The position numbers and the translations under genes are program-made. A stretch of 38,740 bases of DNA from Candidatus Izemoplasma acidinucleici. GTDB taxonomy: Bacteria > Bacillota_I > Bacilli_A > Izemoplasmatales > Izemoplasmataceae. Positions 1 to 38,740 of the stretch are shown one piece after another (positions within the stretch are counted from its first letter, which is position 1; every line of letters begins with the position of its first letter). The notes under the pieces are model-generated. The model saw nothing but the letters and a program-made list of their open reading frames with translations. It was not told where the DNA came from and did not search any database. Location of the stretch: the NCBI GenBank assembly GCA_004195325.1, contig SDWO01000118.1, positions 1-38,740 of the forward strand, in the 5' to 3' direction.

Positions 1-2
1 AT

Positions 3-761
3 TTTGAAGAAAATTCATCCTTCAAATTTAATTTCGGATTTAAGAAAATATTTATACCAATTAAGAATTTAAAAGGAGTAAAAGAGTATTACTCCAAAGA
101 TGAAATTACGAGAAGAAGCTTCAGAGGGTACGAAGTAACCTATTTTGATGAAATAAAAAAGACATTTAGAATTTCTAAAAAGAGTTTCCATAAGAAAGAT
201 TTGTATGAGGTATTTGATTTTATCGCCAAAGAAAACAGTGAGTTTTTAATTGATCCAATAATGAAGCATAATTTTGAAAGGTATTTTAGTATCTCTCATA
301 AAGAGAATCATATGTGCAAACCACTTATGAAACAGAAAATTACAAAACGATTCTTAATAGTGGCCATATTGATTTTAGAACTTATACTTGTTGGTGGAGC
401 TATAGGGGTCTACGAAGAATCAAATAGTATTACATTTGAATTGATATTTGTTATTGGGGCAGTTATTGCATTACTTGGGTGGTTCTTTTTTAATATAAAT
501 TATCGTATCATAGTTAGCTATAATGGTATTTTAATTAGAAATCTGTTTCGACTTGAAAAAGAATATGTGATGAATGAATTCAAAAAGAATATATTCCTAG
601 ATAAAACACCCGGTAGTGTTCCTAGATACAAAATAATTATGCATTTCAAAAACACTGACAAGAAACTAAAGCTTAGGGATGTTACAAGAGAAGTAGCGGG
701 ACATCTAGAAAGTGTTGGCTTTACTATCAAATCACACAATTATGATAATAACTTAAGATAA
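3..761 (+). CDS. Two-helix membrane protein, 5'-truncated, unknown function
   Basis: The reading frame is open back to the first bases of the window, so the gene starts upstream; the TTG at 201 is not needed as a start. About 252 codons are visible. An N-terminal soluble part of about 115 residues is rich in Lys, Phe and Tyr. Two adjacent hydrophobic helices follow at roughly visible residues 117-137 and 144-164, then a soluble tail that looks like alternating beta strands ending in a helix. This soluble-2TM-soluble layout resembles PH-like membrane proteins of Bacillota, but I do not recognise a named family and no catalytic motif is visible. The stop is 18 nt before the next gene, so the two are probably co-transcribed. 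Confidence 0.6.
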   Translation, partial: FEENSSFKFNFGFKKIFIPIKNLKGVKEYYSKDEITRRSFRGYEVTYFDEIKKTFRISKKSFHKKDLYEVFDFIAKENSEFLIDPIMKHNFERYFSISHKENHMCKPLMKQKITKRFLIVAILILELILVGGAIGVYEESNSITFELIFVIGAVIALLGWFFFNINYRIIVSYNGILIRNLFRLEKEYVMNEFKKNIFLDKTPGSVPRYKIIMHFKNTDKKLKLRDVTREVAGHLESVGFTIKSHNYDNNLR

Positions 762-779
762 GTAATAGGAGTTGTAAGT

Positions 780-1229
780 ATGTTAATTAGACAAATGAAA
801 TCTGTAGATTTAGAATTGATTATTGCCTTTGAAAAGGAATATAGAGAATTGGATAAAGAAATCAGTATACCTTTTAATGAGGAAGTATATAGAACAAGAT
901 TTATGGAAATGAAGATAGAGGATTATCCTAGTAGTAAAACTTTCCTTTATATTGAAGATAATAAGGTAGTGGGAAAGATAGATGTATTAATCGAAAAAAG
1001 TTTATCTAACTTTAAGATAGTTGGTTATATTGATTGGGTAACGGTATTAAAAACTAAAAGAAATAAAGGAATCGCAAAAGCGCTTCTTTTAGAAGTCGAA
1101 GATTACTTTAGAGAAGAGAAATGTGAACTATATTACCTATTTGTAGATGATACAGATATCGCAAAAGGGTTTTATAACAAAATCGAATTAAAACAAGAAA
1201 ATATTATTAGAGGGTATAAGATGCTCTAA
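780..1229 (+). CDS. GNAT-family N-acetyltransferase
   Basis: A 149-residue single-domain GNAT protein. It opens with the typical beta-1 strand (MLIRQMKSVDLELI). The acetyl-CoA pyrophosphate-binding motif A is RNKGIAKALL near residues 95-104, following the strand IDWVTVLKTK. A C-terminal AKGFYNKIEL segment matches the usual GNAT motif B position. An AGGAG-like ribosome site lies at about 767-771. It follows the membrane protein by 18 nt and is likely in the same transcript. The acceptor (small amine, antibiotic or protein N-terminus) cannot be told from sequence. No clear terminator follows, only a weak CTTCTA/TAGAAG hairpin at 1240-1263 without a T-run. Confidence 0.85.
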   Translation: MLIRQMKSVDLELIIAFEKEYRELDKEISIPFNEEVYRTRFMEMKIEDYPSSKTFLYIEDNKVVGKIDVLIEKSLSNFKIVGYIDWVTVLKTKRNKGIAKALLLEVEDYFREEKCELYYLFVDDTDIAKGFYNKIELKQENIIRGYKML

Positions 1230-1276
1230 GGCCTATCGTCTTCTAAAAGAATAAAATTAGAAGTAGAGTCTTTATG

Positions 1277-1285
1277 TGCTATAAT
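1277..1285 (+). promoter_or_regulatory. Extended -10 promoter for the EFR1 gene
   Basis: TGCTATAAT is a perfect extended -10 element 28 nt upstream of the ATG at 1314. The -35 position (1257-1262, TTAGAA) is poor, as expected for extended -10 promoters. Confidence 0.6.
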
Positions 1286-1313
1286 GAATTAACTTAATTT
1301 TGGAGGTAACATT

Positions 1314-2075
1314 ATGTATACTATTATCTATTTCAGTCCTACAGGAAATACCAAGTTTTTAGCTAAAAACTTGTCGGAATTATTAGATACTAATAATGTA
1401 TTCCAATTAGACAAAACAGACTATGATGAGATTGGTGAAAGTGAACACTTGATTTTGATGTATCCAATACATGGGTTTAATCCACCAAGAACAGTAAAGA
1501 GATTCATTAAACATCTACCAGAGGGATTGTTCAATAAAGTTAGTTTAATCGCAGTTGGGTGTAATGAACTTTGGGTTAATGACGCAGTATCACTAAAACT
1601 ACGTAAATACTTCACAAAGAAAAACACTGAAATAGTTGTTGATGAAGTCTTAGCTATGCCGTTAACTTTTGTTATGAAGTTTCCAGATGATGTTAAAAAG
1701 AAAACAATAGAAGAAGCAAGTGAAACAGTTATTAAATTAGCTGCTAGAATAAAAGAAAACGACACATCTAACAGAAAAATCAAATTCAAATCAAAAGTAA
1801 TTAATCTTGTTGGGAAAATGGAAAGCCCAGCAGCTAGAATGTTTGGTCTAGAACTACATGCCAAAAAATCATGTACTTCATGTGGAATATGCTGGAACAA
1901 TTGTCCAGAGTTTAATATTAAGCCAAATAAAAAAAACAAACCTAAGTTTGGATTCTCTTGTTCAATGTGTATGAGATGTATATATAATTGTCCTGAGAAA
2001 TCAATAACACCATATCTATCTAAATTCTTAACAATTAAAGGTGGATATCAATTAGAAGACAAACAAGAAATATAG
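1314..2075 (+). CDS. EFR1-type flavodoxin-ferredoxin fusion protein
   Basis: A 253-residue two-domain redox protein. Residues 1 to about 150 are a flavodoxin-like fold, opening with the FMN phosphate-loop signature YFSPTGNT at 6-13. The C-terminal part carries two [4Fe-4S] motifs: CTSCGICWNNCP near 188-199 and CSMCMRCIYNCP near 217-228. This matches the EFR1 family of flavodoxin/ferredoxin fusions, cytosolic electron carriers whose partners are mostly unknown. GGAGGT at 1302-1307 fixes the ATG at 1314. The gene has its own extended -10 promoter and its stop codon lies in the terminator stem, so it is a single-gene unit. No oxidoreductase partner sits beside it. Confidence 0.88.
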   Translation: MYTIIYFSPTGNTKFLAKNLSELLDTNNVFQLDKTDYDEIGESEHLILMYPIHGFNPPRTVKRFIKHLPEGLFNKVSLIAVGCNELWVNDAVSLKLRKYFTKKNTEIVVDEVLAMPLTFVMKFPDDVKKKTIEEASETVIKLAARIKENDTSNRKIKFKSKVINLVGKMESPAARMFGLELHAKKSCTSCGICWNNCPEFNIKPNKKNKPKFGFSCSMCMRCIYNCPEKSITPYLSKFLTIKGGYQLEDKQEI

Positions 2076-2099
2076 AAGCCATTCAATGGCTTCTTTTTT
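2074..2099 (+). terminator. Intrinsic terminator of the EFR1 gene
   Basis: The stem AGAAGCCAT (2074-2082) pairs with ATGGCTTCT (2086-2094), followed by a T-run to 2099. The last bases of the stop codon are inside the stem. Confidence 0.88.
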
Positions 2100-2100
2100 A

Positions 2101-2109
2101 TGATATAAT
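2101..2109 (+). promoter_or_regulatory. Extended -10 promoter for the SGNH hydrolase
   Basis: TGATATAAT is an extended -10 element directly after the preceding terminator, 22 nt before the ATG at 2132. No good -35 hexamer is seen. Confidence 0.55.
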
Positions 2110-2131
2110 AGACTATAAGGATGATGATAAA

Positions 2132-2839
2132 ATGAGAATACTATTTCTAGGTGACAGTATCACAGTTGGAGTTCCAGGTGTGTCATATGTAAAAATGATT
2201 CAAAGTGACAATAAGGATTGGAAAATAGCGAATAGGGCCAAAGGTGGAGACACTGTCAAAAGTCTATATAAACGTGTAAAAGAAATGGATGATTTAGATT
2301 CTTTTGATCATATCTTTCTTTTTATTGGTGTAAATGATATATACGGAAAACTAACAAAAACGTATAGAATACTTAAAACACTAACCAAACAACGTGCTGC
2401 TAAAAATGTAGAGCTATTTACAAAACAATATACTGCGTTAGTAAATCATATATTGTCTGCAAATAGAAAGTTAGTAATTATTCCTCCTCTAGTTATTGGA
2501 GAAGACTATAATAGTAAGTGGAATACTGAACTCTTCAAATTAGTAGAATCTATTAAAATCATTAAAGATGAAAACAAGATAGACTATATAGATAGTTATA
2601 CAGACTTCAAAAAGCAACTTAGTACAAAAACTATATCTTCATACTTACCTTTGAAAATATCAGAGTTATTAAAAGATGTGAAAGAACTTAACACAATCGA
2701 ATTAGTAGACTTTAGAAGTGAGAGTAGAGGGTTATATCTCACTCTTGATGGAGTTCATATTAATAGTGTTGGAGCTACCATTATTAGCAAATCCATTATT
2801 GAATATGTAAATGGCAAAAATAAAAAGAAGCTAATCTAG
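2132..2839 (+). CDS. SGNH/GDSL-family hydrolase
   Basis: A 235-residue esterase or lipase-like protein of the SGNH superfamily. Block I is FLGDSIT at 5-11, with the nucleophile Ser in GDSIT. Block III is GVNDIY at about 67-72, supplying the oxyanion Asn. Block V is LDGVHIN near residue 208, supplying the Asp and His of the triad. The block II Gly lies in the NRAKGGDT segment. There is no signal peptide, so it should act in the cytosol. The substrate is not evident; relatives include arylesterases, thioesterase/lysophospholipases and acetylesterases. AAGGAT at 2118-2123 serves as ribosome site. The gene overlaps the convergent plsY by 9 bp inside their shared terminator. Confidence 0.85.
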   Translation: MRILFLGDSITVGVPGVSYVKMIQSDNKDWKIANRAKGGDTVKSLYKRVKEMDDLDSFDHIFLFIGVNDIYGKLTKTYRILKTLTKQRAAKNVELFTKQYTALVNHILSANRKLVIIPPLVIGEDYNSKWNTELFKLVESIKIIKDENKIDYIDSYTDFKKQLSTKTISSYLPLKISELLKDVKELNTIELVDFRSESRGLYLTLDGVHINSVGATIISKSIIEYVNGKNKKKLI

Positions 2840-2848
2840 CTTCTTTTT
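2822..2848. terminator. Bidirectional terminator between SGNH hydrolase and plsY
   Basis: The 12-bp arms AAAAAGAAGCTA (2822-2833) and TAGCTTCTTTTT (2837-2848) flank the loop ATC. There is a T-run on either strand. Both stop codons lie in this hairpin. Confidence 0.88.
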
Positions 2849-3451
2849 TTCTTTGTCTTTTCCAACAGCATCTAAAGTAAGTTCCTCTTTTTTGTATATT
2901 TTAATGTAGTTTGGAACATGCTTAATAAATGATACAACACTGAAGGACGTTACTAATATAACTGATATATAGTGATAATCTAGTAGTAAGAAAATAATTG
3001 GATAAGATACTAATACAAACAAAGTTGCGATTGCCATGAACTTTGATCTAAATAATATAAGTGTAAATAGAACTCCCATTCCTAAACTAATTAAGGGATT
3101 TAAAGCAAGACACATACCACCAAATGTTGCTGTTCCTTTTCCGCCTTTGAATTTCATATGGAATGGATGCATATGACCGACAATTGCACTTACTCCAGCA
3201 ACAAACCATAGGATGTCGTTATCTTGGAATACGATTCTAGCTATAATTACCGGTAGTGCTCCTTTAAATATATCTAAGAAACCTACAATAACTGCATACT
3301 TCATACCAAGCGTTAGAGCAATGTTTGATGTACCAGGGTTTTTTGAATTAACTTTTGTTATATCTATATTTTTGACACGCTTTGCTATTATTTTAGCGGG
3401 GTTAATTGTACCGATTAAATAAGAAATTAGAAATGTAAGAAAATATTCCAT
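2831..3451 (-). CDS. plsY: Acyl-phosphate:glycerol-3-phosphate acyltransferase PlsY
   Basis: A 206-residue polytopic membrane enzyme that transfers an acyl group from acyl phosphate to sn-1 of glycerol-3-phosphate, the first acylation of phospholipid synthesis. The three PlsY signatures are seen: the N-terminal ISYLIGTINPAKIIAK, the glycerol-phosphate loop SKNPGTSNIALTLG around residues 36-49, and GHMHPFHMKFKGGKGTAT around 92-109. About five hydrophobic helices and a charged Lys-rich C-terminus complete it. AGAGGAGG just upstream of the ATG at 3451 is a strong ribosome site. The partner PlsX is not in the window. It follows a terminated membrane/GNAT gene and so probably has its own promoter between 3452 and 3500, though none is strong. 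Confidence 0.93.
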   Translation of the reverse strand: MEYFLTFLISYLIGTINPAKIIAKRVKNIDITKVNSKNPGTSNIALTLGMKYAVIVGFLDIFKGALPVIIARIVFQDNDILWFVAGVSAIVGHMHPFHMKFKGGKGTATFGGMCLALNPLISLGMGVLFTLILFRSKFMAIATLFVLVSYPIIFLLLDYHYISVILVTSFSVVSFIKHVPNYIKIYKKEELTLDAVGKDKEKKKLD

Positions 3452-3499
3452 AAGATTCCTCCTCTTGGTTGTTAGTCTAAGTATACTAGAAATAGTATT

Positions 3500-3533
3500 T
3501 AATAAAAGAAAAAAGGAGAGTATTTCTCCTTTT
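3500..3533 (-). terminator. Terminator of the membrane/GNAT fusion gene
   Basis: On the minus strand AAAAGGAGA (3533-3525) pairs with TCTCCTTTT (3519-3511), followed by a T-rich tail towards 3500. Confidence 0.8.
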
Positions 3534-4924
3534 TAAAATCTTTTAGTTACAAAGTATCCTTCAACATCAATATTGCCTTCTTTAAATGTAATAGTAGTTG
3601 GAGACATTGTATATTTTAGTTTATCCCATAAATGGATTGCCTCGTATTTATCAACACTAGACCAAGCTCTGATTTGCTTGACACCTTGGGCTTTAAAATA
3701 GTGTTCAGTCATTTGAACTAGTTTTGTTGCGATTCCTAGATTTCGGTAATCTGTATGAACTTCAATCACATTAATATATGCTTCGAGATCGTCACTCAAG
3801 GGTGCTGTTAAATGTTTCTTATAAGTTGAAATAAAGCCTATAATCTTATCATCTAGAGTAGCAACAACACTATAAGCATCCGGACCGATTTTAACATGAG
3901 ATGCTAACATATCATTAAATTGTTCTTGGATGCTAACTATATGAGATCTTTTTGCTTCTACAAACTTAGGACCTTGTAACGTTGCTCTAATTACATTAAT
4001 TGGATTTGCATCTTTTATCTCAATATTAAAGATGTATTTCAGAATACTTATACCCAAAGAGAAATATGTGACAACAACCATTAACGGTAAAACTTCCATT
4101 TCAAAGAGTCTTGATTCGAAATATCCAGACATTCCTAATATTGAAAATATAATGAATATAGTGAATGTTCTTATATAGAATAGTAGCATTGTATGAGTGT
4201 ATGTTTTATTGACAAGTTTGATAATAAAATCAACAAATACAAAGAATGGGTATAAAATCAGAATTGTCATTGTGAATTCATCTCCATTAAATAAATCTCT
4301 TGAAGCAGCGTATGACAGATAAATGATAAATACTATATTGATAACTTTTAATACATCATATAATTTGTATAGAAGAACCCTATATGCGTAATAAAATACT
4401 GTTAATAGAACTATTAAAGTGAATACTACTTTCAAGAACGGATCATAGGAACTATTAATAAGACAACTATAGTCTCTTTCCCAACCACAATTTCTTAGAA
4501 GTAAAACTAAATAATCAAAGAAAGCATATACTGGCAGGATTATCCAAAGCTCCTTAGGTATGAACTTCTTACTAATTAATAAGTAACTAACACTTAGTAC
4601 CAATAATAGAATTAAGTAAACATTAATTATGTTTTGTAATTCCATTTGGTATTGGAACGTATAGAAGAAAACAATGATATTACCGGCTAATCCAAATAGT
4701 AAATAGTTTCTCTCTTCTCTAGTAGGTTGATGTATTTTTTTTCTATTCACTTGAAATAATGTGGCACCGAATAAAATAAGTATGACGAAAATATTAATAA
4801 GCAACGTAATTAAATGTACGTTATCTGAACCAGGTGAATACACCTCAACTAATCCAAATATAAATGGTGGATATAAGAAGAATAGATATGTAAGTATGAA
4901 ATATGTACGGTTTGTTTTTTGCAT
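3533..4924 (-). CDS. Ten-helix membrane protein with C-terminal GNAT domain
   Basis: A 463-residue fusion. Residues 1 to about 300 contain around ten hydrophobic helices (roughly 8-27, 37-58, 73-90, 96-116, 124-144, 165-184, 190-207, 217-236, 246-264, 275-296) and no recognised transporter motif. Residues from about 310 to the end are a GNAT acetyltransferase domain. Its beta-4/motif A segment is INVIEVHTDYRNLGIATKLV near 383-402, with the acetyl-CoA loop RNLGIA, and a C-terminal EAIHLWDKLKY segment fits motif B. A TAGGAGGG ribosome site precedes the ATG. The GNAT domain is predicted to be tethered to the cytosolic face. The target and the role of the membrane part are unknown. It is a single-gene unit. 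Confidence 0.75.
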   Translation of the reverse strand: MQKTNRTYFILTYLFFLYPPFIFGLVEVYSPGSDNVHLITLLINIFVILILFGATLFQVNRKKIHQPTREERNYLLFGLAGNIIVFFYTFQYQMELQNIINVYLILLLVLSVSYLLISKKFIPKELWIILPVYAFFDYLVLLLRNCGWERDYSCLINSSYDPFLKVVFTLIVLLTVFYYAYRVLLYKLYDVLKVINIVFIIYLSYAASRDLFNGDEFTMTILILYPFFVFVDFIIKLVNKTYTHTMLLFYIRTFTIFIIFSILGMSGYFESRLFEMEVLPLMVVVTYFSLGISILKYIFNIEIKDANPINVIRATLQGPKFVEAKRSHIVSIQEQFNDMLASHVKIGPDAYSVVATLDDKIIGFISTYKKHLTAPLSDDLEAYINVIEVHTDYRNLGIATKLVQMTEHYFKAQGVKQIRAWSSVDKYEAIHLWDKLKYTMSPTTITFKEGNIDVEGYFVTKRF

Positions 4925-4976
4925 AAAATGTCCCTCCTAATAGTTAATTTCACTTTTATTATATCATATTGAACTG

Positions 4977-4985
4977 TGTTATAAT
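4977..4985 (+). promoter_or_regulatory. Extended -10 promoter for the lipoprotein peptidase
   Basis: TGTTATAAT is an extended -10 element 21 nt upstream of the ATG at 5007, with no clear -35 hexamer. Confidence 0.6.
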
Positions 4986-5006
4986 ATAAAACAAAGGGGT
5001 GTTACA

Positions 5007-6455
5007 ATGAAAAAAATAATAACACTATTGCTACTATTATCTTTAACGTTTGCTTTCACAGGTTGCGAAAAGCCAAAGGAAGAAGATAAAGAACCAGAAT
5101 TCATATTTGAACCAGACCCTCAAACTGGGAATCATTTCTATGAACTGGATTTAATACTAAACCCTGAAGAGAGAACAGCTATTGTCACAGGGCAAATCAC
5201 TTATCATAATGAAATTTCTGATTTAAGCGAGCTTTATATAAACTTTTACCCAAAAGCATTAGACATGTCTACAGGTCAAAACACTTTGGAATTGAGTGAG
5301 TTTACAATATCTGGAGTAGATTATTTAGATGACATATCTTGGGCAGGTGAAGACGGCACAGCACTCTATATTGATATTGAAGAAACATATCAAAGTGGTG
5401 ATGCAATAGTCATCACATTTGAATACGAGTTTACGTACTGGCATTGGGATCGCATATATGCTTCACCTCAGGAAGATTATTTTGTAACAATGTTCTTCTA
5501 TCCTCATGTTGCAATGTTTGATGAGAGTGGATGGAACATCGATCGTTACACTTTTAGTGGTGAAACGTACTACAATGAAGTGGGCGATTATGATGTAACA
5601 TTACATATACCGAGTGAATTTATAGTTGCTTCTGGTGGTGCCTTGCAATATAAGTTTGATCAAGATGAAATCACAACGTACAGATATTACATGGAAAACG
5701 CCAGAGATTACAGTTTTAGTGCATCGACATTATATTCGTTTTACTCAAAAGAAATTGATGGGACTAATTTTGAGATATATTCCATTGAAGAACTATCAAA
5801 AATGGAATTGGCTGAATCTTGGTTGTATTTGGAAAACAGCTTTAGCTCATTTGAAAATGCAGTTGGTGAATATTACTTTGATAACTTTGTGTTAGAATAT
5901 GGGAATATTTATGGAATGGAAAGTACTGGAATTATATATTGTTCTATGGATATAGACGAAGAGACTGTCGTACACGAAGTTGCCCATATGTGGTTTTTTA
6001 GTATGATAGGAAATGATCAGTATGATTTATCTTTCTTAGATGAATCATTAACAACGTATATAACCTCTATGTATTATAGGGACTTATACCCATTAGATGG
6101 ATATGATGCTTATTTAGATACAAGAAGTTCTACTAATGTTGGATTTGAATATATATATAGTAGAGTGATTGGGAGTAGTTTACTACAGAAAGTTGATAAC
6201 TTTCAAAATGATTATGGATTCATTATCTATTATCATGGTCCAACAATAGTTCGTTCATACGTAGAACAATTCTTAGATGGAGACGTAGATAGATTCTTAG
6301 AAATCTTACAAGTTTACTTTGATGATTACTCAAAAGAGATTGCTACCTTAGATAACTTCTTAGATACATTGGAAACAGAAAGTGGAATAGAAAACACAAA
6401 AGAGTGGTTCTTACTACAACTGAGTTCTATTCAAGACTTAACAAATAGACCATAA
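5007..6455 (+). CDS. M1-family (gluzincin) metallopeptidase lipoprotein
   Basis: A 482-residue lipoprotein. The signal peptide MKKIITLLLLLSLTFAFTGC ends in a lipobox with Cys20 as the lipid-modified residue, followed by a charged linker. The zinc site is complete for the M1 clan: H323-E-V-A-H327, then exactly 18 residues, then E346 in FLDESL. The segment YGMESTG resembles the substrate-binding GxMEN loop of M1 aminopeptidases with changes. A later YYHGP may supply the catalytic Tyr. It is shorter than typical M1 enzymes (600-900 residues), lacking the long C-terminal helical domain. It likely trims peptides at the outer membrane face. It stands alone, with its own promoter and terminator. Confidence 0.82.
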   Translation: MKKIITLLLLLSLTFAFTGCEKPKEEDKEPEFIFEPDPQTGNHFYELDLILNPEERTAIVTGQITYHNEISDLSELYINFYPKALDMSTGQNTLELSEFTISGVDYLDDISWAGEDGTALYIDIEETYQSGDAIVITFEYEFTYWHWDRIYASPQEDYFVTMFFYPHVAMFDESGWNIDRYTFSGETYYNEVGDYDVTLHIPSEFIVASGGALQYKFDQDEITTYRYYMENARDYSFSASTLYSFYSKEIDGTNFEIYSIEELSKMELAESWLYLENSFSSFENAVGEYYFDNFVLEYGNIYGMESTGIIYCSMDIDEETVVHEVAHMWFFSMIGNDQYDLSFLDESLTTYITSMYYRDLYPLDGYDAYLDTRSSTNVGFEYIYSRVIGSSLLQKVDNFQNDYGFIIYYHGPTIVRSYVEQFLDGDVDRFLEILQVYFDDYSKEIATLDNFLDTLETESGIENTKEWFLLQLSSIQDLTNRP

Positions 6456-6457
6456 TT

Positions 6458-6482
6458 AAAGAAGCGAATTTCGCTTCTTTTT
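6458..6482 (+). terminator. Terminator of the M1-like lipoprotein gene
   Basis: AAAGAAGCGA (6458-6467) pairs with TCGCTTCTTT (6471-6480), then a short T-run. Confidence 0.85.
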
Positions 6483-6503
6483 ATGTATATTATATTATAC
6501 CTA

Positions 6504-6512
6504 TGATACAAT
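6504..6512 (+). promoter_or_regulatory. Extended -10 promoter for the GH5 gene
   Basis: TGATACAAT is an extended -10-like element (one mismatch from TATAAT) 30 nt before the ATG at 6543. Confidence 0.45.
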
Positions 6513-6542
6513 ATAGGCGAAAACTATATAGGAGGATTTGCT

Positions 6543-8102
6543 ATGTCTAAGTTTATGTATGTAAAAGGTAAAAAGATAAAAGATCAAGATGGAAAAGACA
6601 TTCTATTAAAAGGTGTTGGACTTGGTGGTTGGATGCTTCCCGAAGGATATATGTGGGGAAGTCATGGGTATTATAATAGACCAAGAAGATTTGAAGAATT
6701 GGTGTCTTTTTACATGGGTGAAGATGCATCAAATTGGTGGAACAAATATTATAAAACTTGGATTAGTGAACAAGATTTTATTCTAATCAAAGAACATGGA
6801 TATAACAGTGTTCGGTTACCGTTAAATTACCGTTTACTAATGGATGAAAATGATAAGGATGAGACTGTTGTTTTTAATGAGTATGGATTCGACATGATTG
6901 ATTACACAATTGAACAATGCAAACTTAATGGCCTATATCTAGTCTTAGATTTACACGGAGCACCTGGTGGACAAACAGGAGCGAACATAGATGATTCTAA
7001 AGATGATTATCCACATTTATATGAAAATGAAATATATCAAAAGCAATTAATAACTCTATGGGTAGAAATCGCAAACAGATATAAAGATAATGAAACAGTT
7101 TGTATGTATGATTTACTTAATGAACCAATTCCTCATAATTTTAAAGAATTAAATAAATATCTAGAACCACTACATGAAAAAATGATTCAAGCAATTAGAG
7201 AAGTAGATACAAATCATATAATCTGTATTGAAGGAAATAACTGGGCAAGTGATTTCAGCACAATCACTAAGAAACTAGATGATAATCTAGTACTTCACTT
7301 CCATAAATATTGGAACCCACCATCAATAGAACAAATACAAAGATTTTTAGATAAAAGAGAAGAATTAGATTTACCTTTGTATATGGGTGAAGGTGGAGAA
7401 AACGACTTGTATTGGTATAGCTCAAATTTCAAAATGTATGATCAATTAAAAATCTCATGGAATTTCTGGGCATATAAAAAAAGAAAAAACCATAATTCAA
7501 TTATTAGTTTTGATTTACCAGATAATTGGGAAAACATATTTAACAAAGACGAAAGAATCCCAAAAGAGCAAGGCGTAGAATTGTTAAATCAATTTCTATA
7601 TAATATTCGATTTGAAAATTGTGAAATTAATAGTGATGTCACAGATTCACTATTCTATAAAGACAAATTCTTTACTACGGGTGGAAGTTATGATTTCTTT
7701 GGAAAAGGTAAAAGTTTCCAAGTTGGTGAAAAGTTTGATGATTCACCAATAAGAAAAAATGATAGGACACATATCTGTAATGGTGATGGAGAAGAATTCA
7801 AAGGAGTATGGGGTTGTCATAATAAAGAACAACAAGAGCAAGAATTATTTCCATTTGTAAAAGGGAATCATGGAGATTTCTACGACTACTCTTTCTACGT
7901 TACAAAAGATGTAAAAGAAACTAAAAGAATTTCAATCTCACACAACGGACTCGACGCCGACTTTTATATTAATGGAGAAATCATAAGAGCTTGCAATGAA
8001 GAAGGAAAGTTCACATTTAAATTTACTGCGAAAAAAGGATTAAACAGATTGTCTATCGAACCAGTAAATGATGGTGTAATAAAAATAATAACTTTTAAAT
8101 AA
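6543..8102 (+). CDS. Glycoside hydrolase family 5 enzyme with C-terminal beta domain
   Basis: A 519-residue protein. Residues about 10-350 form a GH5 (clan A) TIM barrel: the opening LLKGVGLGGWMLPEG, NSVRLPLNYR on an early strand, LVLDLHGAPGGQTG, the acid/base Glu194 in YDLLNEP, HFHKYW, and the nucleophile Glu283 in LYMGEGGEN. The barrel closes with ISWNFWAYKK. Residues about 370-519 look like a beta-rich carbohydrate-binding or accessory module. There is no signal peptide, so it should act inside the cell, probably on imported oligosaccharides of the beta-glucan or glucoside type; the exact substrate is not readable. AGGAGG at 6531-6536 sets the start. Its own terminator separates it from the phosphoesterase operon. 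Confidence 0.87.
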   Translation: MSKFMYVKGKKIKDQDGKDILLKGVGLGGWMLPEGYMWGSHGYYNRPRRFEELVSFYMGEDASNWWNKYYKTWISEQDFILIKEHGYNSVRLPLNYRLLMDENDKDETVVFNEYGFDMIDYTIEQCKLNGLYLVLDLHGAPGGQTGANIDDSKDDYPHLYENEIYQKQLITLWVEIANRYKDNETVCMYDLLNEPIPHNFKELNKYLEPLHEKMIQAIREVDTNHIICIEGNNWASDFSTITKKLDDNLVLHFHKYWNPPSIEQIQRFLDKREELDLPLYMGEGGENDLYWYSSNFKMYDQLKISWNFWAYKKRKNHNSIISFDLPDNWENIFNKDERIPKEQGVELLNQFLYNIRFENCEINSDVTDSLFYKDKFFTTGGSYDFFGKGKSFQVGEKFDDSPIRKNDRTHICNGDGEEFKGVWGCHNKEQQEQELFPFVKGNHGDFYDYSFYVTKDVKETKRISISHNGLDADFYINGEIIRACNEEGKFTFKFTAKKGLNRLSIEPVNDGVIKIITFK

Positions 8103-8126
8103 AAAGAAGCGATTGCTTCTTTTTTT
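8101..8126 (+). terminator. Terminator of the GH5 gene
   Basis: AAAAAGAAGC (8101-8110), loop GATT, GCTTCTTTTT (8115-8124), T-run to 8126. The stem starts within the stop codon. Confidence 0.88.
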
Positions 8127-8134
8127 GTTATAAT
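8126..8134 (+). promoter_or_regulatory. Extended -10 promoter for the EEP-thioesterase-galM unit
   Basis: TGTTATAAT is an extended -10 element 16 nt before the ATG at 8151, directly after the GH5 terminator. The transcript leader would be only about 10 nt. Confidence 0.5.
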
Positions 8135-8150
8135 TGAAACAGGTGATAAT

Positions 8151-8933
8151 ATGAAACTACTAACTTTAAATTTACACTGTTTTGCTGAAGATAATATAGT
8201 AACCAATCAAAGCGTTATAGTCGACTTTATAATAACTAGAGATATAGATGTATGCTTCTTCCAAGAAGTTGCACAACACTTTGAAAGTGCTCTATACATA
8301 AACAAAATCAAAGTAGACAATTATGCATTAATACTACAGAGAAAATTATCTGATTTGGGACATACCTACTACTTACATTACGATTATTCAAAAAGGGGTT
8401 ATGGAGTATACGACGAAGGACTAGCGATACTTTCAAAAACACCCTTTAGTTCAACTACGAGTTACCATGTATCTAATAAAATTGATTATCATGATTGGCA
8501 TACAAGGATGAATGTTTCATGTGAAACATTGATTAATAACACAGTGTTTTCTTTTACTTCATTACACTTAGGTTGGACAGAAGGAAACGAAGTGTTTGAA
8601 GATCAACTAGATAAAACCTTGTGTCAATTAGATAATAAGAACATTAATATTCTTGCTGGGGACTTCAATGTGTCAGAAGACAGTAAAGAATATAAATATA
8701 TTACCAGTAAGGGATTAAATGATTTATATTATAGCGGAGATAAAAAATACTTTAGTGATGTCACTCATCAACCATACATTGATGTGAAGAAAGAAGCGAA
8801 GAGAATTGATTATTTCTTTTCTAATAAAAAGTTCAAAGTTATAGATAGAGAGATTGTATTTAATGATTACTTAGTAAGTGATCATTATGGAGTTTATATT
8901 AATATAGAGGTGAATGAAAATGAAATCAATTAA
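8151..8933 (+). CDS. Endonuclease/exonuclease/phosphatase (EEP) family protein
   Basis: A 260-residue cytosolic EEP-fold phosphoesterase. All main family motifs are present in order: LTLNLH at 4-9 (metal-binding Asn), FFQEV near 36-40 (metal-binding Glu), SLHLGW near 136 (catalytic His), AGDFNV near 167 (Asp/Asn), RIDYFFS near 222, and SDHYGV near 244 (catalytic Asp-His). EEP enzymes include DNases, sphingomyelinases and inositol or nucleotide phosphatases, and the substrate here cannot be assigned. With no signal peptide, a secreted sphingomyelinase role is unlikely. Its end overlaps the thioesterase start by 14 nt, indicating translational coupling. Confidence 0.87.
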   Translation: MKLLTLNLHCFAEDNIVTNQSVIVDFIITRDIDVCFFQEVAQHFESALYINKIKVDNYALILQRKLSDLGHTYYLHYDYSKRGYGVYDEGLAILSKTPFSSTTSYHVSNKIDYHDWHTRMNVSCETLINNTVFSFTSLHLGWTEGNEVFEDQLDKTLCQLDNKNINILAGDFNVSEDSKEYKYITSKGLNDLYYSGDKKYFSDVTHQPYIDVKKEAKRIDYFFSNKKFKVIDREIVFNDYLVSDHYGVYINIEVNENEIN

Positions 8934-9342
8934 GAAATTAGAGTTAAGATATAGTGATACAGATCAAATGGGTGTTATATATCATGCGAATTATTTCAGC
9001 TTCTTTGAACAAGGAAGAACTCAATTCCTTCGTGACGTCGGTTATGAGTACTACAAGTTCGAAGAGAATGGAATTATTTATCCTGTAAGGGATGTTTCTT
9101 GTACGTACTTAAAGAGTATTAGGTTTGGCGAAGATGTCTTCTTAGAAACGAGAATTCATAAGTTTACTAGAGTTAAAACAACCTACTATCATGAAATCAA
9201 GAATACTGATGGTGAAGTGAAATGTAAAGCATATACAAGTGTTGTATGTGTTGATAAGAAAACTTTTTTGCCAGTTAGAATGAGTGATCGTTTACCTGAA
9301 GTATATGAAGCATATGTGAAAGTACTTAATAAAGCTGAATAA
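8920..9342 (+). CDS. Acyl-CoA thioesterase, YbgC/FadM-like hotdog fold
   Basis: A 140-residue 4HBT (hotdog) protein. The signature is YSDTDQMGVIYHANYFSFFE near residues 10-29, with the catalytic Asp typical of YbgC/4-hydroxybenzoyl-CoA thioesterases, followed by the long central helix EQGRTQFLRDVGY. I prefer the ATG at 8920 over the one at 8914 because GAGGTG at 8907-8912 then has a 7-nt spacing. Both lie inside the end of the preceding EEP gene. It likely hydrolyses short or medium acyl thioesters in the cytosol. Its place between an EEP phosphoesterase and aldose epimerase gives no specific pathway. Confidence 0.87.
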   Translation: MKSIKKLELRYSDTDQMGVIYHANYFSFFEQGRTQFLRDVGYEYYKFEENGIIYPVRDVSCTYLKSIRFGEDVFLETRIHKFTRVKTTYYHEIKNTDGEVKCKAYTSVVCVDKKTFLPVRMSDRLPEVYEAYVKVLNKAE

Positions 9343-9371
9343 TATATCCTATTATTTTAAGGGAGGATTTT

Positions 9372-10415
9372 ATGATAAAAATTGAAAAGAAATCAGTAGA
9401 GCAGAATGAAATCACGATTATACACATCAACCTTGAAAACATAAGAGTTAAGTTTATGGATTACGGAGCTCGTGTTTTAAATATTGAAACACCTAATAAA
9501 GATAATCTGTTTGAGGAAATTCTTTTAGAATACAAGGATCTTAATGATTATATTGAAAATGATATGTATATGAATGCTATTGTAGGTCCCTCAAGTGGAA
9601 GAATAAAAGATGGTTGTTTCACCATAAAGGGTAATGAGTATCAAGTGGAGCAAAATGAGTTGAATATCAATTCTCTGCATAGTGGTAAAGATGGAATTAG
9701 TTATAAGTTCTTCAACTATTCTATTGTAGAGGATAATCAAAAAGCAGTTATAGAATTCAAGATAATCACTAATTCAGGAGAATCACTATTTCCGGGAAAC
9801 CAAAATATAACCATTAGGTATACTGTATCTAATGAGGGATTAGAAATTGAGTTCTGTGGAACAACTGACAAAGAGTCACTTCTGAATTTAACAAGTCACT
9901 TGTACATAAATTTATCTGGGAATTTAAAAGACAACATCCTTGATCATAAGTTATGTGTTGATACTGACAAAGTAGTTATGGTTGATTCATTACAAGTTCC
10001 CAATGGGCTTTTCCATAAAACCTTGGGAGATCTTGATTTCACTAAAATGAAATCAATAAAAAAAGGACTAAGTAAAGATATCTTAAGTAGAAAACAAAAA
10101 GGGATAGATGACGTATACTATTTTGAAGAAGTAAGAGATTCTCCCGTTGCTTCATTATATGAAGAAAGTAGTGGGAGACTATTAGAAGTTTTTACGACAT
10201 ATAAAAGCTTAGTTGTTTATACCCACAATCATCCAAACAATAAAGACTTAAAGCATATTGAATCTCATCCATTACATTATGCGATTTGCCTAGAAACACA
10301 AAACATACCTAATGGTATTAATTTAAATGGCTTTGAGAATAGTATCTTAAAACCAAGAGATGTATATCATCATCGGACAATGTATAAATTTAGTGTAAAG
10401 AAAAAGGACGATTAA
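9372..10415 (+). CDS. galM: Aldose 1-epimerase (galactose mutarotase)
   Basis: A 347-residue mutarotase that interconverts alpha and beta anomers of glucose, galactose or related sugars. Catalytic positions match the family: His103 in LHSG, His176 in NLTSHLYINLSG (usually NPTNH-YFNL), an Asp in GIDDVYYF near residue 241, and the general base Glu308 in CLETQNIPNGIN. Length is as expected (about 340). GGGAGGATTT upstream sets the start. It lies 29 nt after the thioesterase and is probably co-transcribed. With the GH5 enzyme upstream it suggests use of sugars released from oligosaccharides. No Leloir genes (galK, galT) are in the window, so it may serve general sugar metabolism. Confidence 0.88.
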   Translation: MIKIEKKSVEQNEITIIHINLENIRVKFMDYGARVLNIETPNKDNLFEEILLEYKDLNDYIENDMYMNAIVGPSSGRIKDGCFTIKGNEYQVEQNELNINSLHSGKDGISYKFFNYSIVEDNQKAVIEFKIITNSGESLFPGNQNITIRYTVSNEGLEIEFCGTTDKESLLNLTSHLYINLSGNLKDNILDHKLCVDTDKVVMVDSLQVPNGLFHKTLGDLDFTKMKSIKKGLSKDILSRKQKGIDDVYYFEEVRDSPVASLYEESSGRLLEVFTTYKSLVVYTHNHPNNKDLKHIESHPLHYAICLETQNIPNGINLNGFENSILKPRDVYHHRTMYKFSVKKKDD

Positions 10416-10426
10416 ATCGTCCTTTT
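10402..10426. terminator. Bidirectional terminator between galM and metQ
   Basis: AAAAGGACGAT (10402-10412) pairs with ATCGTCCTTTT (10416-10426). The 3-nt loop is exactly the galM stop codon TAA. Confidence 0.88.
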
Positions 10427-10428
10427 AT

Positions 10429-11247
10429 TTATTCAGCTGCCGGTACAACACTACCTTCATATTCTGTTTCTATCCAGGTTTGGATTTCTTCACTTTGCAA
10501 AGCTTCAATAAGTGCTTGGATAAATGGATCATCTAAATCACTTGTGTTGCACACAAGAATATTCACATAAAGACTTGCACTACCTTCAAGAGCTATTGCA
10601 TCAGTTAATGGATTTAAACCATTATCTAAAGCGTAGTTACCATTGATTAAAACTGCATCTCCTGATTCATTGTTGTAGTTCAAATATAATAGACTTGAAT
10701 CAACTTCGATGAACGTTATGTTTCTTGAAGATGTGAACAATGTTGGTAAATTAGATACACTTGAATTTGTGATATCTTCACTTGTAACACCATCATTAAT
10801 TTCAATGATGTTATTCTCTTCTAATACTCCAAATAGTCTTGGGCGATCTGTGGGGCTGTTAGAGATTATTAGTTCTAAATCTGTTGGCAAAGATTCTATA
10901 GTACTGAACTCTTTTGAATAGATACCAATAGGTTCAACATGGACTCCGCCAGCGTTTACGAAGTCATAATCGTATTCCCCGATTTGCGCATTTAGATATG
11001 GTACATGTTGGAAGAAGTTAGCATTGATTTCTCCAGAATCAAGTGCTTGGTTGGGCAATACATAATCTGTGAACTCTATAATATCAAATGCAAAACCTTG
11101 TTCTTCTAGTATTGGTTGTACTTGTCTTAAAATTTCTGAGTGAGGGATTGGTGATGCCCCTACTTTGTATTTCGCTTCTTCTTTTTTGCAACCTGTAAGT
11201 GTGAATACAAGTAATAGTGTACTTAGTACAATTAGTGTTTTTTTCAT
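10429..11247 (-). CDS. metQ: Methionine ABC transporter substrate-binding lipoprotein MetQ
   Basis: A 272-residue NlpA/MetQ-family lipoprotein. The signal peptide ends in the lipobox LTGC with Cys20 lipidated. The mature part opens with KYKVGASPIPHSEIL, typical of MetQ. Family segments follow: NQALDSGEINANFFQHVPYL (ligand-contacting region), GVHVEPIGIYS, and a C-terminal VCNTSDLDDPFIQALIEALQSEEIQTWIE. It captures methionine outside the membrane and hands it to MetI. It is the last gene of metN-metI-metQ, starting 12 nt after metI with an AGGAGAAC ribosome site. Expression is set by the SAM riboswitch at the operon head. D- versus L-methionine preference cannot be told. Confidence 0.95.
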   Translation of the reverse strand: MKKTLIVLSTLLLVFTLTGCKKEEAKYKVGASPIPHSEILRQVQPILEEQGFAFDIIEFTDYVLPNQALDSGEINANFFQHVPYLNAQIGEYDYDFVNAGGVHVEPIGIYSKEFSTIESLPTDLELIISNSPTDRPRLFGVLEENNIIEINDGVTSEDITNSSVSNLPTLFTSSRNITFIEVDSSLLYLNYNNESGDAVLINGNYALDNGLNPLTDAIALEGSASLYVNILVCNTSDLDDPFIQALIEALQSEEIQTWIETEYEGSVVPAAE

Positions 11248-11259
11248 TTTTTAGTTCTC

Positions 11260-11916
11260 CTATGTTTTTTGTATTTTTTTGATTAGTATGTCACTAATAA
11301 GCTGAATGAATAAAATGATACCTATGATCAAAAGTGTAGCTAGTATTGTGACATCTATTTGATTTCTAGTAAATCCATATAAGTATGCTAAATTACCAAG
11401 ACCACCTGCACCTATTGCTCCTGCAATAGAAGTGTAACCAACAATCATTATTGCTGTTACTGTGATTCCTCGAATGATACCTATAAGACTTTCTGGGATA
11501 ATGATTTTTGTTATGATTTTATAATTGCTTGCTCCAAATGCTTGTCCTGTTTCAATTAAGTATTTTCCTTTTTCATTTAGGGTTAACTCTACAAGCCTAG
11601 CGTAGTATGGTGTAGCACCAATGATTAATGCAGGGAGTGCAGCTTTAGCACCTAGTATTGTTCCTACGATTAGTTTAGTAAAAGGAACTAAAAGAACGAT
11701 GAGAATTAGAAAGGGAATACTTCTTAATATGTTAGTGATTATGCTAGATATTTGGTAAATTATTTTGTTCTGGTTTATACTTTGTTTACCTGTTGCGAAC
11801 AAAGTAATCCCTAGTAGTAAGCCGAAAATAAATACAAACAGTGTTGAAACAAAAGACATGAAAATAGTTTCTTGAAAAGCTTTTATAAATGCTTCGTTAT
11901 CAATATTGCTAAACAT
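11260..11916 (-). CDS. metI: Methionine ABC transporter permease MetI
   Basis: A 218-residue inner-membrane permease with about five hydrophobic helices. The cytoplasmic EAA loop that docks the ATPase is seen as IETGQAFGASNYKIITKIII near residues 121-140, and AIGAGGLGNLAYLYGF near 166-181 is characteristic of MetI. It forms the channel of the MetNIQ methionine importer. Its ATG lies inside the metN end: the CATGTTTAG sequence gives an 8-nt overlap, so translation is coupled. GGAG inside metN is the probable ribosome site. The gene is normal in length for the family. Confidence 0.95.
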   Translation of the reverse strand: MFSNIDNEAFIKAFQETIFMSFVSTLFVFIFGLLLGITLFATGKQSINQNKIIYQISSIITNILRSIPFLILIVLLVPFTKLIVGTILGAKAALPALIIGATPYYARLVELTLNEKGKYLIETGQAFGASNYKIITKIIIPESLIGIIRGITVTAIMIVGYTSIAGAIGAGGLGNLAYLYGFTRNQIDVTILATLLIIGIILFIQLISDILIKKIQKT

Positions 11917-12904
11917 GTTTTACTTCAACTCCTCTGTTTATCAGTTCTTTGATTGTTGATTGAATTTTGCTTTGGTTACCATTAATTTCTATAAGCATAA
12001 TCCCTTTATTGTTTGGAGTAATGTTGGCATAAAGAATATTGATGTTAACACTGTGTATTTGAACAACGCGACTTATTAGACTCTGATTAATAATACTTTT
12101 ATCAAAGAGAAGAACAAACATATTTTCCTTGGTTACTTTTTTAGATATGAATTGCTTTATATCTAAACCAATGGTACCTAGTAATCCACTTGTAACAGGT
12201 GATTGCGGATTAAATATGATGTTATCTATGTTATCAGATTCAACTATTTCACCTTCATTCATAACGGTTACTTCTTCACAAATTTCTTTTATGACATTCA
12301 TATCATGAGTAACAATTACTACTGTTAGATTAAGTTTCTCTTTGATTGTTTTAATCAACTCTAAAACAGTTTTGATAGTTTGTGTATCAAGTGCACTTGT
12401 TGGTTCATCACAAAGTAGTATCTCTGGTTTTGAAACTAGAGCTCTTGCGATTCCCACTCTTTGTTTCTGTCCACCACTTAGTTCATTCGGATAACTATTC
12501 TCATAACCATTAAGTCCAACTAGGGTTATAAGTTCTCTAATAAGTGTGATATCAGTTTCTTTAAGACGTTGATGAAGAATGATAGGTAACCCTATGTTTT
12601 GAAACACAGTTTTTTGTTCTAGTAAGTTAAAGTTTTGAAAAATCATTGATACACGCTTTCTGTACATTCGTGTTGATTCCTTATTTAACTTCTTAACATC
12701 GGTGTATTCAAATACACCCACAGTACCTGTATCCTGTTTCTCCAATTGATTGATTACTCTTATGAGCGTGCTTTTCCCAGCACCACTTGGTCCGATGATT
12801 CCATGGATTGTATTCTCTTCAATTGAGAGTGATATGTTTTTTAGAGCATTAAATGTACCCTGCTTGGTTTTAAATGTTTTAGATATATCTGTTAATGTGA
12901 TCAT
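11909..12904 (-). CDS. metN: Methionine ABC transporter ATPase MetN with NIL domain
   Basis: A 331-residue ATPase that powers methionine import. Walker A is GPSGAGKST, the Q-loop region is MIFQNFNLLEQKTV, the ABC signature is LSGGQKQRVGIARAL, Walker B is ILLCDEPTSALD and the H-loop is VIVTHD. A C-terminal NIL (methionine-sensing) domain of about 75 residues follows, which in known MetN causes trans-inhibition by internal methionine. I chose the ATG at 12904 because GGAGG lies 6-7 nt before it. The longer open frame to 13006 runs through the riboswitch terminator and is not coding. First gene of metNIQ. Confidence 0.95.
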   Translation of the reverse strand: MITLTDISKTFKTKQGTFNALKNISLSIEENTIHGIIGPSGAGKSTLIRVINQLEKQDTGTVGVFEYTDVKKLNKESTRMYRKRVSMIFQNFNLLEQKTVFQNIGLPIILHQRLKETDITLIRELITLVGLNGYENSYPNELSGGQKQRVGIARALVSKPEILLCDEPTSALDTQTIKTVLELIKTIKEKLNLTVVIVTHDMNVIKEICEEVTVMNEGEIVESDNIDNIIFNPQSPVTSGLLGTIGLDIKQFISKKVTKENMFVLLFDKSIINQSLISRVVQIHSVNINILYANITPNNKGIMLIEINGNQSKIQSTIKELINRGVEVKHV

Positions 12905-12917
12905 AATTTCCTCCAAT

Positions 12918-13066
12918 AAAAAAACGACTTTCAATGAAAGTCGTCTACTTTTAGGTATAAAAAAAGTTTCTCTCATTGATAGGCTTGCGCCCCTAGATAA
13001 AAGCACCTAATTAAATAGGTTGCTGTCACATCAAAGGTTATCTAACCTCCGTGACTCTTAATGATT
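12918..13066 (-). promoter_or_regulatory. SAM-I (S-box) riboswitch with terminator platform
   Basis: The minus-strand leader of metNIQ folds as a SAM-I aptamer. P1 is UCAUU (13064-13060) with AAUGA (12977-12973). P2 pairs GUCAC with GUGAC around the kink-turn-like GGAGG...UUUGAUG. P3 is ACCUA/UAGGU (13020-13016 with 13009-13005), next to AGCAACC. P4 is a GGC-GCAA-GCC hairpin. The P2 loop UAGAUAA (13044-13038) is fully complementary to UUAUCUA (13000-12994), the expected pseudoknot. Downstream, ACGACTTTC/GAAAGTCGT plus seven Ts is a terminator. The P1 3' arm CAAUGAGAG (12978-12970) can instead pair with CUUUCAUUG (12940-12932) of the terminator, giving an antiterminator. High SAM should therefore shut off methionine import. 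Confidence 0.92.
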
Positions 13067-13081
13067 TTGTCCCTTGCAATC

Positions 13082-13110
13082 AATATATTGCATATCTGAT
13101 TTTTTGTCAA
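13082..13110 (-). promoter_or_regulatory. Sigma-A-type promoter of metNIQ
   Basis: On the minus strand TTGACA (13110-13105), a 17-bp spacer and TATATT (13087-13082). The predicted start near 13075 is just upstream of the aptamer. Confidence 0.88.
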
Positions 13111-13134
13111 ACTGTAAGTGTTTTCATAAAAACT

Positions 13135-13154
13135 GTATAACATATATGTTATAC
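13135..13154. repeat. Perfect 20-bp palindrome over the aldo/keto reductase promoter
   Basis: GTATAACATATATGTTATAC reads the same on both strands. Its right half contains most of the extended -10 of the downstream gene. It fits a dimeric repressor operator; no adjacent regulator gene is present. Confidence 0.7.
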
Positions 13155-13155
13155 T
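13147..13155 (+). promoter_or_regulatory. Extended -10 promoter of the aldo/keto reductase gene
   Basis: TGTTATACT is an extended -10 element 16 nt before the ATG at 13172. It overlaps the right arm of the 20-bp palindrome. Confidence 0.55.
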
Positions 13156-13171
13156 TTTATTAGGTGATATT

Positions 13172-14107
13172 ATGAAAAATAGATATTCTGAGAAAATGAA
13201 TGTATCCGTTAGTGAAATCGGATTTGGTGGTTGGCAGTTAGGTTCTGCAGGAGATTTTTGGAAATCAATGAATGAGCAAGATGGAATTGATTTGGTGAAA
13301 GAAGCTGTGAATCAGGGTGTTACTTTTTTTGATACCGCCCCTGGATACAGTTCAGGGAATAGCGAGTTAATACTCGGGAAAGCTTTATTGGGAATTAGAG
13401 ACAAGGTCCACATTAATACTAAAATTGGACATGGTCCAAACGGGGAATATGAATTTACGATTGAGGGGGTAAAAAACTCGATTGAACGATCATTAAAAAA
13501 ACTTCAAACAAACTATATTGATTCGGCAATATTACATAATCCAGAAATGTCTGTGTTACGCGGAGAAACTGAGTTGTTCGACGTACTGAAAGACTACAAG
13601 GATCAAGGGATTATTAAAGGATATGGAGTATCTATAGATTCAATATCTGAACTAGAAATGGTATTGGAAAACTTAGATGTTGATGTAATAGAGATTATGT
13701 TTAATATGATTCATCAAGAACCTAGGTATCTTTTTGATAAGGTTAAAGAGAAAGGTATTTTGTTAGTGGTGAAGATTCCTTTTGATTCCGGATGGTTAAC
13801 AGGTAGATTTGATAGGAATACTAAATTTTCTGGAATAAGGTCTAGATGGAACGAGAACACAAAAGATATTAGAGATGAAATAGTAACTACAATTAAGGAA
13901 AAACTAGAGACAGAAGATCTAGTGAAAGACGCACTTGGATATATCCTGAGTTATGATGCAGTAACAACTATTATCCCAGGAACAAGAACAAAAGCACACC
14001 TAAAAGCTAGTGTTGAAGCCAGTGAATTTAAATTCAGCAACAATAAGAAAGAACAAATGGAAGAACTATATGAGTCTTATATCAAGGATAAAGATACTCC
14101 TTGGTAA
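13172..14107 (+). CDS. Aldo/keto reductase
   Basis: A 311-residue cytosolic NAD(P)H-dependent oxidoreductase of the AKR superfamily. The catalytic tetrad is complete: Asp54 and Tyr59 in FDTAPGYSSG, Lys84 in NTKIG, His122 in ILHNPE. GFGGWQLGSAG near the N-terminus and IIPGTRTKAHLKASVEA near the C-terminus (cofactor phosphate and adenine contacts) are typical of the YajO/general stress AKR groups. The carbonyl substrate is not evident. It is divergent from metNIQ, with its own promoter under a perfect palindrome, so it is probably controlled by a separate repressor or activator. GGTGAT about 7 nt upstream is a modest ribosome site. Confidence 0.9.
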   Translation: MKNRYSEKMNVSVSEIGFGGWQLGSAGDFWKSMNEQDGIDLVKEAVNQGVTFFDTAPGYSSGNSELILGKALLGIRDKVHINTKIGHGPNGEYEFTIEGVKNSIERSLKKLQTNYIDSAILHNPEMSVLRGETELFDVLKDYKDQGIIKGYGVSIDSISELEMVLENLDVDVIEIMFNMIHQEPRYLFDKVKEKGILLVVKIPFDSGWLTGRFDRNTKFSGIRSRWNENTKDIRDEIVTTIKEKLETEDLVKDALGYILSYDAVTTIIPGTRTKAHLKASVEASEFKFSNNKKEQMEELYESYIKDKDTPW

Positions 14108-14119
14108 TTAGAAACGCAC

Positions 14120-14157
14120 TTTAACGCTGTGAAGCAGTAGAACAGTAAAGCGGTAAA
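14120..14157 (+). repeat. GC-richer imperfect inverted repeat after the aldo/keto reductase
   Basis: TTTAACGCT (14120-14128) and AGCGGTAAA (14149-14157) can pair with one mismatch around a 20-nt loop. The surrounding 48 bases are about 44% GC, well above nearby spacers. No function is recognised. Confidence 0.4.
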
Positions 14158-14159
14158 CA

Positions 14160-14180
14160 AAGCCATGATTGGCTTTTTTT
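14160..14180 (+). terminator. Terminator of the aldo/keto reductase gene
   Basis: AAGCCA (14160-14165), loop TGAT, TGGCTT (14170-14175), then a T-run to 14180. Confidence 0.8.
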
Positions 14181-14230
14181 ATTGAGCCTAACATTGTATA
14201 ATATATTCATAATACTTTAGAGGTGAAAAT

Positions 14231-15748
14231 ATGATTATATTAGATGGAAAAAGTTTAGATTTAGAAACATTTATTAAGGTGGCTAGATTTAAGGAAAAAG
14301 TATCAATATCAGAAGAAAGCATAAAACTTGTTCATACAGCAAGAAAGTTTGTTGAAGAAGTTGTTGAAAGGGAACAACCTGTATACGGAATTAACACAGG
14401 GTTTGGTAAACTAAGTGATATTTCTGTTAGTAAAGGTGAAGTTTCTAAATTACAAGAAAACTTACTTATGTCACATGCATGTGGTGTTGGAAATCCTTTT
14501 AGTGATGAGATTGTTAGAGGGATGATGGTTCTAAGAATCAATGCATTAATCAAAGGGTACAGTGGGATCCGTATGGTGACATTAGATAAAATGGTAGAGA
14601 TGTTAAATAAAGATATTAATCCAGTTGTTTTTGAAAAAGGTAGTCTAGGTGCTTCTGGAGATTTAGCTCCTTTATCACATATGTGTTTACCTATTATTGG
14701 TATGGGTGAAGTGTTTTATAAAGGGAAAAGAATGAGTTCACTTGATGCGTTTGCTGCGGCAAACGTGTTACCTCTGGACGGCTTAAAAGCTAAAGAGGGT
14801 CTTAGTTTAATCAATGGAACACAAGCGATGACAAGTGTTGGTGCTATTGCCCTTTACGATGCAATGCACTTAATTAAGTTAAGCAATGTTGCCTTAGGTA
14901 TGACAATGGAAAGCTTAAGGGGAATAATAGATGCATTTAACCCTAGAGTCCATGAAGTGCGCGGACAAATAGGACAAATAATTATTGCAAAACAAGTATT
15001 AGAGGTGTTAAAAGGAAGTAAAAATACAACTCATCAAGGTGAATTACATGTACAAGATGCGTATAGTATTAGATGTGCTCCACAAGTACATGGAGCTAGT
15101 TTAGATGCGATGATGTTTGTAAAAGAAAAAATAGAAATTGAAATGAACGCTGTTACTGATAACCCAATAATTTTTACTGATGAAGGAATGGCAATTAGTG
15201 CTGGAAATTTCCACGGACAACCTTTGGCATTGGTATTTGATTATCTAGGAATCGCTATAGCTGAATTGGCAAATATATCTGAACGAAGATTAGAACGACT
15301 TGTAAATCCACACTTAAGTGATGGATTACCTGCGTTCTTAGTCAAGAATCCAGGAATCAATAGTGGATTTATGATTGTCCAATACAGTGCGGCTTCACTG
15401 GTAAGTGAAAATAAAGTATTAGCACACCCCGCCTCAGTGGATAGTATTCCAAGTAGTGCAAACCAAGAAGATCATGTTTCTATGGGAACAATAGGAGCTA
15501 GAAAAGCAAAAGAAATATTAAAAAACACAAAACAAGTTATCGCTATGGAATTATTCGCTGGATGCCAGGCAATGGACTTAAGAGGGGATAACGGACTTGG
15601 AGATTTAACAAAAAAAGCCTATACTAAAATTAGAGAATATGTATCATTTATCGATAACGATCAGATCATGTATCCTATGATTCACACTGTGAATGAACTA
15701 ATCGAATCGGATGAGTTATATAATTATATCTTTGAAGGAGGAAAATAG
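14231..15748 (+). CDS. hutH: Histidine ammonia-lyase
   Basis: A 505-residue enzyme that removes ammonia from L-histidine to give urocanate, the first step of histidine breakdown. The Ala141-Ser142-Gly143 triad in GSLGASGDLAPLSH forms the MIO electrophile autocatalytically. Other family segments are VYGINTGFGKL near residue 55, VTDNPIIF near 308 and the SSANQEDHVSMG block near 402. Length is normal for HutH (about 505-510). It opens the hut operon; TATAAT at 14197-14202 is the likely -10, but the -35 is poor. AGAGGTG upstream sets the start. No hut regulator (HutP or HutC) is adjacent. Confidence 0.97.
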   Translation: MIILDGKSLDLETFIKVARFKEKVSISEESIKLVHTARKFVEEVVEREQPVYGINTGFGKLSDISVSKGEVSKLQENLLMSHACGVGNPFSDEIVRGMMVLRINALIKGYSGIRMVTLDKMVEMLNKDINPVVFEKGSLGASGDLAPLSHMCLPIIGMGEVFYKGKRMSSLDAFAAANVLPLDGLKAKEGLSLINGTQAMTSVGAIALYDAMHLIKLSNVALGMTMESLRGIIDAFNPRVHEVRGQIGQIIIAKQVLEVLKGSKNTTHQGELHVQDAYSIRCAPQVHGASLDAMMFVKEKIEIEMNAVTDNPIIFTDEGMAISAGNFHGQPLALVFDYLGIAIAELANISERRLERLVNPHLSDGLPAFLVKNPGINSGFMIVQYSAASLVSENKVLAHPASVDSIPSSANQEDHVSMGTIGARKAKEILKNTKQVIAMELFAGCQAMDLRGDNGLGDLTKKAYTKIREYVSFIDNDQIMYPMIHTVNELIESDELYNYIFEGGK

Positions 15749-15749
15749 G

Positions 15750-17762
15750 ATGGAAATAAATTTAGGTAATATTTTTATTGAACTACCAAAATATCCTAAG
15801 TTTCAAGAAGGAATCAGAAGAGCTCCAAAAAGAGAGTTTGTTTTAACAAAGACAGAAACAGAGTTAGCACTTAAGAATGCTTTAAGATATGTACCTAAGA
15901 AATGGCATGAAGAATTAGCTCCTGAATTTTTAGAAGAACTACTGACAAAAGGGAGAATTTACGGATATCGTTTTAGACCAACAAAAGAAATAAAAGGATT
16001 ACCAATTGAACAATATGAAGGTATCACTTTAGAAGGTAAAGCATTCCAGGTAATGATCGATAACAATCTTGATTTTGAGATTGCGTTATACCCATATGAA
16101 TTAGTGACTTATGGAGAAACCGGAAGAGTATTACAAAACTGGATGCAGTATCATGTTGTAAAACAGTACCTTAAAGAAATGAATAATGAACAAACACTTG
16201 TCTTAATGAGTGGACATCCATTAGGTCTATTTAAATCAAGTCTCAATTCGCCAAGAGTTATCCTTACAAATGGATTAATGATTGGACAATTTAACGACTC
16301 GGATAATTGGAATAGAGCAGCTCAATTAGGTGTTGCAAGTTACGGACAAATGACTGCTGGTGGATGGATGTATATCGGACCACAGGGTATTGTTCATGGA
16401 ACATATAGTACATTACTAAACGCTGGAAGAAGCAAATTAGGAATTCCAGAAAAAGATGATTTGGCCGGAAAACTATTTATAACTAGTGGACTTGGAGGAA
16501 TGAGTGGAGCGCAAGGTAAAGCCGTTGAAATTAGTGGTGGAGTAGGAATTATTGCCGAAGTTGATTACTCAAGAATAGAAACAAGATATACTCAAGGATG
16601 GGTATCTTATGTAGCTAGAACTCCAAAAGAAGCATTTGAAAAAGCACAAGAATACATGACGAAAAAACAACCAATTGCAATTGCCTTTCATGGTAATGTA
16701 GTTGAATTACTAGAATACGCTGTTAAAGAAAACAAACATATAGATTTACTAACAGATCAAACAAGTTGTCACGCTGCATACGAAGGTGGATACTGTCCAA
16801 TCGGAACTACATTTGAAGAACGTACAAATCTATTAAACACAGATAAAAGTACATTCAAGAAATTAGTTGATGAAGGACTAAAAAGACATTACAAAGCAAT
16901 CAAAGAGATAACAAAAAAAGGAACCTACTTTTTTGATTATGGAAATAGTTTTATGAAAGCAATATACGATGCTGGTGTTACTGAAATATGTAAGAACGGT
17001 GTGAATGATCTAGATGGATTTATCTGGGCATCTTATGTAGAAGATATTATGGGGCCAATATTATTTGATTATGGATATGGACCATTTAGATGGGTATGTC
17101 TAAGTGGATCAGATGAAGATCTTAAGAAAACTGATATGGCAGCTATGAACTGTATTGATAAAGACAGAAGATTCCAAGATTTAGATAATTACAACTGGAT
17201 TAAAGATGCAGAGAAAAACAAACTAGTTGTCGGAACAAAAGCTAGAATACTATATCAAGATGCAAATGGAAGACTAAAAATAGCCTTGAAATTTAATGAT
17301 ATGGTTAGAAACAATATAGTAGGACCAATCATGCTTGGTAGAGATCATCATGATACCGGAGGTACTGATTCTCCATTTAGAGAAACATCTAATATCAAAG
17401 ATGGTTCAAATATAATGGCGGAAATGTCAACACATGTAGCTCTTGGAAATGCATCAAGAGGTATGAGTTTAGTAGCGCTACATAATGGTGGTGGAGTAGG
17501 TATCTCGAAATCAATAAACGGTGGATACGGTATGGTTCTAGATGGCTCTGAACGTGTAGATGAGATATTAAAAAGTGCCGTGTTGTTTGACGTTATGGGC
17601 GGAGTAAGTAGACGTGCATGGGCAACGAACGACCACGCAATTGAGACTTCAATAGAATACAATAACCAAGAGAACAACTCACATATTACGATCCCTCATC
17701 TATCAGATGAAGATTACATAAAAGAACTTGTAAACAACAAATACAAAAAAGGTGGATTATAA
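15750..17762 (+). CDS. hutU: Urocanate hydratase, long form
   Basis: A 670-residue urocanase adding water to urocanate to give 4-imidazolone-5-propanoate, using tightly bound NAD+ as electrophile. GLGGMSGAQGKA is the NAD-binding loop. Further conserved blocks are TNGLMIGQF, GQMTAGGWMYIGPQGIVHGT, DQTSCHAAYEGGYCPIG and GPIMLGRDHHDTGGTDSPFRE. It is about 115 residues longer than the common bacterial enzyme (about 555) and matches the length of the animal UROC1-like long form. The ATG at 15750 is chosen because AAGGAGG (15735-15741) precedes it; the longer frame from 15711 runs inside hutH. It starts 1 nt after the hutH stop. Confidence 0.95.
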   Translation: MEINLGNIFIELPKYPKFQEGIRRAPKREFVLTKTETELALKNALRYVPKKWHEELAPEFLEELLTKGRIYGYRFRPTKEIKGLPIEQYEGITLEGKAFQVMIDNNLDFEIALYPYELVTYGETGRVLQNWMQYHVVKQYLKEMNNEQTLVLMSGHPLGLFKSSLNSPRVILTNGLMIGQFNDSDNWNRAAQLGVASYGQMTAGGWMYIGPQGIVHGTYSTLLNAGRSKLGIPEKDDLAGKLFITSGLGGMSGAQGKAVEISGGVGIIAEVDYSRIETRYTQGWVSYVARTPKEAFEKAQEYMTKKQPIAIAFHGNVVELLEYAVKENKHIDLLTDQTSCHAAYEGGYCPIGTTFEERTNLLNTDKSTFKKLVDEGLKRHYKAIKEITKKGTYFFDYGNSFMKAIYDAGVTEICKNGVNDLDGFIWASYVEDIMGPILFDYGYGPFRWVCLSGSDEDLKKTDMAAMNCIDKDRRFQDLDNYNWIKDAEKNKLVVGTKARILYQDANGRLKIALKFNDMVRNNIVGPIMLGRDHHDTGGTDSPFRETSNIKDGSNIMAEMSTHVALGNASRGMSLVALHNGGGVGISKSINGGYGMVLDGSERVDEILKSAVLFDVMGGVSRRAWATNDHAIETSIEYNNQENNSHITIPHLSDEDYIKELVNNKYKKGGL

Positions 17763-18721
17763 TGAAAATAGTACAATGTGTTCCTAACTTCAGTGAAGGT
17801 AGAGACTTAGAAAAAATTGAAAGAATAGTTGAAGTCCTAAAAAACAAAGAAGGATTCAAACTTGTAAGCTATGAACCAGATGGAGACTACAATAGAACAG
17901 TTGTAACTTTATTAGGTGATCCATTAAAAATAATTGATGCAGTTGTAGAATTCGTAGGAATAGTAGAACAAGAAGTTGATATGAATACTCAATCAGGAGA
18001 ACATCCTAGAATGGGTGCTGTTGATGTAATTCCATTTATTCCTATTAGTGAAGTAACAATGGAAGAATGTGTAGAGTACGCAAATATAATTGCCAAGAAG
18101 GTTAATGAAGCATACAACATACCAATCTTCATGTACGCAGAAGCTGCTAATGAAAAGAAAAGAGTAAAATTACCTACAATCAGAAAAGGTGAATTTGAAG
18201 GAATGAAAGAAAAAATTAAGGATCCTAAATGGGCTCCTGATTATGGACAACCTGAAATACACCCTACATTTGGAGTAATTGGAGTCGGAGCTCGTATTCC
18301 ATTAATAGCATTTAACATTGATTTAATGACAGAAGATACTAAAGTTGCTAACAACATCGCAAAAGCGATTAGATTCACTAGTGGTGGGTTTAGACATATT
18401 CAAGCAGGTCCTGTATACTTAGATACTAGAGGACACGTTCAAGTGACGATGAATATTCTAGACTACAAAAAGAATCCATTATATAGAATATTAGAAACGG
18501 TTAAAATGGAAGCGAAACGTTATAATGTAGATGTGCCTAGTTGTGAACTTGTAGGATTAATGCCTAAAGGTACAATAATAAACAGTTTAAAATACTACTA
18601 TGCAGTAGAAGGTAGAGTATGGGACAAAGAAATAACATTAGAAGAACTTACGCAGGAAGCTATCAAATACATCGGATTTAGAGATTTTGATGTATTAAAA
18701 ATTATTGAAGCAAATATCTAA
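17762..18721 (+). CDS. ftcD: Glutamate formimidoyltransferase
   Basis: A 319-residue enzyme that moves the formimino group of N-formimino-L-glutamate to tetrahydrofolate, releasing glutamate. It corresponds to the N-terminal transferase half of animal FTCD; the cyclodeaminase half is encoded separately by fchA. The N-terminus IVQCVPNFSEGRD is diagnostic. His81 in GEHPRMGAVDVIPFIP matches the catalytic His82 of pig FTCD. FGVIGVGARIPLIAFNIDL is the second conserved block. The start overlaps the hutU stop by one base (TAATG), so translation is coupled; AAGGTGG is the ribosome site. This fixes the THF-dependent route rather than the HutG/HutF routes. Confidence 0.96.
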   Translation: MKIVQCVPNFSEGRDLEKIERIVEVLKNKEGFKLVSYEPDGDYNRTVVTLLGDPLKIIDAVVEFVGIVEQEVDMNTQSGEHPRMGAVDVIPFIPISEVTMEECVEYANIIAKKVNEAYNIPIFMYAEAANEKKRVKLPTIRKGEFEGMKEKIKDPKWAPDYGQPEIHPTFGVIGVGARIPLIAFNIDLMTEDTKVANNIAKAIRFTSGGFRHIQAGPVYLDTRGHVQVTMNILDYKKNPLYRILETVKMEAKRYNVDVPSCELVGLMPKGTIINSLKYYYAVEGRVWDKEITLEELTQEAIKYIGFRDFDVLKIIEANI

Positions 18722-18736
18722 TTTGGGGGTACTTTT

Positions 18737-19981
18737 ATGAAGATACATACATTGATTTACAATATTGGAAATCTATATACTCCACAAGGAGAATTTAGAA
18801 GAGGAAAAGATATGAACGATATCTTTCATATTAAGAATGCCTATATCGTAATCGAAAATGATAGGATTACTCATATTGGTTCAGGAGACTACAAAAAGTA
18901 TGTTAACTCAGAAACAAATCTCTTTGACGCAAAAGGAATGATCGCTCTACCCGGCTTTGTAGACTCTCACACTCATTTAGTATTTGGGGGAAGCAGAGAA
19001 CACGAATTCAGCAAAAAGATTCAAGGTGTCCCATATTTAGACATCTTAAAATCAGGTGGTGGAATCTTAAGCACAGTAGAGATGACAAGAAAATTATCTT
19101 TTGATGAACTATATAATAAATCAATAGGTTCTCTTTACGAACTTGCTTCTTATGGTGTTACAACGCTTGAGGCAAAAAGTGGATATGGGTTAAATAGAGA
19201 AACTGAATTTAAACAATTAGATATAATCAATAAATTAGATAAAGAAACACCTTTCACGATTATCCCAACATATTTAGGGGCTCATGCGGTACCTAAAGGT
19301 TTTGATAAGGAATCATATATAGAATCACTGTTTTTAGACATTGAAGAAGTAGGCAAAACGAAAAAAGCTAAATTCATAGATGTATTCTGTGAAGATAGTG
19401 TATTCAATGTTGAAGACTCTAAACGAATATTACAAAAAGGAATTGATAATGGATTACTAGTTAAAATCCACGCTGATGAAATAGTAAGCCTAGGTGGAGC
19501 TGGTTTAGCTGTTGATCTGAATGCTAAAAGCGCAGATCACTTAATGGCTATTAGTGATGAGGATATTAAAAGAATATCAAAAAGTAATACAGTCGCAAAT
19601 CTTTTACCAAGTACCTCATTCTATTTAAATAAAGCATATGCACCAGCTAGGAAACTAATTGATCAAAACGCAATTGTATCGTTAAGTAGTGACTTTAATC
19701 CTGGTAGTAGTCCAAGTGAAAACTTCCAATTTATGTCTCAGCTAGGCTGTATTAAACTTAGAATGACACCTGAAGAAGTATTAACAGCTACTACAATAAA
19801 TGGAGCATATAATTTAGGGATGCAAGAAGATATCGGATCTTTGGAAGTTGGTAAAAAAGCAGATATAGTTATTATGGATGCGGAAAATTTAGAGTATATT
19901 TATTATCACTATGGAATTAATCATACAAAACATGTTTTTAAAAACGGAACACAAATAATGAAAGATAGACGATTTAACTAA
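18737..19981 (+). CDS. hutI: Imidazolonepropionase
   Basis: A 414-residue amidohydrolase-fold enzyme that opens the imidazolone ring to give N-formimino-L-glutamate. The metal-binding HxH is in DSHTHLVFGGSREHEF near residue 77. GGGILSTVEMTR and EAKSGYGL are family blocks. Further metal ligands lie in KIHADEIVSLGGAGLA and KSADHLM, with the Asp in LSSDFNPGSSP. The C-terminal VGKKADIVIMDAEN strand is typical of amidohydrolases. GGGGGT upstream is the ribosome site and the gap to ftcD is 15 nt. In pathway order it acts before ftcD although it comes after it in the operon. Confidence 0.97.
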   Translation: MKIHTLIYNIGNLYTPQGEFRRGKDMNDIFHIKNAYIVIENDRITHIGSGDYKKYVNSETNLFDAKGMIALPGFVDSHTHLVFGGSREHEFSKKIQGVPYLDILKSGGGILSTVEMTRKLSFDELYNKSIGSLYELASYGVTTLEAKSGYGLNRETEFKQLDIINKLDKETPFTIIPTYLGAHAVPKGFDKESYIESLFLDIEEVGKTKKAKFIDVFCEDSVFNVEDSKRILQKGIDNGLLVKIHADEIVSLGGAGLAVDLNAKSADHLMAISDEDIKRISKSNTVANLLPSTSFYLNKAYAPARKLIDQNAIVSLSSDFNPGSSPSENFQFMSQLGCIKLRMTPEEVLTATTINGAYNLGMQEDIGSLEVGKKADIVIMDAENLEYIYYHYGINHTKHVFKNGTQIMKDRRFN

Positions 19982-19990
19982 GGAGATATT

Positions 19991-20626
19991 ATGTTAAAAG
20001 AATTAACGGTAGAGAATTTTGTAAATGAAGTAGATTCAAAAAGTCCAGCACCAGGTGGTGGAAGCGTTAGTGCTCTTGCCTCTAGTTTAGGATTTGGATT
20101 AACAAGAATGGTAGGACATTTAAGTGTCGGTAAAAAGAAATTTAGAGCATTAGATGAAGAAGTTCAAAACAAATTCAAAGATATTATAAAGGATTTTGAG
20201 TCTATGAAGAATGAAATGGTTGAATTAATAGACAAGGATACAGATGCATTTAATCTAATCATGGCTGGATTTAAACTTCCAAAAGAAACAGAAGAAGAAA
20301 AGACGTATAGAAATCTTAAAATAGAAGAGGGTACATTAGAAGCGATAAAAGTGCCTTTTAGAGTAGCTGAACTAAGTTTACAAGGACTTAAGCAATTAGA
20401 ATATATTTTAAAGTATGGTAATAAGAACACGTTAAGTGATTTAGGAGTAAGTGCATTACTACTTCAAGCAGGTCTTGAAGGTGCTATCCTGAATGTTAAA
20501 ATTAACATCCCTGGAATTAGCGATAATGAGACAAAAGAATATTATATTTCCAAATCACAAACTATTTTAAATGAAGGTAATAAACTTAAGAATGAAGTTC
20601 TTGAAATAGTACACAGCAAACTATAG
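19991..20626 (+). CDS. fchA: Formimidotetrahydrofolate cyclodeaminase
   Basis: A 211-residue enzyme that converts 5-formimino-THF to 5,10-methenyl-THF plus ammonia, feeding the one-carbon pool. The signature KSPAPGGGSVSALASSLGFGL near residues 17-37 is diagnostic of the FCD/FchA fold, followed by a helical bundle of expected length (about 210). AAGGAG precedes the ATG and the gap to hutI is 9 nt. It closes the operon, which now encodes all five steps from histidine to glutamate, two ammonia and methenyl-THF. A terminator directly follows. The same enzyme could serve purine or glycine fermentation, but the context is clearly histidine breakdown. Confidence 0.95.
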   Translation: MLKELTVENFVNEVDSKSPAPGGGSVSALASSLGFGLTRMVGHLSVGKKKFRALDEEVQNKFKDIIKDFESMKNEMVELIDKDTDAFNLIMAGFKLPKETEEEKTYRNLKIEEGTLEAIKVPFRVAELSLQGLKQLEYILKYGNKNTLSDLGVSALLLQAGLEGAILNVKINIPGISDNETKEYYISKSQTILNEGNKLKNEVLEIVHSKL

Positions 20627-20648
20627 AAACTCCTTTTGGAGTTTTTTT
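20627..20648 (+). terminator. Terminator of the hut operon
   Basis: AAACTCC (20627-20633), loop TTTT, GGAGTTT (20638-20644), T-run to 20648. Confidence 0.87.
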
Positions 20649-20706
20649 AGTAGTTTCCTTTTAAAAAGCGGTACTATTTAGTAAAATATTGATATGAGGT
20701 GATTGT

Positions 20707-21837
20707 ATGAACTACCTAGAGCAATTTCTTAAAGATGAGTCGTATATTGGTATTCTTTTAATATTAGATAAGGATTTACACATTACTGATTCGAACAACA
20801 GTTTTAAAGAGCTTACAGGTTATGCTGAGTTTGAATTAAGTAAAATGAAATTTGTTGATTTGATTTTACCATCAGATAAATCATTGTTTTATGATGTTCT
20901 ATACGATAGTTTAGTTACACAAGACATCACTATAAAACTATATAATAAAACTGGAGCTTTTCGATTTTTCTCAATTATAGTTCAAACTTTTGGAGATCAT
21001 TTCTTAGTTGTCGGAAACCCAATAAAGAAGGATTTTATTGGATATGATTATCATACTGAAATGGATTCATTTAGCAACGAACACTTCAATGATATAGAAG
21101 TTGATGATATTAGCGAATTTATAGGGTTTGACAGTGAGGCGTTTTTGTTCATTCTTGATTCTCTACCAATTGATATTTGGATCAAAAATAAATATGGAAA
21201 ATACATATATGTGAATAAGACATTCACATCACACACAGGACTAAATTATCAAGATACTAAAGGGAAGAATGACTTTGAACTATTTGAACCTGATATTGCA
21301 AAAGAGTTCGATGCTAGTGATAATACGGCTATCGAATCAAAAGAGCAACTAAACTATGTATTTGAATCAAAAAGCGATAAACTTCTAACTTGGACAGAAG
21401 TAACAAAAATTCCGATTTTTAATAAAGAGGAGAAATATATAGGAATTATTGGTTATAGCGTAGATATTTCTGACTATAAGAAACTTGAATCACTTCATAA
21501 GACGGATGCGCAAAGGTACCAACAACTATTCACTAGATTAGAAGATCTAGTTTTTGAGATTGACAACCATGGAAATGTTTTATTTATAGCTGGAGATTTG
21601 GTTAAAGATCTTAATATAGATGTAAAAGTTAGTAATGCAGCTAGACTTTTTATTACAAGGCAGAGCAATCTTGGCATTGAAGAAAAAATAAAATTAGCTT
21701 TAAATGGTACTGATGTAGACTTCTTGATCAAAATAGGGGAAAATGATGTACGCATAAACCTATACCCAGTAGTTAACCAAGAAGGGGTAATGAATATAAT
21801 AGGGTTCGGAAAAATTGTAGGTGGAGAAAATGAATAA
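20707..21837 (+). CDS. Multi-PAS sensor protein without an output domain
   Basis: A 376-residue soluble protein built of PAS-like repeats. PAS 1 spans about residues 10-108 (LLILDKDLHITDSNNSFKEL opening). PAS 2 spans about 150-262, with the classic DIWIKNKYGKYIYVNKTF opening and ending IIGYSVDISDYKKLE. A third, more divergent PAS-like segment spans about 270-370 (LVFEIDNHGNVLFIAG). There is no kinase, GGDEF or transmembrane segment. The gene overlaps the next one by 8 nt. The obvious inference is that it senses a ligand and acts on the GGDEF-HD-GYP protein encoded downstream, either directly or through shared PAS contacts. GAGGTGAT is the ribosome site. Confidence 0.78.
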   Translation: MNYLEQFLKDESYIGILLILDKDLHITDSNNSFKELTGYAEFELSKMKFVDLILPSDKSLFYDVLYDSLVTQDITIKLYNKTGAFRFFSIIVQTFGDHFLVVGNPIKKDFIGYDYHTEMDSFSNEHFNDIEVDDISEFIGFDSEAFLFILDSLPIDIWIKNKYGKYIYVNKTFTSHTGLNYQDTKGKNDFELFEPDIAKEFDASDNTAIESKEQLNYVFESKSDKLLTWTEVTKIPIFNKEEKYIGIIGYSVDISDYKKLESLHKTDAQRYQQLFTRLEDLVFEIDNHGNVLFIAGDLVKDLNIDVKVSNAARLFITRQSNLGIEEKIKLALNGTDVDFLIKIGENDVRINLYPVVNQEGVMNIIGFGKIVGGENE

Positions 21838-23833
21838 ATTAGATTCATTGTTTAAATCATTCAGCGAAGTTATAAATGATAGATTTGCTATCTTTGACGA
21901 TTTAAACAAATTGATTTATGTTTCTAACATTGAACAAGAGATTATTAAAAAAATTAAAATGAAAATCACTCATAATTTTGAAACAGCATATGAAGGAAAT
22001 ATAATGTTGATTGTCAAAACCTTCCTATTTGAAGGAAAACAATATAAAGTTGTATCATGTAAAAGCATTGAAGAGCAGATTAGATTTGAAGATCCATTTT
22101 TGAATAGAGTCGCATTCTTATATGATGACGCCCCTTATTCAATAGGGATTACTAAGAATGGAGAAGTAATATATAGAAATAACTTCACTGCTGACTTAAT
22201 AAGTTTAAGCTATGAAGAAAAGAACACGAAACCATTGTTTGAATCTGTTATTGATCGTGATAAACCTTTATTAGCCAAAGCGATAGAGGAAAGTTTAAGA
22301 TTACCGCAAGACATATATGTAACACTTGTGTCAGGAGTGCAAATTTATATAACTATTAGTTCAAATGAGTTTATGTACTTAGGAGAAAAATACAAAATAA
22401 TTACAATTACAGATTTAAGTGAAATGAAACGAAGTGAAGTAAAAGCAATTACTGAAAAAGATTATCTAGATCGCACCTTAGAATCTATCAGTGAAGGTAT
22501 TATACTGTTGGATTACGATTATAAAATTACTTTATTTAATTCTGTTGCAGAATCATTGTTATCTAAAAATAAACTACAAGTTCTTTATAAAAAGATAAAT
22601 GATGTACTAGTATTTACAGATGATAATTTCAAACAGATTGATATTACAAATATAGAAGACAGAACAATTGAAGGCTTTTCCATATCTGAAGATGGTCTCA
22701 TGAGAAATCTGAAATTGAGTATTTCCAGTATTACATCTATAGAAAAACAGCATTTGGGAAAAGTTTTAGTATTAACTGATTTATCAGAAACAAAAAGAAG
22801 AGAAGAAGAGATACTGTATTTGAGCTATCATGATGTTTTAACTGGGATTTATAATAGAACTTTCTTTGAAGAGGAAATAAAGCGTTTAGATACAGTCAGA
22901 AGTCTCCCTCTAGCTGTTATAATGGGAGATTTAAATGGGTTGAAGCTTACGAACGATGTTTTTGGTCATCATACAGGAGATGAATTATTAAGGAAATCTG
23001 CTGAAATTCTAAAACAAGCAACAAGATCTGAAGATATATTAGCAAGATGGGGTGGAGATGAATTTATTATTCTACTTCCAAATACAAATGATGAATCAGT
23101 TCATATGATCATGGACCGTATTAACAGAAAATTCGGGACAGAATTATCTGTGTCAAAAAGAGGGATATCACCAAGTATATCTTTAGGCTTTGGTGTCAAG
23201 GAACTTGAGGGTACGGAAATAGATGAAGTGATTTCTATTGCTGAGAAAAACATGTATAAACAAAAAATGTTGTCCAAGGAAAGTGTATATAGTGGCGCTG
23301 TTACATCAATGAAGACTGTTTTATTTGAGAAAAGCAATGAAACAGAAGAACATACAAATCGTCTATACAAAATGTGTAAAGTTGTTGCAGAAAAATATAA
23401 TATCACGACAGAGGAGCATAATGAACTTGAATTATTATGTATGCTTCACGATATTGGGAAAATTGGGATTGATGATTCCATCTTAAAAAAACCAGGTCCA
23501 CTAAATGAACTTGAGTGGATTGAAATGAAACGACATTCTGAAATAGGGTTTAGAATTGCACAGGCAATACCAGAACTCAAAACTGTAGCACTTCTTATAC
23601 TTTATCATCATGAGAAATTTGATGGTTCTGGTTACCCAAAACAATTGAAAGCATATGATATCCCATTATTAAGTAGAATAATTTGTGTTGCTGATGCTTA
23701 TGACGCTATGACAAATGATAGGGTATATAGAAAAGCATTGTCCAAAACTGTCGCAATCAATGAGTTAAAACAAAATTCTGGAACACAGTTTGATCCAGAA
23801 GTAGTAAAGATATTTTTATCTACTATAAAATAA
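21830..23833 (+). CDS. PAS-GGDEF-HD-GYP cyclic-di-GMP enzyme
   Basis: A 667-residue soluble signalling enzyme. PAS-like domains occupy about residues 95-200 and 215-325. The GGDEF domain follows with an intact active site G408-G-D-E-F412 and an intact inhibitory I-site R399-S-E-D402 five residues before it, so it should make c-di-GMP and be product-inhibited. The C-terminal HD-GYP phosphodiesterase is also intact: HD at 540-541 and HHEKFDGSGYP at 593-603. One protein thus both makes and breaks c-di-GMP, presumably switched by PAS input. I chose the ATG at 21830 (GGTGGAG before it) over the GTG at 21821. It overlaps the upstream PAS gene by 8 nt. Confidence 0.93.
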   Translation: MNKLDSLFKSFSEVINDRFAIFDDLNKLIYVSNIEQEIIKKIKMKITHNFETAYEGNIMLIVKTFLFEGKQYKVVSCKSIEEQIRFEDPFLNRVAFLYDDAPYSIGITKNGEVIYRNNFTADLISLSYEEKNTKPLFESVIDRDKPLLAKAIEESLRLPQDIYVTLVSGVQIYITISSNEFMYLGEKYKIITITDLSEMKRSEVKAITEKDYLDRTLESISEGIILLDYDYKITLFNSVAESLLSKNKLQVLYKKINDVLVFTDDNFKQIDITNIEDRTIEGFSISEDGLMRNLKLSISSITSIEKQHLGKVLVLTDLSETKRREEEILYLSYHDVLTGIYNRTFFEEEIKRLDTVRSLPLAVIMGDLNGLKLTNDVFGHHTGDELLRKSAEILKQATRSEDILARWGGDEFIILLPNTNDESVHMIMDRINRKFGTELSVSKRGISPSISLGFGVKELEGTEIDEVISIAEKNMYKQKMLSKESVYSGAVTSMKTVLFEKSNETEEHTNRLYKMCKVVAEKYNITTEEHNELELLCMLHDIGKIGIDDSILKKPGPLNELEWIEMKRHSEIGFRIAQAIPELKTVALLILYHHEKFDGSGYPKQLKAYDIPLLSRIICVADAYDAMTNDRVYRKALSKTVAINELKQNSGTQFDPEVVKIFLSTIK

Positions 23834-23857
23834 AAAAGGCTAATTTTAGCCTTTTTT
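23833..23857. terminator. Bidirectional terminator, GGDEF-HD-GYP and BFD-like genes
   Basis: AAAAAGGCTA (23833-23842), loop ATTT, TAGCCTTTTT (23847-23856). It overlaps both stop codons. Confidence 0.87.
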
Positions 23858-24070
23858 TAGTTCGTCATTTATTACATCTTCTACAAATGGTTGGCATAAC
23901 CCACAACCACTTCCTGCATCAGTTGCTTGTTTTATGCTAATAAAGCGTCGTCTTCCATTACGCACTTCTTTTCTTATTCTTCGCTCTGTGACTTGTTTAC
24001 AATAACAAAGGACACCGTCTTGATCAGCTAGATGTTTTTTTAATAATAAATATCCTTCTCTTTTATCCAT
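23846..24070 (-). CDS. BFD-like [2Fe-2S]-binding small protein
   Basis: A 74-residue protein with the BFD-like domain pattern: CYC at about residues 22-24 and CGLC at about 56-59, the C-x-C...C-x2-C ligand set of bacterioferritin-associated ferredoxin, NirB and the Fer2_BFD family. The segment KQVTERRIRKEVRNG between them is the typical helix. It is Arg/Lys-rich, and stands alone without a bacterioferritin or NAD(P)H reductase beside it. AAGGTG upstream sets the ATG at 24070. It could hand electrons to an iron-storage protein or carry a cluster, but which is not visible. It is transcribed towards the signalling gene and shares its terminator. Confidence 0.8.
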   Translation of the reverse strand: MDKREGYLLLKKHLADQDGVLCYCKQVTERRIRKEVRNGRRRFISIKQATDAGSGCGLCQPFVEDVINDELKKG

Positions 24071-24147
24071 ATTATATCACCTTTTTCACTTATATATTGT
24101 ATAATAAAGTGAATTGAAATGAAAGTAGTTTGATAAGGAGTTTTATA

Positions 24148-25161
24148 ATGAGTAAAAACGCATACGTTACATTTATAATAAGAAATGATTCATTTTTACC
24201 AGGAGCACTGGTTTTTGGTTACGCACTGAGATTGCAAAAAACAGAGAATGATTTGGTTTGCATTGTCTCAGAAAATGTAAGTGAAATGGCAAAAAAATCA
24301 TTGGGATTAATATACGATAAAGTGATTACAGTTCCTGAGGTTTATGTACCTCATGAAAGAGGACACGAAAGACAAGACCGTCCATATCTCTTTTCTAGAT
24401 TTAATGCATTTAGACTTGGTAAAGATGGTGATTTGGGAACTGATTATGACAAAATAATTATTGCAGACTGTGATATATTACCTTTACACAATTATGACGA
24501 TCTTTTTAAGCTAAAAGCACCTGCTGGAATCATTAATGAGAAGAAAGAGAATTGCATGATATATGAGGACGGGAAGTATATAACCCCTGAAAGTGCATAT
24601 CTAGACGGAATGTGGAATTGGCATAAGATATATGAAGATATACCTCATGGAACTTTAATTCCTAAAGAAATTACTGAACGTATAAAAACAGATAAAACAA
24701 ATTTGGGAGTGCATTCATCTATATGCTTATATGAGCCTACAATGAAATTTTATAATTCGATTATGGATGACTTAGAAAACAAAGAAGTCCAAGAAGAAAT
24801 CAGTACATATAATTGGCCTGAAATGCAGTATATGTCTAATAAACTAAGTGGAAAATGGCACAATATGGATTTGAAGTATTCTTCTTTTAATGGGTACCCA
24901 GAAATCGAGTTCTTATATGGTACACATTTTGCAGGGTTGAAACCTTGGAGTATTAAAAATAGTAGTATCAAATCATTTGGAAAATTTGACGACTATAAAC
25001 TTTGGTATCACACGTATCTAAAGATGTGTGATCACATAGATGGGATTTTAGAACATCGCAAACTGAACAGATTATATAATTTTATTTCAAGAATGCTTGA
25101 GGATAAGAAGTATCAGTTTTATAAGACTTTTGTTCCACATTTATCACATTTTTTCGATTAA
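24148..25161 (+). CDS. Glycosyltransferase family 8 (glycogenin-like)
   Basis: A 337-residue GT-A fold retaining glycosyltransferase. N-terminal AYVTFIIRNDSFLPGALVFGYAL is typical of GT8 proteins. The metal/sugar-nucleotide DxD motif is DCD at about residues 107-109 in IIIADCDILPLHNYDDLF. A later KTNLGVHSSICLYEP segment replaces the FNAGVMLF block of classical members, and GTHFAGLKPW near the end fits the conserved HFxGxxKPW motif. No signal or membrane segment is seen. Donor and acceptor are unknown; an intracellular polysaccharide or lipid acceptor is possible. The ATG at 24148 follows AAGGAGT; an earlier ATA/ATG-like start at 24130 lacks a ribosome site. Confidence 0.85.
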   Translation: MSKNAYVTFIIRNDSFLPGALVFGYALRLQKTENDLVCIVSENVSEMAKKSLGLIYDKVITVPEVYVPHERGHERQDRPYLFSRFNAFRLGKDGDLGTDYDKIIIADCDILPLHNYDDLFKLKAPAGIINEKKENCMIYEDGKYITPESAYLDGMWNWHKIYEDIPHGTLIPKEITERIKTDKTNLGVHSSICLYEPTMKFYNSIMDDLENKEVQEEISTYNWPEMQYMSNKLSGKWHNMDLKYSSFNGYPEIEFLYGTHFAGLKPWSIKNSSIKSFGKFDDYKLWYHTYLKMCDHIDGILEHRKLNRLYNFISRMLEDKKYQFYKTFVPHLSHFFD

Positions 25162-25167
25162 ATAAAT

Positions 25168-25191
25168 AGCCTATTATATAGGCTTTTTTTT
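25168..25191 (+). terminator. Terminator of the GT8 gene
   Basis: AGCCTAT (25168-25174) and ATAGGCT (25178-25184), then a T-run to 25191. Confidence 0.85.
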
Positions 25192-25208
25192 ATAATCAGT
25201 TAATTACC

Positions 25209-25237
25209 TTGACAGATAGAGTAATTTTTGATAAATT
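25209..25237 (+). promoter_or_regulatory. Promoter of the hemolysin III-FakB-FakB operon
   Basis: A perfect TTGACA (25209-25214), a 17-bp spacer and TAAATT (25232-25237, four of six). The spacer holds the first copy of a 12-bp direct repeat. Confidence 0.65.
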
Positions 25238-25258
25238 ATTACGTGTGATAGAGTAATT
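25215..25258 (+). repeat. Perfect 12-bp direct repeat flanking the promoter -10
   Basis: GATAGAGTAATT occurs at 25215-25226 and again at 25247-25258, starts 32 bp apart (about three helical turns). One copy abuts the -35 and the other covers the early transcript. This fits a tandem operator. Confidence 0.65.
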
Positions 25259-25274
25259 GGAAGGAATGATTCAA

Positions 25275-25892
25275 ATGAGAAAAACAACATTGGGAGAATT
25301 AATAGCAAACGCGGTTTCTCATGGTATAGGAATAGCACTAGCAATTGCTGGATTAGTTATATTGTTGGTTGTTTCAAACACCACTGTAGAGGTATATGCA
25401 AGTCTTATTTATGGGACATCATTAATCATTTTATATACGTCTAGTACACTGCTTCATTCATTTCCAGAAAAGATGAAACGAACTTTTGCTGTGTTTCAAC
25501 GATTAGATCACTCAAGCATCTTTTTGCTGATAGTTGGAACGTATACACCTTTCTTAATTGTTCTAATAGGAACAAAAGAGGCGTACACATTATTTTGGGC
25601 ATTATGGGTATTAACATTTATCGGGATAGTGCTTAAATCTATCTGGATATCTAAGTTTCAAGGAGTGCATTTAATTATTTATTTAGCTATGGGTTGGAGC
25701 ATCATGTTCATTTATGATCAAGCATTCTCAATGATGGGAGCTGCATTGATTTTACTAATTATCGGAGGACTATGTTATACACTTGGAGTTATATTTTATA
25801 TCTCGAAATTCAAATACCAACACTTTGTTTGGCATCTATTTGTTTTAGCAGGAAGTGTGTGTCATTTTATAAGTGTGATTTTAATCTATTAA
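25275..25892 (+). CDS. Hemolysin III / PAQR-family membrane protein
   Basis: A 205-residue integral membrane protein with about seven hydrophobic helices. HSF at the end of helix 2, RLDHSSIFLLIVGTYTPF near residues 75-92, and the C-terminal HFVWHLFVLAGSVCHFISV supply the conserved Ser, Asp and His residues of the HlyIII/PAQR hydrolase-like site. GTYTPF is the family hallmark. Despite the name, family members are linked to lipid and membrane homeostasis rather than toxin activity. I chose the ATG at 25275 with AAGGA 9 nt before it over TTG 25257 and ATG 25266. It is followed after 12 nt by two FakB-like genes, suggesting a lipid-related operon. Confidence 0.9.
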   Translation: MRKTTLGELIANAVSHGIGIALAIAGLVILLVVSNTTVEVYASLIYGTSLIILYTSSTLLHSFPEKMKRTFAVFQRLDHSSIFLLIVGTYTPFLIVLIGTKEAYTLFWALWVLTFIGIVLKSIWISKFQGVHLIIYLAMGWSIMFIYDQAFSMMGAALILLIIGGLCYTLGVIFYISKFKYQHFVWHLFVLAGSVCHFISVILIY

Positions 25893-25904
25893 TGGAGGAA
25901 TACT

Positions 25905-26753
25905 ATGAAAAAATATGCAATCGTAACAGACAGTACAACTTATTTTACAAAAGATCAGTTTAAAGAATTCGGTATTAAAAGTGCTAGTTTAAACATTATT
26001 AAAGGTGATGAGACTTTTAAAGAATCAGAAGTTGATAATGCATTTGTTTCAAAGAATTTAGATGATGGATTCAAACTGACGACATCACAACCTTCACCTG
26101 GAGAATATTTAGATTTGTATGAAGGGCTAATAAAAGAAGGATATGAGAAAATATTTGTAATGGTTATATCTGAAGAATTAAGTGGGACTTATCAATCTGC
26201 AAAGTTAGCAATCAACATGTTAGATAATCCAGAAAAAGTACATCTATTTCAAAGTAATATGGCAGCATACGGTAATGAGATGTTAATTTTGAAACTTAAG
26301 GAAATGATTGATCTGGATGTACCGTTTGATGAAATTGTTAGTACTATAGAGAACTTATTAAAATCAACAGGTTTATTTTTCTCAATAGAGAACTTAACTG
26401 CGATTATGAGAAGTGGTAGGTTAAGTAAAGCTAAAGCTATGGTAGGAACTGTGTTAAGAGTAAAACCTATCATCCAAATGGTTGATGGAAAACTAGATTT
26501 ATATAAAGCAGCTAGAACACATAAGAAAGTGTTAGCAGCAATGCTTCAAGATATGCAAAAAAAAGTCACAGACTACAAACAACTTTATGTTAGAATATGT
26601 GATTTTAACAGTCCTGAAGCCGCTGAAGATTTAAAACAAAGTATTATGGCGACGTTTGATAATTTAAAAATTACAGTTAACAGTTATATTGGACCAGTGT
26701 TTAATATACATTTAGGTAAAAAAGGATACGGATTATCGTGGATGTTTGAATAG
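25905..26753 (+). CDS. DegV family fatty-acid-binding protein (FakB-like), copy 1
   Basis: A 282-residue DegV-fold protein. In known systems FakB presents a fatty acid to the kinase FakA, giving acyl phosphate for PlsY. Landmarks are IVTDSTTYFTKDQF at the N-terminus, TTSQPSPGEYLDLYE near residues 60-74, ISEELSGTYQSAKLA, SGRLSKAKAMVGTVLRVKPII near 166-186 and the C-terminal YIGPVFNIHLGKKGYGLSW. TSQPSPGEY and the GPV-x2-H box line the lipid pocket. TGGAGG precedes the ATG. FakA is not in this window, but plsY is at 2831-3451. It sits between hemolysin III and a second copy. Confidence 0.92.
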   Translation: MKKYAIVTDSTTYFTKDQFKEFGIKSASLNIIKGDETFKESEVDNAFVSKNLDDGFKLTTSQPSPGEYLDLYEGLIKEGYEKIFVMVISEELSGTYQSAKLAINMLDNPEKVHLFQSNMAAYGNEMLILKLKEMIDLDVPFDEIVSTIENLLKSTGLFFSIENLTAIMRSGRLSKAKAMVGTVLRVKPIIQMVDGKLDLYKAARTHKKVLAAMLQDMQKKVTDYKQLYVRICDFNSPEAAEDLKQSIMATFDNLKITVNSYIGPVFNIHLGKKGYGLSWMFE

Positions 26754-26762
26754 GGGAAAATT

Positions 26763-27611
26763 ATGAAGAAAATGAAGATTATATTTGATAGTACAGTATA
26801 TATTGATACAGAGATACTAAAAAAACACAACGTTAGTGTTGCGTCTCTAAATGTTATTGAAGGCGATAATTCTTATAAGGAGTTGGAAGTTGAAGTTCCA
26901 TTTATCTTTAGTGAACAAGACAAAGGTAAATCATGGACTACTTCTCAACCATCACCGGGTGAATATCTGAACCTATATGAAGAAGCGATTAAAAAAGGTT
27001 ATGATCTTATTTTTGTTCTTGGTTTAAGTAAAAACATCTCAGGAACATATCAAAGTGCATTATTGGCTAAAAACATGTTAAAAACGCCTGATGTTGTTCA
27101 TCTGTTTGATACAATGCTTTGTGCATTTGGAACAGAAATGATTGGTATTGAACTTTTAGAAATGGTGAGTAATAAATTACCAGAAGATGAAATCATCACT
27201 CGTGTTAATCAATTAATTGAGTCTGCACAGCAAATGTTTACAGTGGAAAACTTATTCGCACTTGTTAAAGGTGGAAGACTAACTTTAGCTAAAGCGGCTA
27301 TTGGGACGGTCTTAAGATTGAAACCTGTAATTAGAATTGTTGACGGTAAATTAAAGAATGTTCACAGTGAAAGAACTTATAAGAAACTTCATAAATTTTT
27401 CATTGATGAGATGAAAAAGACAACTGAGGGATATAAAAAATTATATGTTTATATAACCGGGCACAATTCAGATGTTAGTAGTGAAGCCATAAAAGCACTA
27501 ATTGAAACGGAATTTCCAGACGCGAAAATAACTTACACAAAATATTTAGGTCCGGTATTCAGTATTCATATTGGACGAAAAGGTTATGGAATTAGCTGGT
27601 GTTACGAATAA
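26763..27611 (+). CDS. DegV family fatty-acid-binding protein (FakB-like), copy 2
   Basis: A 282-residue paralogue of the preceding gene, starting 9 nt after it. All blocks are kept: IIFDSTVYIDTEIL, TTSQPSPGEYLNLYE, LSKNISGTYQSALLA, GGRLTLAKAAIGTVLRLKPVI and LGPVFSIHIGRKGYGISW. The two differ in the pocket-lining middle (FQSNMAAYGNEML against FDTMLCAFGTEMI), as would be expected if each prefers a different fatty acid, as known for FakB1 and FakB2. That preference is inference here. AGGGGA is the ribosome site. Tandem duplication is the likely origin, but divergence is high, so it is not recent. A strong bidirectional terminator follows. Confidence 0.92.
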   Translation: MKKMKIIFDSTVYIDTEILKKHNVSVASLNVIEGDNSYKELEVEVPFIFSEQDKGKSWTTSQPSPGEYLNLYEEAIKKGYDLIFVLGLSKNISGTYQSALLAKNMLKTPDVVHLFDTMLCAFGTEMIGIELLEMVSNKLPEDEIITRVNQLIESAQQMFTVENLFALVKGGRLTLAKAAIGTVLRLKPVIRIVDGKLKNVHSERTYKKLHKFFIDEMKKTTEGYKKLYVYITGHNSDVSSEAIKALIETEFPDAKITYTKYLGPVFSIHIGRKGYGISWCYE

Positions 27612-27612
27612 A

Positions 27613-27638
27613 AAAAAAGAACGAATTCGTTCTTTTTT
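27613..27638. terminator. Bidirectional terminator, FakB copy 2 and DUF362 gene
   Basis: A 26-bp perfect palindrome with stem AAAAAAGAAC / GTTCTTTTTT around GAATTC. It works for either direction. Confidence 0.87.
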
Positions 27639-28779
27639 ATTTTAGCAATTTTAACCCGTATAAGATTTTTCCGACTGTTGGCGTTTTAACCTTGATAACT
27701 TCGTACGGACACATTTCTTGACAGCAATAGCATCTAATACATTTTTTATAGTCATATACAGGAGGTTTTGATTTATCTCCATTTTTAAATGTCAGTGCTT
27801 TATCTTCTAAAGGACAAACTTCTACACAAATACCACATTTCTTGCAAATATCATCAATGATATATGGTTTTCTTATTACGGATTTTAGGAACGATAGTTT
27901 CATGCTATCTTCCTTTTTTAGTTCAACTCGTTCGATATTGAACTCATTATTAATCAAAGAATCCAAATCTTCACCAATTATTTCAATATTCTCATAAGAA
28001 CCAATACCATACTTTTGACCAAATGTAATCGTTGGAATTAACATATGACTGATGTTAATTAGTTTACAAAATACTGTATCTAACGCTACAGGATCAGTAG
28101 ATATAAGCAGTACATTCATTGGAACTGGATCTCCATTTCTAGGACCATTTCCTTCCATTGCGATAATACCATCCATTATATGTAAATCAACTTTTAAGTA
28201 TCCATTTAAATCAATAATCATTTCAGCAAAGTTAAATGCGTTGGTGAACCGACTATGCATAGCGCCTTTGTTATAACCAATAACAGCACCAAATGGATTC
28301 TTGATTGCTCCAGTTATTCTTTGTAACGCATGTGCTTTCATTTTAGGTAAATTTATAATTGCATCAGCTTCAATAATCCCATTTGCAATGTCAAATTGTT
28401 TACAAACTTGTCCGTCAGGAAAAGATTCCTTTTCACCATTTACAAAGTCTGCCATTGGAATATCGTATTTATTTGCCACTTCTAAGAGACCGGTTTTTTG
28501 AGCAACTTTCTCAGGGTTTCCAAATCCTGGACTATCTCCAAATGTTGTATCGTAATTATTTTCCTTCATGATTCTGGCTACCGCTTCAAAAACAGCGGGA
28601 TGAGTTGTAGCTGCTTTCTCTTTTGCTGAAGCGACAAGCATATTAGGTTTTAGTAACGTTTTCTTATTCTTAGGTATGATTGATTCTATACCACCAAGCT
28701 GTTCTAGACCCCATTTAAGTTTTTGATATATTATCTCTGTATCGTATTCATTACATCTTAAAACCACGACTTTGCTCAT
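27637..28779 (-). CDS. DUF362 domain protein with two [4Fe-4S] clusters
   Basis: A 380-residue protein. Residues about 1-290 are the DUF362 domain, with LLKPNMLVASAKEKAATTHP near 43-62, FGDSPGFGNPEKVA, INLPKMKAHALQRITGAIKN near 143-162, and DGIIAMEGNGPRNGDP. Residues from about 310 carry two ferredoxin motifs, CKKCGICVEVCP and CIRCYCCQEMCP. DUF362-ferredoxin proteins are common in anaerobes and their reaction is mostly unknown. Its cluster content supports an anaerobic or microaerobic lifestyle. AAGGTGGTG sets the start at 28779. It is a single gene sharing a terminator with FakB copy 2 and divergent from the kinase gene. Confidence 0.9.
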   Translation of the reverse strand: MSKVVVLRCNEYDTEIIYQKLKWGLEQLGGIESIIPKNKKTLLKPNMLVASAKEKAATTHPAVFEAVARIMKENNYDTTFGDSPGFGNPEKVAQKTGLLEVANKYDIPMADFVNGEKESFPDGQVCKQFDIANGIIEADAIINLPKMKAHALQRITGAIKNPFGAVIGYNKGAMHSRFTNAFNFAEMIIDLNGYLKVDLHIMDGIIAMEGNGPRNGDPVPMNVLLISTDPVALDTVFCKLINISHMLIPTITFGQKYGIGSYENIEIIGEDLDSLINNEFNIERVELKKEDSMKLSFLKSVIRKPYIIDDICKKCGICVEVCPLEDKALTFKNGDKSKPPVYDYKKCIRCYCCQEMCPYEVIKVKTPTVGKILYGLKLLK

Positions 28780-28864
28780 AAAACACCACCTTGATGAAAA
28801 TTATATCAAAAATTACTTCATAAAAAAACAGGTTTTATAATATAATGTTTTTATAGGTGATTTT

Positions 28865-29419
28865 ATGAATGTTGAGAAAAGAATAAAGAAGCTACTAGAA
28901 ACTAACAAAAAGGTTCTAATTGCGATTGATGGACAAAGTGGTAGCGGGAAATCTACAATTGCTAAAAAACTCGCTGATGAGTTTGATGGACTATTGATCC
29001 ATATGGATGATTACTTCTTACCACCACAAATGAAAACTCCAAAAAGACTTTCGCAAAGCGGTGGAAATGTTCACTTTGAAAGATTAAAGGATGAATTATT
29101 TACTAATCTAGATAAAGAAAAGATTAGTTTGAGAAAATACAATTGTATGACTAATGAGCTTGAAAATCTTGAAGAGTATGAGAATAGAAAACTTATCATT
29201 ATTGAAGGAGTTTATTCACTACATAAAGAATTACGTGAAGCATACCATCTTAAGATTCTATTAAAGGTTAGTAAAGATACTCAACTATCAAGGATAGAAA
29301 ACCGCTCTGGTGAGAAGATGTTGAAGCGTTTTATCACTGAATGGATACCACTTGAGAACCACTATTTCACGACAGAAAAGATTGAAGAAATTGCTGATTT
29401 AATTATTGAAAATTCTTAG
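28865..29419 (+). CDS. Uridine kinase-like P-loop kinase
   Basis: A 184-residue small kinase of the uridine/phosphoribulokinase-like P-loop group. Walker A is DGQSGSGKST near residues 23-32. LLIHMDDYFLPPQM near 44-57 is the substrate-binding Asp-Asp-Tyr segment typical of uridine kinases, and LIIIEGVYSLHKEL near 109-122 is Walker B-like. The C-terminal SRIENRSGEKMLKRFITEWIPLE is the lid with arginines. It probably phosphorylates a nucleoside or similar hydroxyl compound; substrate is not certain. Two overlapping TATAAT-like boxes at 28836-28846 serve as -10 candidates, and AGGTGAT precedes the ATG. No terminator separates it from the next gene, which has its own promoter. Confidence 0.82.
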   Translation: MNVEKRIKKLLETNKKVLIAIDGQSGSGKSTIAKKLADEFDGLLIHMDDYFLPPQMKTPKRLSQSGGNVHFERLKDELFTNLDKEKISLRKYNCMTNELENLEEYENRKLIIIEGVYSLHKELREAYHLKILLKVSKDTQLSRIENRSGEKMLKRFITEWIPLENHYFTTEKIEEIADLIIENS

Positions 29420-29439
29420 TTAAAAATGTTTTAAAGTTA

Positions 29440-29448
29440 TGGTATAAT
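29440..29448 (+). promoter_or_regulatory. Extended -10 promoter for the YwaF-like/GT4 unit
   Basis: TGGTATAAT is an extended -10 element 24 nt upstream of the ATG at 29473. Confidence 0.58.
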
Positions 29449-29472
29449 AATAACACTTGAGAGGTGAACAAT

Positions 29473-30162
29473 ATGCTGTTTTTTGATTTCGCAAATCCGT
29501 ATTTGATTTACGCATTCTTTGTATTACTAACTGCGTATACGATTCGTTTAATGTTTACAAAAAAAGAATTTATAACAAAGAACATGAAAATGATATTGTT
29601 TATTGTTACACTTTTACTATTGTGGACTCAATATGTAAGATATTTCGATATTTTATTTTTCAGGTCTGAATTCAATATAGCCGCTAACTTACCATTTTTC
29701 ATATGTAGGGTTAGTGCTGTTGTCTTACTTTATTACGCAATAACTCAGGACAAGAGATTAGAAGGTTTTCTATTTTACTGGGGAGCGTTGGGACTAGCTG
29801 GTATCATTTATCCAAACGGACCTATAAGTAATATTGCAAATGTAACAGAAACATTCTACATAGACCATTTCTTATTAACTCTATCTCCATTCTTTGTAAT
29901 TGTTTATAAAGGATATAAACCAACATTAAAGGGGTTATTCTCTATTGTGGGGGTTATGATGGTAATGTTGTTTATCTTTGTACCACTTAACGCTTTGTGG
30001 GGTTCTGATTACTTCTACTTAGCGAACCAAAGTATCTTTGGGGAATTATTTCCAGATAGTAGTGTTGTCGCATTTATTATTGCTCATTGTATTGCTGCAG
30101 GAATTTTCTTTTATGGATATTATACAATTTTTAAAAATACAGATTTAAAGGTAAGTGAATGA
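29473..30162 (+). CDS. YwaF/TIGR02206-like integral membrane protein
   Basis: A 229-residue membrane protein with about six or seven hydrophobic helices. The central LPFFICRVSAVVLLYYAIT, FLFYWGALGLAGIIYPNGP and YIDHFLLTLSPFF segments match the YwaF/TIGR02206 pattern (a lP.hlC motif, then a Y.G..G...P motif, then an aromatic-H-H-like motif). The function of the family is unknown. I chose the ATG at 29473 because GAGGTG (29461-29466) is 6 nt before it; the GTG at 29464 is part of that site. It ends in TGA, the only TGA stop among complete genes here, 1 nt before the GT4 start. Coupling to the lipid glycosyltransferase suggests an envelope role. Confidence 0.75.
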   Translation: MLFFDFANPYLIYAFFVLLTAYTIRLMFTKKEFITKNMKMILFIVTLLLLWTQYVRYFDILFFRSEFNIAANLPFFICRVSAVVLLYYAITQDKRLEGFLFYWGALGLAGIIYPNGPISNIANVTETFYIDHFLLTLSPFFVIVYKGYKPTLKGLFSIVGVMMVMLFIFVPLNALWGSDYFYLANQSIFGELFPDSSVVAFIIAHCIAAGIFFYGYYTIFKNTDLKVSE

Positions 30163-30163
30163 A

Positions 30164-31321
30164 ATGAGAATAGGATTATTTACTGATGCATACCACCCGA
30201 TTGTTTCAGGTGTTAGTGTATCGCTAGAAATATTAAAAAATGAATTAATTAAACTTGGGCACGAAGTGTTTATATTCACACATGAGCACCCTATGCAGAT
30301 TGAAGATTCATCAATCGTTAGATGCAAGGGGAAAACTCTTCCTATGAAGAGCATGAAAGAGTATAAAGTGTCTAAAGTTACAAATAAACAAGTTAATAAA
30401 GTGCTTGAATACAATTTGGATATCGTGCACTGTCATACTGAATTTTCTATGGGTAGATTAGGTAGAAGAGCAGCAAGAAAAGCAGGGATACCAGTTGTTC
30501 ACACTTATCATACAATGTATGAAGACTACTGTCACCATATTACAAAGACATTTGCGAGACCATTAAGATTTATTTCAAAGGTATATTCAAAGCGATTCGC
30601 AAACAGCGCAGATCAAGTCATATTTCCAACCATTAAAGTTAAGAGAACATTTGATCGTTATGGATTTACCAAGCATTCTGAGATTATTCCAACGGGTATT
30701 TATTTAGATCGTTTTAGAAGAATCAATTTTAGCGATGTCGAGATTAATGAATTAAAGGAAAGTTTAGGACTAGCAAAAGAAGACTTTGTATGGTTATTCC
30801 TAGGTAGGTTATCAAGAGAAAAAAACATCGAATCAATGATCAAGGAATTTGGAAAGTTAAATTTACCGAAAAACAACAAATTACTGATTGTTGGTGGCGG
30901 ACCAGATATAGAATTATTTAAGAAATTAGTGATTAAGTTGAATTTATCAAAACAAATTACTTTTACCGGAATGATAAAGCCAACTTTAGTGCCTGTATAT
31001 TATCATTTAGCGAATTTGTTTGTTAATTTTAGTGATACTGAAACACAGGGGTTAACATTTATTGAAGCTCTTGCATCAGGGTTACCTGTTTTAGCTAAGT
31101 ACGATGATAATTTAGAAGGAGTAATTATTGATCACTTCAACGGATTAACATTTAATGAAGTATCTGAGTTTAGGGATACATTCTATACACTTACTGAAAA
31201 TAAAGTTAAGTTTGATGAAATATCAAATAATGCATCAAAGGCAATAGAACGATTTAGTGCTCAAAACTTTGCGTTAAGTATTGAGAGAGTATATAAAGAG
31301 ACATTAGAAAAGGCTAACTAA
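30164..31321 (+). CDS. GT4 glycosyltransferase, likely diacylglycerol glucosyltransferase
   Basis: A 385-residue GT-B fold retaining glycosyltransferase. The N-terminal MRIGLFTDAYHPIVSGVSVS is typical of Acholeplasma-type alpha-monoglucosyldiacylglycerol synthases. LDIVHCHTEFSMGRLGRRAA and GIPVVHTYHTMYEDY bind the acceptor side. FLGRLSREKNIESMI starts the donor domain, and the EX7E motif is E293-TQGLTFI-E301. Family members move glucose from UDP-glucose to diacylglycerol, making glycolipid for bilayer balance or as an LTA anchor. The ATG at 30164 has AAAGGT upstream; the GTG at 30155 is less likely. It starts 1 nt after the YwaF-like stop and faces the LtaS-like gene. Confidence 0.88.
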   Translation: MRIGLFTDAYHPIVSGVSVSLEILKNELIKLGHEVFIFTHEHPMQIEDSSIVRCKGKTLPMKSMKEYKVSKVTNKQVNKVLEYNLDIVHCHTEFSMGRLGRRAARKAGIPVVHTYHTMYEDYCHHITKTFARPLRFISKVYSKRFANSADQVIFPTIKVKRTFDRYGFTKHSEIIPTGIYLDRFRRINFSDVEINELKESLGLAKEDFVWLFLGRLSREKNIESMIKEFGKLNLPKNNKLLIVGGGPDIELFKKLVIKLNLSKQITFTGMIKPTLVPVYYHLANLFVNFSDTETQGLTFIEALASGLPVLAKYDDNLEGVIIDHFNGLTFNEVSEFRDTFYTLTENKVKFDEISNNASKAIERFSAQNFALSIERVYKETLEKAN

Positions 31322-31335
31322 GTTAGCCTTTTTTT
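31308..31335. terminator. Bidirectional terminator, GT4 and LtaS-like genes
   Basis: AAAAGGCTAA (31308-31317) and TTAGCCTTTT (31323-31332) with loop CTAAG and T-runs on both sides. The GT4 stop codon is in the loop. Confidence 0.87.
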
Positions 31336-33247
31336 ATTCTTCGTCTTCTTTGAAATAATCATTTTGTAAGATTGCGATGTTATTGAAGTATTCTATCATA
31401 TAATCTTCTTTCAACTTTAATAAATATAACCCATCTACATTTCCAGAATATATTTCGTATTCTTCACTAATGGAATAATACTTGAATCCTTCTGAAACAA
31501 AACTTAAATCAGCAAATCTAACTACGTTTTCATTATTAGATAGCGCATCGTGTCCAAATACCTTACTGTAATCTAAGTTAAGACCAAATAAGTTAGCAAT
31601 TGTAGGCATAATATCAATACTACCCATGTAGTTATCTTTGTTATTTTCAAATATAGAAATACTTTCATCAGTATTAACAACAATAAATGGAACGTTATGT
31701 AAGTCCATAGCATCACCGTTGTCTTTTATATCATCGTAATCCCATATAACTGTATCATCAATACCATAAGCATAATGATCACCGAATATAACTATAATCG
31801 TATCATCAAGTTTACCTGCTTTTTCCAATTCATCCATTAAGTGTCCGACCGCTAAGTCTAACTCCATATTTGCAGCTAAATACCAAAACATTTCATCATC
31901 TAGTGAAATATCATTGTCGATTTCATATTGTCTAACTTCATCTTCGTGTAGTATACCAACATCGTGACTGTCTCTATAATTTAGATGACCTGAAACTGTC
32001 AACATGTTGACAAAAAACTGATCTTCTTCAATGAAATAAGGAATTGCTATTTGCATCATTTCTAAATCACTTTGCCACTCGTGATTATTCACGATTCCGG
32101 TAGGTTCCTTTTCGAACATACCTAAATCTACTGCACCAAAGTAATAATTGTATCCAAGAGTTTCTTCGTGAAACTCTGTTCTTGGATAAAAGTAATCGGT
32201 ATAGTTATGGAAACTAAACGTTTCATATCCTAATTCTTCAAACATTTTTGGAAGTGTATATGGGAAAGCATTATCCATATAGGCATCCATACTCAATGTA
32301 ACATTTTTATCTGGGTAATATGATGTTTGTACTTGGAACTCTGTATCTGCGGTTGATCTATAATGTAAAGGAGAATAATAATTCTCAAAATATGAGTACT
32401 CTTCCTTTAAGTTCCATAAATTCGGAGTTAGTTGTTCATTAATAGCGAATGTGTCTAAACTTTCTGCGGTAATCAATATTAAATTTTTACCTTCAAACTG
32501 ATCAGTGTATGCATTGTTAACATGTTCTGATCTACTTTCAAAGAATGCTTTAATCAAATCTTCTCTTTGATCTTCTGTTAGTGGGTCATTGTCCAGCTTG
32601 AATAAATTGAAGAAATCACGTTGTGAGTATGTAAGTAGCCCGAATTTCTTTATCGCGGCTTGTGAATCGTATAGATTAGTATAAATATCCATTTCACTAT
32701 ATGATAACTCTAACTCAGGATGAGGAGGTACTTCATTTATAGTATTAATACTAATGAAGTATAAAAACACAAATCCAGTTAAGAAGTAAAGCGGTGTTTT
32801 CAAGTTTTTATAAGAAATTTCAAATTCAATTAGTTTATACTTACTAAGTCCTACTGTAAGAAATATAGGAACTAAATATAATAATTGTCCAAAGTTCATT
32901 GAACGTGTATACTTGCTAAGGAAAGAAAAACCAAGCCCAATATCAGATGCAGTACTCACTGTTAAGAAAATACCTTTAAAGAATGAAAAATACAATTCTT
33001 GGTTTATATATAGGAATGCAATAATTGATAATCCTACATAAGTTAGTATTTTAATTGTTCTTCGGTTAAAGAACTTTAGGAAGAACATAAACAATATACT
33101 GTATGATAAGGTGAATAATAATATTCTGAAAACAGCCATTTCTGAATGGACTGTAAGGATCCTCATTTTAAAAATAAGTTCGTAATAAGTTATTGTAATA
33201 AAAAAGATTAAAAATAAAAATAATGTGTTTCTTAGATTTTTGTTCAT
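31334..33247 (-). CDS. Lipoteichoic acid synthase-like sulfatase-fold enzyme
   Basis: A 637-residue membrane enzyme. Five N-terminal helices (about residues 5-180) anchor an extracellular alkaline-phosphatase/sulfatase-type domain. Metal and nucleophile residues align with LtaS: Glu262 in LITAESLD, the catalytic Thr299 in YRSTADTEFQ (Thr300 in Staphylococcus aureus LtaS), and Asp490-His491 in IVIFGDHYAYG. LtaS polymerises glycerol phosphate taken from phosphatidylglycerol onto a glycolipid. The related OpgB/LTA-primase or phosphoethanolamine-transferase functions cannot be excluded. The start at 33247 has AGAGGTG upstream; the upstream in-frame ATG at 33268 does not. The facing GT4 could make its glycolipid anchor. 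Confidence 0.86.
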   Translation of the reverse strand: MNKNLRNTLFLFLIFFITITYYELIFKMRILTVHSEMAVFRILLFTLSYSILFMFFLKFFNRRTIKILTYVGLSIIAFLYINQELYFSFFKGIFLTVSTASDIGLGFSFLSKYTRSMNFGQLLYLVPIFLTVGLSKYKLIEFEISYKNLKTPLYFLTGFVFLYFISINTINEVPPHPELELSYSEMDIYTNLYDSQAAIKKFGLLTYSQRDFFNLFKLDNDPLTEDQREDLIKAFFESRSEHVNNAYTDQFEGKNLILITAESLDTFAINEQLTPNLWNLKEEYSYFENYYSPLHYRSTADTEFQVQTSYYPDKNVTLSMDAYMDNAFPYTLPKMFEELGYETFSFHNYTDYFYPRTEFHEETLGYNYYFGAVDLGMFEKEPTGIVNNHEWQSDLEMMQIAIPYFIEEDQFFVNMLTVSGHLNYRDSHDVGILHEDEVRQYEIDNDISLDDEMFWYLAANMELDLAVGHLMDELEKAGKLDDTIIVIFGDHYAYGIDDTVIWDYDDIKDNGDAMDLHNVPFIVVNTDESISIFENNKDNYMGSIDIMPTIANLFGLNLDYSKVFGHDALSNNENVVRFADLSFVSEGFKYYSISEEYEIYSGNVDGLYLLKLKEDYMIEYFNNIAILQNDYFKEDEE

Positions 33248-33365
33248 ATGTCTAACACCTCTACTCAAATTATTATACTACAACAATTTATTTAGTCAAA
33301 CATTGCATAAATAAAAAAAAACTGAAAGTTTTAGGTAAAAGTATAGGGTTTATGGTATTTTTAAC

Positions 33366-33394
33366 TTGACAATTGATACTCAAAAGAATAGAAT
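33366..33394 (+). promoter_or_regulatory. Promoter of the tRNA cluster
   Basis: TTGACA (33366-33371), 17-bp spacer, TAGAAT (33389-33394). The first tRNA starts about 30 nt downstream. Confidence 0.85.
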
Positions 33395-33424
33395 AATATT
33401 AGTCTCTTTTCAAGAGAAGTATTT

Positions 33425-33501
33425 GGCGATTGTGGTGAAGTGGTTAACACACCGGCTTGTGGTGCCGGCATTCGTGGGTTCGATTCCCATCAGTCGCCCC
33501 A
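33425..33501 (+). tRNA. tRNA-His (GTG)
   Basis: A 77-nt tRNA with encoded CCA. The extra 5' G (G-1) pairs opposite discriminator C73, the histidine identity element. The acceptor GCGATTG pairs with CAGTCGC with one G-T wobble. The anticodon loop in CTTGTGGT reads GTG. It is the first of three closely spaced tRNAs. Confidence 0.95.
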
Positions 33502-33504
33502 TAA

Positions 33505-33579
33505 TGGGCTATGGCCAAGTGGTTAAGGCATCGGACTTTGACTCCGTGACCGAAGGTTCGACTCCTTCTAGCCCAACCA
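33505..33579 (+). tRNA. tRNA-Gln (TTG)
   Basis: A 75-nt tRNA with encoded CCA. The acceptor TGGGCTA pairs perfectly with TAGCCCA, and the loop CTTTGAC gives anticodon TTG. The T-arm is GAAGG-TTCGACT-CCTTC. The outermost anticodon-stem pair is a T-T mismatch. It begins 3 nt after tRNA-His. Confidence 0.95.
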
Positions 33580-33585
33580 TTATGT

Positions 33586-33668
33586 GCGGGTGTGGCGGAA
33601 CTGGCAGACGCGCTAGATTTAGGCTCTAGTTCTTAGGAGTGCAGGTTCAACTCCTGTCACCCGCACCA
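33586..33668 (+). tRNA. tRNA-Leu (TAG)
   Basis: An 83-nt class II tRNA with encoded CCA. The acceptor GCGGGTG pairs with CACCCGC, and the anticodon stem CTAGA/TCTAG flanks a loop with TAG. The long variable arm and CAGG-TTCAACT-CCTG T-arm are typical of tRNA-Leu. It ends the cluster. Confidence 0.95.
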
Positions 33669-33680
33669 CATAAAAAAGAA

Positions 33681-33706
33681 AAAGCATAATTTATTATGCT
33701 TTTTTT
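33681..33706 (+). terminator. Terminator of the tRNA cluster
   Basis: AAAGCATAA (33681-33689), loop TTTA, TTATGCTTT (33694-33702), T-run to 33706. Confidence 0.85.
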
Positions 33707-33770
33707 GTATTCAAAATACCTTGGAATTATACAAATCAATTGTTTATACCTCGTACAGATAACACTTTTT

Positions 33771-33779
33771 TGATATAAT
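33771..33779 (+). promoter_or_regulatory. Extended -10 promoter of the DUF2188 gene
   Basis: TGATATAAT is an extended -10 element 30 nt before the ATG at 33810, with no good -35. Confidence 0.58.
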
Positions 33780-33809
33780 GAGAGTAAGTAATTATAAGGA
33801 GGTACAAGT

Positions 33810-34139
33810 ATGTTTGGTATTTTTAGAAAGAAAAAGCAAATAAAAGCAAATCTAACTAAGAAGCAAAACAGTGGTAGTAATACAACCAAGACCAACACCT
33901 TGAACTCAGACAAAAAAACCCGAGAAACAATCCGTTTAGAAAAGAAGCCGAAATCCTCTAATCATATTACAAAGCATCCAAGTGGAGGATGGCAAATCAA
34001 GAAATCCAATTCTGAGAGAGCTTTTAAAAAATTTAGAACGCAAAAAGAAGCAATTGAATTCGCTAAGAATTTAGAGGTTACAACAGGTGTTGAATTTATA
34101 ATACATAAGGCAGATGGGAATCCCCGCAAGAAAGCATAA
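33810..34139 (+). CDS. DUF2188 domain protein with basic N-terminal tail
   Basis: A 109-residue, strongly basic protein. The first 50 residues are a Lys/Asn/Thr-rich, probably disordered tail. Residues about 52-105 match the DUF2188 pattern: HITKHPSGGWQIKKSNSERAFKKFRTQKEAIEFAK, then GVEFIIHKADGNPR (strand-strand-helix-strand). The domain's function is unknown; its small size and charge suggest contact with nucleic acid or the ribosome, but that is a guess. AAGGAGGTA about 7 nt before the ATG is nearly an ideal ribosome site, implying high expression. It lies between the tRNA cluster and the GGDEF-EAL gene and is its own transcription unit. No convincing terminator follows. Confidence 0.75.
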   Translation: MFGIFRKKKQIKANLTKKQNSGSNTTKTNTLNSDKKTRETIRLEKKPKSSNHITKHPSGGWQIKKSNSERAFKKFRTQKEAIEFAKNLEVTTGVEFIIHKADGNPRKKA

Positions 34140-34165
34140 TAGTTTGATTAGCAAACCAATATATA

Positions 34166-34194
34166 TTGCATTCAAACTTTATAGAAAGTATAAT
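34166..34194 (+). promoter_or_regulatory. Promoter of the GGDEF-EAL/antiporter operon
   Basis: TTGCAT (34166-34171), exactly 17 bp, TATAAT (34189-34194). This gives a leader of about 100 nt before the ATG at 34303, in which I see no known riboswitch. Confidence 0.55.
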
Positions 34195-34302
34195 ATTAAT
34201 ATTAATTACACATAGAGTTCAAATTCGAATGATACAGTGTAAAAAGGCAATGTATGTTGTTTTTTAGATAAAAGGGTTCAATACTACGAGTGAGGTGGAA
34301 AG

Positions 34303-35625
34303 ATGGCTGATAAGCAAGTTTTAGAGAGAATCGCTTATATTGATGAACTAACAGGATTAAAGAATAAGAATGGATTACTTGATGATTTTGCAGATTCAAC
34401 ACTAGAGAATCAACACTTTATTTATGTTGATATTGATGAATTCAAAAAAATGAACGCAGTGTTTGGCATTGATGCTGTTGATAGACTACTAATCATTATT
34501 TCTAATACATTACAAGATTACTGTGGAATGTCACAAGTATATAGAATGGGTGCTGGACAATTTGTACTAGTTACAAAAAGTCATATTATTTGTGAGCCAA
34601 GTGAATTACAACACTTGTTACGACAACCAATTGTTTTAGATGACTTACAAATCATTGTCAAAGCAAGTATATGTGTGTTAGATCATGATGACTTCCCCAA
34701 AACAACATTAAAAAATGTTATTAAACTAATGCAGTTAACCCTAGATATTGAAAAAAGAAAAGGAAATAATGTCCTTGTTTTCGCAAGTAGTGAATCAAGA
34801 ATACAATATATTCAAAAAAGAGATATTGCATTGAGTTTATTTAGTGGAGTAAAAAACGATGAATTCTTTGCCAAATTCAAACCGTATATTGATACATATA
34901 CAAATGAAATTATAGGATATGAAACTGTTTCAAGATGGAATTTGAATGGAGAGTTATTACGTCCTCATAGTTTTCTTGAAGCAGCAGAATGGACTGGACT
35001 AGTTTATGATATTGAGCTAAAAATGTTTGAAGAAGGTGTGAAATTCCTAAATGAGCTTCGCGATATCAATGAACTAAAATCAAATAAATCTATTGATTTT
35101 CATAAACGATTCAAAGTAGGAGTGCACTTTAGTGCTTACACTTTGAAAAGAGTAGAAATATCAGAGCTACTGAAGATACTACAGAAGTACAAAGTTTCTC
35201 AAAAAGATATAATCATCCAAACTCAAGAGAGATTCATTGTAGATAAGGAAGCTTACAAAAAAATTAAAGAATTTCATGAACGAAATTTTATGGTTGGGTT
35301 AGATGAGTACTCTAATAGTTCAGCTAGTCTATCTTTTTTAGCAGATCTTAAAGTAGACATAATTAAGTTAAGTGAAAAACTATTACTTAAAATAGATAAC
35401 AATCAAGAATATACAAGAATGATGAATGTGTACAAATTTATTGTTGATATTGCCAAGAAATTCAATATTACGGTTGTTTCTGATGGAATTCATTCATCAG
35501 CAAACGCAAAATTAATTCGTAAATTAGATGTTCACATTGGACTTGGAAGTCACTACTCGAGAGCAGTTCCAAAAGATGGATTCATAAAATACGCTCAAAA
35601 CAATAAGAAAAAGAGGTTTAAATAG
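34303..35625 (+). CDS. Degenerate GGDEF-EAL protein
   Basis: A 440-residue soluble protein with both c-di-GMP domain folds but no catalytic motifs. The GGDEF fold opens with IAYIDELTGLKNKNGLLDDF at about 9-28, yet the active-site loop reads RMGAGQFVLV near residue 81, so G-G-D/E-E-F is lost. The EAL fold begins near 185; EAL reads ETV in GYETVSRWN near 206, and the DDFGTG loop reads DEYSNSS near 330, although DIIKLSEKLL keeps the usual Lys. It is therefore unlikely to make or cut c-di-GMP and may bind it or another nucleotide, or act by protein contact. GAGGTGG sets the start. The antiporter gene starts 2 nt after its stop. Confidence 0.85.
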   Translation: MADKQVLERIAYIDELTGLKNKNGLLDDFADSTLENQHFIYVDIDEFKKMNAVFGIDAVDRLLIIISNTLQDYCGMSQVYRMGAGQFVLVTKSHIICEPSELQHLLRQPIVLDDLQIIVKASICVLDHDDFPKTTLKNVIKLMQLTLDIEKRKGNNVLVFASSESRIQYIQKRDIALSLFSGVKNDEFFAKFKPYIDTYTNEIIGYETVSRWNLNGELLRPHSFLEAAEWTGLVYDIELKMFEEGVKFLNELRDINELKSNKSIDFHKRFKVGVHFSAYTLKRVEISELLKILQKYKVSQKDIIIQTQERFIVDKEAYKKIKEFHERNFMVGLDEYSNSSASLSFLADLKVDIIKLSEKLLLKIDNNQEYTRMMNVYKFIVDIAKKFNITVVSDGIHSSANAKLIRKLDVHIGLGSHYSRAVPKDGFIKYAQNNKKKRFK

Positions 35626-35627
35626 AA

Positions 35628-36992
35628 ATGTATATATTTCTAAGCACAACCTCAGATGAATTGTCAAAAACATTGATTGAATCATTTTATACAAATCACA
35701 TATTCATACTAGGACTTATGATCATATTAGCAATAATAGGTGGTAAATTAATTGAAAAACTTAATTTTCCAAAAGTAACAGGATATATATTAATGGGTAT
35801 CCTGGTTGGTCCAAGTTTATGGGGTATTATATTGAATGGTGCGGATTATTTGTTACCAGGAGATAATCATATTGCGTTTGACGGTGTTATTTCGACTGAA
35901 ATGATGCATGCATTCAAAATTATACGTCAGGTTGCAATCGGATTTATTGGATATACAATTGGATTAGAATTAAAACTATCAAAACTTAAAAAAACTGGGA
36001 AACAAGTAGCGGTAATAACTTTATCTCAAGCACTTTTCACAGCATTATTAGTTGGGGGAAGTGTGTTTATATTTTTACTGATAACGAACAACCCTTATGC
36101 GCTAACATATGGTTTAATCTTAGGTGCAATCGCAACAGCTACTGCACCAGCTCCAATTGTTGCCGTAGTTAAGAACTATAGAACAAAAGGTCCAGTAACT
36201 GATGTGTTACTACCTCTTGTAGCATTAGATGATGCTATAGGTATTATGTTGTTTGCAGTAATGTTATCTGTAGGAACAACTTTATTGGGTGTTTCAGGAG
36301 AAGCTTTATCTGCATTACAAATAATATATGAACCAGTAAAGGAAATTGTTTTAAGTTTAGGTCTAGGAGCAATTATCGGACTTGCACTATCTAAAATCGT
36401 CAAAATATTTAATAGAGAAAACGATGCTATGTTATTGATGATGATTATTGCAGCAGTATTATTCGGTATTGGACTTGGACAAGTAGTTCATGCATCAGCA
36501 ATATTATTACCAATGACTATTGGTGTGGTATTAACAAATACAATAGATGAATCATTCGAACATAGATTAACAAGAACTACTGATTTATTTACAGCGCCAA
36601 TCATGTTGTCTTTCTTCATGATTGCAGGACTTGAATTAGATTTAACTAAAATTCCTGTTATTGGAATTTTAGGAATCATTTATATTACTGTACGTGTTGT
36701 TGGTAAAGTTTCGGGTTCTTATTTCTCAGCAAAAGCTGTTAAGGCTCCACCTACAGTTATCAAATATTTGGGATGGACTCTTATTCCACAAGCGGGTGTT
36801 GCTATTGATATGGCAATCACTGCGAACCAAAGATTTAGTGACTTGGTTGGGTTTGCAGATATAGGTAAGAACATTATGGCTATTGTTTTAACTGCTACCG
36901 TCTTTTATGAGGTAATTGGGTTAGTAATTGTCAAGAATGCTCTTCATAAAGCAGGAGAGATTGACGCAGCTGACACAGGATGGAAAGGATAA
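35628..36992 (+). CDS. CPA2-family cation/proton antiporter
   Basis: A 454-residue membrane transporter with about 12 helices. The N-terminal part has KLNFPKVTGYILMGILVGPSLWG, a CPA2 hallmark (helix TM2 region). GLILGAIATATAPAPIVAVV near residues 163-182 is the unwound TM4 region, and VLLPLVALDDAIGIMLFAVM near 190-209 carries the Asp residues needed for ion transport. The C-terminal LGWTLIPQAGVAIDMAI is the TM11 region. It has no RCK/KTN nucleotide-binding domain, unlike KefB/KefC, so any gating must come from another protein. The preceding degenerate GGDEF-EAL protein, 2 nt upstream, is the obvious candidate. Whether it carries Na+ or K+ is not readable. Confidence 0.9.
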   Translation: MYIFLSTTSDELSKTLIESFYTNHIFILGLMIILAIIGGKLIEKLNFPKVTGYILMGILVGPSLWGIILNGADYLLPGDNHIAFDGVISTEMMHAFKIIRQVAIGFIGYTIGLELKLSKLKKTGKQVAVITLSQALFTALLVGGSVFIFLLITNNPYALTYGLILGAIATATAPAPIVAVVKNYRTKGPVTDVLLPLVALDDAIGIMLFAVMLSVGTTLLGVSGEALSALQIIYEPVKEIVLSLGLGAIIGLALSKIVKIFNRENDAMLLMMIIAAVLFGIGLGQVVHASAILLPMTIGVVLTNTIDESFEHRLTRTTDLFTAPIMLSFFMIAGLELDLTKIPVIGILGIIYITVRVVGKVSGSYFSAKAVKAPPTVIKYLGWTLIPQAGVAIDMAITANQRFSDLVGFADIGKNIMAIVLTATVFYEVIGLVIVKNALHKAGEIDAADTGWKG

Positions 36993-37000
36993 ACTAAAAA

Positions 37001-37030
37001 AAGAAGCTAATTTAGCTTCTTTCTTTTTTT
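37001..37030. terminator. Bidirectional terminator, antiporter and bcp
   Basis: AAGAAGCT (37001-37008) pairs with AGCTTCTT (37014-37021), followed by a T-rich run. It overlaps the bcp stop region. Confidence 0.85.
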
Positions 37031-37467
37031 TAAAGATCACTTAATACTTGTTCAGCGTGACCTTTTGCTTTTACATTTCTATATTCCTTTACGATAGCAC
37101 CATTTTTATCAAGGATAAAGGTGCTTCTAATAATACCCATATACGTTCTTCCATACATGCTCTTTTCTTTCAAAACATCAAATGCTTTAACAAGTTCTTC
37201 ATTAACATCACTTAATAATAGTAAATCAAGTTCCTGTTTTAGAATGAAATTTTTATGAGATTTAATACTATCTCTACTTACTCCAATAATTTTGTATCCT
37301 TTATTACCGAATTCTTTTTTTAAGGAAGTAAATGTTTTTGATTCTAAAGTACAACCTGAAGTATTATCTTTTGGATAGAAATACAGTACTATTTTTTGAC
37401 CTTTAAAGTCCTCTAATGAATATGATTTGTCATCACTTGCATCTAGTTTAATGGTTATGTAATTCAT
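37030..37467 (-). CDS. bcp: Thiol peroxidase, Bcp/PrxQ type
   Basis: A 145-residue thioredoxin-fold peroxiredoxin that reduces hydrogen and organic peroxides. The peroxidatic site is YPKDNTSGCTLES near residues 32-44, with the Thr and Cys typical of Bcp. The Arg partner is in VSRDS near residue 65. GRTYMGIIRSTFILDKNG completes the family core. There is only one Cys, so it lacks the usual resolving Cys five residues later and would work as a 1-Cys enzyme with an outside thiol. The ATG at 37467 has AAAGGA upstream; the longer open frame to 37509 lies in yidD. It overlaps yidD by 20 nt. Confidence 0.92.
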   Translation of the reverse strand: MNYITIKLDASDDKSYSLEDFKGQKIVLYFYPKDNTSGCTLESKTFTSLKKEFGNKGYKIIGVSRDSIKSHKNFILKQELDLLLLSDVNEELVKAFDVLKEKSMYGRTYMGIIRSTFILDKNGAIVKEYRNVKAKGHAEQVLSDL

Positions 37468-37693
37468 CTTTTTTTTCCTTTCTAGTTTTTGGGACAGGAT
37501 TAAATCCACCTTTACTAAGCGGATTACACCTTAGTATTCTCCAAACAGATAAGAGACTTGCATAGAAGAAATTATGTTTTTGATAGGCAATTTGTGCATA
37601 AGTTGAACATGTTGGATGATACTTACATGTTGGATTTGTTCCTTTGGTTCTTTGTTTGTAAAGACCAATTAATTTCAACATAAATTTGTTCAT
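37448..37693 (-). CDS. yidD: Membrane protein insertion efficiency factor YidD
   Basis: An 81-residue small membrane-associated protein that assists insertion of inner-membrane proteins alongside YidC. The full family signature is visible: CKYHPTCSTYAQIAYQKHNF near residues 23-42, then SVWRILRCNPLSKGGFNPVP near 49-68, with its three conserved Cys. An N-terminal amphipathic helix (LKLIGLYKQ) precedes it. GAGAGGTG upstream sets the ATG at 37693. The usual rpmH-rnpA-yidD-yidC context is absent; here it is paired with bcp, overlapping by 20 nt, which suggests coupled translation. Confidence 0.95.
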   Translation of the reverse strand: MNKFMLKLIGLYKQRTKGTNPTCKYHPTCSTYAQIAYQKHNFFYASLLSVWRILRCNPLSKGGFNPVPKTRKEKKDELHNH

Positions 37694-37713
37694 ATTTTCA
37701 CCTCTCTATTGAA

Positions 37714-37742
37714 ATTCTAACACTTATAAAATAAACCTTCAA
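37714..37742 (-). promoter_or_regulatory. Promoter of yidD-bcp
   Basis: On the minus strand TTGAAG (37742-37737), 17-bp spacer, TAGAAT (37719-37714), about 20 nt before the yidD ATG. Confidence 0.7.
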
Positions 37743-37760
37743 GAAATGTGTTTCTTTTGT

Positions 37761-37789
37761 TAGACAAATACAATCTTTTTCATTATAAT
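37761..37789 (+). promoter_or_regulatory. Promoter of the YtxK-like gene
   Basis: TAGACA (37761-37766, one mismatch), 17-bp spacer, perfect TATAAT (37784-37789), 18 nt before the ATG at 37808. Confidence 0.75.
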
Positions 37790-37807
37790 ACGTGTTGTGG
37801 TGATAAT

Positions 37808-38740
37808 ATGATAAATAAACAATATATAGAAGCATTTTATGATTATTTCGATTCAATAGCAGATATCCTTTATAATAGTTATCAAAAGAGTTATTTAGAG
37901 GGAATGAATGAAGCATTCAATTTTCTTCTGGACGACACTTTACAAGGCAATTATTCTGATGAAGATATTGCTGAATTTTATATTCAGAAAGAGAAAATCA
38001 TTCCTATTGAATTTGGAAGTGAAGATGTAAGAAAGGCAGTTCAAATTGGATTATTAAAAGGGTACAAACATACCTATAGTTCAAACGCTTTGATTACGCC
38101 TGATACAATTGGGATTTTTATGAGCTACCTTGTGAAGAAACTATATAAGAATAAAGAACTTAAAACAGTTCTGGATCCTTTAGTTGGAACTGGTAACTTA
38201 GTGTATACAATAGGTAATCATATAGATCAAAACATAAAAGTATTTGGTGTGGATAACGATATCATCAAATGCAACTTGGCAAGAAACCTTGGTGATTTAA
38301 TAAATACTAGTAATGAGATATTCTACCAAGATACTTTGAAATACTATGACAATGGGTTTGATATGATTGTTATGGATATGCCAATCATAGAAACAAACGA
38401 ACCTTATTTACCGTACCAAGTGATAAATCATCATTTAGTATCGTTAAAGGCTAACGGGTATTTACTAAGTGTAATTGATAATGATTTCTTCGAACAAAAA
38501 GACAGTGATATATTTAGGAGCGAGATTTCAAAGGTTGGACATATCTTTGGATTAATCAAACTACCAGACAGTATGTTTAAGGCCAACCCGAAAAGTATAT
38601 TAATTATACGAAAAAAAGGCGAAGAAGATGTAAAACTAAATGATTTTCTATTAGTAGAATTACCAACATTTACTGAAATGGAAGATTTTAACAATACTAT
38701 AAATCAAATTGATCTTTGGTTTAGTGAGAGAGAGGAAATA
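37808..38740 (+). CDS. YtxK-like class I SAM-dependent methyltransferase, 3'-truncated
   Basis: The frame is open from the ATG at 37808 to the last base (311 codons), so the gene continues past the window. Residues about 1-100 are a helical N-terminal region (MINKQYIEAFYDYFDSIADI). The SAM-binding motif I is DPLVGTGNLVYTIG near residues 123-136, with motif II VFGVDNDIIKCNLA. The motif IV position reads MDMPI, in place of the NPPY of DNA methyltransferases, as in YtxK-like proteins. The C-terminal IIRKKG strand ends the core. Substrate unknown. In Bacillus, ytxK lies next to ackA, so an acetate kinase may follow. TGGTGAT is a weak ribosome site. Confidence 0.82.
   Translation, partial: MINKQYIEAFYDYFDSIADILYNSYQKSYLEGMNEAFNFLLDDTLQGNYSDEDIAEFYIQKEKIIPIEFGSEDVRKAVQIGLLKGYKHTYSSNALITPDTIGIFMSYLVKKLYKNKELKTVLDPLVGTGNLVYTIGNHIDQNIKVFGVDNDIIKCNLARNLGDLINTSNEIFYQDTLKYYDNGFDMIVMDMPIIETNEPYLPYQVINHHLVSLKANGYLLSVIDNDFFEQKDSDIFRSEISKVGHIFGLIKLPDSMFKANPKSILIIRKKGEEDVKLNDFLLVELPTFTEMEDFNNTINQIDLWFSEREEI

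Follow-up and report, generated by a model that had tools for sequence, protein, structure and literature searches.

A conserved gene pair in the Izemoplasmataceae encodes a degenerate GGDEF-EAL protein and a cation/proton antiporter: a candidate nucleotide receptor subunit for ion exchange

Among second messengers, c-di-AMP is known to control monovalent-cation antiporters, by way of RCK_C subunits, and the outputs of c-di-GMP lie mostly in motility, adhesion and polysaccharides. In the closest described systems, KhtT-KhtU and CpeA-CpeB, c-di-AMP changes the contact between receptor and antiporter and, for KhtU, also antiporter activity (PMC10117811). Among degenerate proteins that bind c-di-GMP, FimX does so with four of ten catalytic residues left, including the Glu, the Arg and the Lys (PMC3527489), and in LapD the Arg after the EAL motif lies centrally in the site for c-di-GMP (PMC3032553). 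A diguanylate cyclase of Halomonas that influences salt tolerance is under the control of a transcription regulator and has no tie to an antiporter (PMC12421958). In the open literature we found no case of a cation/proton antiporter controlled by c-di-GMP or by a GGDEF-EAL protein (a provisional absence, subscription papers being outside the scope of the search) and no work on c-di-GMP in the Izemoplasmataceae.

Here we describe a two-gene locus from Candidatus Izemoplasma acidinucleici, a member of the Izemoplasmataceae, which are free-living, mollicute-like bacteria. The window, that is, the whole stretch of DNA analysed, comprises 38,740 nt of contig SDWO01000118.1 (GenBank assembly GCA_004195325.1) and belongs to a 1.9-Mb draft genome of 191 contigs that is 89% complete; comparisons within the family covered 49 genomes. 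The features on which the argument draws are as follows.

21821..23833, + strand: intact PAS-GGDEF-HD-GYP c-di-GMP enzyme, context only (Pfam; RWGGDEF, HDIGK and GYP present)
33426..33668, + strand: upstream cluster of tRNA-His, tRNA-Gln and tRNA-Leu (ARAGORN and Rfam)
34303..35625, + strand: degenerate soluble GGDEF-EAL protein, candidate receptor subunit, 440 aa (Pfam, motif comparison, AlphaFold2)
35598..35630, + strand: junction between the end of the GGDEF-EAL gene and the start of antiporter A, purine-rich, with stop, 2 nt and start (sequence)
35628..36992, + strand: CPA2-type cation/proton antiporter A, 454 aa, without RCK/TrkA (Pfam, weak TIGR00932 match, alignment, Foldseek)
37000..37031, + strand: terminator-like hairpin with T-run directly after A (consensus scan, consensus match only)

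Pfam assigned residues 11–156 of the first protein to GGDEF (45.8 bits) and residues 182–420 to EAL (121.8 bits), with no domain beyond these two. An AlphaFold2 model from a 15-row alignment shows both folds at a mean pLDDT of 85, and its best solved matches in Foldseek were the tandem GGDEF-EAL structures DosP, MorA, PA0575 and LapD (E 1e-31 to 1e-22); Pfam, model and structural matches thus agree with the initial annotation, which had called both folds otherwise intact. The top-scoring 19-residue hydropathy stretch reaches 1.44 (Kyte-Doolittle) and lies inside the GGDEF core. To judge by its sequence, the protein is cytosolic and soluble, with no membrane anchor leading to a periplasmic output as in LapD.

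The degenerate motifs quoted by the same annotation were found again on re-reading (RMGAGQF at residue 81, ETVSR at 207 and DEYSNS at 334). To place them, we set the canonical EAL positions of 15 orthologues beside those of DosP and of 15 further GGDEF-EAL proteins, one of them from Sporolactobacillus and the others encoded in the window genome or in genomes related to it. With few exceptions, the comparison proteins carry the EAL Glu, the Arg, the Asn, both Glu of EITE, the loop 6 Asp, the Lys, both Glu of AEGVE and the Gln. In the orthologues, by contrast, the first Glu of AEGVE is gone in 15/15 and the Gln in 14/15, and loop 6 reads D-[EDNH]-[YF] where DDF is canonical. Their GGDEF motif has become GxDQF in 13 cases and GAGQF in the window protein, and is intact in a single genome, G010; the degenerate motif has no RxxD site upstream.

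In RocR, the metal ligands are E175, N233, E265, D295, D296 and E352, and Q161 and R179 bind the substrate (PMC7911125); in TBD1265, Ala at the first Glu of ExxE abolished activity (PMC12943098). Because ligand and catalytic residues of these kinds have been lost, phosphodiesterase activity is very likely absent from the orthologues, and the description of the protein as catalytically dead holds, as a trait specific to this orthologue group when its 15 members are set against the 15 comparison proteins. It is therefore hard to see the protein as a residual enzyme, be it a weak phosphodiesterase or, as in G010, a diguanylate cyclase, that makes or removes c-di-GMP locally, beside the antiporter. 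The EAL Glu, the Arg and the Lys are kept in all orthologues and would allow for it, as would the G010 orthologue (L073:7738-9030), in which RIGGDEF and a near-canonical metal-binding stretch may point either to a working cyclase or to a protein partway through decay; but the very Glu whose change to Ala inactivated TBD1265 (PMC12943098) is missing throughout, loop 6 and most of the Gln residues are gone and the GGDEF motif is degenerate in the other 14, and we regard residual catalysis as highly improbable.

Other pocket residues have stayed. Glu207, Arg211, Glu309, Asp334 and Lys355 are invariant in 15/15 orthologues, and Asn275 and Glu306 are present in 14/15, the exception both times being the window protein, where the Asn at residue 275 is His and the first Glu of EITE, at residue 306, is Gln. 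Pocket residues are retained beyond the expectation for EAL columns at a P value of about 0.002–0.005, which is rough because such residues, belonging to the core of the fold, are usually conserved in any case. The retained E, R, N, E, E, D and K, together with the lost catalytic Glu, usually the lost Gln, and the lost DDF loop, look like the pattern of a receptor, and the window copy, having lost two further metal ligands, is the least certain nucleotide binder of the group.

The same residues bear on another possibility, namely that the protein helps to regulate or assemble A as one of its subunits, no longer binds any nucleotide and serves as a scaffold or as a sensor of pH, ions or another protein. 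A window copy stripped of the Asn, Glu, catalytic Glu and Gln positions and of the GGDEF motif would suit such a role, and so would the degenerate GGDEF motif in 14/15 orthologues with no upstream RxxD site; the joint gene loss described below would fit any obligate partner. On the other hand, a pocket that keeps E, R, D and K in 15/15 orthologues and N and E in 14/15 is unexpected where there is no ligand, and we think a subunit of this kind rather unlikely.

Antiporter A matches Pfam Na_H_Exchanger over residues 33–424 (110.8 bits) and has no Pfam match to TrkA or RCK, its chain ending 30 residues past the exchanger domain; TIGR00932 scored 49.7 bits where its cut-off is 238, which makes any subfamily assignment tentative. 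Open reading frames and Pfam agree that the antiporter starts 2 nt after the stop of its neighbour and has no RCK domain, as first annotated, but the suggestion that this absence makes A odd did not stand, since paralogues B and C in the same genomes are also without RCK. Antiporters of the NapA/NhaP type have no RCK domain. The single TrkA_C match in the window genome lies on another contig, in a frame of its own that, at 226 aa, has the size of KtrA.

In an alignment of 13 orthologues of A, the acidic pair of ALDDAIGI and the lysine of RVVGK (late core helix) are invariant, and as both are kept in all orthologues, A should be active as a transporter in its own right. The structural model of A is weak (pLDDT only 66), and its Foldseek matches were NHA2, NhaP, NapA and SLC9C1; by NapA topology, the N-terminus is presumably extracytoplasmic. 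The short C-tail, AGEI(D)..W, is specific to A, and paralogues B and C end otherwise. In the closest orthologue pair, the GGDEF-EAL gene has a dN/dS of about 0.11 and the antiporter A gene one of 0.06, values that indicate purifying selection on both.

The ribosome-binding site of A likely lies inside the upstream gene, which would couple translation of the two. A basic C-tail, KKRK, on the GGDEF-EAL protein was considered as a docking or membrane signal and rejected: the stretch encoding it is also where the ribosome-binding site probably lies, so that the tail may be a by-product, and the tail is missing in two of the genomes with a longer intergenic gap. The predicted hairpin after A, at 37000-37022, closes the two-gene unit in the window, and beyond it stands a convergent peroxiredoxin gene. 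Upstream, the tRNA cluster serves to mark the locus because it is kept in genomes that have lost the pair. Two upstream reading frames were set aside, one (33366-33629, 87 aa, seemingly conserved in 13 genomes) being the tRNA-His/Gln/Leu cluster read as protein and the other (DUF2188, 33810-34139) not being conserved at the locus. No riboswitch was found in the window, and a c-di-GMP riboswitch as the link of the pair was dropped. Elsewhere in the window, a 343-aa frame (24130-25161) has no Pfam or NCBIfam match, and a 232-aa membrane protein (29464-30162; Pfam TMEM164, 71 bits) is conserved at the locus in relatives.

Orthologues of the GGDEF-EAL protein scored >370 bits in 15 of the 49 family genomes (next best about 104 bits, in a wider sample) and those of A >369 bits in the same 15 (next best antiporter 335 bits, encoded elsewhere), so that both genes are present in 15 genomes and neither in 34. 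The genomes with matching loci include the named Candidatus Izimaplasma HR2 and ZiA1 as well as metagenome-assembled relatives. In all 15 the two genes are adjacent on the same strand, with a gap of −10 to +7 nt, and we saw no case in which the two proteins are fused. Sampling 395 genomes from the class turned up no orthologues outside the Izemoplasmataceae, and matches in named genomes beyond the family were ordinary homologues only (20–32% identity). Conservation of the pair across relatives, the check proposed with the initial annotation, is thus seen in adjacency, in shared presence and absence and in repeated joint loss. Adjacency by itself is weak evidence because the locus is syntenic over >10 kb.

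The joint losses can be read from the genes on either side. Antiporter B, about 39–45% identical to A, follows A in 13/14 relatives, mostly some 75–135 nt on; in G064 the contig ends before the position of B and also cuts A. At the window locus B is absent while the pair stays. In G016, G020, G065 and G067, the order of LTA-synthase-like gene, tRNAs and B is kept and exactly the GGDEF-EAL gene and A are missing. The locus of G016, a genome 99% complete, runs in the same order through LTA-synthase-like gene, tRNAs, B, peroxiredoxin, YidD, YtxK and acetate kinase; G020 and G067 have this pair-less arrangement as far as B, on shorter contigs, and for G065 and G067 the presence of the tRNA-His-Gln-Leu cluster was confirmed. 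When presence or absence of the pair is mapped onto a tree built from the LTA-synthase-like protein, five changes are required, of which well-supported branches force four; pair-less G016 and pair-bearing G068 are sisters on this tree. This implies, within the clade, one gain of the pair followed by at least three joint losses, a count drawn from genomes that are partly drafts, though the gap is seen inside assembled contigs. Two further observations concern single genomes: at the pair-less locus of G065, two B-type antiporters follow one another in tandem (L127:8029-10680), and in G034 (L066:9086-10387) A is split by a stop, through sequencing error or decay, beside an intact GGDEF-EAL partner.

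Could the two genes be mere neighbours, with the GGDEF-EAL protein acting elsewhere in the c-di-GMP network and with a shared transcript and chance co-deletion behind the pattern? Synteny is wide around the locus, and adjacent genes may go in a single deletion event, which weakens joint loss as evidence. In their trees, the GGDEF-EAL protein and A show the same groupings of close relatives, which is what vertical descent predicts, and the distance correlation (mirror-tree) of the GGDEF-EAL protein is no higher with A (partial r 0.45) than with B (0.51), so we discarded it as a test of partnership. Yet the pair was lost together at least three times while B, about 100 nt away, was retained, co-occurrence is perfect across the 49 genomes, and at the window locus it is B alone that is absent. 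We judge neighbours without direct interaction to be an unlikely explanation.

The GGDEF-EAL gene and antiporter A are a real, conserved two-gene module. Because they always stand in one unit and are lost together, the GGDEF-EAL protein is probably a regulator of antiporter A, and we infer that the partnership is both regulatory and physical.

As for the ligand, GGDEF domains occur in 49/49 Izemoplasmataceae genomes, with 22 in the window genome, and c-di-GMP-I riboswitches score over the cut-off in 33/49, with three in the window genome; PilZ domains were found in 0/49. The intact c-di-GMP enzyme that the initial annotation placed 10 kb away is there, a PAS-GGDEF-HD-GYP protein at 10.5 kb. 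By this gene content, c-di-GMP is evidently used in the window genome. The riboswitches of the family frequently come in tandem sets of two or three that span no more than 400 bases (G003:C71:11664-11990, G017:C45:5677-5862 and G063:C105:2914-3109).

Our main reading, which we put at about one chance in two, is that a dead GGDEF-EAL receptor subunit binds a guanine nucleotide and, by contact, changes the activity of the co-translated antiporter A. The nucleotide would most likely be c-di-GMP, bound in the residual EAL pocket of the cytosolic protein, with GTP as a possible ligand at the GGDEF fold; the loaded protein would touch the cytosolic side of A and so alter its activity, and translational coupling would keep the two proteins in step. 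The naming of c-di-GMP is a guess from the pocket and the genomic context, as any statement on opening or closing of transport would be, and the one argument for c-di-AMP as ligand would be the analogy with KhtT. A fuller version, in which A is gated by c-di-GMP, the dead protein is its dedicated receptor and ion and pH homeostasis is tied to c-di-GMP without PilZ, we offer tentatively, as possible rather than probable.

The antiporter side of the module shares its fold with several known exchangers. NapA, NHA2 and NhaP have the DD motif and the lysine at conserved positions, and we know of no partner receptor encoded alongside them. SLC9C1, a Na+/H+ exchanger of the same fold by Foldseek, is controlled by nucleotide, but it is eukaryotic and carries its cAMP/cGMP-binding domain in the same chain, whereas here a separate subunit is proposed. 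On the receptor side, LapD and FimX are likewise tandem degenerate GGDEF-EAL proteins that act as non-enzymatic c-di-GMP receptors and keep the Arg that follows EAL. LapD sits in the membrane and controls a periplasmic protease through its partner LapG, whereas the protein described here is predicted to be soluble, with no extra domain; FimX acts on type IV pili, and neither has been linked to an ion transporter.

The arrangement as a whole is closest to KhtT-KhtU of Bacillus subtilis and CpeA-CpeB of Streptomyces, where a CPA2-type antiporter is likewise encoded alongside a separate cytosolic receptor. Those antiporters exchange K+ for H+, whereas A is a predicted cation/proton antiporter; their receptor is an RCK_C protein for c-di-AMP, whereas beside A the place of the stand-alone RCK_C protein of KhtTU is taken by a GGDEF-EAL protein that has no RCK portion. 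If our main reading is right, such a subunit would be a second, unrelated route of antiporter control and a new output of c-di-GMP, and the conserved GGDEF-EAL protein is a concrete candidate for a c-di-GMP protein receptor in the PilZ-less Izemoplasmataceae. By analogy, the best reading is that it works for A as KhtT does for KhtU, with a different fold.
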